From Phycisphaerales bacterium (GTDB taxonomy: Bacteria; Planctomycetota; Phycisphaerae; Phycisphaerales; SM1A02), in NCBI GenBank assembly GCA_029242715.1, contig JAQWTL010000032.1, forward strand, positions 1 through 64,000: a stretch of 64,000 nucleotides of DNA, given 5' to 3'. A program made the translations under genes and the position numbers. The notes below the pieces were generated by a model that saw only the letters and a list, made by a program, of their open reading frames with translations, did no database searches and had not been told where the DNA came from. Shown here piece after piece: positions 1 to 64,000 of the stretch (positions are counted from its first letter, which is position 1; each line of letters opens with the position of its first letter).

Positions 1-2
1 AC

Positions 3-116
3 CGGGTGCACAGTGTCTTCCAGGTTGATGCCACCACGGCTACTCCGGAAGCTCCAGCAGCTGCTGGTCCACCCTTGGGGGGCTGCTGCTGCGGATCCGG
101 TGGATGCGGCCATTGA
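3..116 (+). CDS. C-terminal end of an unidentified protein with a Cys-rich tail (partial)
   Basis: The reading frame is already open at the left edge and stops with TGA at 114-116, leaving 37 visible codons. The visible part is Ala/Pro/Thr-rich and ends GGCCCGSGGCGH, with four cysteines in eight residues plus a terminal His. Such tails can bind metal or Fe-S, but the domain it belongs to lies outside the window, so no function is assigned. The gene converges on the cystathionine gene, with 10 bp between the stops. The alternative is a chance open frame: the competing frame here is also open, and only the tail composition favours this one. Confidence 0.45.
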   Translation, partial: RVHSVFQVDATTATPEAPAAAGPPLGGCCCGSGGCGH

Positions 117-126
117 GCTGCAGGTA

Positions 127-1347
127 CTAGACGGAGTCGAGTGCTTTCTCAAGATCAGATTGCAGGTCTTCTGCAGACTCGATGCCGACCGAGAGCCTGA
201 TCAGACAATCATCGATTCCCAACTGGTCTCGCATGGCCGGATCGACAGAAGCATGAGTCATGATCGCTGGATGATTGACCAGTGATTCCACTCCGCCAAG
301 TGATTCAGCCAGACTGAAAATGCCAAGCGACTCCAGGAAACGACGGCATCCTGAAATGTCCGAGTCGAGTACCAGCGTGATCATGCCTCCGCCTGCAGGT
401 TGGCCATCAATCTGCATGATGCGGGTTGCGACTTCGTGCTGAGGATGAGATGCCAGGCCAGGGTAGACGACAGACTTGACCTTGGGCTGAGACTCGAGCC
501 ATCGGGCCAGTTTGAGTGCGGATTCACAATGTCGACGCATGCGAATGGCCAGGGTCTTGAGCCCTCGCAACATCAGGAAGGAATCAAACGGGGACAAGAT
601 GGCACCAACCGAGTTCTGATGGAACCGCAACCGTTCTGCCAGATCCGCCTGGCCGGTTACCAGAACGCCTCCGATGGCATCACTGTGGCCGCCGATGTAT
701 TTCGTTGCCGAGTGCATGACTGCATCGAAACCGAATTCCAGAGGTCTTTGCAGTACGGGGCTGGCAAAGGTGTTGTCGCAGACGCAGAGGATGCCCCGTT
801 CGCGGCAAGTGGCTCCGATGTGCTGGAGGTCAGCGATTTTGAGCATGGGATTGGTTGGTGACTCTACCCAGACCAGTTTCGTCTCAGGCCGAATAGCCTC
901 TTCAAGGACTTCTGGTCTGGAGAGATCGACGGCCGTGAATTCCAGGTTCGCTGACCGTGTTCGTACCTGGTTGAAGAGTCGGTGGGTCCCTCCGTAGAGG
1001 TCGTCCATTGCAACGATGTGGTCACCAGCAGTCAGGGTGTCAAGAAGAGTTGCGATGGCAGCCAGACCACTTGCAAACGCGAAGCCGCCATATGAAGCGT
1101 CTTCTTCTTCACTGAGTGTCGAGCCTTCCAGGCGGGCAATGCAACGTTCAAATGCGTAGCGGGTCGGATTGTGACTGCGTGTGTACTCGAACCCCTGATG
1201 CACACCCGGAGACTGTTGTGCATAGGTGGACGTGAGATAGACGGGGGGAATGACAGCACCTGTGATGGGGCAGGGAGATTGGCCTGCATGGATGACAGCT
1301 GTGTCTACATGGATGTTGGATTCATTCACGGTATTGACTCTGCTCAA
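127..1347 (-). CDS. Cystathionine gamma-lyase / gamma-synthase family PLP enzyme
   Basis: This 406-aa protein belongs to the Cys/Met-metabolism PLP family and has the usual length. The fold is recognisable from YTRSHNPTR (about 55-63), the PLP-stacking region after ASGLAAI, ESPTNP (about 162-167), DNTFASP (191-197) and the Schiff-base lysine in HSATKYIGGHSD (K216). It presumably cleaves cystathionine to cysteine, 2-oxobutyrate and ammonia. The family also includes cystathionine gamma-synthase (metB), which sequence inspection alone cannot exclude. Its translational coupling to cystathionine beta-synthase favours the lyase role in reverse transsulfuration. The most upstream start is TTG at 1347, giving a 4-bp TTGA overlap with the upstream stop; an in-frame GTG lies six codons further on. 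Confidence 0.9.
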   Translation of the reverse strand: MSRVNTVNESNIHVDTAVIHAGQSPCPITGAVIPPVYLTSTYAQQSPGVHQGFEYTRSHNPTRYAFERCIARLEGSTLSEEEDASYGGFAFASGLAAIATLLDTLTAGDHIVAMDDLYGGTHRLFNQVRTRSANLEFTAVDLSRPEVLEEAIRPETKLVWVESPTNPMLKIADLQHIGATCRERGILCVCDNTFASPVLQRPLEFGFDAVMHSATKYIGGHSDAIGGVLVTGQADLAERLRFHQNSVGAILSPFDSFLMLRGLKTLAIRMRRHCESALKLARWLESQPKVKSVVYPGLASHPQHEVATRIMQIDGQPAGGGMITLVLDSDISGCRRFLESLGIFSLAESLGGVESLVNHPAIMTHASVDPAMRDQLGIDDCLIRLSVGIESAEDLQSDLEKALDSV

Positions 1348-2747
1348 CGAAGCAATTGCATTCGCAGGTAATTGATGAGGTCGATGCGGGTGATCAGACC
1401 ACAGAACTCATCGCCGTTCATTACGATCGCTACACGATCAGATCTGAAAATCGGCAGAAGACCTTCGACAGTCGAATCGGGACTGACGGTCTCCAGCCGA
1501 CTCGTCATGATCGCTGAGACGGGCATTGTGAAGCTGTCCTGATCTCGAGTGACTGCGAGAAGCACATCAGACTCATCGATGATGCCCTTGATATTGCCGT
1601 CGCCATCGAGGACAGCCATCTGGCTGACGTCATGCAGTCGCATGGCCTTGATTGCCTGCATGAGCGGGAGGTCCTCACGGACGGTGTAGTCCTCGCCAAG
1701 ACGATGCCTTCGGGCAATGAGATCTCTGAGATTGCCGTGGTGTTCTCGATCTATGAATCCCTGGTCAGTCATCCAGTGATCGTTGAACATCTTGTCCAGA
1801 TACTTTGCACCGTGGTCACAGGCAAAGCTCACTACCGTCTTGGGTTCAGTCTGTCGTCGGCACCACGCCAGAGATGCTGCCAGGAGTGTTCCGCTGGAGG
1901 AACCTGCGAGTAATCCCTCGATACGAAGCAGATCTCGGGCAGCGAGGAAGGCCTCTTTGTCGCTTACGGCAATGGCCTCATCAATGAGATCCATGTCCGT
2001 GATTGGCGGGATGAAATCTTCTCCAATGCCTTCAACCAGCCACGATCCGGCTTTGACCTCGCGTCCTTCGTTGACGAGTGGCGCAAGGACTGAGCCCACA
2101 GGGTCAGCAAGAACTATCGAGACGTCTGGTTTCTTTTCTTTCAGGAACCTGCCGATGCCGCTTACTGTTCCACCTGATCCCACGCCAACAACCAGGGCAT
2201 CAATGTCGCCTCCGGTCTGCGCCCAGATTTCAGGTCCAGTCGTGGTGTAGTGTGCATCTACATTGGCCTGGTTGGCAAACTGATTGACGTAGAAGGCGCC
2301 CCGTTCAGTTGCGATTCGATCAGCAACTTCCTGGTAATAGTCAGGATGACCCTTCTCCACATCTGAACGAGCCATGACAACCTCAGCTCCCAAAGCTCGA
2401 AGGTGAGCGATCTTGCCTTCAGCCATCTTGTCAGGCACAACTACCGTGACTTTGTAGCCACGTTGCGTACCGACAAGTGCAAGAGCGATACCCGTATTTC
2501 CTGCCGTGGCCTCGACGATGTGTCCGCCGGGCTTCAGTTGGCCACCGTCCTCGGCCTCCTTGATCATGGAGATCGCAATTCGATCCTTGATCGAGTTACC
2601 GGGGTTCTGTGACTCGAGTTTCAACAACAGCCGACAGGGGCCAGTATCGATCCGAGTGATCTCCAGCATGGGGGTATTGCCCACGAGATCCAGGATGTCG
2701 CGATAGATGGGTGCGGCCACTGGTGGCTGAGGTTCGTTTGTCATCAT
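1344..2747 (-). CDS. Cystathionine beta-synthase with C-terminal CBS domain pair
   Basis: This protein condenses serine with homocysteine to give cystathionine, the first step of reverse transsulfuration. The catalytic fold-type II PLP domain carries the lysine in NPGNSIKDRIA (about K54 from the chosen start), the substrate loop EATAGNTGIALA and the phosphate-binding loop VGVGSGGTVSGIG. The last 120 or so residues form two CBS motifs (around DLPLMQAIKAM and VSAIMTSRLETV), which in eukaryotic enzymes respond to S-adenosylmethionine. I chose the ATG at 2747, immediately before MTNEPQ, because the open frame upstream of it reads like untranslated sequence and runs into a terminator. The stop overlaps the start of the lyase gene, so the two are probably translated together. 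Confidence 0.92.
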   Translation of the reverse strand: MMTNEPQPPVAAPIYRDILDLVGNTPMLEITRIDTGPCRLLLKLESQNPGNSIKDRIAISMIKEAEDGGQLKPGGHIVEATAGNTGIALALVGTQRGYKVTVVVPDKMAEGKIAHLRALGAEVVMARSDVEKGHPDYYQEVADRIATERGAFYVNQFANQANVDAHYTTTGPEIWAQTGGDIDALVVGVGSGGTVSGIGRFLKEKKPDVSIVLADPVGSVLAPLVNEGREVKAGSWLVEGIGEDFIPPITDMDLIDEAIAVSDKEAFLAARDLLRIEGLLAGSSSGTLLAASLAWCRRQTEPKTVVSFACDHGAKYLDKMFNDHWMTDQGFIDREHHGNLRDLIARRHRLGEDYTVREDLPLMQAIKAMRLHDVSQMAVLDGDGNIKGIIDESDVLLAVTRDQDSFTMPVSAIMTSRLETVSPDSTVEGLLPIFRSDRVAIVMNGDEFCGLITRIDLINYLRMQLLR

Positions 2748-2807
2748 GGCATTCTTGGGTTGATTCACGGTTCGGATTGTAGCGGCAGGTTGCCGCTGCA
2801 AAAAGAA

Positions 2808-2836
2808 CACGACCGGCCCCAGGGGGGCCGGTCGTG
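2808..2836 (-). terminator. Rho-independent terminator of the pseudopilin gene
   Basis: A perfect 13-bp GC-rich inverted repeat (2808-2820 with 2824-2836) with a 3-nt loop. Read on the minus strand it is followed by TTCTTTTT. It lies 35 bp beyond the pseudopilin stop and directly before the cystathionine beta-synthase start, so it separates the two transcription units. Confidence 0.85.
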
Positions 2837-2871
2837 AATCAAATGATCACTGCCGCAGTCAGACTGCCGGC

Positions 2872-4134
2872 TCACTGGTTGCCGATCACGTCCATTACGA
2901 TATCTCGGCCGTTTGACCCATTCGTGGTATGGGTGAAGAAACTGCAGTCCATCCAGTCGGTGCTTGCTTCCATCCAGTAGCCATTATCGTCATCAGGCGT
3001 ATTTCGATTCCAGGTACCGCAGAGGTTGTCGCCGCCGTACTTGGCTTCGTTGGCCGCAGCCACGATGTTGTCAGCCTTATCGCATGCATTGACGTCCAGC
3101 ACGTCCACATGGCCGTCATTGAAGGTTGCGACGGGGGTGGAGCGGAAGGAATGGAGGAACAAAGCGGGGTGACAGCCGCCCCAGTGCCAACCATTGTCAT
3201 TGTTGGTGTTACGCCACGCGAGGGCGCCGCTATCAGGGAGGTTGTTCCAGGTTGGGCTGCAAGATTCGCCAGTAACGTTCTGCAGCCAATGGCTCTCAAG
3301 GAGGTAGCCCTTGTTCGAGGCATACTTGGACTGATCAAGCGTAGGAGCCTTGAAGCCGGAGTTGAAGGTGCAGGGGTCGGTGAAACCATCGCCCGTGCCG
3401 TCATACTTCCAGACCCTGGGGTTGAACATGTTTGCTGGTGAGTAGATGTAGCTGACGTAAGGAATCGCAGGACCCCAGCCGTAGTTACCAAACTCGCTGA
3501 CGTGGAATGAGCCGTAATCGCCGCTCCATTCACCCTTCACACCTGGGCAGAGGTTGCCCTGTGAGGAGAAGCAGTCCTTCAGGCCGTCGAGGATGATGGA
3601 GTCCTTTGGGGCGAAGTAGGCCTTGTTGACGATCTGATCTTCCATGAACTCGGCGATCTGGCGAGCATTGGGGTGCATATGCGTGCCGTAACGGCCAGCG
3701 CTACCCGTAGAGCAGGGGCCAGAGTCCCAGAGGTAAGGGATGATGTATTCAGGGACGTTTCCAGGAAACACCACTGTGCCATTCTCGGTTTCACCAAATT
3801 GAACGCCGGGGCCAGGTGCCCAGCCATCAAACATCTCGCCACCGTATGCACCGCCGTAGGCGCCGATCGTGTTCAGGTATCCCTGAATGCACTGTTGGGC
3901 ATTGTCGCCGTACTTGGCGAGATTGGAGGGGGCGCCCACGAACTGGCGGCCTTTCCAGGCTGCGTTGTAGTTCTGGTTCGCCATATAGATGTTGCGAATA
4001 TTGTTCTTGGATGAGTTGACCATCGCGGCATCGCGTGCGCGACTGAGTGCCGGGAGCAGGATGCCCACGAGCAGTGCGATGATGGAAATCACCACCAGCA
4101 ACTCAACGAGTGTGAATGCATTTCGTTTTTTCAT
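2872..4134 (-). CDS. Type II secretion pseudopilin-like protein, H-X9-DG type
   Basis: This 420-aa protein begins with a class III prepilin signal: MKKRNA followed by [20 protein letters not shown], with the conserved Glu at mature position 5. PilD-type peptidase should cleave before the Phe and N-methylate it. A helix ([11 protein letters not shown]) then leads to a large, Trp/Gly/Asn-rich extracytoplasmic domain. Near the C-terminus [12 protein letters not shown] matches the F-x-DGHV element of planctomycete DUF1559/H-X9-DG proteins. I chose the ATG at 4134 because it places the cleavage site six residues in; the frame is open for 35 codons further upstream but those residues look non-coding. 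It is probably a surface or pseudopilus subunit. Its partner assembly genes are not in the window. Confidence 0.88.
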
Positions 4135-4628
4135 TAGCCTTGTCCTCGTTGCGGATCTGTGTGTCCGCGGCTTCGACAGTCTCTTCATGGTTTCTGAACG
4201 GTTCACCAATACTGGAATCCTGAGATTCCGAACTTCCAAAGATACCCTGATAGCCCTCTCTTATGCAATCTTAATGAGGGGGGAATCAGCTCCAATGGAA
4301 CATGCCAATTAGCCCTGTAAGGGGTATCAGCAAGGTATTCAAGGTGAACGCTCAGTGAAGAGTGTCACGACAATGATCTGGCAGGCCGGAGACATGGGGC
4401 CAGAAGCCTGCCGGGGGGTCTGGGATCGAAATCCCTCTGGCCATCCATAGAATGCCTTGGTTGAGCCTCCATGACAAGGGTGTAGGCCCTTTTTCTGCCC
4501 TTTTAGGTCGAATCAGAGCCATTCCAGCATTGGTTTAAGCTTCGAGGGGCTTTTTCAGGGGTTTAGCCCTGCTCCGGGGAGATATCAAACAATCCTCAAC
4601 TTGTCCCTGAGACCTTGCCAGTGATTTA
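4135..4628. other. Intergenic stretch of about 490 bp
   Basis: I see no convincing coding frame here. The part next to 4134 must hold the pseudopilin promoter and leader; AAGG lies a few bases before its ATG. The far end contains a GC-rich imperfect repeat around 4535-4575 (GGGGCT ... AGCCCT) that could end the ruvB/mini-prepilin transcript, but it lacks a clear T tract on the minus strand. No other repeat or motif stands out. Confidence 0.4.
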
Positions 4629-4748
4629 TCAGGGGGCCTTGGCCGTATCTCTGGCCTTGGTGATGGAGGGCAGGAACAGGGTGGTCAGGAAGGACAGTAT
4701 CCAGAACGTCACCAGCATCTCGATGAGTGTGAATCCCTGCCGTTTCAT
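4629..4748 (-). CDS. 39-residue mini-prepilin (truncated pseudopilin or micro-pilin)
   Basis: This short ORF starts with ATG at 4748, 16 bp after the ruvB stop, and ends with tandem stops TGA TAA. It encodes MKRQG followed by FTLIEMLVTFWILSFLTTLF and LPSITKARDTAKAP. That is a textbook class III prepilin signal: basic leader, Gly at -1, Phe at +1, Glu at +5, a roughly 20-residue hydrophobic helix, then the LP-x-x-x-KAR helix of planctomycete pseudopilins. The globular domain is entirely absent. It could be a decayed pseudopilin reduced to its N-terminus, or a functional single-helix pilin. Conservation of every residue needed for cleavage, and the sense-strand position behind ruvB, favour translation. 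The SD-like AAGG is too close to the ATG to be persuasive. Confidence 0.6.
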   Translation of the reverse strand: MKRQGFTLIEMLVTFWILSFLTTLFLPSITKARDTAKAP

Positions 4749-4764
4749 CCTTGTTCACCGGTTC

Positions 4765-5805
4765 TTATTTGTTGACGAAGAGTCCTGAGCCCCCGGCTTC
4801 AGAGGCCCCCAGCCACTCCCTGCCAGCAGGGGTTATCTGACGGCCCTGGCGGGTTCGAGCCAGGAAACCGATCTGTAGCAGGTAAGGCTCGACAACGTCC
4901 TCAAGGGTGCCGGGATCTTCTCCCATGGTTGCTGCAATTGCTTCCAGCCCTGCAGGTCCGCCTTCATAGACCGTGACAAGGGTGGTCAGATACAGGCGGT
5001 CCAGATTGTCCAGCCCCGCATCATCGACGCCCTCCAGTTCAAGGGCTTCGGCGACAACGGAGGAATCAAGACAACCGTCTCGCCTGACCTGTGCGAAATC
5101 TCGCACTCGGCGCATCAGCCGCAATCCGATGCGGGGCGTCCCTCGGCTCCGCTTGGCGATCTCATGTACGGCATCCTTCGGGACCTTGTCGATGCCAAGC
5201 CGTGACATCGCGCGGATCAGAATCTCAAAGAGCTCATCCTGTTCGTAGTAGTCCAAACGATGAGAGATGCCGAAGCGACTTCTCAGCGCACCTGTCAGAA
5301 GTCCAGCGCGGGTCGTCGCGCCGATCAAGGTGAAGGGCTTGAGGTGATAGGTGATCACCTTGGCGTGGATTCCTGAATCGAGTGTGAAGTCGATCTTGAA
5401 ATCTTCCATGGCGGGGTAGACGTATTCTTCTACGGCAGCTGGTAACCGGTGAATCTCATCAATGAAGAGGATGTCCCCGGGTTGCATGCGTGTCAGGGTG
5501 CCAACCAAGTCACCGCCCTTGGTAAGGGCTGGGCCTGATGTGACATAGGCCCGCGTTCCCATCTCATGGGCAATGATGTGCGCCAGTGTTGTCTTGCCAA
5601 GACCCGGTGGTCCATGCAGCAGCGTGTGCTCCATGGGATCGGTTCGCTGTTTGGCCGCATTCAAGGCAACATTCAGCCGTTCACGCAATTGTGGTTGGCC
5701 TACGTATTCGTCTAGGGTTTTCGGCCTGAGTACACCTGCAGATTCAGCCTCAACTGGAGTGTCCAGTGGGTGCGAATCTCTGGTGATGATGCGGTCCTTG
5801 GCCAT
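4765..5805 (-). CDS. ruvB: Holliday junction branch-migration ATPase RuvB
   Basis: RuvB (346 aa, normal length) is the hexameric AAA+ motor that, with RuvA, drives Holliday junction migration during recombinational repair. Visible motifs are Walker A GPPGLGKTT (about 65-73), Walker B ILFIDEIHR (112-120), sensor 1/arginine-finger region GATTRAGLLTGALRSRFG, and the C-terminal winged-helix domain with GLEAIA and GEDPGTLEDVVEPYLLQIGF. ruvA and ruvC are not adjacent. It lies 27 bp downstream of the RNase D gene on the same strand and is followed by the mini-prepilin, so the three may share a transcript. Confidence 0.98.
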   Translation of the reverse strand: MAKDRIITRDSHPLDTPVEAESAGVLRPKTLDEYVGQPQLRERLNVALNAAKQRTDPMEHTLLHGPPGLGKTTLAHIIAHEMGTRAYVTSGPALTKGGDLVGTLTRMQPGDILFIDEIHRLPAAVEEYVYPAMEDFKIDFTLDSGIHAKVITYHLKPFTLIGATTRAGLLTGALRSRFGISHRLDYYEQDELFEILIRAMSRLGIDKVPKDAVHEIAKRSRGTPRIGLRLMRRVRDFAQVRRDGCLDSSVVAEALELEGVDDAGLDNLDRLYLTTLVTVYEGGPAGLEAIAATMGEDPGTLEDVVEPYLLQIGFLARTRQGRQITPAGREWLGASEAGGSGLFVNK

Positions 5806-5832
5806 GGCCCGTCCTTGATGGCGCTTCAGTCG

Positions 5833-7131
5833 TCACCTGTCGTCGGTTGGACAAAGTTGAAGTCCGCGGTCCTTCCACGACATCTCCAGTGTACGTTCCC
5901 CCAGAAGGAAATCACCGAGAGTTCGGCGAAGGAAATCTCCCCTCCATCCAGGAAGATCGGGTAGATCCAGGGGGTTCTCTTCAGGATGGTCCAGGCACCA
6001 CTTGGCAATAGGGGCTCTCGAGGTGAGTAAGGCCGGGGATATGCCAGTGGCCAGAGAGGCGGCCGTGATGGCTGCCCAGAGGCCGTCAATCGTCATCCGC
6101 TGCTCAACGGTCTCCTCGGCCAGGCGTGGGCGAGGGGCTGACATCGGGGGCATTTCGTCTGATTGGATGGCGGCAAGCAAGTTTGAACCATGCTGACTTG
6201 ATACGGGCCGTGGCATTCCCGGCATGGCCGCAAGATCCTCGAGATTCTGTGGACGCTTCTTCAAAAGGCCCATGAGGATCTCATCAGCCAGCAGAGATCG
6301 TGGCGGAATATCTGTTTCGCGTGCGGCGAGGTCACGGGCCTTGACCAGCCTGTGCAACATGGCTCTTTGTATGGGCCGCATGGTTCTGTTTCGCTGGAGT
6401 CGATTTGCCTGGGATTCGTAATCCGGTTCATAGGTGGAGGGGTTGCAGAACTTGCCGCATTCCTCATGCATCCACTCGATATGCCCCAGTTCTTCAAGTG
6501 TCTTCTTGAGCTTTTCCCAGGCGACTGGAAGGTATCGCACATCATCTGCTGCGTAACGTCTCTGCATTGATGACAAGGGTCTTTTGTCCCAATGAGTGAA
6601 GGTCATTCCCTTGCCGAGTTTGGCATCGACCTTTGCCAGGATCAAGCGGTTCAACGAACAGGGATACGGCAATCCGGCGAACCCTGCTGCGATCTGGGTG
6701 TCGATGACGTTTGCGGCGGGCTTCTTGATATGTCGGTACACAGGTTCAAGATCCTGTTGGCCTGCATGGACGAGTGTCAGCACTTCCGGGTCGGCGATCA
6801 GTTCCCAGAGAGGCGTGAGATCATCGATGGCCAGTGGATCCACGAGGTAGATCTGTTCAACCGTGGCAATCTGAAGCAGGCAGAGCCTTGGAAAGTAGGT
6901 CTCTTCTCCAATGAATTCGGTGTCGTAGGCAAAGGTGCCCATGGACCTGGCATGGTCGATCATGGCCAGGAGTTCCTCCATGGTCCCCATTGGTTCAGGT
7001 GTGCCCCGAGGCACCATTGGAAGGTCGGGTATGTCACCAGGGGGCACGGCGTCATCGTGTGATGCCTGATGCTGCTGGTCGCGCATTCGGCGCCGGCCTC
7101 GCCCTTTGGATGGTTTTTTGTCAGATCCCAT
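5833..7131 (-). CDS. rnd: Ribonuclease D (DEDDy 3'-5' exonuclease with HRDC domain)
   Basis: This 432-aa protein carries the DEDDy exonuclease core: D70 and E72 in FAYDTEFIGEE, D127 in HAGQQDLEPVY, and Y193/D197 in YAADDVRYLP. A single clear HRDC domain follows at roughly 255-310 (HRLVKARDLAARETDIPPR, then KRPQNLEDLAAMPGM), and a second, weaker helical segment occupies the C-terminus. RNase D trims tRNA and other structured RNA 3' ends. The first 35 residues are basic and low-complexity (KGRGRRRMR), which may help RNA binding. The start ATG at 7131 lies about 55 bp from a strong hairpin, so a promoter probably sits in between. Confidence 0.93.
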   Translation of the reverse strand: MGSDKKPSKGRGRRRMRDQQHQASHDDAVPPGDIPDLPMVPRGTPEPMGTMEELLAMIDHARSMGTFAYDTEFIGEETYFPRLCLLQIATVEQIYLVDPLAIDDLTPLWELIADPEVLTLVHAGQQDLEPVYRHIKKPAANVIDTQIAAGFAGLPYPCSLNRLILAKVDAKLGKGMTFTHWDKRPLSSMQRRYAADDVRYLPVAWEKLKKTLEELGHIEWMHEECGKFCNPSTYEPDYESQANRLQRNRTMRPIQRAMLHRLVKARDLAARETDIPPRSLLADEILMGLLKKRPQNLEDLAAMPGMPRPVSSQHGSNLLAAIQSDEMPPMSAPRPRLAEETVEQRMTIDGLWAAITAASLATGISPALLTSRAPIAKWCLDHPEENPLDLPDLPGWRGDFLRRTLGDFLLGERTLEMSWKDRGLQLCPTDDR

Positions 7132-7187
7132 GGTCTACAGGGCACTGTACCCCGTTGTCTCATTTGGCGTTTTCGACGTTGAATGCA

Positions 7188-7220
7188 ACGAGGCCGCGTT
7201 CCAGGGGAACGCGGCCTCGT
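7188..7220. terminator. Strong hairpin, copy of the groEL terminator
   Basis: A perfect 15-bp stem (7188-7202 with 7206-7220) with a 3-nt loop, nearly identical to the terminator hairpin behind groEL at 7912-7944. It lies just beyond the eroded groEL tail on the minus strand. The T tract of the living copy is not preserved (TTGCATTC instead of TTTCTTTA), so its strength as an intrinsic terminator is uncertain. Confidence 0.65.
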
Positions 7221-7262
7221 GGACAATCGTATTCAAGGCTGGGACTGAACTCAGTAGTCCAT
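7206..7262 (-). repeat. 57-bp direct repeat, copy A (3' end of a groEL gene)
   Basis: Positions 7206-7262 are identical to 7930-7986 over all 57 bases. The repeat covers the last codons (Asp-Tyr and stop) of groEL, its 3' untranslated stretch and the right arm of its terminator; the left hairpin arm is also almost identical. The adjoining coding sequence is far more diverged, so the two copies are either recently converted here or held constant by selection on the terminator. Confidence 0.9.
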
Positions 7263-7367
7263 TTCGTCCGTTCCGTCTCGCGCGGCCTTGTCCTTCATTT
7301 CGCCTTTAGCGGGTAACCATCGCCTCGGTGATCAAGAGAAGGCGGGCAACGCTTGTGGCATTCACCA
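7251..7367 (-). pseudogene. Eroded C-terminal tail of a second groEL
   Basis: On the minus strand, from about 7367 the sequence reads NATSVARLLLITEAMVTR, which aligns residue by residue with the intact GroEL segment [17 protein letters not shown]. It is closer to the commonest GroEL form (LLLTTEAMV) than the local gene is. An in-frame TAA then breaks the frame, and a shift recovers GEMKDKAARDGTDEMDY and a stop, matching the MDDMDY terminus of the intact gene. No other groEL sequence remains: the stop of the Tyr-rich gene abuts the left end. This is the relic of a paralogue that was not a simple copy of the present groEL. The 3' flank is identical between the two. Confidence 0.75.
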
Positions 7368-7368
7368 G

Positions 7369-7830
7369 TCACGACCACCGTCGAATTAGTTCCATTTCCC
7401 GTCGAGCCACTTCCAATTCCAGTCGAAGTCTTGCCAGTGCTTCCTCCAGAAAAATTCTTTCCAGTCTTTCATCCAGTTCCAGCCTGTAGTCTGTTGTGCG
7501 ATTTCTCAGGTAGTAGTAATACGATTCGTCTGAAAGAAGTCGCTCAATTCGCGACAGATCGGCAGTGCTACCGTAGTACGGATTGTAGTAGTGCTCGGGG
7601 TTGTACCCGTGGCCGGCGTACGCATTGGCGTATGAGTACTCGGCGCTGATCGGATCGTTGTATCCGAAGTACGTGCCAGTGATATCTCTGGAGTCCCACA
7701 TGTAGGAGTAGTCGTACCCGTACCCGTATCCGTAGGGGTACGGTGTCGTTGCTGAAGAGGTGGTGGTGAGGAGTGCTGCCGTAGCCGCAAACAGGGCCGC
7801 GGCAACTCTGGTTGAAATCATTCGTGACAT
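7369..7830 (-). CDS. Exported Tyr-rich protein with charged helical C-terminus
   Basis: This 153-aa protein has a clear N-terminal signal peptide (STRVAAALFAATAALLTTTSSA), then a Tyr/Gly/Pro-rich low-complexity segment (PYPYGYGYGYDYSY and later tyrosine clusters), then about 45 residues of alternating Arg/Glu/Leu that should form an amphipathic or coiled-coil helix (ELDERLERIFLEEALARLRL). I recognise no family. It lies between groEL and the groEL relic, both on the same strand, and is flanked by the 57-bp repeats, so it sits where the body of the lost groEL paralogue should be. Tyr-rich exported proteins can cross-link or coat surfaces, but nothing here proves such a role. Confidence 0.8.
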   Translation of the reverse strand: MSRMISTRVAAALFAATAALLTTTSSATTPYPYGYGYGYDYSYMWDSRDITGTYFGYNDPISAEYSYANAYAGHGYNPEHYYNPYYGSTADLSRIERLLSDESYYYYLRNRTTDYRLELDERLERIFLEEALARLRLELEVARREMELIRRWS

Positions 7831-7911
7831 GGTGTGTGGTCTCCTGTTGAATCAATTTGTCACACGGTATTCGTATCGGCCGGACGCGTAGTCTGTCCAC
7901 AGCATAAAGAA

Positions 7912-7944
7912 ACGAGGCCGCGTTCACTGGGAACGCGGCCTCGT
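7912..7944 (-). terminator. Rho-independent terminator of groEL
   Basis: A perfect 14-bp inverted repeat (7912-7925 with 7931-7944) around a 5-nt loop. On the minus strand it is followed by TTTCTTTATG, a usable T tract. It begins 30 bp after the groEL stop codon. Confidence 0.88.
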
Positions 7945-7974
7945 GGACAATCGTATTCAAGGCTGGGACTGAAC

Positions 7975-7986
<12 letters not shown>
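7930..7986 (-). repeat. 57-bp direct repeat, copy B (3' end of the living groEL)
   Basis: This is the partner of the repeat at 7206-7262 and identical over its full length. It includes the groEL stop codon (TGA, 7975-7977), the 3' untranslated stretch and the right arm of the terminator. Confidence 0.9.
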
Positions 7987-9606
<1,620 letters not shown>

Positions 9607-9701
9607 GTTTCTTTCCTTCCTTCACGCGGCCTTGGCCGCGATTGATCCTGTATTGCGGACGGCACGCATCGGCGTGGTCCGCTTCATGTGCCGGACGGAC
9701 T

Positions 9702-9929
9702 CTACGAGCCGTCTTCCCTGGTCTGCCACATTGCGGAAACGTGGCTTGCGTCGATCCAGATCTGGCTCTGACGCGTCTTGATGTGAATGCCGTTGGAACT
9801 GTGCAGTTCAACGGCATGCTCAACATTCCTGAGTTCCATTGCGTCGGTCTGACCCTGAAGGACAAGGTCAAGTTCCTTGGTCGTGCCCTTCATTTCGTTC
9901 AGAACTCTCATGATTGGTCCGCGTTCCAT
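9702..9929 (-). CDS. 75-aa hypothetical protein between groES and groEL
   Basis: This short ORF starts with ATG at 9929, with AGAGGA nine bases upstream as a plausible Shine-Dalgarno, and ends with TAG, leaving 95 bp to groEL. The sequence has the balanced composition of a small alpha/beta protein: TKELDLVLQGQTDAMELRNV, then HAVELHSSNGIHIKTRQSQI, then WIDASHVSAMWQT. It contains no Cys, signal peptide or membrane segment. I do not recognise the family. Its place between groES and groEL suggests co-expression under heat-shock control and possibly a role tied to the chaperonin. The alternative is a chance frame in a long spacer; the ribosome-binding site and composition argue against it. Confidence 0.6.
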   Translation of the reverse strand: MERGPIMRVLNEMKGTTKELDLVLQGQTDAMELRNVEHAVELHSSNGIHIKTRQSQIWIDASHVSAMWQTREDGS

Positions 9930-9979
9930 CGATCATCCTCTGCATGAACACGGCTTCATGGCCGGTTCGTGGATTCAGT

Positions 9980-10273
9980 TCAGCTGTCAATAGTTCCAAG
10001 GATGTCATCCTCGGTCATGATCAGGTAATCGGAACCTTCGATCTTGATCTCAGTTCCTGCATAGGAAGAGAAGATCACGCGGTCACCCTTTTTGACCGTG
10101 AAAGGCAGGTACTCGCCGGTGTCCCGGTTGAGGTTGCCATTTCCGACGGCCACGATCTTGCCTTCGCGGGGCTTGTCCTTGGCAGACTCGGGAAGATAAA
10201 TCCCCGACTCGGTTCGATCCGCCACTTCTGATCGCTTGACAATCAATTTGTCACCCAGTGGTTTGACCTTCAT
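9980..10273 (-). CDS. groES: Co-chaperonin GroES (10 kDa, Hsp10)
   Basis: GroES (97 aa) is the heptameric lid of the GroEL chamber. It begins MKVKPLGDKLIVKRSE, has a mobile loop in the region ESGIYLPESAKDKPREGKIV, and ends with IKIEGSDYLIMTEDDILGTI, all typical. I chose the ATG at 10273 because family homology starts there and AGGA lies five to eight bases upstream (GGAGATACAGGAATC); the open frame continues for 93 meaningless codons beyond it. It follows the pseudo-receiver gene by 70 bp and leads into the 75-aa ORF and groEL. Confidence 0.97.
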   Translation of the reverse strand: MKVKPLGDKLIVKRSEVADRTESGIYLPESAKDKPREGKIVAVGNGNLNRDTGEYLPFTVKKGDRVIFSSYAGTEIKIEGSDYLIMTEDDILGTIDS

Positions 10274-10343
10274 GATTCCTGTATCTCCTCTGTCTTCTCT
10301 CCATGCATGTTCCATCCAGGAAGCAGCATGGGTTTGGTAGTTG

Positions 10344-10994
10344 TCACCTGGTGGTCCGGCCGGGTTGAGGCCAGCCGTCCCGGTAGTGTCGTCTGAGTAC
10401 TCTCCGGAGTACTTCCAGCAATGATTCGAGTTCAAGGGGGCGATCCAGTACCGCAAAGGCGCCTTCACGCAATGATTGGGAAAGACTGCGAGCGTGTTCT
10501 CTTGCAGATCCCTGTCGTGGTTTGACCACGATGGTTGGTGGTGGTGTCTCAAGTCGCTTGAGCAGTTGGAGCAACCGTGGGCCGCCGGTACGTGTGCCAG
10601 TCGTTGGAGTAGCCTTCTGGTTCAGAGGGATCTCCAGATCGACAACCGCGATATGGACTGGTTCGGTGTCGATGATCCTGGCAGCTTCATCACCGGATTC
10701 CGCCTGCATGGCTCGGATACCCATGGGAGTCAGGAGGCGGGGCAATTGCAGAACGGCCGGCATGTCTCGCCAGCCTCCATAGGTCAAAAGCAGATTGAGC
10801 CTCGGTCGGGCGGGGGCCTGACCAAGGTCTGCTGTCGCGTTAAAAGTGTCATGACCTGTGGGCATGATCCGGTATCCACTCCTGTCCACCGTCGTGGACC
10901 ACCTATTACAAGGCAATGGCCGTGCCTTGGTAAGGGCCTCCCGAAGGGCCTTGGGGGCACCAGCATCCAAGATGCGGGGTTCAATCGCTGTCAT
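10344..10994 (-). CDS. Degenerate response-regulator receiver protein upstream of groES
   Basis: This 216-aa protein has a receiver-like fold from about residue 63: a beta strand ([10 protein letters not shown]), a helix, [21 protein letters not shown], a strand with a possible phosphoacceptor Asp ([12 protein letters not shown]), a strand with Lys (TIVVKPRQG), and [21 protein letters not shown] at the end. The acidic pair normally found after strand 1 is missing, so it is probably a pseudo-receiver that does not bind magnesium normally. No output domain is present. The first 43 to 60 residues look unlike a domain, and an ATG at 10865 is an equally good start. It is followed by groES at 70 bp and diverges from asnS. 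Confidence 0.65.
10396..10413. promoter_or_regulatory. Inverted repeat upstream of groES (CIRCE-like arms, wrong spacing)
   Basis: AGTACTC and GAGTACT form perfect 7-bp arms separated by four bases, about 125 bp before the groES start and inside the 3' end of the pseudo-receiver gene. The arms resemble the inner halves of the HrcA operator CIRCE (AGCACTC ... GAGTGCT), but CIRCE has a 9-bp spacer, so this is only a candidate. Confidence 0.25.
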
Positions 10995-11112
10995 CTGCCT
11001 ATGCAGGGGGGTCAGTACCCTGCCATATTGGCGGGAGACGCCTTGCTCTCATCACGTGAGGTGGGGATACTTCGCGGCTACCCAGGCCACTTCTCAAGCA
11101 AGGATTCCCCCC

Positions 11113-12537
11113 ATGAGCCAGTCCTCCTCACCCAGTTCCATCAAGGACATCCTTGCAGGGAAAGCAGGCAGTGAAGGTGACCCCATTCGCATCCAGGGTT
11201 GGATTCGGACACGCCGCGATTCCAAAGCAGGGCTCTCATTCCTTCACGTTCATGACGGCAGTTGCTTCGACCCAGTTCAGGTTGTTGCTGAGTCCAGCTT
11301 GGAAAATTACGAATCGGAAATCCAGCGGCTGACAACAGCATGTGCAGTTGATGTTGTCGGGACTCTGGCGATGTCACAGGGCAAGGGGCAGTCGCTAGAG
11401 ATCCAGGCCTCTTCAGTAACAGTCGTTGGTTGGGTTGAAGATCCGGATACCTATCCGGTTCCTGCCAAGAGGCATACCTTCGAGTACCTCCGTGAGGTCG
11501 CGCATCTTCGTCCCCGGACCAACACGTTCAGTGCAGTAGCGCGAGTACGCAATCGCATCTCCGATGCGATTCATAGGTATTTCCAGTCCAATGGATTCTC
11601 CTGGATTCATACACCGATCATCACAGGCAGCGACTGCGAGGGTGCTGGCGAGATGTTCCGCATATCGACTCTTGACCTCGCAAATGTTCCGAAGGATGAG
11701 GCCGGAGAAATTGATTTCAGCCAGGACTTCTTTGGCAAGGAAACAAACCTGACCGTCTCAGGTCAGCTCAATGTCGAGGCCTATTGTCTGGCTTTGTCAA
11801 AGGTCTACACCTTCGGGCCCACGTTCCGTGCTGAAAACTCCAACACCTCAAGGCACCTTGCCGAGTTCTGGATGGTTGAGCCGGAAATCGCATTTGCCGA
11901 TCTGAATGATGACGCGGACCTGGCCGAGGACTTTCTCAAGTTCGTCTTCGCGGATCTGCTGAATGCTCTTCCGGATGACATGGCCTTCTTTGACAAGCGG
12001 ATCGATCCGGGCTGCATTGACCGACTGGAGACGTTTACCAAGTCGGCATTCGAACGCATGGATTACACGGAAGCCATCCGGCTGCTCGAGGAGGCGGTAT
12101 CAAAGGGAACGAAGTTCGATTATCCCGTGTCCTGGGGGATAGACCTCCAGTCTGAGCATGAACGATGGCTCACCGAGGAGCATGTCGGCCGTTCTGTGGT
12201 CGTGATGAATTATCCCAAGGACATCAAGGCGTTCTACATGCGTCTCAATGATGACGAGCGGACTGTGGCAGCCATGGATGTGCTGGCGCCAGGTATCGGA
12301 GAGATCATCGGTGGGGCCCAGCGGGAAGAGCGGCTGGATGTCCTTGATCGCAGGATCGGTGAGATGAATCTGGATCCAGCAGACTACTGGTGGTATCGCG
12401 ATCTTCGGAAGTACGGGACAGTGCCGCATGCGGGCTTTGGGTTGGGCTTGGAGCGGACTCTGGCTTATGCAACCGGGATGGCCAATGTCAGGGATCTGAT
12501 TCCTTTCCCAAGAACGCCTCGTACGGCCACTTTCTAG
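11113..12537 (+). CDS. asnS: Asparaginyl-tRNA synthetase
   Basis: This 474-aa class IIb synthetase charges tRNA-Asn. The N-terminal OB-fold anticodon-binding domain ([20 protein letters not shown], then [13 protein letters not shown]) is followed by the catalytic core with motif 2 ([20 protein letters not shown]) and motif 3 ([16 protein letters not shown]). The Asn form is distinguished from AspRS by length and by the [11 protein letters not shown] region. I chose the ATG at 11113 because AAGGA lies nine bases upstream; the long open frame before it does not look coding. It stands alone between the divergent pseudo-receiver gene and the B12-binding gene. Confidence 0.97.
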
Positions 12538-12813
12538 ATATTGCGATCCAGGCAGCAGCAGGCTTCCAGGGCTGTTCCGGGTGGAAAAAAGCCCGATGGC
12601 CCGATGTAACCCGCATATCCTGCGCGTTTCGGGTCCGGTAACGAACTTTCCTTGCCACTTTCTCACTTTGTCCAGCATGAAGCCCCATGCACTCGATTGT
12701 CACTCTTGAACAAGGTTGTCGTCACGAGGACTTGGGGGCACGGGCCTTCATGGGGCGACAGGCGAGTAAGGGAAATCTGGTCAAGGCCCTCGTGGGCATC
12801 AAGGAGCGACAAG

Positions 12814-13518
12814 GTGAATTTCGAAGCGTTGAAAGAACGACTGTTTCCGATGCTGGTAATGGGAGACCGGGTGGGTGCACGAGCCATCATCAATGAGGCC
12901 GTGGAGTCCGGTACCAGTTCGGAAGAACTGACTCACGAGTGCTATTGGCCCATGCTCGACATGATCAATCTGATGTATCGCGAAGACAAGATGGCCAACT
13001 TGGCGCATCACTACGCCACGCGTCTGCTGAGGAGCCTGGTGGATCAGGCCCAGGCCAATTACCAACAGAAAACCAGTCGTGAACGCAGCATCATGCTCTT
13101 CTGTGGCGAGACCGAGGTTGATGATCTTGCCGCCCAGATGGTTGCAGACCTTGCCGAGGCAGACGGTTATTCCGTGAGCTTTGGAGGTGGCGGTGTGAGT
13201 TGGGATGAGATCATGGCGGAGGTTCACACGAGAACACCCGATGTGCTCCTCCTGTTCTCTTCAGCGGCATCAGATGCCCCCAACATCCGGATCCTGATTG
13301 ATTCGATCCGTGACATCGAGGCTTGCCCGAACATGCAGATTGCTGTCGGCGGCGGTGTTTTCAACCGAGCCGAGGGTCTAGCCGAAGAAATCGGAGCCGA
13401 TATCTGGGCAACGACCCCTCGCGATCTCATCGACTGCTTGCACAAGCAGGCCGATCGCCGGGCAACGCCAGAGCAGCGGACAGTCGGCCAACGCCGTGGA
13501 GATGCCATGGCGGCTTGA
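12814..13518 (+). CDS. B12-binding-domain protein lacking the cobalt-ligand histidine
   Basis: This 234-aa protein has a helical cap (about 1-80, YWPMLDMINLMYREDKMANL then AHHYATRLLRSL), resembling the B12-binding_2 cap of CarH and methionine synthase, followed by a Rossmann-like cobalamin-binding domain (RSIMLFCGETEVDDLAAQMV; DVLLLFSSAAS; MQIAVGGGVFN; GADIWATTPRDLI). The canonical D/E-x-H-x-x-G, whose His ligates cobalt, reads EVDDLAA, so base-off/His-on binding is not expected. No DNA-binding or catalytic domain is attached. The GTG start at 12814 has AAGGAG seven bases upstream. A terminator follows. It could be a diverged B12 sensor, a corrinoid carrier or a domain that has lost the cofactor. 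Confidence 0.75.
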   Translation: MNFEALKERLFPMLVMGDRVGARAIINEAVESGTSSEELTHECYWPMLDMINLMYREDKMANLAHHYATRLLRSLVDQAQANYQQKTSRERSIMLFCGETEVDDLAAQMVADLAEADGYSVSFGGGGVSWDEIMAEVHTRTPDVLLLFSSAASDAPNIRILIDSIRDIEACPNMQIAVGGGVFNRAEGLAEEIGADIWATTPRDLIDCLHKQADRRATPEQRTVGQRRGDAMAA

Positions 13519-13543
13519 GCGTTTGCACATAATGACCAGTAGC

Positions 13544-13574
13544 CAGGGGGCGGAATCCCAGATTCCGCCCCCTG
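13544..13574 (+). terminator. Hairpin terminator after the B12-binding gene
   Basis: A perfect 14-bp inverted repeat (13544-13557 with 13561-13574) around a 3-nt loop, 25 bp after the stop codon. The following sequence (TTGCATGGGT) has only a weak T tract. Confidence 0.7.
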
Positions 13575-13695
13575 TTGCATGGGTCTACAAGAACTTCAAA
13601 CAGTATTGCGTGCCAGATGATGGTCCAGCTTGTCTAGAGGGCTATCATGGGGCCTGACTGCGCCAAACAGGCCCTAACCCGGAGAGCTCAAGAAG

Positions 13696-16179
13696 ATGAT
13701 TGCCCGCCTGCCGATTCCAATGTTCCTGATCCTCATCGCTGTTCTTTGGATGCCCGTGAACGCCATGGCACAGCGATACCCATTTTTCGTACAGCCAGTT
13801 TCCGTCCAGGATCTCAAGCCCATGGCCGACGAGCTGAAGCTCTCGCCCACACAGGTGGAGGTCGTGATCGGTTTTCATGAGACCTACGGTGAGCAGTTCA
13901 ACAAACTGCAGGAGGGGGAGCTCAGTGAGCTGGTAGACCGGGCCATGGTCATTGGTCAGGACATGAACTGGATGGGCGGTCAGATGGAGATTCCTCCTCG
14001 GAAGGAAATTGAATCAGTCATCGAGGCTGCCGAGGATGTCTGGGACGCTTTCGATCGGATCGATCGAGAATTCATCAACAAGGTCCGTGGCTTGTTGCAT
14101 GAGGACCAGTTCCTTGCCCTCGAGCGTTTTCAGAACAAACGCAAGATCGAGTCCTATCGAACCGTTCACCTCAGGCTTGTTCGCAGCTTCAATGATGGCT
14201 CTGCCGCTCCTATCAGTGACATGGTGAAGCGGTTGGATCTGTCCGTGCTCGAAGAGCAGGAGCTGTATGAGGCGATGGATGCTTATGAGCGGGACATGGT
14301 TCAGCTGTGTAATCGACTTGAGAAGCAGATTCTCGCTGCCATCGTCATTCTCCTGGATGAAGTGGACAACAGCGGCCTTCGTGACATGGAAATGATGGAG
14401 ATGATGACCTGGTTCTCTGATGAAGACAGGCAGGAAGAGCTCAAGGGGATGCTCAATGAGCAGTCGATTCCCCTTCAGGAAACAGCGTCCAAGCTCAGCA
14501 AGCTCCATTGGGACACCTATGTCAAGGTCTTCGCACTTCTCCCTGAAGACAAGGCTCTGGATTTTCAGCAACGCTACTTCCGGGTCGTCTACAGCGCCGG
14601 GCGGGAAGTCTTCGAGACACGCTCCTTCATCAAGCGTGCGCTTGACCTGCCGTCAATCACATCCGATCAGCGAATGTCGATTGAGGAGATCTTCAGCAAA
14701 CTCAACACCGACTTTGATTCCCTGTCGAGAAAACTTGCCAAGGCTACTGAGTCACACCGGGCTTATCGCACCGTGGACGTGATGGAAGATGAGTCGCTCT
14801 CCCCTCACCAGGAAGCAATCGACAACTACAAGAGCAAGATTGCCGACCTTGGGGAGGAGGCCAGAAATGCCGTTGAGCTTCAGTTGCTGCCAGAGCAATT
14901 GGAAGCGCTTGATGTTGAAGAGCCTGAAGACGATTCAAGAAGGCCACGTTGGGCAAGAGGCCGTTCAGGCGGAGGTGGTCAGCAGGGTGGTAGCAGCTCG
15001 CGGTGGTCAAATCGTGGCGGAAATTTCCCGGTTGCCCCCATGGAGCTGGAACAGGTCACAAGGTTCGCCCTCTGGGTAGGTGTTTCCGATTCGGAGCTTC
15101 CGATGATCGAGACGCTCCATGATGGATACATGGTTGATTACGATTCGATGGGTGAATCCTATGGCGAAGAACTCAACGACAAGTATGAGGAACTGACCGA
15201 CGAAGAAGGTGGGCGAGGTCGATGGATGGACCGCCGCCGTGTTCGCTTGGAAGTCCTGGAAAAGTATCGGGGCTTGCTGGGAGGACGTGAGAACCAGTTC
15301 TTTGAAGAGTTCTCTGTCGTGCTGCCGGCGGATCTTGATCCGAAGATCGTTTCCACCATCCGTCGTGCACAGGACCGTGCACGGGAACGCAATGGGCAGA
15401 TGGCGAGTGACTGGGTTCTCAGAGGCCAGCCAGAGTCTGCAGTTGATGTCGGGTCACTTCTGCTCATGACAGATCCAACAGCAGTGGATCAGGAAACACG
15501 TCTGAAGATCATCACACTTCTGGATTCCTATGACGATGATGTGACAGGTGAAATCGCGTTGTTGGAAACCCAGATGGAGAAGCTCCAGACACTTCAGGAG
15601 CGACTCTGGTCGGAAGAGGAATATGACGCAGATCTTCGAAAGAACATGGACAAGATCAGAGAGAAGCGTCGAAACGATGTGAGCGAAACGGCCCTGCGTT
15701 TGACGCTGGCGAACCGCAGTGCCATGTCCAATATTGAAGAGATCCTTCCAGAGGAGACCAACTGGTATCTCCGCGAAGAGTATGACAAGGTCTCCTATCC
15801 CGACGTATTCCGTGATGGTTCTTCGATGGACAAGATCTTTGATCAGGCACTTGAGATGGATTCAATTACACCTGCGGAACGACAATCCGTTGAATCACTG
15901 GTGCTTGACCATCGTGGCCGCTATCGGGAGCTTACAGATGAGATGCTCCAGATTGCCAAGGATCGTTCTGCCGTGCCCACCTCATGGCCGCCGAATGAAG
16001 ACATGATGGATTCCTGGATGAAATCAGAACAGCTCAAGTACCAGCGAGGTGAACTCAACGGCCGTACTCGAACGCGTTTGCAATTGCTGCTTGGCGATGA
16101 GCGTGCTGTGGAAATCAGGGGGCTGATGGTTGATGTTCCAGAGATGGATGAACAAGTCGAGGTGGAAGCTGGTGAGTGA
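13696..16179 (+). CDS. Exported all-helical protein with six ~135-residue repeats
   Basis: This 827-aa protein has a signal peptide (IPMFLILIAVLWMPVNAMA, cleavage near residue 25) and is otherwise strongly helical and charged. The same pattern, roughly L-x-L-[ST]-x-x-[QE]-x10-Y-x6-L, recurs near residues 45, 181, 318, 460, 594 and 722, so units are spaced about 127-141 residues. Each unit also carries a second element like LLPEDKALDFQQRYFRVVY (LLHEDQFLALERF, LLPEQLEAL, VLPADLDPK, ILPEETNWYLREEY). The first element resembles the LTxxQ motif of periplasmic CpxP/Spy-type proteins. A Gly/Ser/Arg-rich linker lies at about 413-443. No enzyme motif is visible; a periplasmic scaffold or chaperone is a guess. 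The last 8 bp overlap the lipoprotein gene. Confidence 0.8.
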   Translation: MIARLPIPMFLILIAVLWMPVNAMAQRYPFFVQPVSVQDLKPMADELKLSPTQVEVVIGFHETYGEQFNKLQEGELSELVDRAMVIGQDMNWMGGQMEIPPRKEIESVIEAAEDVWDAFDRIDREFINKVRGLLHEDQFLALERFQNKRKIESYRTVHLRLVRSFNDGSAAPISDMVKRLDLSVLEEQELYEAMDAYERDMVQLCNRLEKQILAAIVILLDEVDNSGLRDMEMMEMMTWFSDEDRQEELKGMLNEQSIPLQETASKLSKLHWDTYVKVFALLPEDKALDFQQRYFRVVYSAGREVFETRSFIKRALDLPSITSDQRMSIEEIFSKLNTDFDSLSRKLAKATESHRAYRTVDVMEDESLSPHQEAIDNYKSKIADLGEEARNAVELQLLPEQLEALDVEEPEDDSRRPRWARGRSGGGGQQGGSSSRWSNRGGNFPVAPMELEQVTRFALWVGVSDSELPMIETLHDGYMVDYDSMGESYGEELNDKYEELTDEEGGRGRWMDRRRVRLEVLEKYRGLLGGRENQFFEEFSVVLPADLDPKIVSTIRRAQDRARERNGQMASDWVLRGQPESAVDVGSLLLMTDPTAVDQETRLKIITLLDSYDDDVTGEIALLETQMEKLQTLQERLWSEEEYDADLRKNMDKIREKRRNDVSETALRLTLANRSAMSNIEEILPEETNWYLREEYDKVSYPDVFRDGSSMDKIFDQALEMDSITPAERQSVESLVLDHRGRYRELTDEMLQIAKDRSAVPTSWPPNEDMMDSWMKSEQLKYQRGELNGRTRTRLQLLLGDERAVEIRGLMVDVPEMDEQVEVEAGE

Positions 16180-16804
16180 GGGGAAAACCACGCGGCTTCT
16201 GAGCAGGAGCGGCCTTCTGGTTCTGCTTGCCATTGCCATGCCAATGTCCTGTTCTTCGCCTCCTCAGATCACAAGGCAGGCTGGACCTGATGCACAGGTG
16301 AGCCGTCTTCCTGAATCTGCACAGGAAGACAGGTGGCCATCGGAGAAGCTTGAATTTGCGATTGCCCGCCCGAGTTATGACCAAGGGACGGGCAAGCGGC
16401 CAAGTGTTGATTCTCGTACCACCCTGGCGGTGCTGGATCCTGATCGCGCGACATGGATCATGGCCAGCCGCCTGGACGATGCTCAGGGGCTGGAACTTAC
16501 GAACCAACTGGAGCAACTGGTCATTATGAGCACACTTCATGGTGTCCAGCCTGGAGCAAGCCATCCTCTTCAGGCAGCCCTCAGCCTGCAGCCAGAAGGG
16601 AAGGAGACCATGAGAACCCTTCCCGGTGGGCAGTGGCGGATTCTGAAGGTCAATACTGCAACTGATGGGGATCACTCCTCCAGCATCGTCCTGGCCATTC
16701 AGGATGAGCAGGGGAAGGTCGCAGGGGAGGCGGAAATAGATCTCCCAACAGCTCGCGATCTGTTGATCCGGCTCTCCTCAGCCATACGATCGCCAGGGCC
16801 CTGA
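16172..16804 (+). CDS. Putative lipoprotein, unknown family
   Basis: This 210-aa protein starts with a hydrophobic signal (LLSRSGLLVLLAIAMPMSC), suggesting lipidation at Cys, although the -3 position is Pro rather than Leu. The mature part is soluble and mixed alpha/beta, with RTTLAVLDPDRATWIMASRL and a long C-terminal strand-rich segment. I do not recognise it. The GTG start at 16172 overlaps the upstream stop by 8 bp (GTGAGTGA), implying translational coupling with the six-repeat protein, so the two probably work together in the envelope. The frame is open farther upstream, but only inside that gene. Confidence 0.7.
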   Translation: MSEGKTTRLLSRSGLLVLLAIAMPMSCSSPPQITRQAGPDAQVSRLPESAQEDRWPSEKLEFAIARPSYDQGTGKRPSVDSRTTLAVLDPDRATWIMASRLDDAQGLELTNQLEQLVIMSTLHGVQPGASHPLQAALSLQPEGKETMRTLPGGQWRILKVNTATDGDHSSSIVLAIQDEQGKVAGEAEIDLPTARDLLIRLSSAIRSPGP

Positions 16805-16903
16805 AGGCGGACGTTGGCAGGCCCCGTCACTTGGTACGCTTTGCTTTTCTGAGACGTTTTCTGCGTTCAGATCATGCGTCCTTTGTGAAGAGAGGTTTGT
16901 TAC

Positions 16904-17581
16904 GTGTCCCAGAAACTGTTCTTCAACCTGATGGCAATCATCAGCCTGCTGATGCTTGGTGGATTGAGTGGTCCCTTGGTTACAAGGGGAGGTGAACAGG
17001 GCGGAGTTGGTTCCGTCACTGTGCAAACCGGGCATGGAGTGTCCGTGATCTGGAGTACTCAAACCGGCACCCTGCAGAAGGCCGTCATAACCAATTCACA
17101 AGGGACATCAACTCTTGATATTGGAACGATGCCACCATCCTGGTTTGTCCAGCAAGACTCCGGGAGCTTGATGCCCTTGCAGTGCAAGTGGCGGGGCTAC
17201 CGAATCAACGCAGATCAGGTCACTCTTCTTTATGAACTCACGGTGCCAGACGGCCCTGTGCTGTCAGTCGAAGAACAGCCCAAATCCATTGTTGGCCCAG
17301 GTGGCCTCTTGTCTCTTCAGCGAACGTTCAGTGTTCATCACAACTCGGATGATCAAGCTGCCTCCCCAGCACTTGTGAAGCGAATCAGGACCGGGACAAA
17401 TGAGGGTGTGACTTTGCCCAACAGGACAAATGGTCGACTTCAGCCCCTGGGTCTCAATGACAATCTGATGGCTGATGTCACATTCGCCAATGCTGGCTCG
17501 ACTGTGATTACGACCACATTCAACGGTCACTGGGTGGATCAGCCAGATCGGCCGATTACGGCCAAGGAGTCGAATCCATGA
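16904..17581 (+). CDS. Exported protein of unknown function, first gene of the kinase-globin operon
   Basis: This 225-aa protein has an N-terminal hydrophobic segment (LFFNLMAIISLLMLGGLSGPL), a likely signal peptide or anchor, then a beta-rich domain: VTVQTGHGVSVIWSTQTGTL, WFVQQDSGSLMPLQCKWRGY, YRINADQVTLLYELTVPDGP, LQRTFSVHHN. It resembles the beta-sandwich pieces found beside propeller and PA14 proteins in planctomycetes, but I cannot name the family. The GTG start at 16904 has AGAGG eight bases upstream. Its stop overlaps the next gene by 4 bp (ATGA), so the two should be made in a fixed ratio. Confidence 0.7.
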   Translation: MSQKLFFNLMAIISLLMLGGLSGPLVTRGGEQGGVGSVTVQTGHGVSVIWSTQTGTLQKAVITNSQGTSTLDIGTMPPSWFVQQDSGSLMPLQCKWRGYRINADQVTLLYELTVPDGPVLSVEEQPKSIVGPGGLLSLQRTFSVHHNSDDQAASPALVKRIRTGTNEGVTLPNRTNGRLQPLGLNDNLMADVTFANAGSTVITTTFNGHWVDQPDRPITAKESNP

Positions 17582-20079
17582 TGCCCTCCATTCTTGGTTG
17601 TCTTCTCTGGATCCTGGCATTCAATGCCGATGCCAACATGTCCTCCGGAGTCACTATCCGGATTTGGGATATCGGTTCATCCATGCATGACATTCATCCG
17701 GTTGAACCCGGGCAGTTGCCCAATGTCGTCAAGGTGATCCCTTCGCTGGATTTGGAAGGATCATCTGATTTCCTGGGTTATTCAGAGCATTTCGTCTTGC
17801 TGGCTGATGGTTCGATCGTGATCAATGAGCCGGGTGTCTACGAGTTCAGGTTGACAAGTGATGATGGCTCAGAGCTCTGGATAGCGGGGCAGCAAGTGGT
17901 CGACCATGGTGGTCTTCATTCAGCATCGGCGGTCGATGGGACCATTGTCCTGGATATTGGAACACATCCATTCCAGGTCAAGTTCTTTCAGGATATGGGT
18001 GATGCGGTTCTGCGTCTGGAGTGGAAGACTCCCATGGCGGCACGATTCCAGGTTGTTCCTGAAACGGTGCTCAGGACGGCGCTCTCTGAAGAGATGCCCA
18101 CCTCACGTGGATACAAGTCAGTCGTTCGTCCCGGTCTTCCAAAGTACCCGGGCCATGGGGTATCTCTTTCAGGCGTTCATCCCGTCCTTGAATACAACAG
18201 TCATCCACTTGGTGAGTTGGACGGCATCGTCACAGGAATGGATTGGGCAGAAGATGATCAATTGTTGCTCTTGACCGATGCGGGCAGCCTGTGGTCTGTT
18301 GAGATGCCGAAACGTCGATATGACGATCCCAAGCTCAGCAGAATAGCTGCGGGCATGGATGATCCTGGTGGTCTTGTTGCTGCTGCGGACGGTATCTGGG
18401 TGATTCAGCGTGAAGAGCTTACGAGGCTCCGTGACTTGAATGGAGACGGCCAGATTGATGAATATCAGGCTGTTGCAACGGGTTGGCCAATGGCTGGTTC
18501 AGACGCCGGTACAGCGCGAGGTCTCATTGAATTTGGAGACCGTTTTCTCTCCATGTTGACCCGCATGCTCGATGATCAGGGGAGGCCGGTTGGAAGTGAG
18601 CATCGCGGCACTTTGCTGGAGATTTCACGAGATGGCAGTTGGGAGATCATGGCGACGGGGCTTGTATCTCCAGAGGGTTTCGTACATGGGGATGAAACAC
18701 GGATAGCTGTCATTGATCAGGCGGCATTTGGTGGTGTTGTTCCACTTCTGATCGAAGGGCATTCAATCGTTCGGGACGGAGTACAAATTCCGGGATGGGA
18801 GTCAAAGCCGACAGCGGGCGTCTGGATCAAGTCTTCTCCATGGGAAGGCCAGGTACTTGTCGTTGGTCATGATGGGCATGGTATGCGTCGCATTCAATTT
18901 GATCAGCATGACAGTGGTGTACAAGGGACAGTCTTCAGGGCATCCCAGTGGGGTAGCGGTGATCATGTGGATCACATGGCTGTTGATCATGAAGATCGCA
19001 TCTGGCTGGTGACTCGAGGTGAGTCCGGTGTTCATCTTCACCAGGCTGAAACCATTGGATCTCCTGTTTTTGAAATGGAGTCGATTGAAACCTTTTCCAA
19101 CGGTATTGGAGTCACATTCACACAACCGTTTGATGCCATGTTTGCGGGGAACCCATCATCATGGAGGGTTGGTGCCAAGAAATTATCCGATCTTCGAGGT
19201 CAAGCCTTTGATATCGAAATCGATCGAGTGACGTTGGCCATTGATGGACGTACGGCCTACTTGGAATCAGATGACCTTGAAGATGAGTCGATGATCCACG
19301 TTGGGCTTGTCGGACCTTGGTCAAGCCTGCTTGGTGACAAGCTCTACAGCAATGAAGCTTGGTACACGATGCACAAGGTTCCGACTCGACGGCTCCCGAC
19401 ATCCTCTGTTCATCAGCATGTTCCGAATCACAATACGTTGACGACTCGTCAGCAGGCTGAAGGCTGGGAATTGCTGTTTGATGGACAGACCATGGATAGT
19501 TGGCGTGGCTTCAACAAGGAAGAAGTTCCTGAGGGCTGGTCAATCATTGACGGATCGATTGTTCGTACTGGTCAAGGTGGCGACATCATTACCCGTGAGC
19601 AATTTGATGACTTTGAACTATCCTTGGACTGGCAGGTCGCTTCAGGAGGGAACAGTGGGATCTTCTACAATGTGACTGAGGATGGTCATTCCGTCTGGTT
19701 GACGGGACCCGAAATGCAGGTCCTTGATAACGCAAAGCATGCCGACGGCAAAAACCCTCTGACCTCTGCAGGCTCGAACTACGCGCTTCATGCACCTTCA
19801 TTCGACATGACGGGGCCTCCAGGATCCTGGAACAGGGCTAAAATCGTGGTTCGTGGCGATCATGTCGAGCATTGGTTGAATGGCGTCCGTGTCGTGGAAT
19901 ATGTTCTGCAGTCGCCAGCGTGGGAGCGACGTGTGTCCGACAGCAAGTTCAAAGACATGCCTGACTACGGCCGACGCCCCAGGGGACATATTGCGTTGCA
20001 GGATCATGGTGATTTTGTTGCTTTCCGCAATATCATGATCCGCCCTCTTGCAACTGTGACGCAGGAGGAGGGGCCATGA
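17578..20079 (+). CDS. Secreted PA14 - beta-propeller - 3-keto-disaccharide hydrolase (DUF1080) protein
   Basis: This 833-aa protein has a short signal (MMPSILGCLLWILAFNADA). Residues 25-160 are a PA14 domain (VYEFRLTSDDGSELWIAGQQ; HPFQVKFFQDMGDAVLRLEW), usually carbohydrate-binding. A propeller with NHL/sorbosone-dehydrogenase-like blades (LTRLRDLNGDGQIDEYQAVA, GLVSPEGFVHGD) spans about 205-510. The C-terminal 200 residues are a DUF1080/3-keto-disaccharide hydrolase domain: GWELLFDGQTMDSWRGFNK, ASGGNSGIFYNV, GPEMQVLDNAKH, RGHIALQDHGDFVAFRNIMI. DUF1080 enzymes cleave 3-keto-glycosides in the periplasm. The gene overlaps both neighbours by 4 bp and is embedded with a soluble two-component pair, which is unusual for this family. 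Confidence 0.85.
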   Translation: MMPSILGCLLWILAFNADANMSSGVTIRIWDIGSSMHDIHPVEPGQLPNVVKVIPSLDLEGSSDFLGYSEHFVLLADGSIVINEPGVYEFRLTSDDGSELWIAGQQVVDHGGLHSASAVDGTIVLDIGTHPFQVKFFQDMGDAVLRLEWKTPMAARFQVVPETVLRTALSEEMPTSRGYKSVVRPGLPKYPGHGVSLSGVHPVLEYNSHPLGELDGIVTGMDWAEDDQLLLLTDAGSLWSVEMPKRRYDDPKLSRIAAGMDDPGGLVAAADGIWVIQREELTRLRDLNGDGQIDEYQAVATGWPMAGSDAGTARGLIEFGDRFLSMLTRMLDDQGRPVGSEHRGTLLEISRDGSWEIMATGLVSPEGFVHGDETRIAVIDQAAFGGVVPLLIEGHSIVRDGVQIPGWESKPTAGVWIKSSPWEGQVLVVGHDGHGMRRIQFDQHDSGVQGTVFRASQWGSGDHVDHMAVDHEDRIWLVTRGESGVHLHQAETIGSPVFEMESIETFSNGIGVTFTQPFDAMFAGNPSSWRVGAKKLSDLRGQAFDIEIDRVTLAIDGRTAYLESDDLEDESMIHVGLVGPWSSLLGDKLYSNEAWYTMHKVPTRRLPTSSVHQHVPNHNTLTTRQQAEGWELLFDGQTMDSWRGFNKEEVPEGWSIIDGSIVRTGQGGDIITREQFDDFELSLDWQVASGGNSGIFYNVTEDGHSVWLTGPEMQVLDNAKHADGKNPLTSAGSNYALHAPSFDMTGPPGSWNRAKIVVRGDHVEHWLNGVRVVEYVLQSPAWERRVSDSKFKDMPDYGRRPRGHIALQDHGDFVAFRNIMIRPLATVTQEEGP

Positions 20080-21551
20080 CTGAAGGTGGATCGTTCTTTC
20101 GTAGTCGTGGCAGACAAGATGCGGATCATGTGATGAATGATGTCAGGCTGGCCGAGGCAGTCTATCACTGCCTGCTGGATGCGATGATCGTCATGGATCA
20201 GGAAGGGTTTGTACAAGAGTTCAATCCTCGAGCGGAGGAAATGTTCGGTTATTCAAGGAGCGAGGCTCTTGGGCAAGAGTTGGCAGCCCTGATTGTTCCC
20301 GAGGAGATGAGAGAGGCGCACCGCCAAGGGCTGTCGCACTATCTCAAGTCGGGTGAGGGGCCGGTGCTCGGCAAGAGAATTGAGATCGAGGGCGTTCATA
20401 AAGACGGTAATCGAATACCGATCGAATTGGCTATTTCAGCCCGTACATTCGGTGATGAACATGTATTTGTCGCAACGCTGCGAGATCTGACGAATGAAAA
20501 GGCAAAACAGGCGGAACTCGACCAGGTTCGTAGGTATCTCGACAACATCATGGAATATGGCCCGACGATCTTCTATGTAGTCCGAATTAGTTCTTCGGGT
20601 GACGGGAAGGTTTCCTGGATCAGCCCAAACCTCATCGAGATTCTCGATGTAGATGCTGAGGGGCTTATTCGGGGCACGATCAAGTGGCAGGATCGAGTAC
20701 ATCCGGCGGATTTGCCTGATGTTCTCGAGCGGTGGCAGGCCTGTTGGTCAGAGGGTTTCAACCAGCTTGAATACAGAATCTATGACCAGTCAGGACAACT
20801 TCGGTGGGTTCGGGAATCGCGCAGAGTGGTCGGTGCTGATGAAAGCGAGATCATCGGAAGCATCGAAGACATCACAGAAAGCCGGAAGAGTGAAAGGCGT
20901 GAGCGGGTTCTTCAGATGGAGCTTGATCACCGAGTCAAGAACAATCTTCAGGTGATTCTTGGAGAATGTGAAAAGGTGGTTTTGTCAGGTGATCTTGACC
21001 GGGCACGAATTGCGAGTTTGGCGACTCGTATTCGCTCGATGGCGATTGTCCATCAGGCACTGGCAGATGGTTCATGGTCACCGATCGAAATGAGTGAACT
21101 CATCAAGAAGTGTGAAATGGCTCTGATTCAATCAGAGCGCAAGGGGACGCTGGAGTGCAAGGGCCCTGCGGTGAAGATCACGGTGGATGCCGGCATGACC
21201 CTGGGAGCTGTTTTCAATGAACTGATTCATAATTCCATGATCAATGGGGCTCTTTCTGTCCAGGACGGATTGGTGGAGGTCAAATGGTGGCTCGAGGGTG
21301 AAGATGAATCTACATGTCTCGTTATAGAGTGGATGGAGCGGGTTCCCAGTGGCAACATATGCCCGCCTGAACATAAAGGCTTCGGGTTCAGTGTTCTGGA
21401 ATCGATGATTCCGTATGAATTGGCTGGAGAAGTAGCACTGGATTTCAGGTCTGAGGGCCTGGTCTTCAATGCGCGGATACCATTGGATCAGTGTCGACGT
21501 GATATGGGCAGGGTGCGGGGGCAAATTAGAGATGGGCATGGACGTAAATGA
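20076..21551 (+). CDS. Soluble PAS-PAS sensor histidine kinase, HisKA_2 family
   Basis: This 491-aa protein has no membrane segment or signal, so it is cytoplasmic. PAS 1 spans about 25-145 (CLLDAMIVMDQEGFVQEFNP, MFGYSRSEALGQ, VHKDGNRIPIELAI). PAS 2 of PAS_3 type spans about 150-275 (VSWISPNLIEILDVDAEGLI, WQDRVHPADLPDVL, GSIEDITESRK). The dimerisation domain has the HisKA_2 signature ELDHRVKNNLQVILG with phospho-acceptor H285, followed by an HATPase with N-box ELIHNSMINGAL (N386) and G-box GFGFSVLESMI. HisKA_2 kinases often answer to oxygen, light or redox through PAS cofactors; no ligand residue can be identified with confidence. Its stop overlaps the response regulator by 4 bp. Confidence 0.93.
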   Translation: MTEGGSFFRSRGRQDADHVMNDVRLAEAVYHCLLDAMIVMDQEGFVQEFNPRAEEMFGYSRSEALGQELAALIVPEEMREAHRQGLSHYLKSGEGPVLGKRIEIEGVHKDGNRIPIELAISARTFGDEHVFVATLRDLTNEKAKQAELDQVRRYLDNIMEYGPTIFYVVRISSSGDGKVSWISPNLIEILDVDAEGLIRGTIKWQDRVHPADLPDVLERWQACWSEGFNQLEYRIYDQSGQLRWVRESRRVVGADESEIIGSIEDITESRKSERRERVLQMELDHRVKNNLQVILGECEKVVLSGDLDRARIASLATRIRSMAIVHQALADGSWSPIEMSELIKKCEMALIQSERKGTLECKGPAVKITVDAGMTLGAVFNELIHNSMINGALSVQDGLVEVKWWLEGEDESTCLVIEWMERVPSGNICPPEHKGFGFSVLESMIPYELAGEVALDFRSEGLVFNARIPLDQCRRDMGRVRGQIRDGHGRK

Positions 21552-21919
21552 CCAATCCGCTCCGAATCTTGATCGTTGAAGACGCCTTCCTGATCGGCAT
21601 GGATCTCAAGATGTCCCTTGAGCAGATGGGCTACAAGGTTCTTGGGCCTGTCCCAAGTCCTGCCAGGGCAATGACACTCCTCAAATCGGATTCATGTGAC
21701 GGGGCCATCCTTGATATCAGCCTGGGTCGTGAGACCTCCGAGCCAGTTGCGGATTATCTGTCGGAACATGGCGTGCCCTTCTTTTTCCTGACCGGATATG
21801 GCAGCAGCAGCATCTCCGATCCCAACTTGAAAGAGAAGCCGCTTTACCACAAGCCAATGAATCGTGAGAGCCTCGCTGAGGCGGTTCGATTGCATATTGA
21901 CCATAATCAAGCGGCGTGA
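21548..21919 (+). CDS. Single-domain response regulator (receiver only)
   Basis: This 123-aa protein is a complete receiver with no output domain. Acidic pair E11-D12 (LIVEDAFLIGMDL), phospho-acceptor D56 (CDGAILDISLG), switch Thr T82 (FFFLTGYGS) and Lys-Pro K102-P103 (LYHKPMNRE) are all present, so it should be phosphorylated. It overlaps the upstream kinase by 4 bp and is presumably its partner. Such receivers act by protein-protein contact, and this short type is frequent beside HisKA_2/HWE kinases. The globin gene starts 6 bp downstream. Confidence 0.95.
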   Translation: MTNPLRILIVEDAFLIGMDLKMSLEQMGYKVLGPVPSPARAMTLLKSDSCDGAILDISLGRETSEPVADYLSEHGVPFFFLTGYGSSSISDPNLKEKPLYHKPMNRESLAEAVRLHIDHNQAA

Positions 21920-21925
21920 TGATCC

Positions 21926-22336
21926 ATGGATCCACATGGGGAAGATTCTCAATTCAATGCTTCAAGAACGCCATGGGTGGCCATTGGTGGGGAAGAGGCC
22001 GTTCGTGAATTGGCTGATGCCTTCTATGATGCCATGGATCAGAATCCGGACTATGCAGGCATTCGTGCACTGCATCAACCGGATCTGAGTTCAGCGCGGG
22101 ACAAGTTCTTCCAGTTTCTCAGTGGTTGGCTTGGTGGGCCTCAGCTCTATATCCAGCAACATGGACACCCTCGCCTCAGGATGAGGCATGCACCATTTCC
22201 AATCGGAGAATCGGAAAGAGATCAATGGCTCTCATGCATGGCTGAGGCCATGGACAAGTGTGCAGTCGAGGGCGACTTGCGATCCTTTCTGGATGCCAGA
22301 TTTGCTCAGGTCGCGGATTTCATGCGGAACAAGTGA
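21926..22336 (+). CDS. Group II truncated hemoglobin (trHbO-like)
   Basis: This 136-aa protein is a 2-on-2 globin. The B helix carries FYDAM (F33, Y34 at B9/B10), the E helix region is KFFQFLSGWLGGP, and the F/G region has RMRHAPFPIG with proximal His H88, followed by RDQWLSCM with Trp G8 (W101), a hallmark of group II. These proteins bind O2, NO or peroxide and act in detoxification or gas sensing. The gene is last in an operon with a PAS kinase and receiver, which suggests either a sensor input or a response. The first 17 residues are a loose extension. It is convergent with exonuclease I, with 11 bp between the stops. Confidence 0.93.
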   Translation: MDPHGEDSQFNASRTPWVAIGGEEAVRELADAFYDAMDQNPDYAGIRALHQPDLSSARDKFFQFLSGWLGGPQLYIQQHGHPRLRMRHAPFPIGESERDQWLSCMAEAMDKCAVEGDLRSFLDARFAQVADFMRNK

Positions 22337-22347
22337 TAGCTGAAGCG

Positions 22348-23814
22348 TCACGCTTCAGCGGGTATCGGAAGTCCGAGCTTGTCAGCTTGTTCAAGGCCCC
22401 AGGATTCGACGGCGGCGAGTATTTTCTTGTTGGGGTTTGTCACTTTGGCATCACGTGCCAATGACCGCACATGATCAAGCCAGTCTGGCCATGGAAGATC
22501 CTTTGCGCCAGGCGGGTTCAGTATCCGTCCGCGGCATCTTTGTTCCCAGACTTTCTGTTCTGATGGTTTCAGCGTTCCAGGAGCTTCACGGGCTCGGTAA
22601 TGCAGCATCATTGCCTTCAGTCGAGCATCCACGAATTGTTTCCCGAGGTTGGCGAGATCATCCGGTCGTGTTCGATGAACGCGTTTGCGGAGTCGAATGT
22701 CCTCATTGCCTGGGAAATCGGCATACAGGGCATCTTCCGGATCAACTGATGTCAATGGAGCCGGGGCCCATGCCTCGCGGAGCCTTGATCTGAGTTGCTC
22801 GACTTTGCCAGTGTGTCTCTCCAGAATGGCGTCATGCCTTTGCCATGTGGACTCATCGAGTTGAAGGAGTTCGTGGTCAGCGGATTTCAGAACTCCTGTC
22901 GGGGCGATGAAGGGGGCTCTGTTGCTTTTGATTTCCTTGATTGCAAATCGCCTCTGGCCATCGGCAAGTTTCGCCTGCTTTGAAAAGGTGCGATGCAGGA
23001 TTTCATCCACATCTGCATCCAGCAACTCGGTTGGATCCTCTCGGAGGTCCCAGCAGAGAAAAGACCGCTTGTTGCTGGGGTGTTCAGCAAGAACACGTAC
23101 GGGAGATGTGCACCCGAACTGTGCGGGGATCCTGGCGCTGACATGGACAAAGGGGCCTGGGGTCTGGAGTGTGGCTTCTGCTTTCTTGGTATCAGTGAGT
23201 GAACGTGCCCATTTCCAGAGTTCTGGTTGGGCATCCTGGATGAGCTTTCCGAATGCGATGGTTGCCTTGACATCACTGAGGGCATCATGGGCATCTTCAT
23301 GTGAGATTCCATTGGCAGCGGCAAGGTGCTCGAGTTTGAAGGACGGATTGCCGTTGTCATGTTCGGGCCATTGGATCCCATCCGGCCTCAGGGCTCTGGC
23401 GGCACGTGCGAGATCGATGAGGTCCCAGGCATTGCAGCCGTTTCGCCAGGTATGTTCGTAGGGGTCCTGGTAGTTGCGCCAGAAACCGAAACGGCACAGC
23501 ACATCATCGAATCGGAGCGTGTTCCAACCAAGAGAAGTCGTGCTGCCTTCAGTAAGAAGGGCATGGATCTCATTGAAGAAAGCTGCCTCGGTCTGTCCCT
23601 GCGCAGCGGCCTTCTGTGGCGTGATTCCAGTGACAAGGCAGGCTTCCGGTGCGGGGAGCCGATCCATGGGGGGGCGACACCAGAGCACCGTCTCCTCGTT
23701 CGGGATGATTTGGAGTGACTCATCCGTTCGGATTGCAGCAAACTGGAAGGGCCGACACGTGGAAGGGTCGGCTCCATCAGTTTCAAAGTCGTAGAAGAGG
23801 AATGTCCTCGGCAC
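22348..23814 (-). CDS. sbcB: Exodeoxyribonuclease I (DEDDh, 3'-5' ssDNA exonuclease)
   Basis: This 488-aa protein matches ExoI in length and architecture. The DEDDh exonuclease core has D9 and E11 (FLFYDFETDGAD), a second Asp after SLGWNTLRFDDVL, and the His-Asp pair in EDAHDALSDVKATIAFG. The SH3-like and C-terminal extended domains of ExoI follow (PVRVLAEHPSNKRSFLCWDL; LPWPDWLDHVRSL). ExoI degrades single-stranded DNA from 3' ends in recombination and mismatch repair. It is outside any visible operon: globin converges on one side and the DUF481 gene diverges on the other. ExoI is common in gammaproteobacteria and less so elsewhere, so transfer is possible. Confidence 0.93.
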   Translation of the reverse strand: MPRTFLFYDFETDGADPSTCRPFQFAAIRTDESLQIIPNEETVLWCRPPMDRLPAPEACLVTGITPQKAAAQGQTEAAFFNEIHALLTEGSTTSLGWNTLRFDDVLCRFGFWRNYQDPYEHTWRNGCNAWDLIDLARAARALRPDGIQWPEHDNGNPSFKLEHLAAANGISHEDAHDALSDVKATIAFGKLIQDAQPELWKWARSLTDTKKAEATLQTPGPFVHVSARIPAQFGCTSPVRVLAEHPSNKRSFLCWDLREDPTELLDADVDEILHRTFSKQAKLADGQRRFAIKEIKSNRAPFIAPTGVLKSADHELLQLDESTWQRHDAILERHTGKVEQLRSRLREAWAPAPLTSVDPEDALYADFPGNEDIRLRKRVHRTRPDDLANLGKQFVDARLKAMMLHYRAREAPGTLKPSEQKVWEQRCRGRILNPPGAKDLPWPDWLDHVRSLARDAKVTNPNKKILAAVESWGLEQADKLGLPIPAEA

Positions 23815-23943
23815 GGCTTCAGCCTACCACGTGCCGTATCTCGTGACAGCCATCCGGACAGGTTGTGGATGGCCGCTGCTTGTGGAGATCTCATGCTGGC
23901 CTGGCCGGGATCTGACGGGCTTAATGGGGTACCCTGCCGCACC

Positions 23944-25098
23944 ATGAAATTCATAATTATCATTTTCGCACTGTATACAGCAGCCTGGTCGATTGCTGCA
24001 GACTCCATTGATCTCAAGAATGGTGACCAACTCAGTGGCACAGTCACCCTTGAGGCGGACGGCATGATTGCGCTGAATCATGATGTCCTGGGTGCTTTGC
24101 GCATCAAGGCAGATGAGATCAAGGGCGGGACGGTTTCGGTGCAGCTTGCAGATGGCGAGCGTCTGGAAGGCCGGATTGATGGCTATGCCGATGGTGTATG
24201 GCGCCTCAAGGCCTCGGATGGCTCCATCGTTGAGCTTCAAGTCGATGCCACAGGAGGACTGGTCAGAATCTCGATGCCCGAGCCTGCTTCGCCGACTCCT
24301 GATCCTGAAGAGGAGAAGTATGAGGAAGCAACGCCTGAAATGAAGAATGCGGCAAAGGAACGGATCAAGAATGCAAAGCAGGTGATCAAAGATGCCCAGA
24401 AGGTGCTTGAGAATGAATGGACAGGCTCGATCAGTATCGGTGGTTCCTTGTCTGAAGGCACGTCCGTGGCGTCCAACTTGTTGCTGGATGTCGGCATCAG
24501 GCGAAAGGTGGCTGATTCAGAGACCAAGATCGATGCGTTCTACATTCTGAATACGGATGGCAGCAACGTGACGCAGAACTGGTTCCAGGCAAGCGTGGAT
24601 CACTACTGGGATATTCCAGGTACAGATGGTGACTGGGCCATTTTCGGGCTGGTCGTCTTTGACTGGCAGGAAAATGCCTCCTGGGAACAGCGTGTCAACG
24701 GGAATCTCGGTCTCCAGTACCGGTTCGTCAATGCAACCCGTGATCCAGGAACCGACTGGTTCCAGAAGATGATGCTTCGCGCTCGAGTCGGTCCCGGTTT
24801 TCGCAAGGAATTTTCAGGTGACTATGACGACTGGGCCGTCGAGGCACTCCTCGGAGGTACCTGGGACATTGCGTTCCTGAAGGGTGTGACCTTAAAGGGC
24901 AATGCCCAGTTTTTCCCAGATCTTGGAGATTTCAGTCAGTATCGCATCACTGCCAATACCAACTTCATGGTGGCCCTGGAATCACTTGAAGGTGTGTCCG
25001 TCGGACTGGGATTGAGATTCCAGTTTCAATCACAGGTCCCTGAAGATGAAGAAAACTATCTGCTCGTAATCAGCGGGCAAGTGGCCTACGACTTCTGA
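23944..25098 (+). CDS. DUF481-family outer-membrane protein (YdiY-like)
   Basis: This 384-aa protein has a signal peptide (KFIIIIFALYTAAWSIAA) and a periplasmic N-terminal part with repeated SIDLKNGDQLSGTVTLEADG / VQLADGERLEGRIDGYADG units, typical of planctomycete proteins that precede DUF481 barrels. A basic/acidic helix (NAAKERIKNAKQVIKDAQKV, about 140-165) is followed by a beta-barrel with alternating aromatic strands and a C-terminal Phe (GQVAYDF), the outer-membrane assembly signal. I chose the ATG at 23944 because the signal peptide starts there. Function in this family is unknown; the E. coli relative is salt-induced. It converges on the HAF-repeat gene. Confidence 0.87.
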   Translation: MKFIIIIFALYTAAWSIAADSIDLKNGDQLSGTVTLEADGMIALNHDVLGALRIKADEIKGGTVSVQLADGERLEGRIDGYADGVWRLKASDGSIVELQVDATGGLVRISMPEPASPTPDPEEEKYEEATPEMKNAAKERIKNAKQVIKDAQKVLENEWTGSISIGGSLSEGTSVASNLLLDVGIRRKVADSETKIDAFYILNTDGSNVTQNWFQASVDHYWDIPGTDGDWAIFGLVVFDWQENASWEQRVNGNLGLQYRFVNATRDPGTDWFQKMMLRARVGPGFRKEFSGDYDDWAVEALLGGTWDIAFLKGVTLKGNAQFFPDLGDFSQYRITANTNFMVALESLEGVSVGLGLRFQFQSQVPEDEENYLLVISGQVAYDF

Positions 25099-25121
25099 TT
25101 TTTGGAGAGCTTGGGTCGTAT

Positions 25122-26495
25122 CTATGGAGCGGGCCAGTTGTTGATTACCCCGAGGACATCGTCGACATCCACGGTTCCGTTTGCGGTGACATCTGCATCG
25201 CAAAGTCGACTGGGGCTGGGGTTGCAGATTCCGAATGCTTCCAGCACGCCGAGAATGTCATCGACTCCGACAGTCTTGTCACCGTTCACATCTCCCGGAG
25301 GCATTGCATCCAGGAAGGCTGGACTGGTCCACTGTGCGCCACGCGTGATGATCTGGCCGGATTGATTCATGTCGATTGGCAACTCGCTGGTCTGTGAACC
25401 AAAACCGAGCAGACGATTATTTGGAAACACCCAGCCTTCTTCTGGAATATGGACCACGGACTGGATCTGGAAGAACTCGTTCACATACATGCATAGAATC
25501 CAGCCGTTTGTATTTCCAGTTACCGGAACGACTTCAAGAACCTTGACTTGAGATTCGGGCGGTGCCAGCAGGTCGACCGTTCCATCTGGCGCGATCCGGA
25601 AGGTCAGCACCTGGTTGTCACTATTTGTCCAGGTGCCCAGGACAGTGCCATCTTCCAGCAGGTGCGTGCCATCACTTTCAAGAGCCATTGGGTCATCAAT
25701 GAGGCGCTCTGGTGACGATTGGGCATTCATCCAACGTGTGGCATGACGGTTTCCGTTGAAGGTGGACCTGCCGATGATCGTGCCGCTTTCATTGATGCAG
25801 TGTGCCCACCCGTCGCCTCCGGGTTCGGTTTCAAGACTGGAAATGGTTCCATCCGTCCAGATATGTGGTGTATATCCCGCGCCGATGGAGTAGCCAACCG
25901 CGTTTCCGGATTGATCCTGATCAAGGGCGTAGCCAGAAAAAGCCGACGACGGGACAGGCAGTACGAGAGTTCCTGTTCCAGGTCGCCATTGTCGTGGCCT
26001 GATGTAGTTGGACTCATTATCGATGTTGCGGTTGAAGATCACCATGCCGGCTTCGTTGATGCCTTGCATGACCAGGTAGCCCAGCCAGATTGGTTCAAGT
26101 TCAGTGAACTGTCCATCAGGTTCAATCAGTAGAGGCTGGCTTGGACAGCCGCCATTTTCCTGTGGGCAGAATGTGGCATCACCTGCTATCAATCCTGATT
26201 CGTTGATGAACAGGCCGGATGTAGCTGGCCATTTTCCATCATCGAGATTGACCATTGGCTGGCCAGGAGACCAGAGAAAAGCATGGAGGCCAACTGTTGT
26301 GGCCAGTGAACCACTCTCACCGGTGACTTGTCCCTGATCATTGATGGCGGTTGGATTGCTGAAGGTGTTGCCGGGTAAATTCAACTTGGGTACTTCAATG
26401 AGCTTGAAGCGCCATACCGCTTGGCTCCCCGCAGCCAGGTTTGGAGGCAGGAGGCAGGCCAGAATTGCAGTCAGCAGGATGTGGTGAGTTCTCAT
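25122..26495 (-). CDS. Secreted HAF-repeat protein with dockerin-like C-terminal tail
   Basis: This 457-aa protein has a signal peptide (ILLTAILACLLPPNLAAGS) and multiple copies of the HAF-type motif, a short beta unit in which IN-[DE]-x-G-x-[VI]-x-G alternates with HAFLW (INDQGQVTGESGSLATTVGL, HAFLWSPG; INESGLIAGDATF; INESGTIIGRS). Repeated blades should form a propeller. The last 55 residues hold two EF-type loops (DVNGDKTVGVDDILGVLEAF and DVTANGTVDVDDVLGVINNW), the same C-terminal design as the metalloprotease and the GH81 enzyme in this window. No catalytic motif is visible. It lies 54 bp downstream of the methyltransferase gene on the same strand. Confidence 0.8.
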   Translation of the reverse strand: MRTHHILLTAILACLLPPNLAAGSQAVWRFKLIEVPKLNLPGNTFSNPTAINDQGQVTGESGSLATTVGLHAFLWSPGQPMVNLDDGKWPATSGLFINESGLIAGDATFCPQENGGCPSQPLLIEPDGQFTELEPIWLGYLVMQGINEAGMVIFNRNIDNESNYIRPRQWRPGTGTLVLPVPSSAFSGYALDQDQSGNAVGYSIGAGYTPHIWTDGTISSLETEPGGDGWAHCINESGTIIGRSTFNGNRHATRWMNAQSSPERLIDDPMALESDGTHLLEDGTVLGTWTNSDNQVLTFRIAPDGTVDLLAPPESQVKVLEVVPVTGNTNGWILCMYVNEFFQIQSVVHIPEEGWVFPNNRLLGFGSQTSELPIDMNQSGQIITRGAQWTSPAFLDAMPPGDVNGDKTVGVDDILGVLEAFGICNPSPSRLCDADVTANGTVDVDDVLGVINNWPAP

Positions 26496-26549
26496 GCCCC
26501 GACCTTACATCACGATTCTGATCTGGAGAAGGGTGCAATCGAGAAGTCT

Positions 26550-27749
26550 TTATTGAGTTGCTTCTGGAAGGGTTTCAGAAACACGTTTTCCCTCATAGAG
26601 CTCGAAATGCAGAAGGCGGCAGTCATTCCCGGAATTCTCGAAAGGAAATCGTCCGGTTGCCTTGAGGCCGATGGAGCCGGCAAGTGCTCTTGAGGTGAAG
26701 ACCCAGGCATCCCATCCGGCGCACTGCTGCTTGAGGTAATCACCCATTCTTCCATAGGTCTGCTTGAGTGTTTGCTCATCACCAAGACGTTCACCATATT
26801 CCCCGTGAAGGATCATGGTTCCAGGCGTATCAGGCAGGGGCGTATCTGCGAAATCACAATGGTGGAATTCGATGAGGTGATCCACCCCGGCAGTTACGGC
26901 ATTACGCCTGGAAGCTTCAACCGCCTGCTCATCCAGATCCGACGCAATGATCGGGGCAGGGGGGCGGTCATGGCGAAGTTTCTTTGCGGCCAGTCGTTCC
27001 TGTCCCCAGGTTTCTTCATCGAATGCCAGGAGGTGCTTGAGTCCAAAGTTGGATCGAAGCAGTCCTGGTACCCGACCCGTTGCCATGAGGGCGGCCTCGA
27101 TAGCGAGTGTGCCGCTTCCGCACATGGGTATGACCAATGGCAGGGTCCCGTCATAGCCGGATTCCATCAGTACTGCAGCGGCAATGCTTTCACGCATTGG
27201 TGCTTTTCCAGGCATGCGGCGGTATCCACGATCCGATAGTTTTCTTCCTGAAAGATCCAGTGCAAGGCGACAGTTGGCATCTTTCCAGAACATGTGAACG
27301 ACGCATCGATCCCCTTTGGGGCCTGAGTCCGGTCGGCGCCCATGGACTCGCTGGATTCTGTCGACGATGGCATCCTTCAGCTTTACATTCGCGAACATCG
27401 AATTGCGGATGGTGTCATTGCGAACAGTGGAGACAACCGAGAGGTATCCGTCTGCTGGTATGACTCGTTCCCATGGAAGGCCGCTGGCGGTTTCGTAGAG
27501 TTCATCTGCATTGCTTGGGTAGAGATCACCGAATCTTTGCAAGACATGAAAAGCGGTGCGAAGCCGCAGGACAAGCCTCATGGCATCGACCATCTGTCCA
27601 CGGATTTCAACACCGGTGTGATCTTTGCTCTCCACCACATATCCCAGTGATTCGACCTCGCGGGCGAGCCAGGGGCTCAGTCCTGGAGCACAGGTCATTC
27701 GCAAAATTCTTGCTGGTTCTTGGCCCATGGGTGCAGGGTAGCGTGCCAA
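26550..27749 (-). CDS. RlmL-like THUMP-domain RNA guanine-N2 methyltransferase
   Basis: This 399-aa protein has an N-terminal ferredoxin-like/THUMP region (about 15-170; CAPGLSPWLAREVESLGY) and a class I methyltransferase domain. It carries the family element RRMPGKAPMRESIAAAVLM, the SAM-binding loop IPMCGSGTLAIEAALMA and IIASDLDEQAVEASRRNA. The motif IV that should read NPPYGER is HGEYGERLG here (315-323), losing Asn and both Pro, which normally position the target amine. It may modify another base, use a different mechanism or be inactive. RlmL makes m2G2445 in 23S rRNA. The start at 27749 faces the metalloprotease gene across 279 bp. Confidence 0.85.
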   Translation of the reverse strand: MARYPAPMGQEPARILRMTCAPGLSPWLAREVESLGYVVESKDHTGVEIRGQMVDAMRLVLRLRTAFHVLQRFGDLYPSNADELYETASGLPWERVIPADGYLSVVSTVRNDTIRNSMFANVKLKDAIVDRIQRVHGRRPDSGPKGDRCVVHMFWKDANCRLALDLSGRKLSDRGYRRMPGKAPMRESIAAAVLMESGYDGTLPLVIPMCGSGTLAIEAALMATGRVPGLLRSNFGLKHLLAFDEETWGQERLAAKKLRHDRPPAPIIASDLDEQAVEASRRNAVTAGVDHLIEFHHCDFADTPLPDTPGTMILHGEYGERLGDEQTLKQTYGRMGDYLKQQCAGWDAWVFTSRALAGSIGLKATGRFPFENSGNDCRLLHFELYEGKRVSETLPEATQ

Positions 27750-28028
27750 GGCAGATTGGCACGTCCAGGAGTCTCCGGGCAGGATTCTCTGACTCCCCAG
27801 TCTCTTCGCAGGGGGCAGGATCCTCGGGGTGGAAGTTTCACGATGTTTGTTACTGACTGATGTTTAGCTCATTTGATGGGGTAGAATCTTGCCAGGAGCC
27901 CATCTTTAAATCTCTGTGCCTGTTTTTGTGGCCTTCAGTCCACATTCAAAGGGCTCCGGCATCTAGAGAGGTCTTTTTCGTTCCCCTCGTGACATTCGCC
28001 CAATCCGGACAAGGTTGAAGAGCAAGGT

Positions 28029-31000
28029 ATGGAATACGTGAAGCGTGCGTTATTGGTGCTCCTGACTCTGGTGTTCCTTCCAGGAATGCCGGCATTGGGG
28101 CAGGTGGGTATCAATGAGTGGGATTGTGGAACCGTTCTGACGCCCGAGGGTGCAGATTTCGCCAAACGCAAGATCGATGAAGGTGCCTGGTCACAATCGA
28201 CTGATACCCGTGATCTTCCACTTCTGTTCATCGGCGTGACCTGCCATATCGTCCGGTATAGCGATGGAAGCGAAGGCATCCCCGAATCTCGAGTCGATAC
28301 GGCGATCGCAGATCTCAACCTCCACATGGTACCAGCGGGTCTGTCCTTCTTCCGAGATGGCGACTTCATCTATATCGACAATGATGATTACGCGGAGTTA
28401 TTCACTTCGGCGCAGCGTGATGAACTTCGACAATACGACCCTGTTGAAGGAACGATGAATGTTTGGTTCATCCCTGTCCTTGCAGGCCTGTGTGGCGAGT
28501 CTTCCTTCACGTTCAGCACGCATCAGGGCATCATGATGGCCAATGATTGCACGGCGACGGCCAGTGACCGAGCGACTTTCAGTCACGAAGTAGGTCACTA
28601 TTTCAACCTCTTTCATACATTTGAAACCGCGATTGGTGTCGAGTGTGTTGACGGAAGCAACTGTGATGATGCCGGTGATCAGGTCTGCGACACCGCGGCG
28701 GATTTTGGTCGGTACTGCGACAATGGCAGTACTGCGGTTGATGGCCAATGTAACTTGACCTGCACTGATCAGGATCCGTGTGGTTCAGGGCTGCCATACG
28801 ATCCACCTATCAAAAACCTCATGAGTTACACGACTCAGCGATGTACGGATCACTTCACACCCAATCAACTTGCTCGCGCGCGCTCCGTCGCTGTCGAGGA
28901 GCGGCAGGATCACATTGTCCAGGGCAACGTCAACGAACCTGGTGCCTGCTGTCTGAATGTGCAGTGCATCGAGGTGGAAGCGGCGGGGCTTTGTCTTCCT
29001 CTGGGCGGAACCTATATGGGTGCTGGGACCAGTTGTGAGGATGCGGATCTAGTCTGTGATCTTCCGGGAACACCAGGCGCGTGCTGTTTCAACTCCAACT
29101 GCACCAATGTGAGCAGTGTGGTGGAATGTCAGGATATTGAAGGCATCTTCGCTGGCGTTGGTACGACGTGCGACACGATATCTTGCGAAGCGTCTTCACC
29201 TGGGGCGTGTTGCACCGGCTTAGAGTGCACGGAAGTTGCCAGTATTCTGGAGTGCGCTCTTGAGGGTGGTCTCTTCGTCGGCCTCAATTCGAATTGCTCC
29301 GACATATCCTGTTTCCAGGGGTCACCTGGTGCCTGTTGTCTTGGCGATGCATGCAATGATGTCGGCAGTATTGAGGATTGTGATTTTCTCAATGGAATCT
29401 TCATGGGAATTGGCACGACATGCGGCAGTGATCCCTGTGATTCAGACCTGAGCTGCTGTGTCGGGATCGATTGTGTTGCGGTTGACAGCATTAGTGAATG
29501 TATCTTTGATCTGGGGGGAGCATTCCTCGGATCAGGGAATGTATGCGATACCGCCTCCTGCATTGCTTTGGATGGAACATCAGCAGGCGCCTGTTGTTTT
29601 GGTGGCAGTTGTACGGATGTTGACGTCGTCTATGATTGCATCGACGCAGGCGGTACCTACCTTGGTCTTGGGGTGCTTTGTGCTGCGGACATCTGTACCG
29701 ATACCACTGGAGTCTGCTGTATTCTGGGCAACTGCGTCGAAGTCGGTCAGGAATTCAATGGCATCCAGTGTCTTGAAACGAGTCCGGACTATCTTGGTCC
29801 CGGGACCAGTTGTGATTTCGATCCATGTCTCGTGCAGTCCGGGGCCTGTTGTTTCAGTATTTCGTGCGTGACGGCACCAAGCTACTTTGCTTGCGAAGCG
29901 GCTGGAGGGGCTTTTCTTGGTCAAGGCACACTCTGTCCCGCGATCTGCGGTGACCTGCCAGGTTCGCCGGGGGCCTGCTGTTTCTCTGTGGACCCGCTTT
30001 TGCCACCAACCGAGTGTCAGGATGTTGTCGATGTGTTGACATGCTTACTTGTCCTAGGTGGCGATTTTGCTGGATTGAACACCAGTTGTGACGACGACCT
30101 CTTCGACTGCCAGGCATCTCCAGGATCGTGCTGCCTTGGAGACGAATGTCTCGATGTTCTTTCAGTGATTGAGTGCGAGGGGCTCGGCGGGATCTATCTC
30201 GAGGTTGACTGCCAGTTCATCTCCTGTGATTTTGAAATCAGTGGAGCGTGCTGTTTCAGTGAGGATAGCTGTGTCAACATCACGCGGCCCGTCTCCCAAT
30301 GCTTTGTTCTTGGAGGAGAATTCAAGGGTGAAGGAACGAGTTGTGAAGAGAATCCGTCTCCATGCGCATTGACAGGTGCCTGCTGCATCGGGAGTGTCTG
30401 CAGCCTTGAGACACCGGATGTATGCCAGTTTTCTTCTGGTGAGTTCTTTGGCATCGGTTCCGAATGTGTCGGTGATCCCTGTGCTCAGGATCCCAGCGTC
30501 TGTCTGCCTGAACTGACTCTTGGCGCTGATGCCTATTCAGGTGGTCAGCGAGGCACTTCACTTAGTACAAAGGGAAGCCTTCTGCTGGTCGGTGCCCCTG
30601 GGGAGGATCTTCCCAATGGCACACCTGATGCCGGAATGGCGTATCTCTACGAGCAGAGCAGTGAACAACTAGCGCCGGGCCTGGTCGTACCCCCCTCGAC
30701 GGGTGAAGGCCAGGGGCGATATCAGGATCGTTTTGGGTGTTCAGTGAGCGTTGATGGTGTTGCCGATGATGGCATCACTGTGATTGGCGCATCTCATCAT
30801 GATTACTATCCGCAAGGCCCGCCCGATATCAACTCAGGAATCGTGTACGTCTATTCAAATCAGGATATTAAAAATCAGAATCAAACGGACCCCGCTGCAC
30901 CACTTCTAGTCCCCAATCCCGTTCTAGATAGTTACGACTACTTTGGCCATTCGGTCGAGGCATCACTTTCTGGTTCCGAAGTAAGGATGGTTGTCGGGGC

Positions 31001-32075
31001 GCCTGGTGCTGACGCCAATGGGCCAAATTCTGGTGCTGCCTACTTCTACAAGTTCGATCGTGATGCTACTGATCTCTCAGATGCCACGGTTTTAGCCATC
31101 CCGATCCCTGGTATTGGTTACAGCGACCAGGCCGCCATTGGCAGTTCCGTGAGTATCTGTAGCCCGGATCTGCCGGGGTTGTCATGGGTTGCTGCTATCG
31201 GCATCCCCGGAGATGACGCGAGTGAATGGGAAGATGCTGGAAAGATCTGCATCGTGATGCCCGGCCTGATTGGAAATGATTCCACTGAGATCTCATTCAA
31301 GACCGACATCATTGATTCTGAACGCCCTGAATTCACCAGGAATCTTGGTCGGTCAGTCAAGCTCTATTACGACGATGTCAATGACCATCTTTATCTGATT
31401 GCTGGTGCATTGCGGCGTGATGAATCTGATGATGATGGCAATGGACGGGGTGTCTTCATCGTCTATGAATATGACAGCACTGCTCGCAAGTGGGGTAGAT
31501 TAGGCTTTCCACCATTCTCAATGCTCCAGATCGAGCCGGAAAATAACAACTGTGCGGAGTCTCTCAGCATGATTGTTCAAGATGGTGTCCATTACGCCCT
31601 CGTCGGTTGCCCCGGAGCGCACTGGAATGGATTCGAGGAATCGGGCCTCAGTGTTCTCTATACGCTTGATGAATCATCCGGTCGGTGGATTGAATTCAAG
31701 ACGTTCTGGGCGTGTGACCAGACTGCTGACGATGCCTTTGGCACCGCTGTTGCCATGGACACGTGGATCGTCTCTGGAGCACCAAACAGCCTGGACGCCT
31801 ATGAAGGGCATGTCTATGCAGAACCATTTGCTTCAGTGGTTGCTGCCAGTGGTTCAGCGTCACGGTCCTTCCAAGGTGTTGCCGATATTAGTTCGGCTGC
31901 AGGCATTGGCACACGTGACGGCCTGGTGGATTCATCAGACCTCATGGCCTTGCTGGAACTCTGGGGTGAATGCAGTCCTGAGTGTTCCTTCAGACCTTGC
32001 CAGGGCGATTTGAACGGAGATTGCCAGGTCGATACGAATGACCTTCTGCTGTTGCTGTCTTCATGGAACCGATAG
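28029..32075 (+). CDS. Secreted pappalysin-like metalloprotease with 12 Cys-rich repeats, FG-GAP repeats and dockerin-like tail
   Basis: This 1348-aa secreted protein has four parts. After a signal peptide (ALLVLLTLVFLPGMPALG), a M43/pappalysin-like metzincin domain (to about 285) carries the zinc site HEVGHYFNLFH (H186, E187, H190, H196) and a Met-turn NLMSY. Residues 304-818 are twelve tandem Cys-rich repeats. A seven-bladed FG-GAP-type region follows (LLLVGAPGEDLPNGTPDAGM; RMVVGAPGADANGPNSGAAY; VSGAPNSLDAYEGHV). The C-terminus has DLMALLELWGEC and DLNGDCQVDTNDLLLLLSSW. The catalytic residues are intact, so it should cleave protein outside the cell. The gene stands alone; the divergent spacer of 279 bp should hold its promoter. 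Confidence 0.9.
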   Translation: MEYVKRALLVLLTLVFLPGMPALGQVGINEWDCGTVLTPEGADFAKRKIDEGAWSQSTDTRDLPLLFIGVTCHIVRYSDGSEGIPESRVDTAIADLNLHMVPAGLSFFRDGDFIYIDNDDYAELFTSAQRDELRQYDPVEGTMNVWFIPVLAGLCGESSFTFSTHQGIMMANDCTATASDRATFSHEVGHYFNLFHTFETAIGVECVDGSNCDDAGDQVCDTAADFGRYCDNGSTAVDGQCNLTCTDQDPCGSGLPYDPPIKNLMSYTTQRCTDHFTPNQLARARSVAVEERQDHIVQGNVNEPGACCLNVQCIEVEAAGLCLPLGGTYMGAGTSCEDADLVCDLPGTPGACCFNSNCTNVSSVVECQDIEGIFAGVGTTCDTISCEASSPGACCTGLECTEVASILECALEGGLFVGLNSNCSDISCFQGSPGACCLGDACNDVGSIEDCDFLNGIFMGIGTTCGSDPCDSDLSCCVGIDCVAVDSISECIFDLGGAFLGSGNVCDTASCIALDGTSAGACCFGGSCTDVDVVYDCIDAGGTYLGLGVLCAADICTDTTGVCCILGNCVEVGQEFNGIQCLETSPDYLGPGTSCDFDPCLVQSGACCFSISCVTAPSYFACEAAGGAFLGQGTLCPAICGDLPGSPGACCFSVDPLLPPTECQDVVDVLTCLLVLGGDFAGLNTSCDDDLFDCQASPGSCCLGDECLDVLSVIECEGLGGIYLEVDCQFISCDFEISGACCFSEDSCVNITRPVSQCFVLGGEFKGEGTSCEENPSPCALTGACCIGSVCSLETPDVCQFSSGEFFGIGSECVGDPCAQDPSVCLPELTLGADAYSGGQRGTSLSTKGSLLLVGAPGEDLPNGTPDAGMAYLYEQSSEQLAPGLVVPPSTGEGQGRYQDRFGCSVSVDGVADDGITVIGASHHDYYPQGPPDINSGIVYVYSNQDIKNQNQTDPAAPLLVPNPVLDSYDYFGHSVEASLSGSEVRMVVGAPGADANGPNSGAAYFYKFDRDATDLSDATVLAIPIPGIGYSDQAAIGSSVSICSPDLPGLSWVAAIGIPGDDASEWEDAGKICIVMPGLIGNDSTEISFKTDIIDSERPEFTRNLGRSVKLYYDDVNDHLYLIAGALRRDESDDDGNGRGVFIVYEYDSTARKWGRLGFPPFSMLQIEPENNNCAESLSMIVQDGVHYALVGCPGAHWNGFEESGLSVLYTLDESSGRWIEFKTFWACDQTADDAFGTAVAMDTWIVSGAPNSLDAYEGHVYAEPFASVVAASGSASRSFQGVADISSAAGIGTRDGLVDSSDLMALLELWGECSPECSFRPCQGDLNGDCQVDTNDLLLLLSSWNR
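28938..30482 (+). repeat. Twelve tandem ~43-residue Cys-rich coding repeats
   Basis: Residues 304-818 of the metalloprotease consist of twelve units of about 38-50 residues with the consensus [PS]-G-A-C-C-x4-C-x6-9-C-x4-G-G-x-[FY]-x-G-x-x-T-x-C-x4-C. Each has about six cysteines. The DNA units are diverged, so the array is old. Units 5 (lacking the first Gly-Ala) and 9 (long insert) depart most. Confidence 0.92.
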
Positions 32076-32142
32076 CGGTATGACGCATGGGATCAATGAA
32101 TCCTCCTGAGTGATTGCGTTGATCCGAGAATGGAGATGGGTG

Positions 32143-32967
32143 ATGGGGCAGTCCCGAATTCATGGTGAGGGGTCCTTGTCCGACCTGGTATCAGGCATGG
32201 TTGCGCCTCATGATCAACTCTCATTTGATGAGTTGAAGAATCGATACAACTTCCAGAAGACCAGTTGCTGGGAACAGATCTTTCTGAGGCTGCTCGCTGA
32301 GGAGGCCGAGCGTGTTCGCGCAAGAATGGGACAGGTTCATGGTCTGGACATTGGTTGTGGTGTCGGGATCGCACGCCGGCCTCATTGGACGGCAGCAGTT
32401 CGTCCCTACTTTGATGAACTGATCGGCATCGAGCCCGATCCATCTATCAAGCCTGATCCTGAGATCATTGACTCTTTTCAGACGGCCTCGCTTGAGACGG
32501 CAACTCTTCCAGTTTCCTACTTTGATCTCGCCTATTCCTTCATGGTCGTTGAACATGTGGCCAACCCCGGGGCGTTTCTGGAGGCTATCCATAGAGCATT
32601 GAAGCCTGGAGGTGTTCACTTCTTCGTGTCGGTCAATGGCGCACATTATTTTGCTCGTATAGCGAAAGCAATACGACGACTTGGTCTGGAGGATGGCGTT
32701 TTACGGCTTGTACGTGGCAAGCAGGAAATCGGCGAATACCATTATCCGGTGGAGTACCGCATGAACCGAGTGAGCCAACTCAACAAGTTGGCCCAGGCCC
32801 ATGGATTCGAGCCACCAGAGTATGTGTTCCTCGAGGAAGATGGCCCCGCGCCGTATTTTCCCGGGCCACTCAAGCCAGCGTTGAAAGCCATGATGCTGAA
32901 GCGAAAATTGATCAAGAAACCAGGTCATCTGCTGACCATGTATTGCCGCATGCAGAAGCGTTCCTGA
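32143..32967 (+). CDS. SAM-dependent class I methyltransferase, Methyltransf_11 type
   Basis: This protein of about 274 aa has motif I VHGLDIGCGVGIARRP, an acidic motif II (FDELIGIEPDPS), motif IV-like YFDLAYSFMVVEHVANPGAF and post-motif LKPGGVHFFVSVNG. These identify a small-molecule or lipid methyltransferase rather than a DNA or rRNA enzyme. The C-terminus is basic (MMLKRKLIKKPGHLLTMYCR). The frame is open from GTG at 32110; I chose ATG at 32143 (GTG at 32140 is equally good). The substrate is not deducible. The last 25 bases overlap a small ORF in another frame. Confidence 0.82.
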   Translation: MGQSRIHGEGSLSDLVSGMVAPHDQLSFDELKNRYNFQKTSCWEQIFLRLLAEEAERVRARMGQVHGLDIGCGVGIARRPHWTAAVRPYFDELIGIEPDPSIKPDPEIIDSFQTASLETATLPVSYFDLAYSFMVVEHVANPGAFLEAIHRALKPGGVHFFVSVNGAHYFARIAKAIRRLGLEDGVLRLVRGKQEIGEYHYPVEYRMNRVSQLNKLAQAHGFEPPEYVFLEEDGPAPYFPGPLKPALKAMMLKRKLIKKPGHLLTMYCRMQKRS

Positions 32968-33122
32968 CACTTCAGGCGGCTGAATTGCAGTGGTTGCGAT
33001 CATTGGCTTGTGGTTATGACGTGGGGCGTCTCGATGCAGAATGTTGCACGGAGTGTGGCTTGCCTCGTACTCCCAATGGCAAGCCGTGGGTTGATTCCAT
33101 TGCCGTGGCAGGCTCGTTCTGA
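32943..33122 (+). CDS. Small CxxC zinc-ribbon-like ORF (~59 aa)
   Basis: This frame contains LQWLRSLACGYDVGRLDAEC followed by CTECGLPRTPNGKPWVDSI and a TGA at 33120. The pattern C-G-Y-D-V-x-x-L-x(3-4)-C-C-x-x-C-G is the short zinc-ribbon that opens many planctomycete membrane proteins. The start is uncertain (TTG at 32943 or 32985); no ATG is available. It overlaps the methyltransferase end and is followed 11 bp later by a membrane ORF in another frame. Together they look like one zinc-ribbon/TM protein split by a frameshift near 33115-33125, or two coupled genes. Confidence 0.5.
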   Translation: MPHAEAFLTLQAAELQWLRSLACGYDVGRLDAECCTECGLPRTPNGKPWVDSIAVAGSF

Positions 33123-33133
33123 ACCATGCCTCT

Positions 33134-33373
33134 GTGCTTTGGCGGTTGCATGGAGAGGCGCCTGATGGGGGCCTGCAGAAAAAAAGGATCTGGACCTGGG
33201 TTGCCATTGGGGGCATATTCGGAATCCTCACGATCATGTATCGAGAAAGGGATGGCATTTGGTATGCCTCCAATACCGCCAAGATCATCAGTTTGCTTGC
33301 TGCATGGTTCTGGTTGACTCCCCTGGTCCAGTACGTGCAATTGGCGCGTCGGCTTGCTGGTCGCAGGGCATGA
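33134..33373 (+). CDS. Small membrane protein (79 aa), possibly the second half of a split gene
   Basis: From GTG at 33134 the frame gives a charged N-terminus (LHGEAPDGGLQKKR), two hydrophobic helices (IWTWVAIGGIFGILTIMY and IISLLAAWFWLTPLVQYV) and a basic end (LARRLAGRRA). That is a credible two-span membrane protein with positive-inside ends. The frame is open from 33095, so it may also be read as a continuation of the zinc-ribbon ORF after a shift. No family recognised. Confidence 0.55.
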   Translation: MLWRLHGEAPDGGLQKKRIWTWVAIGGIFGILTIMYRERDGIWYASNTAKIISLLAAWFWLTPLVQYVQLARRLAGRRA

Positions 33374-33445
33374 TCCTGAGTCATGAGTGTGTTGACACTC
33401 AAGACGAATGGTCAATGCTGAGGGCTCAAAAAAGAGATTGGGGAG
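33368..33445 (-). repeat. Imperfect ~78-bp direct repeat, copy A
   Basis: This copy and 33521-33597 both read GCATGATCCTGAGTCATG, then GTGTGTTGACAC, GACGAATGGTC, GCTCAAAAAAGAGATTGGGG. Differences are a few substitutions and one indel. Read on the minus strand the T6 tract and following sequence form the tail of a hairpin. In copy A the hairpin (33441-33466) is imperfect. Confidence 0.8.
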
Positions 33446-33520
33446 ACGTCAAAGACGCCTCTTGGTTTGAGGTTCTCTCAGGCCAGTGGAATTCATTTCC
33501 GCTGGCCGTATCAGAGTGAA

Positions 33521-33597
33521 GCATGATCCTGAGTCATGTGTGTGTTGACACCCAGGACGAATGGTCATGCTGAACGCTCAAAAAAGAGATTGGGGAG
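33521..33597 (-). repeat. Imperfect ~78-bp direct repeat, copy B, directly downstream of tRNA-Pro
   Basis: Partner of 33368-33445, 75 bp away. In the direction of tRNA transcription it begins in the terminator hairpin and contains its T tract. The 75-bp spacer has another hairpin (GGCCAGTGGAA with TTCCGCTGGCC) but no tRNA-like fold. Confidence 0.8.
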
Positions 33598-33618
33598 GAG
33601 CCGTAGGCTCCTCCCCAA

Positions 33619-33620
<2 letters not shown>
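33588..33620 (-). terminator. Rho-independent terminator of tRNA-Pro
   Basis: A perfect 15-bp stem (33588-33602 with 33606-33620) around GTA. On the minus strand it is followed by TCTCTTTTTTGAGC. Its first two bases coincide with the 3' end of the tRNA, so the hairpin starts immediately after the acceptor stem. Confidence 0.9.
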
Positions 33621-33692
<72 letters not shown>

Positions 33693-33879
33693 GGCAAGCG
33701 GATCATTCTAGCGTGTCCCGGGCAAAAACACGACTGGCCAATAAGGCGGCGGGGGGAGCCAGCCTGAAGGGGGTAGCAGCCCGAATGGAGGGTCTTGGTC
33801 ACGTTGTTTGTGCGGAGGCGCGAGGTGTATGTGGAGTTCAATGTGGGGGTCTATGTGGGGGGTCTATGTGGGGGGAGAA

Positions 33880-33915
33880 GAACAACGCCCCGGCCAGGTG
33901 GCCGGGGTGTTGTTC
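33880..33915 (-). terminator. Hairpin terminator of the GH81 gene
   Basis: A 16-bp stem (33880-33895 with 33900-33915, one G-U pair) with a 4-nt loop, 28 bp after the GH81 stop. Read on the minus strand it is followed by TTCTCC, a weak T tract. Next to it, 33845-33875 repeats the GGTCTATGTGGGGG motif. Confidence 0.75.
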
Positions 33916-33942
33916 TAAACCCATACAAGTGATGTTGTGGAG

Positions 33943-36804
33943 CTAGGGGGTCCACGCCGCAAGTAATGCCAACACATCATTGACGGAGACGGTTCCGTCA
34001 CCATCGAGATCCGATTGGCAACCATCGCATTCGCCCCAGGCACCCAGCACGATCAACAAGTCGTTGACGTTCACGACACCATCACCATTGACGTCAGCAG
34101 TGGTCGGACAATCGCCGTCTTGATTGGTGTGGGCCCAGTACGTTTCGCCGGCAGGCACACAGATCTTCTGGCCGTCACTGAACGTGACTTCCAGTCGTTT
34201 GGTGCCTGGATTGTGGGCAACATAGGTCGTGACCTGATCCTTGATGAAGACAGCTGAAAGTGGCGTATCACCTGTGATGCCAGACTCCAGTTGCCCCAGG
34301 CCAGTCAACGCCGAGAGCCAGTGATAGGTCCGTGCCTTGGAGTCGCCCGCTTCCGGACCATAGTCCTGGTTGGTGTGGGCCAACTTCAATGCCGCGTCGG
34401 CATCGGCGAGGGCCAGGTAGGACCACAGAACATCCTGCCACACGGTTGGTTCACCACCGTTCTGGGCCAGCAGATGATTCCAGCAACGCGTGATCGAATC
34501 GGGTCGCTGACCCAAGTACAACGAGCCGCCGGTCACCGGTAACACATTGATGCCATGGATCTCTTCGGGGTTACCCGTCCACCAAGTGGCGTAGTCGGCT
34601 CCGCTGTCCCAGACGATGCCGGCCACGGGGTGGGGCATCTCATCAGGGAAGATCGTCTCATCGACGTCAAACCAGTACTGCTCAACCGACAGTGTTTCTG
34701 ATGCAAGGAGGAAGAGTCCCAACTGCTGAATGTCATCGTTGTTGGTATGCGCACCCCAGAGCACGCAGGCGCTGGCAAAGTTGAGGGCCTCCGATGAGGA
34801 CTCCTGGTTGTTGCCCGCTGCAAAGCCGGCGTGTCCCGATGCGTAGGAGTAGCCGACGTAGGGTTCCATGTGACGCAGGAAGCAGAAGCGATCATCACTT
34901 CGATCCCAGTTGGCAGCATCCTTGATGAGCAAGTTGATCATGCCACCCCAGTTGTCCGCCTGGGCCCACTCCGGATCGAAGCGTGCAATGATCGAGGCGG
35001 CCATGATGTAGTAGCCGTAGTGGAAGTGGTGATCATTGAGCTCGGTATCCGCGCCATAGGAGGCCGGGTATCCAATCAGGGTTGACCAGGTTGCGTCGTA
35101 GGCGAAGGAGCGTTCCGAACCACCGCCACCGCCGTAGTCGAAGGTGAACCAGTCCAAGGAAAAGATGTCATCGGTGTAGGGCGTTTCGCACGTGACATAG
35201 ACATCGTGCACACCTTCCAACTGCGCCACATCATCGATCGAGATGCCCAGGGCGATCTCGGTCCAGGAGGTCCAGCCACCCGTATTGCCGATGCCCGCCT
35301 GGGCGACGACCGGTCCATCGATGCTGTCCAGTCGCAGAGATACCAAGCCACTTCCGCTGGTTCCCGAGGCAACTCGAATCAAAGCTCGATTCGGGAGTTC
35401 GCTGGAGAAGTCGATGCCAGCAATCCCGATCCAATCGCCGCCACTGAAACCAGTGACCGCCTGGCCATCGGCTCCGTCGACGTCTTCGATGGCAACACCG
35501 TTGGTTTCATCGGCGGCTTCAGCTTGCAGCCGATCTGCAGAGGTCAAGTCACCACTGGCACCAACAGTGAGCCAATCCTGCAGCTGGTCTTTCATGGTGT
35601 CGATCAGTTGTTCACGGGCCAGCGTGTCACCCAACTGGTCTGCCAACAGAGCCAGTTGCCCATGGCGACCGATGGCCTTGCCAAACCAGTATGTGTCCGA
35701 TGGGAAGTTGTCGTCGTCGACCACACTGTCCAAGAGCGATTGGATTTCTGCGGTATCAACCGAACCAGTGTCCGGAAGCAGAGGCAGGATCGCAGGACAC
35801 GGCAGTGCCACCGTGAAGGCCGAGGTAGATCGAAGTGTCATCGGTCCGCGGGCTGTGATGTACTGACCCCAATCATCATTCCCATCCTGGTTGCTGTGGT
35901 CAACGTGGTGACCGTAGAGACAGATCAGTGGATCCTGTTGGGTATCGGTCGTGAAGTCGTAAGTTGTGTCGACCGTGCGTGCCTCGGGGTTCCAGTTCCA
36001 GGACACCTGGGTGTTGCGCACGGTAATCAGGGCACGCTCCACGAATCTCTGGATCGTCAATGGATCGGCATCGGGAAGCACCGCGGCTGAAATCTTGCTG
36101 GCACCGGATGCCAGAAAGGTATTGCCTTGTTGGGTCCAGGTCGTACCTTCCGGGGCGAACAAGCCCCAGGTGGAACCTGCACACTGAAGGATGACGTGAT
36201 CGCCCTGATTGTCGATGTTGGAAGCACCACCCGAACCTGGGTTGATCGTCACACTGGGTGTTCCATTCATGGCGTCGGCAACAACTGTCGGCAGACCGCG
36301 ACCAAAGGTTGCCTGCATCGACTGAGTACCGTCATCCCAGGAAGCGGTGACCGCCCAGTCACTGGCATCAGCAATGCGGACATCGGAGGCTTGCAGGCCC
36401 TCAACGCCGATGGTCAATGCATGCATCGAGTCGGTGAAGTGATAGCCATAGCCTGCGCCGGTCGGGGAAGCCACATTGACCTGTCCGATCTCCAGGCCGT
36501 TTGCAGCGGCTTTGATCGAGAGTGGATGGGGGTGCATGGCTTCGCCAAAGGTGTTCCCCGGGTAGCGGGTCCATACCAGTGAAGACCACCATGTATTGGT
36601 TGGTACCGGGCCGACAAAGTCATCAGTGATGCGTGGCATCACGGCTTGGCCGTTGGTGTCGGAGGGGCCCATGGCATCTTCTGGAAGTGAAGAATAGATT
36701 GACCCTGCGCCGACGGTTTCGATTTCAGGTGTGGCCATTGCCACGCTGGAGAGTGATATCAAGCAGATCGCGGAACCCGTGAGGGTCATGGATGATCGTT
36801 GCAT
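33943..36804 (-). CDS. Secreted GH81 endo-1,3-beta-glucanase (laminarinase) with CBM6-like insert and dockerin-like tail
   Basis: This 953-aa protein has a signal peptide (LTGSAICLISLSSVAMA) and the GH81 start VPTNTWWSSLVW. The alpha-helical catalytic part carries ELNDHHFHYGYY (about 590) and NNQESSSEALNF (about 666), the Asp/Glu cluster of this inverting family. A beta-sandwich of about 130 residues (about 430-560, GFSGGDWIGIAGIDFSSE ... DIFSLDWFTFDYGG) inserted between the two halves looks like CBM6. The C-terminus has two calcium loops (DVNGDGVVNVNDLLIVLGAW, DLDGDGTVSVNDVLALLAAW). The enzyme should cut laminarin or related 1,3-glucans of algae and diatoms. A LacI-type palindrome lies about 85 bp before the start. 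Confidence 0.93.
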   Translation of the reverse strand: MQRSSMTLTGSAICLISLSSVAMATPEIETVGAGSIYSSLPEDAMGPSDTNGQAVMPRITDDFVGPVPTNTWWSSLVWTRYPGNTFGEAMHPHPLSIKAAANGLEIGQVNVASPTGAGYGYHFTDSMHALTIGVEGLQASDVRIADASDWAVTASWDDGTQSMQATFGRGLPTVVADAMNGTPSVTINPGSGGASNIDNQGDHVILQCAGSTWGLFAPEGTTWTQQGNTFLASGASKISAAVLPDADPLTIQRFVERALITVRNTQVSWNWNPEARTVDTTYDFTTDTQQDPLICLYGHHVDHSNQDGNDDWGQYITARGPMTLRSTSAFTVALPCPAILPLLPDTGSVDTAEIQSLLDSVVDDDNFPSDTYWFGKAIGRHGQLALLADQLGDTLAREQLIDTMKDQLQDWLTVGASGDLTSADRLQAEAADETNGVAIEDVDGADGQAVTGFSGGDWIGIAGIDFSSELPNRALIRVASGTSGSGLVSLRLDSIDGPVVAQAGIGNTGGWTSWTEIALGISIDDVAQLEGVHDVYVTCETPYTDDIFSLDWFTFDYGGGGGSERSFAYDATWSTLIGYPASYGADTELNDHHFHYGYYIMAASIIARFDPEWAQADNWGGMINLLIKDAANWDRSDDRFCFLRHMEPYVGYSYASGHAGFAAGNNQESSSEALNFASACVLWGAHTNNDDIQQLGLFLLASETLSVEQYWFDVDETIFPDEMPHPVAGIVWDSGADYATWWTGNPEEIHGINVLPVTGGSLYLGQRPDSITRCWNHLLAQNGGEPTVWQDVLWSYLALADADAALKLAHTNQDYGPEAGDSKARTYHWLSALTGLGQLESGITGDTPLSAVFIKDQVTTYVAHNPGTKRLEVTFSDGQKICVPAGETYWAHTNQDGDCPTTADVNGDGVVNVNDLLIVLGAWGECDGCQSDLDGDGTVSVNDVLALLAAWTP

Positions 36805-36885
36805 GGAGAGTGTGCTCCGACTGAACGGCGGGATAGAAAGAGGGAGTGCAGTTGTAGATCAAACCTATGGTCTAATAGGTATCCG

Positions 36886-36901
36886 AGCAAAGCGCTTTGC
36901 T
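36886..36901. promoter_or_regulatory. LacI-family-type operator upstream of GH81
   Basis: AGCAAAGCGCTTTGCT is a perfect 16-bp palindrome, with the AAAGCGCTTT core that is typical of LacI-family operators. It is 82 bp upstream of the GH81 start codon, in the right place to overlap its promoter. No LacI regulator gene is in the window. Confidence 0.55.
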
Positions 36902-36966
36902 GGATTCAATCCAATTCAATCATTGCTGTAACTTCCAACATCATTGGAGCACCCCAAAAACAACGG

Positions 36967-36990
36967 CGGGAGGCCAATTGAGGCCTCCCG
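36967..36990 (-). terminator. Terminator of the 1189-aa DUF1080/cytochrome gene
   Basis: CGGGAGGCC pairs with GGCCTCCCG (36967-36975 with 36982-36990). On the minus strand it is followed by GTTGTTTTTGG. It lies 185 bp after the stop of the 37176-40745 gene and before the GH81 promoter. Confidence 0.75.
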
Positions 36991-37175
36991 GTTCGTTGGT
37001 TGAATCTTGATTAGAGATTCATTCCCCCCTCAAGGAGCTTTCCTCGGTTCTGGACTCGGTTCTGGCCAAGCCTGTTCCAAGGAACGCTTCTCTTCCTGCA
37101 GATCTTCAGGTTAGCGTGACACCGTAGGCAATTACAACCTTGATTTTGTATTTCAACAGATGTTTGATCTTGGAG

Positions 37176-40100
37176 TCAATCCGATCCGTCCTCGTGCGAC
37201 TGGAATTCGATTGCTGAGGGGTCACCAGCACTGCGAAGATAGGCAAGCAGATCCAGCAGTTCATCCCGCGTCAAGGCGTCCACATGCCCCACAGGCATGG
37301 TTGAAACGGGGGAGGGAAGCATTTCGGCGATCTCTGCTCTGGGGATGGCCAATGGTTCGTAGCCGTAGGGGTCCACATTCAGGATCACCTGGGAGTCGCT
37401 GTCTTCAAGGAGCCTGCCGGTATCGATGGTGTCGTCCGTACGGATGACCATGGTGGCCTGGTACTGATCGGCAATCACCTTGGACGGTTCCAGGATCGCC
37501 TCAAGCAGGTCACGATCCGAGAAACGGGCCCCGATTCCGGTCAGATCCGGTCCGGTGCTTCCGCCCATTCCGTGGAAGCGATGACAGTCCATGCAACGTG
37601 TTTCACGATACGCCTGTCGCCCTCGAACAAAGTTGCGATTCGATGTGACCTGGGCCAGGTGCGGTTCCATGGCAGTTACCGTCCAAGCATTGATCCGCGG
37701 CCTGGCGGTACGGCGGGTATTACCGTTCTTGTCTTGTTCAAGCATGGCCAGGACTCGTTCCACGCTGGCCTTGTCCCACTGTTCAAGAGTCTCCAGTTCA
37801 ATAGCCTTCACGAAGCCATTGATGCTGCGGCCACCTGCAAGATTCTGATGAGACCGAAGCCACTGGATGTAACGCCTGCGCAAATCATCGGTCCAATCGT
37901 TTTCGACAAGTCTCAGCAGCAAAGCAGCATGAAGAGCATCTTCCTGAGTTGGAGCCGTTTCCATCATCGGGATCAGCCGGGCTGGAAGCGCGGGTGTTTG
38001 CAGCCGTACCAGGAGTTCTGTTGCCAGTCGCCGAGCTTGCGGGTCTTCACTTGTTCTCAACAACTCCCATGCATTGATGGCTTCAAGAGTCGACGCACTG
38101 GGAGTGGGCTGTCGAGCCAGAGCCAGGGCGATTACGCGCATTGCGTTGCGTTGAATCTCTCGGTCATCACTGTGCCTGCCGATTTCCAGGGCACGCTCGA
38201 TGATCTGGTTGACCATGATGCTGTTCGTGGCATTCGTGTTGTGAGTGGTGCCCTGTCGAGAAAAGGCCAGCAGCATCTCAAGGGCTGCCTTTGGATGCTG
38301 CTCATTCAAGGCCGCTTCACGCCAGTCATCGACTGCGATCCTTTCCAGGGCAATGCGGGCTGCGTATCGAACCACTCGATCGTTGCTGTGAAGGGCTTCA
38401 CGGATCTCGTTGAGTTGCGCTGGACTCGGGGTTCGTTGCAGGGCTTCCATCGATCGTCGTTGGGCTCGCAGTTCAGTGGCCCCGGCAGATCGTTCCGGTG
38501 CAACGCCATCGGTGACATCTGTCGCTCGGATTCGGTAGAGAGCAGATTGAGTGCCGCGGCCGCCTGTGATCAGATAGAGGTGGCCATCCGGGCCGAACAC
38601 CAGATCGCTGACATTGAAGGGACGACCGGCGGCGAAGATCTCCTGTTGGGCACGCCACGTGGCCCCATCTTCTTCAAGGTGCAAAGCAAAGATGCGTCCA
38701 TATGTCCAGTCGGCCAGCAGCAAGGAAGACTGCCAGGGCTCGGGGAAGTTGCCATCGCCACCAAAGACCATGCCGGTCGGTGAGCCCTGGGGCATGTTCA
38801 GCATGGTGGGGAGGCTGTCGGGATACCAGTCTGGCCACTTGGCTGTGCCACCACGCCAACCGAACTCACCACCAGGGACGACATGGAGGGCACGAGGTGG
38901 CCGATACCAGGGTGTTCCGAGATCCCATTCCATGTCGGAATCCCAGGTGAACAGGTCGCCGGTTTCATTGAAGGCGATGTCATAGGAATTCCGCAAGCCA
39001 CCTGCGATGATTTCGAATCGAGAGGCATCGGCATCTGTGCGCATGATGACACCGCCGGGTGCCATCACACCGACGGCATGACCATTGGCATCCCACATCC
39101 GTTTCAGCAAGTCATCTTCGGCCCAGTTTCGGTATGGCGAAGCGTGCGTTCCCTCAGAGTCGACCCGAGGGGGCAGCGGGCTGTGATTGCCCTGCACCAT
39201 GTAGATCATGTCATCCGGACCCAGTATCAAGGCATGATTGCCATGCTCATTGCCAGCACCCCACGCTGCCAGTTGCTCCAGTGAGTCGTATTGGTCATTG
39301 CCCGTTGTGTCCCGCAGTCGCCAAAGGCCACCGCCACTGTCACCGTTGCGTGTCACCATGGCGTACAGGCTGTCATGTGCAACAAGAAGGCCCTGTGCAC
39401 CACCAATGTCAAGATCAATGGTTTCAACCCCGATCTCACCGGCAGGTTCGTCAGGAAGAGTCAAACGCAACAGTCCGCCCGATTGGGGAGAGACGATCAG
39501 CCGCCCCTGGTCATCGAATGTCATCGCAACCCAGGAGCCTTCACCAGGCATTGCCTCATGGAGGGTGTCGACTTCAAAGCCAGAGGGCACCTGGATCTCA
39601 CCCTGTTTCAGCTGTGGTTTGCTTTCGGTATTCGAAAAAGCATCCGGCCATGGTCCCTTTGGGCTGGATGCTTTGCCAAAGCTGGTGGCAGGCTGGCTGC
39701 CTGATTCAACAGTCCATTCTGAATCCGTTACAAGGCGGTGGGTCGTTCCCTCTTCATCGGACCAGGTCAGGCGAGCGATCGTTCCGGCCGGCCCGTGATC
39801 ATTGTGCCCCTTGATACGAAGAACATGCTTTCCCTTGGAAAGACCATCGGGAATATCGATGCGGACGGGTTTCCACCATTCGGTCCCGCGGGCAATCGGA
39901 TGGCCATCCAGTTCTGCAGTGAACGAGTTGTCGCAGGTCAGAAGAAGTCTGGCTTCCAGAGCTCTTGATGGCACCACGAAAGACCTCGTCAGCACGCACG
40001 TCTCGTTTGAGTTCGGGTTTGGCGTACACCAGATCCATTCAGGTTCCTTCATGGAGGTGGCCTGACGGAGCGGTTCCATATGGATCGAGCTGTTGTTCAA

Positions 40101-40745
40101 GGGCTGAATCGAGATGTCTCGGATCTCGATCCGCATGGGTGCCCCCGTATGGAGTTGAAACGCAATGCGACCCTTGTCTCGACGGCGTTCGGGATCTTCA
40201 TCAATGACTTCCGACATCAACCGTCCATTGATGTGATGAGTCAGTAAAGGCCCATCAGCAGTAATGCGATACCGATTCCATTCGTGTGGGTCGATGGCCG
40301 GTTCATCGACTCCAGGAATGTTTCCCAGATCTCTGCGGTTGTCCTGAAAAAGGTAGCTGCGTCTCTGGCCGCGGCGGCTCATCAGACCTCGGCCATTGGT
40401 TTCGTAGAGGGCGCCCGTGTACTGGTTGTCCGAATCGAGGTCTGCCTGATAGCCCTCGACGTCATGTGGACCTCTTGGCTGACTTCTGTATTGGATCCCG
40501 CTGTTGCCTCCCAGTACGCGAATGTCCAGTTCCAGGATGAAGTCGGATGCGATTCCATCCCAGTACAGGTACTCGTTGTGTTGGAGGGGGGAATCTGCTC
40601 GGGTGGCACCGATGATCGTGCCATCCTCGACATGCCAGTTGATGGGGTTGCCTGACCAGTTATCGAGGGTTGTCCCATCGAACATCTCGATGGGCTCGCC
40701 TGTCGTGGAGAGCAGGCATGCTGCGATCAAATCAAGGATGGGCAT
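37176..40745 (-). CDS. DUF1080 - propeller - HEAT - PVC-type cytochrome c protein
   Basis: This 1189-aa protein has five regions in order. A DUF1080 domain (about 17-215) carries EMFDGTTLDNWSG, GGNSGIQYRSQPRGP and NRYRITADGPLLTHHINGRL. A galactose-binding-like region (225-360) follows. A propeller (about 395-765) contains VAMTFDDQGRLIVSPQSGGL, MIYMVQGN and GLRNSYDIAFNETGDLF, as in PVC-type membrane-bound dehydrogenases. Helical HEAT-like repeats (780-1030) lead to a cytochrome c with CMDCH (C1051-H1055) and a likely distal Met near 1150. Such proteins are thought to oxidise sugars and pass electrons to the chain. It is preceded by a short membrane protein and nuoA on the same strand. Confidence 0.9.
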   Translation of the reverse strand: MPILDLIAACLLSTTGEPIEMFDGTTLDNWSGNPINWHVEDGTIIGATRADSPLQHNEYLYWDGIASDFILELDIRVLGGNSGIQYRSQPRGPHDVEGYQADLDSDNQYTGALYETNGRGLMSRRGQRRSYLFQDNRRDLGNIPGVDEPAIDPHEWNRYRITADGPLLTHHINGRLMSEVIDEDPERRRDKGRIAFQLHTGAPMRIEIRDISIQPLNNSSIHMEPLRQATSMKEPEWIWCTPNPNSNETCVLTRSFVVPSRALEARLLLTCDNSFTAELDGHPIARGTEWWKPVRIDIPDGLSKGKHVLRIKGHNDHGPAGTIARLTWSDEEGTTHRLVTDSEWTVESGSQPATSFGKASSPKGPWPDAFSNTESKPQLKQGEIQVPSGFEVDTLHEAMPGEGSWVAMTFDDQGRLIVSPQSGGLLRLTLPDEPAGEIGVETIDLDIGGAQGLLVAHDSLYAMVTRNGDSGGGLWRLRDTTGNDQYDSLEQLAAWGAGNEHGNHALILGPDDMIYMVQGNHSPLPPRVDSEGTHASPYRNWAEDDLLKRMWDANGHAVGVMAPGGVIMRTDADASRFEIIAGGLRNSYDIAFNETGDLFTWDSDMEWDLGTPWYRPPRALHVVPGGEFGWRGGTAKWPDWYPDSLPTMLNMPQGSPTGMVFGGDGNFPEPWQSSLLLADWTYGRIFALHLEEDGATWRAQQEIFAAGRPFNVSDLVFGPDGHLYLITGGRGTQSALYRIRATDVTDGVAPERSAGATELRAQRRSMEALQRTPSPAQLNEIREALHSNDRVVRYAARIALERIAVDDWREAALNEQHPKAALEMLLAFSRQGTTHNTNATNSIMVNQIIERALEIGRHSDDREIQRNAMRVIALALARQPTPSASTLEAINAWELLRTSEDPQARRLATELLVRLQTPALPARLIPMMETAPTQEDALHAALLLRLVENDWTDDLRRRYIQWLRSHQNLAGGRSINGFVKAIELETLEQWDKASVERVLAMLEQDKNGNTRRTARPRINAWTVTAMEPHLAQVTSNRNFVRGRQAYRETRCMDCHRFHGMGGSTGPDLTGIGARFSDRDLLEAILEPSKVIADQYQATMVIRTDDTIDTGRLLEDSDSQVILNVDPYGYEPLAIPRAEIAEMLPSPVSTMPVGHVDALTRDELLDLLAYLRSAGDPSAIEFQSHEDGSD

Positions 40746-40770
40746 CCGGGCAGTCTACGGGCCTGCCGGC

Positions 40771-41058
40771 CTACGCGGATTGTGGCCTTGAGCGGCTTGT
40801 AGCACTGCCACCATAGGTGCCGACATCCAGCAGCACGGCAATGACGATCACCAAGACTCCGCCACCGGAATCAACACCACCCTCAAAGGTATGAGCCCAG
40901 GCATAGGCCAGGGTCGTCAAGGGCAGGAATATGAACCCCAGAATCGGTATCGCCATGTTGTTGTAGGCGTTACTGATGAACGTGTGGTCAAAGAACCACA
41001 CCAGGACGAGTGCGACGCGTGGGAATCCGAGTGCGAGCAGGGCGATGAGGCAACACAT
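40771..41058 (-). CDS. Small membrane protein of unknown function (95 aa)
   Basis: This protein has two or three hydrophobic spans (IALLALGFPRVALVLVWFF; MAIPILGFIFLPLTTLAYAW; VLVIVIAVLLDVGTYGG) and a short polar C-terminus. The same layout is common in unannotated bacterial membrane proteins, and I do not recognise a named family. It starts 45 bp after nuoA and ends 25 bp before the DUF1080/cytochrome gene, all on the minus strand. Confidence 0.7.
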   Translation of the reverse strand: MCCLIALLALGFPRVALVLVWFFDHTFISNAYNNMAIPILGFIFLPLTTLAYAWAHTFEGGVDSGGGVLVIVIAVLLDVGTYGGSATSRSRPQSA

Positions 41059-41103
41059 GATTGAAGGGTATCCGGATTAAGTGCCAGATGTATGGATGGG
41101 AAG

Positions 41104-41505
41104 TCAGTCCCAGCGGAAGACGCCTTTTTTCCAGGCGTATACATAAGCCACGATTGAGGTCAGGATGAAGAAGAGAATCCGACCGAAGAAAAGAGTCGCG
41201 TCACTGCTCATGGGTTCCAACTGAGTGAAATCCACGGCCCAGGGGTAGAGGAAGATGATCTCCACATCGAAAACCAGAAAGGTCATGGCCAGGATGTAGA
41301 AGCGGATATTGAACCGCTTACGGGCCGTGCCGATGGGGGCCATGCCTGATTCGTAGGTCTGTTCCTTGCGTTCGCCGCGTCTCTTGGGACCCAGCAGATG
41401 GGTGCCAACGAGGTTCACGACTCCGAAGATCACAGCCATCACCACGATCAAGGCTACCGGGAGGTAGCTGCTGAGTTCGGCGAGGATGGCAGGTGGAGTC
41501 GACAT
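41104..41505 (-). CDS. nuoA: NADH-quinone oxidoreductase subunit A (NuoA)
   Basis: This 133-aa three-span subunit belongs to the membrane arm of respiratory complex I. The family features are visible: YLPVALIVVMAVIFGVVNLV (TM1), the loop KEQTYESGMAPIGTARKRFN containing the conserved YE-G-M-x-P-x-G segment, FYILAMTFLVFDVEIIFLYP (TM2 with FDVE) and a third span ending YAWKKGVFRWD. No other nuo gene is near, so nuoA has been separated from the rest of the operon. A terminator lies 64 bp before its start. Confidence 0.96.
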   Translation of the reverse strand: MSTPPAILAELSSYLPVALIVVMAVIFGVVNLVGTHLLGPKRRGERKEQTYESGMAPIGTARKRFNIRFYILAMTFLVFDVEIIFLYPWAVDFTQLEPMSSDATLFFGRILFFILTSIVAYVYAWKKGVFRWD

Positions 41506-41568
41506 GGTGTGCGAAGTCTAATGGATGCGGCCGATGGCATGCATGACGCCCCAAAAAAAGGAAATCCC

Positions 41569-41592
41569 CGGGGTGGTGGTGGGTCCACCCCG
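41569..41592 (-). terminator. Rho-independent terminator upstream of nuoA
   Basis: An 8-bp GC stem (41569-41576 with 41585-41592), followed on the minus strand by GGGATTTCCTTTTTTTGG. It ends transcription coming from 41.6-41.9 kb before nuoA (start 41505). Confidence 0.75.
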
Positions 41593-41790
41593 AGGAGGAG
41601 GGAAGAGAGGAGGAAGCGGTGTGGCTCCAGGTAGGAACCACGCTTCTCCAAGGTGCCAAGAGGGATGGGCGACGGTCGCCCTGGGGCACGGACGGGGAGC
41701 CATGACGACGGGTGCGAGGCCTGTCGACGACGAACACGTCCTGTGTCCGCGGTGAATCGACCGAATTCCTTTCAGTCGATTCGGGATCGG
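41569..41790 (-). ncRNA. Candidate structured non-coding RNA between nrdJ and nuoA
   Basis: A 370-bp stretch without a coding frame contains, on the minus strand, a series of stems ending in the terminator. They are GAATCGAC/GTCGATTC (41754-41782), CGAC/GTCG around 41707-41726, GTGCC ... GGCAC enclosing GGGCGACCGTCGCCC (41653-41689) and AAGCG ... CGCTT with inner TGG/CCA and TCC/GGA pairs (41614-41645). No motif of RNase P, tmRNA or SRP RNA was found. It could also be the nrdJ 3' untranslated region or a cis element for nuoA. Confidence 0.35.
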
Positions 41791-41876
41791 AACTTCCATG
41801 ATCCGCATCCCCTCCGATGGAGAACAGCCAGCTCTTGGCCAGACCGACTGCCTCCCAAATCCAATCAGATCTCCTA

Positions 41877-44800
41877 TCAGCTGCAGCCCATTGAATTGCC
41901 GCAGTTCATGCACTTGTAACAGGTGCCATTTCGCACCGTGATCGATCCGCAGACATCGCAAGGCGGCGCGTCACCCATGAGCGTTGCCGTGGACATGCTC
42001 AAGCCGTCCTTGGCTTCCGTTGCATCCTGCGGGGATGCTTCCGGGTTCATGGTTTCCTTGTCGCCCTGCAGAACCATCGCCGATGGTTCTGCGATCTTCT
42101 CCGTGTCGCCGGATGTGGATGTTGAAGGCTGTCCAAAGACATCGCCTGTCTTCACCCGGTCGGAACGGCCCTCGATGCCAATCGTGTCGTCCTCGGTCAG
42201 TCGCCGGCCAGCAGTCATCGAGTTCGACTGGCCATCCGTTGCCTCCGAACGTGTCCGTGAGCATGCATCGTCCTCCTTGACTTGCAACTCGTCGTTGACA
42301 TTTGTGTTTCTTGAAGCGGTTTCCCGAGTCCGGGAGGTTCCCGGTCGTTTCGGGGCATTGGCTTCCCTGAATCCCGGCACGAATTCCATGCCGAGCCATC
42401 GGAAGATGTAGTCCACAAGGCTTTTTGCAAACGGGATTTCCCGGTTGGTCGTCATGCCCTGGGGTTCGAATCGTTGGTGAGCGAATTTCGTAACCAGGCT
42501 TTCCACCGGAACGCCGTACTGCAGGGCAACGCTGATTGCGGTTCCGAGGCTGTCCATGAGCCCGCCGATTGTCGAGCCTTCCTTGGACATGGTGATGAAG
42601 AGCTCGCCTGGCGAACGGTCGTCATACATGCCGACCGTGAGATAGCCCTCATGTCCGGCGACGTTGAAGTGGTGTGTGATGCTTCGACGCGTATCGGGCA
42701 GGCGTCGCCGCATCGGCCGCTCAATGATCCGCTCGACGATACGTTCGACGTAATTGACTTCGGTGCCATCGCCTTTCGCGGTCACGGATGCAGCCTTTAT
42801 GACGTCTTCGCCGACTTCTTCGTGTGCGGCGGCGATGTCATCGGCATCATCCTCTTCCTCGAGCATGTCCTCATCGGTCTTGGTGTTGAGTGGTTGTGAC
42901 AGTTTGCAGCCATCGCGATAAAGGGCATTCGCCTTCAGGCCCAGCTCCCAGGAGAGTTGGTAGGCGTCGGCAATCGCTTCTTCATCAGCCTCGTTGGGGA
43001 GGTTGATCGTCTTGGATATGGCACCCGAGATGAAGGGCTGTGCAGCCGCCATCATGCGGATGTGGCCGGTCGGGGCAATGAAACGTTTTCCAGTCGGGCC
43101 ACACGTGTTGGCACAATCGAAGACGGGCAGGTGCTCATCCTTGAGGCCTGGAGCCTGTTCGATGGTCTGTGTTCCACAGATGAGTGTATTGAGGTTGCGA
43201 ATGACATCGTTGTTGAGACCGAGTACTTTCAGGCCGTTGAAGCCGCCCTCGGCTCGAGCAGCCTCGATGTCAGTGACTCCGCAGGCTTTCAGTACCTCTT
43301 CGGGCATGTTCCATGCCGTGAAGGCATAGGCCAGATCAAATACCGTCGGGAGTTGATTCATGACTTCGGAAAGATCCGTGGCGGAGTATCCCTTGTCAGC
43401 AAGGAAGTCGCGGAAGGTGTCATGCGGTCCTTCCCAGCAATCCGGCATCGGGACGTCCAGTTCCAGAGCACCCATGACCCAGTTGAGGATTCTTGCGGTT
43501 TCCTCTTCGGAGTAACCAAGGGCCAGAAGAGCTGGTCGCAGCGATTGGTTCGCGATCTTGAAGTATCCGCCACCAGCGAGCTTCTTGAACTTCGTGAGGG
43601 CGAAGTCGGGCTCGACACCGGTGGTGTCACAGTCCATGAGAAGGCCAATCGTTCCGGTTGGGGCAATCACAGTTACCTGTGCGTTGCGATAGCCGTGTGA
43701 TTCACCAAGTTCAACAGCTTCGTCCCAAGTTCCCATGGCGCGAGTGGACAACTCGTTTGCATTGGAGATCAGCACTGATTCGCTGTTGAGCAGGCGGTGG
43801 TTGATCGGGACTGGTGGGATGTCAAGTGATTCCCATGTCGTTGCATCACGCGGTTCGCCATGGGCAGCACGCTTGTGGTTGCGGAGAACACGAAGCATCG
43901 AGTCCGCGTTCTCATCGTAGCCCGGGAAGGGGCCGTGCTCGGCGGACATCCGTGCGCTCATGCTGTAGGAGCGACCGGTCAGGATTGCACTCAAGGAACC
44001 ACAAAGGGCTCGCGATTCCTCGGAGTCATAGGGGATGCCAGCTTGCATGAGCATGGCGCCGAGATTGGCATATCCCAACCCCAGAGTGCGATAGCGATAG
44101 CTCTTCTCAGCAATTGACTGTGAGGGGAATGCCGCCATCAGAACGGAGATCTCAAGGACGATGGTCCACATGTCGATCGCGTGCTCGAAGCCTTCCACAT
44201 CGAAGGTGCGTTTGCTGGAGTCATAGAACTTCAGCAGGTTGATCGAGGCGAGGTTGCAGGCGGTGTCATCCAGGAACATGTACTCGCTGCACGGATTGGA
44301 GGCATTGATGCGGCCACTTTCCGGGCAGGTATGCCACTGGTTGATCGTGGTGTCGAACTGCAGGCCGGGGTCGGCACATTGCCAGGCAGCCCGACAGATC
44401 TGATCCCACAGGCCGCGGGCACTGGTTTCCTTGGCAACGCTACCGTCGGTTCGGTTGATCAGTTCCCATGGGCGATCCTGTTCGACCGCATCCATGAAGT
44501 CATTGGTCAGCCTGACCGAGTTGTTGGAATTCTGTCCACTGACGGTCTGATAGGCCTCACCATTGAAGTCATAGTCGAGTTTGAGTCCCAACTCTTCGGC
44601 AAGGGCCTGCTGTGGTTTGCTCAGTGTCTTCATGCCCTCGACCAGGGCGGCAACCTTGATCTCTTCGCGGACCTTCCAGTTCACGAAGGATTCGATATCC
44701 GGGTGATCGGCATCCAGGCACACCATCTTGGCGGCTCGCCGAGTTGTGCCGCCGGACTTGATGGCGCCTGCGGCCCGATCACCGATCTTCAAGAAGCTCA

Positions 44801-45515
44801 TCAGGCCGGAACTGCGTCCACCTCCTGACAGTGGTTCTTCTTCGCCCCGGATGGAGGAAAAGTTTGTTCCAGTTCCCGAGCCGTACTTGAACAGGCGTGC
44901 TTCGCGTGTCCAGAGATCCATGATGCCGCCAGGTTTGACCAGATCATCATTCACTTCCTGAATGAAGCAGGCATGTGGCTGAGGATGTGAGTAGGCGTCC
45001 TGGGCCAGCATGGCCTTGCCTGAGGTGGGGTCGTTGACGAAGTGGCCCTGTGGTGGTCCCGAGATTCCATAGGCCCAATGCAGTCCGGTGTTGAACCACT
45101 GCGGGCTGTTGGGAGCGGAGACCTGGTGGATCATCATCCAGCAGAGCTCGTCATAGAACGCTTCAGCGTCTGCTGGTGTATCGAAGTATCCGTGCTTTTC
45201 GCCCCAGGCACGCCAGCAACCAGCCAGGCGATGGATGACCTGGCGGGCCGATCGTTCCGGGCCCGTCTGGATTTCGCCTGCCTCATCGCGAAGCGGTGTG
45301 CCCTCTTCATCAAACTGGGGCACGCCTGCCTTGCGGAAGTACTTGCTGACCATGATGTCCGTGGCCAGCTGGCTCCAGTTCTTGGGAATCCAGGCATCGG
45401 TCATCTCGAAGACGAGTGATCCGTCTGCATTGGTGATTCTGCTTGACCGTCGTTCCCAGTCAACGGTCGTGAATACGTCTTGTTCAGGTGTCGTGAATCG
45501 GCGAGTGATCTGCAT
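41877..45515 (-). CDS. nrdJ: Adenosylcobalamin-dependent ribonucleotide reductase (class II)
   Basis: This 1212-aa enzyme reduces ribonucleotides to deoxyribonucleotides without oxygen dependence. It carries NSPQWFNTGLHW, the conserved NPCSEYMFLDDTACNLASIN stretch and TGTIGLLMDCDTTGVEPDFA. The C-terminus has the class II zinc ribbon PPCDVCGSITVRNG then TCYKCMNCGNSMGCS. Between them is a low-complexity, Ser/Thr/Glu-rich linker of about 120 residues, longer than usual. It lies 84 bp downstream of dcd, on the same strand, so the two probably share a transcript for DNA precursor supply. It depends on cobalamin, which fits the B12-type gene elsewhere in the window. Confidence 0.97.
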   Translation of the reverse strand: MQITRRFTTPEQDVFTTVDWERRSSRITNADGSLVFEMTDAWIPKNWSQLATDIMVSKYFRKAGVPQFDEEGTPLRDEAGEIQTGPERSARQVIHRLAGCWRAWGEKHGYFDTPADAEAFYDELCWMMIHQVSAPNSPQWFNTGLHWAYGISGPPQGHFVNDPTSGKAMLAQDAYSHPQPHACFIQEVNDDLVKPGGIMDLWTREARLFKYGSGTGTNFSSIRGEEEPLSGGGRSSGLMSFLKIGDRAAGAIKSGGTTRRAAKMVCLDADHPDIESFVNWKVREEIKVAALVEGMKTLSKPQQALAEELGLKLDYDFNGEAYQTVSGQNSNNSVRLTNDFMDAVEQDRPWELINRTDGSVAKETSARGLWDQICRAAWQCADPGLQFDTTINQWHTCPESGRINASNPCSEYMFLDDTACNLASINLLKFYDSSKRTFDVEGFEHAIDMWTIVLEISVLMAAFPSQSIAEKSYRYRTLGLGYANLGAMLMQAGIPYDSEESRALCGSLSAILTGRSYSMSARMSAEHGPFPGYDENADSMLRVLRNHKRAAHGEPRDATTWESLDIPPVPINHRLLNSESVLISNANELSTRAMGTWDEAVELGESHGYRNAQVTVIAPTGTIGLLMDCDTTGVEPDFALTKFKKLAGGGYFKIANQSLRPALLALGYSEEETARILNWVMGALELDVPMPDCWEGPHDTFRDFLADKGYSATDLSEVMNQLPTVFDLAYAFTAWNMPEEVLKACGVTDIEAARAEGGFNGLKVLGLNNDVIRNLNTLICGTQTIEQAPGLKDEHLPVFDCANTCGPTGKRFIAPTGHIRMMAAAQPFISGAISKTINLPNEADEEAIADAYQLSWELGLKANALYRDGCKLSQPLNTKTDEDMLEEEDDADDIAAAHEEVGEDVIKAASVTAKGDGTEVNYVERIVERIIERPMRRRLPDTRRSITHHFNVAGHEGYLTVGMYDDRSPGELFITMSKEGSTIGGLMDSLGTAISVALQYGVPVESLVTKFAHQRFEPQGMTTNREIPFAKSLVDYIFRWLGMEFVPGFREANAPKRPGTSRTRETASRNTNVNDELQVKEDDACSRTRSEATDGQSNSMTAGRRLTEDDTIGIEGRSDRVKTGDVFGQPSTSTSGDTEKIAEPSAMVLQGDKETMNPEASPQDATEAKDGLSMSTATLMGDAPPCDVCGSITVRNGTCYKCMNCGNSMGCS

Positions 45516-45599
45516 GTCGTGTTCTGGCCTTCCGTGGCGCTTCTCAATCCGTGTACTTCTGTCCGATGTGATTGTCCGTAGACGCTGTTTTCCAGGTGC

Positions 45600-46172
45600 T
45601 CAGTCGAGCATCTTTGGAAGGGTCAGCCCTTCCTGATCCTGGTACTTGCCGCGTCTATCCGCGTAACTCGTTCGACAAGTCCTGTCTGCCTTGAGGAAGA
45701 TCATCTGCGCAATTCCCTCATTGGCATAGACCTTCGCAGGCAGTGGGGTGGTGTTGCTGATCTCAAGGGTGACCTTGCCTCGCCACTCTGGTTCCAGCGG
45801 TGTGACATTCACGACCAGCCCACAGCGTGCATAGGTGCTCTTGCCGACGCAGATGGCCAGGACGTCACGAGGAATTTCAATCCACTCGACGGTCTCAGCC
45901 AAGGCAAAGCTGTTGGGTGGAATGATCACGTGATCGACGCCGTTTGCGTCCGTGTCAACTTCGAGAAAGAGGTCGTCGGTGAACCGCTTGGGGTCCACAA
46001 CCGCCACGCCACCCGAAGTTGTGTTCGTGAAAATCTTGAATCGCGCACCTACGCGAACGTCATAGCCGTAACTTGAAACGCCGAAGGACACCACGCCTTC
46101 ACCACATTGCGTTTCTTGCTTCGGCTCGATGTGGATGTCATCGAGGATCTGTTGATCGCAAAGTACCGTCAC
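45600..46172 (-). CDS. dcd: dCTP deaminase
   Basis: This 190-aa enzyme converts dCTP to dUTP for dTMP synthesis. The family motifs are [51 protein letters not shown] and [12 protein letters not shown] (with the catalytic Glu). The length and lack of a bifunctional dUTPase insertion favour the monofunctional type. The start is GTG at 46172, preceded by GGAGGGAGAAAAAG. The gene is followed by nrdJ and diverges from uvrD/pcrA. Confidence 0.96.
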
Positions 46173-46660
46173 CTTTTTCTCCCTCCATGCACGACGCGTT
46201 CGTCGTTCGTTGCCTTCGTAGCTCGTTCACCACCATTGTTTGGGCAGTGGTCCATCTCGGCAGTCGTTGCATGCAACAGGTTTCACTTGTCGAGTGAAAC
46301 CAAATCGGAATTCGAATTGCACGCAGGTCTGTTGATCCACGACTGCTCCAATAGCCAGGCATCGCCCCCCCCCTGTGGAGGCCAGGAATTCCAGCGAGGC
46401 CGCTCGCTGGCCTGTAAACCCCGGTCGCCCTTACAGGGGTCGTATCGTACTACTACATCTTGTGGCTGCAAGAAAGCCACCCACACAATCTTGTGATTCT
46501 GTTCGATTGGGTGTGTAAGACCCCTACGAGGAGGACTTTAAGGCCGTATTTCCAATGCCTCAACCTGTCACTTGGTTGGTGGAAAACCTGTCTCATGACC
46601 CTTTGAGGGGGTATTTTGAGTGAATTTCGGCTCATTTGAACCGGCCTGATACCATCCAGA
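46173..46660. other. Divergent promoter region of dcd and the UvrD-like helicase, with hairpins
   Basis: This 488-bp stretch has no convincing coding frame. It contains two adjacent palindromes: GTTGCATGCAAC (46266-46277, perfect) and GGTTTCACT/AGTGAAACC (46279-46301, 9-bp stem with 5-nt loop). There is a C9 tract near 46366, a strong hairpin CCAGCGAG/CTCGCTGG (46391-46410) and CCTGTAA/TTACAGG (46411-46437). They may be operators or leader structures for either gene. No NrdR box was found. Confidence 0.5.
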
Positions 46661-48883
46661 GTGATGATGGATGCACGGACGCAACTACTGGAAGGGCTTA
46701 CCGACGCCCAATTAGAGGCGGTTTCAGCCCATGAGGGGCCATTGTTGGTCCTGGCAGGCCCTGGATCAGGCAAGACGATGGTGGTGACTCGCCGCATCGC
46801 CCACCTGGTGGCTTCCGGTGTTGATCCCTCCAGCATCCTTGCATTGACCTTCACGAACAAGGCTGCAGCTCAGATGCGAGAACGCGTTTCATCCCTGCTG
46901 GGTGAAACGATGACGGGATTGATGCAGGTCAGCACCTTCCATGCGTTCTGCGCACGACAGTTGCGCATCTGGTCCACCGCCGCAGGTGTGTCACAGAACT
47001 ATTCCATATGGGATAGCGCCGATCAACGTGATGCAGTCAAACGCGCCATCGTGGATGCAGGCTTGAGTACATCCAACTGGCCGCCGGCGGCCGTTCTCTC
47101 AACGATTTCCGGCGCCAAGAACAAGTTGATGGATGCTGCAGCATTCGAACAGGACGCGATGGATTTCAATGATCGCACGGTCGCGAAGATCTACTCGCGT
47201 TATGAAACGTTGCTGCGTGACAATGACGCCATGGATTTTGATGATCTTCTGGGGCACGTTGCCCGTCTTCTGCGGGATGATGAGACCATCCGGTCAGCGG
47301 CGCAACGGAGATGGCAGTACATCCTTGTTGATGAATACCAGGACACGAACTACGCGCAGTTCATCATTGCCTCCGGGCTCGCTCAATCACATCGCAACAT
47401 CTGTGTCGTCGGTGATCCTGACCAGTCGATCTACCGTTGGCGCGGTGCGGACATCCGCAATATTCTCGATTTCGAAGCTCATTATCCTGAAGCACGGGTT
47501 GTTCCACTCGGCCGGAATTTTCGCAGCACCGGCCATATCGTCAAGGCAGCTTCGGGTCTGGTTTCACACAACGAATCCCATCGTCACAAGGATCTTCATA
47601 CCGAACTTGATGATGGTTCACCGGTCACGATCCGTACCTGCATGGATGAACATGCCGAAGCCGAGGCGATCGTGGGGCATTTCCGCTCTGCGGCAGAGGA
47701 CGGAAAGGCCTGGCGGGAAATGGCGGTGCTCTACCGCGTCAACAGTCTCAGCCGTGTCCTGGAAGATGCTTTTCGGCATGCCAGTGTTCCCTATGCCGTG
47801 GCTCGAGGGACCGCGTTCTATGAACGCCGGGAAATCAAGGATGCTCTGGGATACCTGAGACTGCTCCTGAATCCCAATGACGACATCGCATTGCGTCGGA
47901 TCATCAATGTGCCGACCCGCGGCATCGGGAAGACCACGATGGATCGAATGGAGACCCATGCGAAAGCCAATGGTCAACGTCTTGGGGAGGTCATGCGCCG
48001 CATCAGTTCGGTTCCGGAAGTGACGGACCGGGCTCGCAAGGCAGTGGGGCGTTTCGTCACGATGATTGATGGTTGGATTGCGGAAATGTCCGGAGGGATG
48101 CTTGGCCTTGATCTGGCGGATCTCGTGTCCATGGTTCTGCGGGATTCGGGTCTCGAATCCTCGATGGTGGATGCGGATGATGGGGAGGATCGAGTAGAAA
48201 ACCTCTCAGAACTTGTCAGTGCTGCTGCGGACCTCATCATCGAGCCCGGAGAAGATGGTTCGCTTCCCGACTTGAGGGGCCAATTGGCCGCCTGGCTTGA
48301 ATCCATTGCACTTGTGAGTGATTCTGATGCCATCGATCCCGAATCCGGGGTTGTGACACTGATGACATTGCATGCAGCCAAGGGATTGGAATTTGATGTT
48401 GTTGCCATCGCCGGGCTGGAGCAGGGAATGCTTCCACATTCCCGTTCCTTCAATGAACCGGATTCGATGGAAGAAGAGAGGCGGTTGTGTTACGTCGGCA
48501 TGACAAGGGCTCGACGTGACCTCCTGATGACACGGGCCATGACACGAACACACCGTGGTCTTCGCGATCGCACCATGGTGAGTGAATTCATTGATGAGAT
48601 CCCACCGGATCATGTTGCCTGCGAACTGCCCAAGCCGTCCTGGGGAAGCTCCATGGACTCTGGTGAAGGGCACTTGTTGCGTGGAGATCCCGAGTCGGTC
48701 TTCAAACTGGGTGACCAGGTGGAGCACCCTCGCTTCGGGCTGGGGAAAATTCAGCGATTGATGTCCAGGCCACGCGGGCTGACGGCAACCATCGACTTCG
48801 ATGAATATGGCCCTCGCACCTTGCTGGTTGCCCATGCCGGATTGCAGCGTCTGGGCGGTGATCTTGAGGACTCTCCTTGTTGA
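46661..48883 (+). CDS. UvrD/PcrA-type SF1 DNA helicase
   Basis: This 740-aa superfamily 1A helicase has Walker A AGPGSGKTMVVTRRI (about 32-46), motif Ia TFTNKAAAQMRERV, motif II ILVDEYQDTNYAQF, motif III GDPDQSIYRWRGADI, motif IV RNFRSTGHIV, motif V VTLMTLHAAKGLEFD and motif VI YVGMTRARRDLLM. The C-terminal Tudor-like fold found in PcrA/UvrD is present (DQVEHPRFGLGKIQRLMSRP). It unwinds DNA in mismatch and nucleotide excision repair. The first ATG is at 46661; an ATG two codons later is an equally good start. PcrA and UvrD cannot be separated by inspection. Confidence 0.94.
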   Translation: MMMDARTQLLEGLTDAQLEAVSAHEGPLLVLAGPGSGKTMVVTRRIAHLVASGVDPSSILALTFTNKAAAQMRERVSSLLGETMTGLMQVSTFHAFCARQLRIWSTAAGVSQNYSIWDSADQRDAVKRAIVDAGLSTSNWPPAAVLSTISGAKNKLMDAAAFEQDAMDFNDRTVAKIYSRYETLLRDNDAMDFDDLLGHVARLLRDDETIRSAAQRRWQYILVDEYQDTNYAQFIIASGLAQSHRNICVVGDPDQSIYRWRGADIRNILDFEAHYPEARVVPLGRNFRSTGHIVKAASGLVSHNESHRHKDLHTELDDGSPVTIRTCMDEHAEAEAIVGHFRSAAEDGKAWREMAVLYRVNSLSRVLEDAFRHASVPYAVARGTAFYERREIKDALGYLRLLLNPNDDIALRRIINVPTRGIGKTTMDRMETHAKANGQRLGEVMRRISSVPEVTDRARKAVGRFVTMIDGWIAEMSGGMLGLDLADLVSMVLRDSGLESSMVDADDGEDRVENLSELVSAAADLIIEPGEDGSLPDLRGQLAAWLESIALVSDSDAIDPESGVVTLMTLHAAKGLEFDVVAIAGLEQGMLPHSRSFNEPDSMEEERRLCYVGMTRARRDLLMTRAMTRTHRGLRDRTMVSEFIDEIPPDHVACELPKPSWGSSMDSGEGHLLRGDPESVFKLGDQVEHPRFGLGKIQRLMSRPRGLTATIDFDEYGPRTLLVAHAGLQRLGGDLEDSPC

Positions 48884-48905
48884 CGGTGCTTGAAGGGAGT
48901 TGCCC

Positions 48906-49967
48906 ATGACCCCGAGCAAGTTGATCATTGACCATTGCCTTCAGGAGGGCTTTGCAGCTGCAGGTGTTGCCGCGGCCTGCTCCAGCAAACAGGCTGGCGA
49001 ACTGCATGCCTGGTTGCAAGAGGGGCGTCATGGGGAAATGAATTGGCTCGCTGAAAACGTCGAGGTCCGTACGGATCCACGCGTTCTGTTGCCTGGTGCG
49101 CGGAGCGTCATCGTTGTTGCAGATCGTTATGAAGGCAGTCCGGATGTCGATCTGCCGGATGGGGCAGGCCGGATTGCACGTTATGCACGAGGTCGTGATT
49201 ACCACGTCCACATGAAGAAGCGTTTGCACCGGGTAGCCGATGCACTCGCCCGTCAGTTTCCCGATGAGACCTTCCGGGCCTGCGTGGATACCGCGCCCAT
49301 CCTGGAACGTGAGGTTGGGGTAGCCGCTGGACTCGGAGCGATTGGCAAACACACCTTGCTCATCGAGCCATCGATCGGTTCCTGGTTGCTGCTGGGTGAA
49401 ATAGTGACGACCCTTGAGGCTGAGGCGACCGGCACAGGCAAGCCTCTGGACCCTTGTGGCACATGTACTCGATGCATAGAGGCCTGTCCTACGGACGCCA
49501 TCACGCCATGGTCGGTTGATGCCACTCGGTGCATCAGCTATCTCACCATCGAGCACCGTTCCGACATCGATCCTGCATTCCATTCAGGAATAGGGGACTG
49601 GCTCTTTGGCTGCGATATCTGTCAGGAGGTCTGTCCACACAATCAACCAACAACGCTGACCAGTTCTGCATCGACTCATGAAGCCTATGCGCCTCGTCCA
49701 ATTGGTCGAGATGACACAGGGGCTTCATTTGACGTTCGAGAGGTTCTGGACTGGACCGAGGACGATCGCCGGAAAGCCTTTACGACTTCATCGATGAAAC
49801 GAGCCAAGTTGGACATGATCCGGCGCAATGCGGTCATCGTGGCGGGCAACTACCTCAAGAAGCAGGATGACCCATCACTTCGCAAGCGTTTGGAAGCTAT
49901 TGCTGGGGATGCTTCTGAAATGGAACTTGTGAGACAGGCTGCGATCGAGGTCACCCGCCCATCATGA
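48906..49967 (+). CDS. queG: Epoxyqueuosine reductase QueG
   Basis: QueG (353 aa) reduces epoxyqueuosine to queuosine in the wobble base of tRNAs, using cobalamin and two [4Fe-4S] clusters. Visible features are GRHGEMNWLAENVEVRTDPR (about 39-58), the ferredoxin-like CGTCTRCIEACPTDAI and CDICQEVCPHNQ, and the C-terminal HEAT-like helices. I chose the ATG at 48906, not the TTG at 48900, because GGGAG is six bases upstream. It starts 22 bp after the helicase. Its last 17 bases overlap the end of the opposite-strand gene. Confidence 0.95.
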   Translation: MTPSKLIIDHCLQEGFAAAGVAAACSSKQAGELHAWLQEGRHGEMNWLAENVEVRTDPRVLLPGARSVIVVADRYEGSPDVDLPDGAGRIARYARGRDYHVHMKKRLHRVADALARQFPDETFRACVDTAPILEREVGVAAGLGAIGKHTLLIEPSIGSWLLLGEIVTTLEAEATGTGKPLDPCGTCTRCIEACPTDAITPWSVDATRCISYLTIEHRSDIDPAFHSGIGDWLFGCDICQEVCPHNQPTTLTSSASTHEAYAPRPIGRDDTGASFDVREVLDWTEDDRRKAFTTSSMKRAKLDMIRRNAVIVAGNYLKKQDDPSLRKRLEAIAGDASEMELVRQAAIEVTRPS

Positions 49968-51873
49968 TTTTCATGATGGGTTGGAGTGCAGCATCAAGCT
50001 GAGCCTGGTCTGAAATCTGGCCAGACTTGATCTGTTCAAGTACCGAACTGGCGATCTTCAGAAGATTCGAGGCATTCGGTAGTTGACTGGCTTGCGCCAT
50101 AGGGGCGTTGTCACCATCGAAGAACCACTTTCCATTGACCTTCATCAGTGGCATGTTCATGTCCATGCCCATCATCGAAATGTCGATGCTTCCAGAGTCG
50201 CCAGATTCAGTTGGTGTCGAGTAGGTGGCACTGGCCATCATCTTGCTCATCTCACCAGCCTGGGCAAGCATGGCAAGGGGGCCACTGAGCGTGCCACCGA
50301 AGGCCTGGGCAGCCTGAGCGATCTCCACTGCTTTGAGGCCAAACATGGCTGAATCTTTGGCATTCTCCGCAGTTGACGAGTCGCGGTAGTAAGCACTGTC
50401 GATCTGGAACTGGGTCATCTGCTCAAGATCACCACTACTCATCACCTTCTTCATCGCATCAACAAGTGCTTGTGGTGAGTCATAGCCACCGCTGGGCGCA
50501 TTGCCTGTATCAGTGCTCACACTGCTTGAGTCTGGAGCGGAAGGCGCAGCGGGTTCGGCAGTATTGGTCTGGGCGGGGGCCTCTTTGCCGGATATGAGTG
50601 CCTTTGAAGCTTCCAGATGTGATCGGGTCGAATCGCTGGTTGATGAACGGGCGCCGGAAGACAGGGCGGCATCGATATCCTGGGTGACTTTCTGCGCCAA
50701 GGTGTTCCGTTGATTTCCGGCTTTCTGGGCTTCCAGTAGCCAGGCTTCACGATTGCCAAGATCGACATTGCTGGCCAGGACATCAAGCAGGCGGATCCAC
50801 TCATCGAGGCCGCGAATATGCATCATTCCAAGATCGGCCTGGGCGAGTTCGATTCTGGCCTGCAGGAGGGATTGTTCCTGTTTGGCCAGTCGACCAACAC
50901 CATTTCGCCCGGACTTGCGGGCATTGGACTGAGCTTGCTGGAGCAGGCCTGCAATCTTCTCGTAGTCACTTTTCAGTTTCCCGGTCACCTTCTCGGAAAC
51001 ATCCTTGCTCAACTGAGTCAGTTGAGCATCCATGTCACGGAGAGCATCACGGGCATTGGAGGCGGATTGAGCCGTTTGCCGTGCTGTTTCCTGAAGTGAA
51101 TCATGTGCGGCGTCAATCTCTGCAAGCATCCCTTCCAGGTCTGCCTGAGACTTCTCAAGCATGTCCTTGGCCGGGCGGTGAATGATGTCAAGGGCAAGTT
51201 CCTTGCGCATCATCTCGGCTTCGATTCTGTCAGACTCCCGTTCAAGTTCAATTGCCTGCTCAATGATCGGGTAACGCTTCATCGGGGTGGTCAGGCTCGC
51301 TTCTTCACGAAGTCTGTCGGCCTGCCTTCTGAGACGAAGAACATCTTCAGAAGCAGCATTGAGTTGTTCAACGGCGGCGATGACAGGAGAGTCAATCTGC
51401 GAGGCCTGTTGGCGTACCTGCTCGGCCTGGGATCGGATCTGTTCTCGACGATCACTGAGTTGAGCAACATTAGTCGTCGTGTTGAGCTGTTCACGAGCGG
51501 TTGCAAAGGCTGACATGTGAGCGGCAGCATCTGCCATGGATCGCAGCCTGAGCAAATCATGACGAATGGAAACATCCATCATTTCGAGCTTGCCCATCTC
51601 AATAACAGCAATGTGAAACTGGATGGAAGCAAGCAGGCGATCACGGGTGGAGGTCTGCTCTGGTGTGCCTCCCTGCATTCCCTTGAGTTTCCTGACGACC
51701 TTTTCAAGTGCTACCTGATCCGAACCAGCAAGGAAGGCGTCATCGGCTGCCTTCAGCAGTGATTGTGAGATCTCCGAGCGGGTAGCCGCATCGGCATCGT
51801 TGCAGGCCGTCTGCACCAGACAACTGAGGGTCAACAGGCCAACGGCAATTAGTCGTACAAAGAGGGAATTCAT
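49951..51873 (-). CDS. Coiled-coil putative lipoprotein (640 aa), unknown family
   Basis: The N-terminus (SLFVRLIAVGLLTLSCLVQT then AC) is a signal with a possible lipidation Cys, though Gln is at -3. The body is almost all helical with coiled-coil runs (QAEQVRQQASQIDSPVIAAV; RRQADRLREEAS; ERESDRIEAEMMRKELALDI; ALRDMDAQLTQLSKDVSEKV), a Ser/Thr/Pro linker at about 455-500 and a smaller folded C-terminal part (YDSPQALVDAMKKVMSSGDL). I chose the ATG at 51873 because GAGGAG lies a few bases upstream. It is last in a minus-strand series after glutamate dehydrogenase and the CX4CH gene. The gene overlaps queG tail to tail by 17 bp. Confidence 0.75.
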   Translation of the reverse strand: MNSLFVRLIAVGLLTLSCLVQTACNDADAATRSEISQSLLKAADDAFLAGSDQVALEKVVRKLKGMQGGTPEQTSTRDRLLASIQFHIAVIEMGKLEMMDVSIRHDLLRLRSMADAAAHMSAFATAREQLNTTTNVAQLSDRREQIRSQAEQVRQQASQIDSPVIAAVEQLNAASEDVLRLRRQADRLREEASLTTPMKRYPIIEQAIELERESDRIEAEMMRKELALDIIHRPAKDMLEKSQADLEGMLAEIDAAHDSLQETARQTAQSASNARDALRDMDAQLTQLSKDVSEKVTGKLKSDYEKIAGLLQQAQSNARKSGRNGVGRLAKQEQSLLQARIELAQADLGMMHIRGLDEWIRLLDVLASNVDLGNREAWLLEAQKAGNQRNTLAQKVTQDIDAALSSGARSSTSDSTRSHLEASKALISGKEAPAQTNTAEPAAPSAPDSSSVSTDTGNAPSGGYDSPQALVDAMKKVMSSGDLEQMTQFQIDSAYYRDSSTAENAKDSAMFGLKAVEIAQAAQAFGGTLSGPLAMLAQAGEMSKMMASATYSTPTESGDSGSIDISMMGMDMNMPLMKVNGKWFFDGDNAPMAQASQLPNASNLLKIASSVLEQIKSGQISDQAQLDAALQPIMKIMMGG

Positions 51874-51946
51874 GGGTACTCCTCGCATGGGGTCGAGCCG
51901 GGGAGTGTATCCGATGGGCCTCATTCGACGCCCTCCAGCCCGCGAG

Positions 51947-53392
51947 TCAGGGAGATTGTCCGCTTTCTGGCTCCGGCTCGTCGGAAGCATGCGGAATCGC
52001 TGCCGTTTCAGGGGGGGACCAGGGCTCGTAGTCGACTGGCCAGTCCTTGTGGTGGCGATCCATCATCTGCTCAACCCAGTTCAGGTAGGCCTTCCGGACG
52101 GGCATGGCTCCAGGAGTAAAAATCGGCTTCCAGCCCTTGACCACCGGATGGGGCTTGGTGGCTTCTGATTGAGGCAAGGCGTACTGGTAGAGCAGGGATT
52201 GTTCAGGCTGGGACCAGTCGAGCATCTTCTGGCCATCCAGTTCCAGTCTGGTGAGTGCAAGCAGATTTGACGTTCGGATCCGATCATCAGGCCGGTAGCT
52301 CCAGTGCAGCCGAAAACGGCCAGCGCCTTCTTCTGGACCACCGTGACAGGCTCGGGACCCACACTTGTTGAGCAGCCAGTTGTCATGGATACGTTTGCGG
52401 AAGGTGGCAAGAAGTTCCGGTTCGGTCAGGACCTGGACGCCCCCGTAGAGATCCCGTGCCCGCAATTCAAACATGACCCGGACGATGTCTGCAGGATCAG
52501 ATTTCGTGAAGGCGGCTTCACCCTGGGCATCCGTGGGGAGCAGCGGACTGCCTCGATACTCATCAAGCAGGGCCTGAACGGTCTTGGCCGAAACACGCAG
52601 CCTCGGAGGGTTATCAATCTGTATCTCATAGACACGAATCAGGTTCACATCTTCATCCGATACCAGCTTCGGCATCGTGTCAGCGTCATCTTCGATGTCT
52701 TCTGAAGACGAAACATCATCTGTCTTGCTGGCAAGTACATGCAGTCTTGCTTCGACTTTATGCAGCATTCCTTTTGCCGTGGGGTTGTTCTCACGCTGGA
52801 GCAGTCTCTGCAGTTCGGCCCTGGCCTCGATCAGTTTGTTTTCTTTTAAAAGCCAACGGCAAAGAGAGAGGTGAGCCTGGATGTCGGTTTCATCAAGTTG
52901 TTGAAGCAGGTGCTCGTATTCATCCTGGAAATCAGGAACCAATTGCACGATGAGAATGTCTTCACGGTCGTAACGATGCTTGACACCGTGGATCCTGAAC
53001 TGGACATAATCAAAGGCATCTTCTTCCAGAAGACCTTCTCGTACACGTCCATCCTGAAAGTGAATGACTGCCTTGACCGGAGCGTCGACGTCATGCAGGT
53101 AGACCTTTGCGTAGATCAACGAGGGATCAAATTCATGAATTTTGTTCTGGCGATCCAACAGCCTGATGGTCTTGGGGCCTTCTTCAAGAAGGTGGCCGCT
53201 GACGGATCGCAGGCGTGAGGGATAGATGATCACTCTTGGGAGTGTCATGGCCTCGACATCCGCATCATCCGAAGCTTCAGGCTCTTCAGCGGCGGCAGGG
53301 GGCTGAGGAGGCGGAGGTGCGTCTGTCACATCCGATGCATTCTGAATGAAGGCAGTCAGGCACAGGAAGTACACCGATGCGAAGAGCATCAT
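51947..53392 (-). CDS. Exported protein with planctomycete CX4CH motif (cytochrome-like), function unknown
   Basis: This 481-aa protein starts with a hydrophobic signal (LFASVYFLCLTAFIQ) and a Pro-rich/acidic linker (DAPPPPQPPAAAEEPEASDD). A beta-rich segment (RVIIYPSRLRSVSGHLLEEG) and a helical TPR-like part follow. Near 370 it has NKCGSRACHGGPEEGAGRFR, matching the planctomycete signature CNxGxCHG-x-x-x-G-K-G-x-F-x-L with a CX4CH spacing, which can bind covalent heme. No other cytochrome domain is visible. Its ATG at 53392 overlaps the glutamate dehydrogenase stop (ATGA). Confidence 0.7.
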   Translation of the reverse strand: MMLFASVYFLCLTAFIQNASDVTDAPPPPQPPAAAEEPEASDDADVEAMTLPRVIIYPSRLRSVSGHLLEEGPKTIRLLDRQNKIHEFDPSLIYAKVYLHDVDAPVKAVIHFQDGRVREGLLEEDAFDYVQFRIHGVKHRYDREDILIVQLVPDFQDEYEHLLQQLDETDIQAHLSLCRWLLKENKLIEARAELQRLLQRENNPTAKGMLHKVEARLHVLASKTDDVSSSEDIEDDADTMPKLVSDEDVNLIRVYEIQIDNPPRLRVSAKTVQALLDEYRGSPLLPTDAQGEAAFTKSDPADIVRVMFELRARDLYGGVQVLTEPELLATFRKRIHDNWLLNKCGSRACHGGPEEGAGRFRLHWSYRPDDRIRTSNLLALTRLELDGQKMLDWSQPEQSLLYQYALPQSEATKPHPVVKGWKPIFTPGAMPVRKAYLNWVEQMMDRHHKDWPVDYEPWSPPETAAIPHASDEPEPESGQSP

Positions 53393-56385
53393 GAAGATTC
53401 GCCATGGGGATTATCGTTGATCGTGCTCAGGATTCCCGTCTGCCTGAGGAGGTTGGCAATCCGATCAGCATGAGGCAGTGAGCAGCAATCCACTTCAGCC
53501 GCCAGTTGATCTCGTTCCTGTTCCAGCTTGAGGAAGTCCAGTGCCATGGAGCAGATGGTTCCCGAGGGCATCTTCTCCAATGGATCGATGCCTTCCCTGT
53601 AGACCAGTCGAGCAGCCAGCGACTTGGAAGCCATCCATTGCAGATAGGTCTGCGGGATGTTGCTGTGGATGCGATCCTTGGCCACTTCCATCAGGGATGC
53701 AGGCAGGTGTTCATCAATGACGCCTCGCATGAGTTGGAGGTTGTCACCGGAGAGTTCGTTGATCGCTGGTTCAATCGCGTCAGAAGTCCTGATGACAGAT
53801 CGACTGAGGCGGATACTCATCTCAGGAAGCTGTACATCAGCGTTCTGCTGGTGCAGCCTGACAAGCAGGAGGGCTTCCCGGCGGGCGAAGCTGCGGAGTT
53901 TCACAATGACTTCTTCGACGAATCGAGGCTTGATCGCAAGGAATTCCTCGGTGGACAGCAGCATGCTTGCAATGATCTCGTAGCTGGAGCAGATCACCCC
54001 GCACTTGTTGGCTGAAGAATCCTTGAAGATCAATGCGCCTGCAGATGAGATCTCTGATCGAGCAGCAGGTGTCAAGAAGAGGTTGGCGCCTTCGACGACG
54101 ATGCGGCTTGAGGAGGTGCCATCAGGTCTGAGGAAATCCTGCCAGTTTCGCTCGTGGATCGTTGCAGGGCGTCCGCCACATGGAACAAACGCATCGGCGA
54201 TCACCCTGTTATGCAGAGAGTTTCTCAGTCGAACACCATCAGGTTCATCAAGGCTGGTCACGCGTCCAGAAGCTGGCATCGCAGCAGGATCGTAATCGGC
54301 GATTGGCAGTCCGGCATCGACAAGACGCAACAGTTCGTCATGGTCCAGGCCATCGGGGCACTCGCCAGAGCCACTGCCGTCTGCAATTCCGACAAAGCGG
54401 ACGTTCTTGCCGAAGTCCCGGACAAGAATTCGAATCAGATTGCCGCCGACATCGCCATCCGGGCCGCCTGTGATCTTGATCGAGAACGTCTGCTCGCGGG
54501 GATCGATGCCGATGGCGTTGAGGCCGACTTCCAGGAATACGGCAACACCTTCAGACGTGACGCCATAGTCCTTGTGGTTGATTCCCGCGCCCGGCTTGGA
54601 ACTCATCAACGCGGTGGGAACCGGGTAGCCGCGACGTTGGGCACGTTCCACGATCCAGTCGATGAGCTTTGGGGTGATGTTTTCATCCGGACCAAGGTAA
54701 AGGAGTTCCTTCTCGTCAAGCAGATCAACGATCTGCTTCTGAACGGTCTCCTCAGGGGTGATCAAGTCAAGGAGGGAATCCACGAATCCCTTGATCGCAC
54801 GATCAACACGGGCTTCAGGTTCAACAAGCACTGCAGCCTTGGAACCACCTTCAGGAATGTCCTTGTTCTTCAACTGTTGTGCGTGTGCCAATCCATAGGC
54901 TTCGTCATAGAGTCGTTCAGCTTCACGTGCATGCTGAGCAGCAGATCGCGGCAGGACTGCACGGATTCCGCCGCGTGCAATATCCCTGAAGCGGACGTGG
55001 AATCCATTGGAGGCCCGGCCATGCACGAAGAAGACGCCGAAGGGTACTTCGGGTCGATCATCGGATGAGAGGAACGAAGGGTCCAGCCTCATCGAGAGTG
55101 CATATCGCTCGGTGACATAGATGTTCGTCTTGAGCACCTGATTCGTGGCGGTCAGCATGGATTTGAGTACTGTCCTGGCATCTTCCAGATCGACTTCGTC
55201 CTCGAATCGCTCCTTGATCGCAGCGGTGCGATCCTCGAAGAGGGCATCATCCAATGGATGTTCTGGATTGAAACGATCCAGGAACAAGTCGCAGACTGCC
55301 ATGGAGAGATCAATATTCTCCTCGGCAAGTCTTCGGATGCGTTCTGCCGTGAATGCGTAACGATTCAGTTTCACCAATCGCTGATGAACCAGGTCGCAGA
55401 GGGCCTCGTGCAGTTCCGCATGGGTGAGATCGATGTCCTCGTGGCGTCGGCTGAGTTCCAGGCAACGCTGGTGCACCCACTTGATTCGACGGAGATCGTG
55501 ATGCACGCGGCCCCACAGTGCGCTATCGGGATCGATGGCCCCTTCAGGGCCCTGGACCACGAAGCCAATCAGACTGATGGTTCCGTTGTCGCCATCATCA
55601 ATGCTGTCAAGGTATGCGCGATGAATGTTGATTTCGGACTGGCTCAGTCTCGAGGCAAGTCGTTCGAGCATGGTGCGACGTGTACTGTTGCCAACGGCAA
55701 TGGAGATCCTTGTCTGTGTCGGATCCAGTTCCGGTTCCAGAGTGATGACCGTGCCATCTGTTCCGGAGATCTTCTTGTACATGTCCCAGTGCTTGTGGAG
55801 ACGCAATGGTGTCAGCGTCAGCATGTAGTCAGCCGAGCATCGCTGCAGAAAATCCGTGAGTTCATCTGCTGACCACTCGGGATGTTCCTGCTTGACGAAA
55901 TCGAGAAATTCCTGGTGCTTGATCTTCTGTTCAGGATCACTGAGATCGCAGCGTGGGCTTTCCCCGAATTCAAAGGTATCAATGACCAGTGAGCCGTCAT
56001 GTGCGGTATGAATTTTGGCAGCACGGAGGGGTTGATCAGTGGGTAGTTCGGCGACAAGTTCGGCCAGCACACCTGGGTAGTCCAGGGGGCGCATCGAAGT
56101 CCACTGCGAGCCGTCCTCGCTGCGGAGTGTCATTTCGATGGGGCGGCCGGAGGCTCTTGCGGCAATGATGGCTCGCAGATGAATGAGCCTGGTTTCCTCA
56201 TCCGTGTCCTGGAAATAGGTCGGAGGCATCTGCTCAAGAAACCAGGGGACAACCTGCTCCGATTGGGCCCTCAGGCCACCGGTAATCTGGTCGATGACCT
56301 CCTCGGGCCTGTCTGGTTGCTCGGGGGGACTTGTAGTCGCTTTGCTGGATTCATTGCCCATCGCGAAACTGTATCCGGCCCCCAT
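53389..56385 (-). CDS. Large NAD-specific glutamate dehydrogenase (Bac_GDH family)
   Basis: This 998-aa protein is a short member of the 115-180 kDa class of NAD-GDH, which deaminates glutamate to 2-oxoglutarate and ammonia. The core is recognisable from VRFRDIARGGIRAVLPRS, the Lys-rich QLKNKDIPEGGSKAAVLVEP, GPDENITPKLIDWIVERAQR, SSKPGAGINHKDYGVTSEGV and RIVVEGANLFLTPAARSEI. The N-terminal ACT-like region is present but abridged. The first start is ATG at 56385; another ATG at 56361 is possible. It is divergent from ribF and translationally coupled to the CX4CH gene. It presumably serves catabolic use of glutamate. Confidence 0.92.
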   Translation of the reverse strand: MGAGYSFAMGNESSKATTSPPEQPDRPEEVIDQITGGLRAQSEQVVPWFLEQMPPTYFQDTDEETRLIHLRAIIAARASGRPIEMTLRSEDGSQWTSMRPLDYPGVLAELVAELPTDQPLRAAKIHTAHDGSLVIDTFEFGESPRCDLSDPEQKIKHQEFLDFVKQEHPEWSADELTDFLQRCSADYMLTLTPLRLHKHWDMYKKISGTDGTVITLEPELDPTQTRISIAVGNSTRRTMLERLASRLSQSEINIHRAYLDSIDDGDNGTISLIGFVVQGPEGAIDPDSALWGRVHHDLRRIKWVHQRCLELSRRHEDIDLTHAELHEALCDLVHQRLVKLNRYAFTAERIRRLAEENIDLSMAVCDLFLDRFNPEHPLDDALFEDRTAAIKERFEDEVDLEDARTVLKSMLTATNQVLKTNIYVTERYALSMRLDPSFLSSDDRPEVPFGVFFVHGRASNGFHVRFRDIARGGIRAVLPRSAAQHAREAERLYDEAYGLAHAQQLKNKDIPEGGSKAAVLVEPEARVDRAIKGFVDSLLDLITPEETVQKQIVDLLDEKELLYLGPDENITPKLIDWIVERAQRRGYPVPTALMSSKPGAGINHKDYGVTSEGVAVFLEVGLNAIGIDPREQTFSIKITGGPDGDVGGNLIRILVRDFGKNVRFVGIADGSGSGECPDGLDHDELLRLVDAGLPIADYDPAAMPASGRVTSLDEPDGVRLRNSLHNRVIADAFVPCGGRPATIHERNWQDFLRPDGTSSSRIVVEGANLFLTPAARSEISSAGALIFKDSSANKCGVICSSYEIIASMLLSTEEFLAIKPRFVEEVIVKLRSFARREALLLVRLHQQNADVQLPEMSIRLSRSVIRTSDAIEPAINELSGDNLQLMRGVIDEHLPASLMEVAKDRIHSNIPQTYLQWMASKSLAARLVYREGIDPLEKMPSGTICSMALDFLKLEQERDQLAAEVDCCSLPHADRIANLLRQTGILSTINDNPHGESS

Positions 56386-56449
56386 GGCGGCTGCAATGGC
56401 GGATCTGCCGTTGGGCTCCTTTCAGCTCTCCCTTCATGGGTGTAGTCTC

Positions 56450-57355
56450 ATGACCATGGCAACTGCGCTATCAATTGGCATGTTTGATGGAGTCCATGCG
56501 GGACACCGTGAGATTATCGACCAGGCACGACGAACCGTCGGGCCTGACGGGAGGGTGATCGTGGTCACCTTCGAGCCCGCACCGGCCGCCATCCTGTCTC
56601 CTGAGCACGTTTTTTCTCGATTGATGACGGATCGGCAGCGGCATTCGGCATTGATGGATGCGGGTGTCGATGAGGTTCATGTTCTGGAGCCCACCACAGA
56701 ATTCCTGCAGCAGTCTCCCAGGGCATTCCTTGATCAGTTACTGGTAGACCATCAGCCTCATTTCATCATGGAGGGGCAGGACTTTCGATTTGGTTGCCAT
56801 CGAGAAGGTGATATTGAGCTGCTTCAAGTCATCGGTTCGGAGCGTGGTTTCCAGGTGCACCTGGTTGAAGATGTCGAGGCGACACTGGTGGATGGCACGC
56901 GGGTGCCGGCACGAAGTTCGGTCATTCGCAAGTTGATCCAGAAAGGTCGTGTCCGAGATGCTGCTGGCCTGCTGGGCCGCCCCTGGCAACTGGATGGCAT
57001 TGTCGTAAAGGGCATGCAAAGAGGACGTGAACTCGGTTGTCCTACGGCAAATCTAGATGCAGGTTGCATGATCTTGCCCGCGGCAGGGGTGTATGCAGGG
57101 CGTGCCTATCTGGAGTCCGGTGAAGCCTATCCAGCGGCAATCAGCGTCGGCACAAACCCCACCTTCGAAGATGGTTGCTTGACCTGTGAAGTGCACCTTC
57201 TGGGTTTCGATGGAGAGGTCGGGGACTATGGTTGGCCATTGAGAGTTGATGTGGATCATTGGATCCGGGAACAACTGGTCTTCGATTCTCTGGATCTGCT
57301 TACGGAGGCCATGGCCAGGGACCTGCAACGCGTGCAGGAACTGATGAGCGTGTAG
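56450..57355 (+). CDS. ribF: Bifunctional riboflavin kinase / FAD synthetase
   Basis: RibF (301 aa) makes FMN and FAD from riboflavin. The N-terminal nucleotidyltransferase domain has GMFDGVHAGHREII, FEPAPAAILSPEHVF and the FIMEGQDFRFGCHREGD loop. The C-terminal riboflavin kinase domain has GRELGCPTANLDAG, VGTNPTFEDG and the LLGFDGEVGDYGWPLRVDV strand. I chose the ATG at 56450 because family homology starts just after it; the open frame upstream overlaps the divergent dehydrogenase promoter and is not coding. nrnA follows after 12 bp, as in many bacteria. Confidence 0.96.
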   Translation: MTMATALSIGMFDGVHAGHREIIDQARRTVGPDGRVIVVTFEPAPAAILSPEHVFSRLMTDRQRHSALMDAGVDEVHVLEPTTEFLQQSPRAFLDQLLVDHQPHFIMEGQDFRFGCHREGDIELLQVIGSERGFQVHLVEDVEATLVDGTRVPARSSVIRKLIQKGRVRDAAGLLGRPWQLDGIVVKGMQRGRELGCPTANLDAGCMILPAAGVYAGRAYLESGEAYPAAISVGTNPTFEDGCLTCEVHLLGFDGEVGDYGWPLRVDVDHWIREQLVFDSLDLLTEAMARDLQRVQELMSV

Positions 57356-57367
57356 AGTTTCCATTCC

Positions 57368-58390
57368 ATGTTCACTTACCAGTCAAATACAGATCTGAAA
57401 TCGATCGCCCAACGGATCAGTGGGGCCAATCGAATCATCGTGACGACTCATGCGAAGCCTGATGGTGACGCTATGGGCTCGACTCTGGCATTGAAGCGTG
57501 CCCTTGACCATCAGCTGGATATCGAAATCCTGCTGATGGGGCCAGTGACATCTCCCATGCGAGCGATTGCAGGCACAACGTCATGGATCGATGCTCAGCA
57601 GCAGATGCCCAAGGCTGGAGAGGATCTGGTGCTGCTCGTTGACACCGGTGCCTTCAGTCAGGTGGAACCCATTGCGGACTGGATGCGCGATCGCCATGAC
57701 CATGTCATCGTCATCGATCATCATGCTTCAGGCGATGACATCGGCGCCATGCGATTTGTCGATTCCACGGCAGCTTCAGCAACAATGCTGGTGAAGTCCG
57801 TTATAGAAGCCATGGGGCTGCCTATTGAAGGTGGTCCGGGAAGCGTTGCTGAAGCGTTGTTCTGTGGCCTGGCAACGGACACGGGCTGGTTCCGGTTCAG
57901 CAATGCCGACGCCAGGGCATTCTCAATGGCATCGGAGCTTCTGCAAACCGGCATCAATCGTGATGGTCTTTACAGGACGATCGAAGAGACGGCCAAGCCG
58001 ACGCGCCTTGCCTTGCAGGCTCGTGCACTTGAATCCATTGAGTATGTACTCGAGGGACGCTGTGCAATCATGCAGTTGCTTCCATCGGATTTCAAGGAAA
58101 CCAAGGGGGCCCCGGGCGAACTGCCCGGTACGGTCAATCTGCCATTGGCCATCGAGTCAGTCGATTTTGCCGTTCTTCTGTACAGCGAGAATGGGACCGA
58201 GACGAAGGCGAGCTTCCGTTCAAAGCCATCCCGTGAACTGGGCGGTGACTTTGTCGACGTGAGCGAACTGGCTCGCCAACTTGGAGGTGGGGGACATGTC
58301 CATGCTGCTGGGGCTCGAGTCAAAGGCCCGGTCGAAGATGCCATCAAGGTTGTACAAAAAGTTCTCGATAGCCTGGAAGGACATTCATGA
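57368..58390 (+). CDS. nrnA: DHH-family nanoRNase / phosphoadenosine phosphatase
   Basis: This 340-aa DHH-DHHA1 protein degrades short oligoribonucleotides and often 3'-phosphoadenosine 5'-phosphate. Motifs: THAKPDGDAMGSTLALKR (motif I), VLLVDTGAFSQV (II), VIVIDHHASGD (III, the DHH), the FCGLATDTGWFRFSN loop (IV), and the C-terminal LARQLGGGGHVHAAGARVKG glycine-rich DHHA1 binding motif. It follows ribF at 12 bp and overlaps the next gene by 4 bp. Confidence 0.94.
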   Translation: MFTYQSNTDLKSIAQRISGANRIIVTTHAKPDGDAMGSTLALKRALDHQLDIEILLMGPVTSPMRAIAGTTSWIDAQQQMPKAGEDLVLLVDTGAFSQVEPIADWMRDRHDHVIVIDHHASGDDIGAMRFVDSTAASATMLVKSVIEAMGLPIEGGPGSVAEALFCGLATDTGWFRFSNADARAFSMASELLQTGINRDGLYRTIEETAKPTRLALQARALESIEYVLEGRCAIMQLLPSDFKETKGAPGELPGTVNLPLAIESVDFAVLLYSENGTETKASFRSKPSRELGGDFVDVSELARQLGGGGHVHAAGARVKGPVEDAIKVVQKVLDSLEGHS

Positions 58391-58965
58391 GGGGTCGACG
58401 CTGGATCGTGATCGGTGTCATCTGCCTCTTGACGGCATTGTTGATCGTCATTGTTGGTGTGTGGCTTTCGATTTCGCGTTTCAACCTGCAGCAGGTGGTC
58501 ATGCCCGGGAGCGTGGAGTTCGAGATGGACACTCCTGGTCCCTTCTATCTCACGTATGAACCCAGAACGAATCTGAATGGAACCTGGTACGTGTCTCCGG
58601 TGGAATCAAGGATGACTTTCGAGTTGGTGTCACTTGATGGAGCACCGGATGCCATCATTGAAGCACCGTTGGTGGCAGCCAACTACAGCTTCATTGGCAG
58701 GCACGGCCATTACATCGGCAAGGCAGAACTGGATGCCGGGCTCTGGAGACTCACAGGCAGTACGCCACCTGGTGATGACCATTCCGGGGTGTATGCCTTT
58801 GGTCGGACTTCCATTACGGCGGTCGTCATACCGGTTCTGGCAGCGGCCTTTGCTGCAGCCCTGCTTGGCCCTGTGGGGCTTGGCCTGCTGATTGTTGGCA
58901 TCATCCTGCATGTTCATGGCCGGAAGCGGGCAAGACGAGCTTCCCAGCCCCCGCCTGAGGGGTAG
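58387..58965 (+). CDS. Membrane protein with external beta domain (192 aa), unknown
   Basis: This protein has an N-terminal span (WIVIGVICLLTALLIVIVGV), an extracytoplasmic beta-rich domain (VVMPGSVEFEMDTPGPFYLT; RMTFELVSLDG; DAGLWRLTGSTPPGD) and two hydrophobic helices near the C-terminus (VVIPVLAAAFAAALLGPVGL then GLLIVGIILHV), ending in a basic tail. I do not recognise a family. The ATG overlaps the nrnA stop, and the next gene starts 34 bp later, so it belongs to the same operon. Confidence 0.72.
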   Translation: MRGRRWIVIGVICLLTALLIVIVGVWLSISRFNLQQVVMPGSVEFEMDTPGPFYLTYEPRTNLNGTWYVSPVESRMTFELVSLDGAPDAIIEAPLVAANYSFIGRHGHYIGKAELDAGLWRLTGSTPPGDDHSGVYAFGRTSITAVVIPVLAAAFAAALLGPVGLGLLIVGIILHVHGRKRARRASQPPPEG

Positions 58966-58999
58966 ACTTGAGTGCACTCTCCGCTCTCCGAAAGTCGAC

Positions 59000-60790
59000 A
59001 TGACAGATCAGCAACAACAAGACATCGCTCGCATCATCAGTATCGTTCTGCGTCGTGAGAGGTTGAATGCAGGGCTCAATTGGTTCTGCATGGCCTGTCT
59101 CTACATTGCGGTTCTGGCCGTCCTGCTCGCCATTGTTGATCGTCTGGGCTCGCAATCCTGGGTGCCCTGGAATTGGCTGGTCATCGTGATGGGCAGTGTG
59201 GCGGTAATCGCCGGTGTGGCCGGTTGGTGGTTGAAGCAACCGGAGCCACTTCGTGCGGCACGAAGAGTGGATGAACGGCTGGGTCTCAAGGACCGGTTGT
59301 CATCAGCACTCGCATGTGGTCAGAGCAAGGAACCATTTGCAAGAGCAGTTGTCGAGGATGCCGTCACTGTCGCAAGATCACCACAGACCAGAGAGCAGGT
59401 GCGACGCCGTTTTCGCCTGGCACCTCCTCCATTCTGGTGGGCGTCGCCTTTGCTTGTTCTCTCTGCTCTCGTGATTGCTCTGTTTGGGCAGTGGGACGTG
59501 TTCTCGGCCAGCGAGGTTGACACGGTCGACCTCAAGCAGGTGAGAGCCAATGCGGCCGAATCCGTGGAGGCCTCTGTTGAAGCGATTCGAGAGGATCCAC
59601 AACTCTCCGAAGCGATGGCCGAAGTGCTCGAAGAGTTGGAAGCACGGACGGATGCTTCTCTTGAGGAAAAACAGAACGAGGAATCCATACGTCGCGAAGC
59701 GCTGAAGCGACTGACCGAGCTCAATAAGAATCTCGAGACTATCGTCGAAGGTCCGGAAGGCCAGGCAATGGAATCCGTGAAGGAGTCCCTGGAATCACTT
59801 GAAGCACCAGAAGACAGTCCCATCAAGAATCTTGTGGACTCCCTTTCCAAAGGGGATTTCGATCAGGCGCAGCAATCACTGTCAAAGCTTCAAGAGAAGA
59901 TCGATTCAGGCGAATTGTCGGAATCGGAACGCAAGCAGATTGCCGACGCAATGGAATCGCTCTCTGAACAGTTGGACAAGAAGGCCGATGACCAGCAGCC
60001 CATGCGGGATGCGCTCAGGCAGGCAGGGATGGATCCGGAGCTTGCGAATGATCAGGAAGCTTTGAAAGAAGCCCTTGAGCAGTCCAAGGATCTCAACGAA
60101 TCTCAGAAGCAGAAGTTGACAGAAAAGGCCGAGGCGAATGATCAGGCCAAGAAGATGCTCGAGGATTTCTCAGAGGCTTCCAAGGAGGCTTGCAAGCAAT
60201 GCCGCAACGGGCAGAAGGGTGATCAGAATTCCAGCAGTTGCAAGGGCATGTCGGACCAGCTGGGCAAGATGCAGCAGCAGGAACAGATGCTTGAGAAAGC
60301 CAAGGATGCTCAAAGTGCTTGCCAGAGTCAATGCAACAAGATTGGCCAGGGCCTGGCGAAGCAGTCTGCAGTCAATGCTGCAGGGCCGAAGGGAGAGTCG
60401 GGCAAGGGCGACTCCGTTGGCATGAGCCAGACCGAGACCAGCACTGTTGCCAAGCAGGACAGCGGGGAAGTGGGGGATGGCCCTGTTGTATCTCGTGAAT
60501 CGGTTGATCGTGACCTTGATGTCGGTGAATCTACGATGACTCTTCGTCAAGCTCAGCAGGCTGCCAGTGAAGGATTCGATGAAGCCCTCAATGATGCTCC
60601 GCTACCACGGCAGTATCACGACGCGCTCAAGAACTACTTCAGCAATCGTGAGGCTGTAGAAAAGGCGATTGAGGCGGATGCCGAGGCCAGCAAGGACAAG
60701 GCTGTGAACACGCCCTCTGACAAAGCGAGTCAGAAAAAGGCCGAGTCCGGAAAGGACGAAACCAAGGGTGAGGCTGGTGGCAAGAACTAG
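59000..60790 (+). CDS. Two-span membrane protein with long acidic coiled-coil domain (DUF4175-like)
   Basis: This 596-aa protein has N-terminal spans (WFCMACLYIAVLAVLLAIVD; WLVIVMGSVAVIAGVAGWW), the segment ARRVDERLGLKDRLSSALAC typical of DUF4175-like proteins, and a third span (FWWASPLLVLSALVIALFG). The rest is a highly charged, Gln/Glu/Lys-rich coiled coil with a central Cys-containing patch (KEACKQCRNGQKGDQNSSSC, about 395-420; further Cys at SACQSQCNKIG). It is likely a structural or signalling partner of the membrane; DUF4175 proteins often accompany MoxR/VWA systems, not seen here. The start ATG at 59000 follows the previous stop by 34 bp. Confidence 0.7.
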   Translation: MTDQQQQDIARIISIVLRRERLNAGLNWFCMACLYIAVLAVLLAIVDRLGSQSWVPWNWLVIVMGSVAVIAGVAGWWLKQPEPLRAARRVDERLGLKDRLSSALACGQSKEPFARAVVEDAVTVARSPQTREQVRRRFRLAPPPFWWASPLLVLSALVIALFGQWDVFSASEVDTVDLKQVRANAAESVEASVEAIREDPQLSEAMAEVLEELEARTDASLEEKQNEESIRREALKRLTELNKNLETIVEGPEGQAMESVKESLESLEAPEDSPIKNLVDSLSKGDFDQAQQSLSKLQEKIDSGELSESERKQIADAMESLSEQLDKKADDQQPMRDALRQAGMDPELANDQEALKEALEQSKDLNESQKQKLTEKAEANDQAKKMLEDFSEASKEACKQCRNGQKGDQNSSSCKGMSDQLGKMQQQEQMLEKAKDAQSACQSQCNKIGQGLAKQSAVNAAGPKGESGKGDSVGMSQTETSTVAKQDSGEVGDGPVVSRESVDRDLDVGESTMTLRQAQQAASEGFDEALNDAPLPRQYHDALKNYFSNREAVEKAIEADAEASKDKAVNTPSDKASQKKAESGKDETKGEAGGKN

Positions 60791-61820
60791 TCCCGGCTTT
60801 TTCGTGCACCTTCTGATTCTGCTGCCGCTCGTGGGCTGTGAACATTCAGATCCACCTTTGGTTGTGTATGTTTCCGCGGATGAATACGTAGCTCGTCCTG
60901 TTCTCGATGCCTTTTCAGAGAAGACGGGCATACCAGTGCACATGGTTGGCGACACGGAGGCGACCAAGACGACGGGGTTGGTCGATCGCATTCGTGCTGA
61001 ACGCAACATGCCAATTGCAGATGTCTTCTGGTCTTCAGAAGCCTTCATGACCATTGAATTGGCACAGGAGGGGCTGCTCCAGCCCTGCAATACAAATGTC
61101 ACGGAAGAGTGGTTCACGGATTGGCGAGATCCCTTGAAGCAGTGGTTCGGTTTTTCGCCCAGGCCTCGAGTACTGGTCTACGATCCGGAGCGAATGGCAG
61201 AAGAAGATGTTCCTGTTTCGTTGGAATTGCTTGCGGAGCCACGTTGGCGTGACCAACTGGTCATGGCTGATCCACGATTTGGCACGACAGGTGGACATCT
61301 TGCCGCCTTGAAGTCCTGGTATGACTCACAGGGCTCACTGGATGGCTACGGCGAATTCCTGTCCGGTCTTGCAGCGAACCGGATGAGAGTCTTGCCTGGG
61401 GGAAATGCAGCAGTTGTGGATGAGATTCGTTCAGGCCGAGCATTGATTGGCCTGACGGATGCGGATGATGTGCGAGCAGCGAACCGGCTCGGCGCCGGGC
61501 TGTCCATGCGATATGTCGGTCCGATCGAAGGTGTCGGGACGTTCATGATGCCCAATACCGTTGCGGTGGTAGCGGGATCACGTCATCCAGCTGCCGGTGA
61601 CTTTGTTGACATGCTCCTCTCTGAAGAAACGGCTCGCCGTCTGGCCGAATCTGTTTCTGGAAATGTGCCACTGGATCCGGCGGTTGCCTCGGATTATCCG
61701 GAGTTGATTGTGCCCACCTCCATGCCGGTTGATTTTCAAACGACTGCCAACGAGTACCCACTGGCGATTCGAATGGCCGTGACATCTCTTCAGGATCGAG
61801 CGCCTGATGCTGCGCCGTAG
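60768..61820 (+). CDS. Iron(III)-type ABC transporter substrate-binding lipoprotein (FbpA/AfuA family)
   Basis: This 350-aa protein has a signal ending LLILLPLVGC, a good lipobox, with Cys as the first mature residue. The mature domain follows the periplasmic binding protein class D pattern: LVVYVSADEYVARPVLDAFS, GDTEATKTTGLVDRIRAERN, ADVFWSSEAFMTIELAQEGL, RRLAESVSGNVPLDP. The family binds ferric iron; the usual pair of ligand tyrosines cannot be assigned with confidence. The start is GTG at 60768, overlapping the upstream gene by 23 bp. The permease frame begins 14 bp before its stop. Confidence 0.88.
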   Translation: MRLVARTSPGFFVHLLILLPLVGCEHSDPPLVVYVSADEYVARPVLDAFSEKTGIPVHMVGDTEATKTTGLVDRIRAERNMPIADVFWSSEAFMTIELAQEGLLQPCNTNVTEEWFTDWRDPLKQWFGFSPRPRVLVYDPERMAEEDVPVSLELLAEPRWRDQLVMADPRFGTTGGHLAALKSWYDSQGSLDGYGEFLSGLAANRMRVLPGGNAAVVDEIRSGRALIGLTDADDVRAANRLGAGLSMRYVGPIEGVGTFMMPNTVAVVAGSRHPAAGDFVDMLLSEETARRLAESVSGNVPLDPAVASDYPELIVPTSMPVDFQTTANEYPLAIRMAVTSLQDRAPDAAP

Positions 61821-64000
61821 CATGACCGGATTGGTCATCCTGCTGGGTTTGGTAGTTGTCGCCTGGCCCTTTCTGGCCATGGTCCTTCAATCTACTTCAG
61901 GCGAAAGCGGTGAATCACTGGTCATGCATGACCCGTGGACGCTCACTGTTCGAACAGTTGCCTGGTCACTGGGTATTGCAGTCGGTGCCATGTTGATCGG
62001 ATGGCTGCCCGGTCAGGCATTGGGTGTGAGCATGCAACGCCAAAGGAACAGGTGCTTGCCAGGGAATCGAGTCAAGGGATTGGGTTTCCCCGTCCTCCTG
62101 GCGGCGATCCTTCTGCCATTACTGATTCCTTCCTATGTCCTCTTCTATGCATGGTGGCAGACCTGGCCATCTGGAAGTTGGTTGTTTGATGCGCTTCAGC
62201 AGCGGGATTCCATCGGTCTGGGCCGCCGCTTTACGCTTGCCATGGCCTTGTTGTCCTGGTCCTGGCCGTTGGTGAGTCTGTGCGTGGCGCCTGCAGCAGC
62301 CACGTGGCCAAGATCACGTGGGGACCAGCTTGCCTCTGATGGCGCTTCAGTCTGGCAACGTGGCATGGCCAGGTTTCATCACGATCTTGGTGGATTGCTC
62401 CTTGGTGGTTTCCTTGTTGCAGCGTTCATCTTCGGTAACGTGATCTGCTTTGACCTCGCTGGTGTATTCACGGTTGGAAACGAGATGCGTGCGTTGGCAG
62501 CCATGCAGGCGGATCCTGCGCAGATGATCGTGGTATCACTGCCAGCTGCGGTCGCCGCCATCCTTGGCGCCACGATCACATGGTGTGCCATGGGGCGACC
62601 AGTTGATGATGCCTCCATGCCCTTGAATGCAAACAGGCCGCTTGTTCTGGTGGCCACGTCATTGATCTGGAGCGTGACGGCTCTGGTACCGTCCATTCTG
62701 ATCATCACGAATCTTGATAGCAAAGCATTTGAACTGTGGGCAGCGCATGGACCAGCGATTGCAAGGGATGCCTTGCATGCGATCATTCTTGGTGTTCTGG
62801 TCTGCATTGTGTTCTTTGGTCTTCTCCATTTGCTTCGAGCTCCCACAAAAGCATGGAGAGGTGTGGGGGTATTCATCTCGATCCCATGGATTGTGATGTT
62901 GCTGGCACCAGGCTCATTGGTTGCTGCAGCCATCCTTGCAGGCATTGCCATGTTGCCTTCTTCGAGTGTTCAGGGGTGGTTGCTTCGAAGCGGGGCCGCG
63001 TTGATCATCGGCTGGCTGGCGAAGTTCGGCGGGATTGCGGCACTCGTAGCTCGCTGGGTCTGCAGATCTGAACCAGTTCCGCTCCAGGATCTCCGACGCA
63101 TGCATGGAGGTGGTTGGCACACAGAAGGGCCACGAACCTGGTTTGCAGCTGCAGCAGTCACCGTGATAACCGCCTTGTTGGCATTGGGGGAGATCCCGAT
63201 CTCGATGAGATTGTCGCCCCCGGCATCTTCTCCTCCCTTGAGCGTGACCCTTCTCAATGCGATGCATTACCAGCGGCCGGAGACCGTCATCGCAGTCCTG
63301 GCGATGCTCATCATCATTGGTGTCATTGTGGCGTTCGCAATTGGCTTGCTCGCGCGTGGCGGCTTGAAATGGGGACGCTCCACAGGGGGAATGACGGCCT
63401 GCTTGCTTCTCTGCTTTTCGATGATCACGATGTTCGGATGCTCAGAGTCAGAGTCAGATGTGCCCGTACTTGATGTCAAGGCAGTGATCGGTGGACCAGG
63501 TCGTTCAACGGGACGGTTCGATTACCCCCGGGCGATGACGGTTGATCAGAACAACGGTGACATCTACGTCGTTGAAAAAAGTGGACGTGTACAGCGACTG
63601 GATGCCAGTGGTCATCCGTTGGCAGACTGGATGATGCCACGAGTCGAACGTGGACGACCCACCGGGATCAGTCTCGGGCCCCAAGGCAATGTCTGGGTTC
63701 CAGATACGCACGAGCACCGTGTGATGATCTATACGCCAGACGGAGAATTACTCAAATCGTTTGGCAGTTATGGCGAAGGGCCGGGTCAGTTCATCTACCC
63801 AACGGATATCGCATTCGGTCCTGATGGAATGGTCTACGTATCTGAATACGGCGGCAATGATCGCATTCAGGTCTTTACCCAGGATGGTGAGTGGGTCAGG
63901 ACGCTGGGGGGACCAGGTGTTGGCCCAGGTTTCTTTGACCGGCCACAATCGATCGTGATGGGAAGTGATGGGCAGACTCTGCTTGTGGCAGATTCACGAA
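61807..64000 (+). CDS. ABC transporter permease fused to an NHL beta-propeller (partial, runs off the window)
   Basis: An uninterrupted frame from ATG 61807 (alternative 61822) to the right edge, over 730 codons. Residues 1-520 have about twelve hydrophobic spans and look like a FbpB/ThiP-type iron ABC permease. Without any stop follows a thirteenth span, MTACLLLCFSMITMFGC (from 63391), and then an NHL-type propeller (RFDYPRAMTVDQNNGDIYVV; GQFIYPTDIAFGPDGMVYVS; FFDRPQSIVMGSDGQTLLVA). An even number of spans puts the permease C-terminus inside; the extra span would export the propeller, and its Cys resembles a lipobox. No ATPase gene is visible; it may lie beyond the edge. Confidence 0.8.
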   Translation, partial: MLRRSMTGLVILLGLVVVAWPFLAMVLQSTSGESGESLVMHDPWTLTVRTVAWSLGIAVGAMLIGWLPGQALGVSMQRQRNRCLPGNRVKGLGFPVLLAAILLPLLIPSYVLFYAWWQTWPSGSWLFDALQQRDSIGLGRRFTLAMALLSWSWPLVSLCVAPAAATWPRSRGDQLASDGASVWQRGMARFHHDLGGLLLGGFLVAAFIFGNVICFDLAGVFTVGNEMRALAAMQADPAQMIVVSLPAAVAAILGATITWCAMGRPVDDASMPLNANRPLVLVATSLIWSVTALVPSILIITNLDSKAFELWAAHGPAIARDALHAIILGVLVCIVFFGLLHLLRAPTKAWRGVGVFISIPWIVMLLAPGSLVAAAILAGIAMLPSSSVQGWLLRSGAALIIGWLAKFGGIAALVARWVCRSEPVPLQDLRRMHGGGWHTEGPRTWFAAAAVTVITALLALGEIPISMRLSPPASSPPLSVTLLNAMHYQRPETVIAVLAMLIIIGVIVAFAIGLLARGGLKWGRSTGGMTACLLLCFSMITMFGCSESESDVPVLDVKAVIGGPGRSTGRFDYPRAMTVDQNNGDIYVVEKSGRVQRLDASGHPLADWMMPRVERGRPTGISLGPQGNVWVPDTHEHRVMIYTPDGELLKSFGSYGEGPGQFIYPTDIAFGPDGMVYVSEYGGNDRIQVFTQDGEWVRTLGGPGVGPGFFDRPQSIVMGSDGQTLLVADSR

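Follow-up and report, generated by a model that had tools for sequence, protein, structure and literature searches.

A Phycisphaerales ABC permease gene continues in frame through a conserved internal lipobox into an NHL propeller and may encode a precursor split by signal peptidase II

Does a gene in which an ABC permease runs without a stop codon into a lipobox and an NHL beta-propeller encode one protein or two? This question is raised by the end of a 64,000-nucleotide stretch of Phycisphaerales DNA (the window), which opens a contig of 107,521 bases. An earlier note, made from the letters of the window, had described a permease of about twelve spans that continues, past a further hydrophobic segment with an internal lipobox, into an NHL propeller in the same frame, and had suggested a polyprotein-like design. 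Frame 1 of the forward strand indeed has no stop codon from the ATG at 61807 to the window end at 64000, and extending the contig, as the note had advised, closes the open reading frame (ORF) at a stop codon that ends at 64314 (window numbering) on the same contig, so that permease and propeller are joined in one open frame of 835 residues. Along this fused ORF (61807..64000 within the window) we distinguished, in order and all on the forward strand, an FbpB-type ABC permease (residues 1-521; 61807..63369), a segment resembling a lipoprotein signal (residues 522-545; 63370..63441) and a propeller (residues 546-835; 63442..64000 in the window, running on to the stop at 64314).

The window belongs to a draft assembly of 46 contigs, and a sequencing or assembly error that erased a permease stop would produce such a frame. 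We regard this explanation as having next to no chance of being right: the fused frame is open and homologous across nearly its whole length in all five other congeners searched, which also argues against a chance ORF, and the fusion recurs in CP070772.1 (L062), a record titled as a chromosome, and in 30 of the 37 genomes of the family to which the window belongs. With these fused relatives at hand, an assembly artefact was ruled out as the cause. The other seven family genomes comprise two with split genes (G008 and G028), one in which contig ends interrupt the locus (G016) and four without a permease match (G015, G019, G030 and G032). Fusion is thus the rule in the family, and the finding that had been named as fatal to the idea, homologues always encoded as two genes, did not occur.

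Beyond the family, 24 further genomes of the order gave eight fusions and 16 cases without a full-length match. A genome scan yielded 455 matches to the fused query, and the fusion is present in all of the best 80, which we kept; this uniformity is partly an effect of selection, because the 80 loci are the best matches to a query that was itself fused, and the 37 family genomes are the less biased sample. By their titles, the 80 loci come from Phycisphaerae or Phycisphaerales, Sedimentisphaerales and less specifically named Planctomycetota, and a few seem misassigned; in one of the loci (L125) the permease begins in another frame. Among 248 genomes of the class, 134 had a match, paralogues counted. 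Twenty class regions were taken, 19 of which had shorter frames, and these showed a separate propeller gene adjoining the permease in eight, a fusion in one (L166) and no propeller within the stretch in 11. Two fused permease-propeller genes occur in a single genome, G180 (on C79 and C29; L138 and L166). At another locus (L213 in G277) a von Willebrand factor A (vWA) gene lies directly 3' of the permease and no propeller is present in the stretch, an apparent natural loss, on account of which the propeller may be dispensable in that genome. We found no treatment of the permease-lipobox-propeller architecture in the titles and displayed abstracts of the open-licence literature.

The identity of the permease half emerged only with a family profile. 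On its own this half has no Pfam match, the per-family Pfam list for the 38 members of a first alignment holds no permease model, and a PDB search with the single permease sequence returned one match, at an E-value of 0.45, that we discarded. By contrast, a profile built from 44 relatives matches 9j4r_A, the permease (FbpB) of the ferric importer FbpBC of Thermus thermophilus, with an E-value of 3.2e-19 over positions 22-513 of 516. The predicted model that we used is that of an orthologue (L050) 67% identical to the window protein. Its mean pLDDT is 91.2, and it contains, by our count of the listed helices, 12 long ones in the permease, then a short one at 525-540 and the propeller, which bears out both the span count and the additional hydrophobic segment read earlier from the window. 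The junction (521-550) is the weakest stretch of this model, and residues 540-547 are the sole stretch with a pLDDT below 50. Alignment of the L050 permease with 9j4r_A gave a Z-score of 29.5 and an rmsd of 3.9 for 468 aligned of 490 residues. In its full-length homology, its 12 spans and the fold of the model, the permease half thus agrees with FbpB. It differs in that its cytoplasmic EAA-type loops retain the glycine and not the two alanines in the alignment, and in that its C-terminus continues into a lipoprotein.

For the other half, Pfam NHL matches the fused protein with an E-value of 7.5e-20 and is found in all 38 members of the first alignment, and the L050 propeller model matches the NHL domains of the eukaryotic proteins Thin and TRIM71 with Z-scores of 37-38 (up to 38.2). 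Both repeats and fold therefore identify a six-bladed NHL propeller, of which the earlier note had read at least three blades. Two stretches of it are nearly invariant, D-T-H-x-H-R at residues 633-638 (63703-63720) and E-Y-G-G-N-D-R at residues 680-686 (63844-63864), and a ligand-binding or catalytic face at these stretches is possible. At one locus (L085:7710-12770, end approximate) the propeller frame continues further into the vWA gene, giving an open frame of 1687 residues.

Between the two halves, residues 522-545 consist of the end of a basic stretch, a hydrophobic run and an MFGC lipobox; residues 529-545 read MTACLLLCFSMITMFGC and end at Cys545 (codon 63439..63441, forward strand). The cysteine is kept in all 81 fused rows (the 80 kept loci and the window), preceded at position -1 by Gly (65 rows) or Ala (16 rows), and the 12 residues preceding the uncharged run carry a net charge of +2 to +5 in every row. 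Since the rows were chosen as the top matches of a fused query and include many that are related to one another, they do not amount to 81 independent tests. The uncharged run ahead of the cysteine has a median length of 17 residues (range 12-25), compared with 25 for the longest uncharged run of TM12 in the same proteins and 15.5 for the neighbouring binding lipoproteins (68 of 78 ORFs with a recognised lipobox), and on this basis the junction segment looks closer to a lipoprotein signal than to a permease span. A strict PROSITE-like lipobox expression matches only 54 of the 81 rows, partly because 17 rows have Pro at -2. A basic n-region, a hydrophobic stretch and a small residue followed by Cys are therefore present throughout, and what sets the fused proteins apart from ordinary lipoproteins is the position of the signal, at residues 522-545 of 835; it is N-terminal only in the separate-gene relatives. 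A gene for signal peptidase II (LspA) is found in all 37 family genomes, and one for Lgt in the genome of the window itself.

In class loci with permease and propeller as two genes, the propeller carries its own signal and lipobox in 10 of 10 cases inspected by eye (Gly-Cys in eight, Ser-Cys in two); the two genes may overlap by ATGA at one such locus (L042) and are about 4 kb apart at another (L039). On a permease tree the fused or split state needs five changes, some separate-gene rows lying at the base under the rooting used and further ones being nested among fused rows. The tree is a quick one that has long rows and leaves 30 forks open, and the basal placement is unsure because the two outgroup rows do not fall on one side of a branch. 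Judging from these sequences, genes seem to pass between the fused and the split state with the lipobox retained, which is what identical mature products would lead one to expect.

A second kind of fusion, met in other families, places the lipobox behind a cytosolic protein. An ABC ATPase and an NHL propeller share one frame in 14 of the 23 loci examined and do not in the other nine, most of the 23 having been picked for long open frames. All 14 (L241:2958-4904, L242:3680-5653 and 12 more among L250-L261) have Gly-Cys in an internal lipobox between the parts, Pfam ABC_tran and NHL were both found in the five scanned, and several of the genomes are single-contig assemblies (e.g. G350, G561 and G307).

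The permease fusions differ from the FbpB importer in that no cognate-type ATPase was found in the cluster. A profile built from three outgroup cluster ATPases gave no hit among the 10,103 ORFs that the 80 fused loci contain, flanks of up to 8 kb included; a regular expression likewise found none there, but it overlooks divergent signatures like the ones in the fused ATPases. Two ATPases elsewhere in the genome of the window (L181 and L188) score best with the profile, and an ATPase may be supplied to the fused permease in trans. Further downstream on the contig, at a distance of about 11.5 kb, lies another ATPase, which was set aside as a partner, the next gene being MlaD-like by eye. Sixteen regions were taken from outside the class or on weak matches, and five of them (L234-L238) have the order permease, ATPase, NHL lipoprotein, with a binding protein in front in four (at L238 the contig ends there) and vWA next in four; the order binding protein, permease, ATPase, NHL lipoprotein thus occurs outside the class. 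Among the other 11, the ATPase is fused to the propeller in L241 and L242 and remains a separate gene upstream of it in L247, L248 has a permease without a propeller, and six (L239, L240, L243, L245, L246 and L249) gave no permease match with the profile. The remaining one, L244 (G553, related only at the level of phylum), has permease and propeller fused, but the frame shifts within the permease. A lipobox scan outside the class found a site in 13 of 14 separate or ATPase-fused propeller ORFs and none in L246. As no cognate-type ATPase was found in the fused clusters, the permease now touches the lipoprotein where the ATPase gene stands elsewhere, and this gene order points to a history of ATPase loss in the fused lineage.

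The main rival to cleavage at Cys545 is an uncleaved tether, in which the 13th segment would serve as a permanent anchor and leave the propeller covalently on the permease. The one continuous frame and the confidence of the L050 model on both sides of the junction would fit such a chain, and importers with extracytoplasmic domains in one chain with the transmembrane domain are known, as outlined for GlnPQ in PMC8025302. An anchor, however, needs no conserved cysteine with Gly or Ala at -1, the junction segment is shorter than TM12, the separate-gene relatives have a lipobox of their own, and the lipobox recurs behind a cytosolic ATPase; we therefore judge the tether unlikely, at roughly one chance in six.

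Less probable still, in our estimate, is that the propeller is made mainly from its own start within the fused frame, for instance the ATG at 63391, as an ordinary lipoprotein. A G-rich run precedes this ATG almost without spacing, and in the 14 ATPase fusions a start codon lies 13-32 codons ahead of the cysteine in all 14, versus 8-11 of 14 in six control windows; starts with a Shine-Dalgarno (SD)-like sequence number 6 versus 0-5, and ATG alone 3 versus 0-7, so that the excess of start codons is weak. In the 81 permease fusions, on the other hand, a start is present in 74 versus 58-75 across six control windows, ATG in 39 versus 18-43 and an SD-like sequence in 20 versus 12-20, and with no enrichment over the controls we rejected internal initiation as a general route. 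The position of the start moreover varies among the congeners compared, L051 having no ATG there, and internal initiation would leave unexplained why, of the 32 family genomes whose junction is informative, 30 have no stop between the two parts.

We thus favour the interpretation that the gene most likely encodes a precursor which is split by signal peptidase II into a permease and a lipid-anchored propeller, a reading that we consider probable from the sequences compared and that is supported by the cysteine in 81/81 fused rows, the lipobox in 10/10 separate-gene propellers, Gly-Cys in 14/14 ATPase fusions and LspA in 37/37 family genomes. The polyprotein-like design suggested in the earlier note gains support from the conservation of the internal lipobox across relatives. 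According to this scheme, ribosomes would translate the 12-span permease, with both ends inside, and then the lipoprotein signal, which would insert as a short 13th span and export the propeller; Lgt would lipidate Cys545 and LspA would cut ahead of it. Two mature proteins would result from one translation product in a 1:1 supply, a permease that ends in a short additional helix, and a lipid-anchored NHL propeller that presumably acts beside the transporter. As to origin, an importer cluster of binding protein, permease, ATPase and NHL lipoprotein may have lost its ATPase gene in this lineage, after which the permease frame would have run into the adjoining lipoprotein gene with signal and lipobox kept.

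Known fusions resemble this arrangement in part. OpuA-type importers, like GlnPQ, carry an extracytoplasmic domain on the same chain as the transmembrane domain; here the fused domain is instead an NHL propeller, set off from the permease by a conserved lipobox, and the binding protein has a gene of its own. The cytochrome b/c1 (fbcH) precursor of Bradyrhizobium, a signal peptidase I case, likewise derives a polytopic and an exported protein from one gene by a split at an internal signal peptide, whereas the site here is of the signal peptidase II type.

The earlier note had spoken of an ABC iron permease. Directly upstream, overlapping the permease start, lies a substrate-binding lipoprotein (SBP_bac_6; 60768..61820, forward strand), and a binding protein occupies this place in 64 of the 68 fused loci for which 1.3 kb or more of upstream sequence is available. 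Its best PDB match is a ferric binding protein (E 7.4e-18) and its best NCBIfam match is PhnS2 (E 1.8e-15, below the model cut-off). Iron is bound through a pair of tyrosines in the iron-binding homologues. At the position of this Tyr-Tyr pair, Asp-Asp is found in all 78 fused-group rows and in 32 other rows (110 aligned), which gives no support to iron as the substrate. Of the earlier label, the FbpB-type fold and family of the permease are borne out, and iron is not; "ABC" holds for the permease, and no cognate-type ATPase was found in the fused clusters.

Upstream of the binding protein is a membrane/coiled-coil protein (58892..60790, forward strand; the true start may be further in), with which a conserved cluster begins: coiled-coil protein, binding protein, permease-NHL fusion, vWA, MoxR, DUF58 and BatA, spanning 58892-64000 in the window and reaching about 71309 on the contig. 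Long flanks extend to either side of 43 fused loci. At 42 of these the coiled-coil protein, the binding protein, vWA and MoxR are all present, and at 41 DUF58 and BatA make the cluster complete; L074 lacks DUF58 and BatA only. At L112 the fused gene lies outside the usual cluster, with none of the neighbour genes within about 8 kb. In Pfam the MoxR of the cluster matches AAA_3 and, less strongly, bpMoxR (E 1.6e-14). MoxR-vWA-beta-propeller ternary systems are a known class, as summarised in PMC7159879, and the likeness is one of gene neighbourhood, in which genes for a MoxR ATPase, for vWA proteins and for a propeller come together; unlike in those systems, the propeller here is predicted to be extracytoplasmic and is tied to an ABC importer module.

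A wider proposal, which we offer tentatively and think possible rather than probable, is that Planctomycetota evolved at least twice polyprotein-like ABC importer subunits (permease::lipoprotein and ATPase::lipoprotein) that are split by signal peptidase II at a retained lipobox, and that the permease lineage lost its ATPase and its module serves a MoxR-vWA machine, perhaps as a receptor and not a transporter. The conserved cluster in any case joins an ATPase-less importer module to a MoxR-vWA system. Provided that the internal site is cut, a lipoprotein signal could work away from the N-terminus, and a lipobox that follows a 12-span protein or a cytosolic ATPase could serve to divide a polyprotein. 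Lipoproteins of this sort would escape gene callers and signal predictors restricted to N-termini, and the two kinds of fusion, together with their separate-gene relatives, form a natural test of the acceptance of internal sites by LspA.
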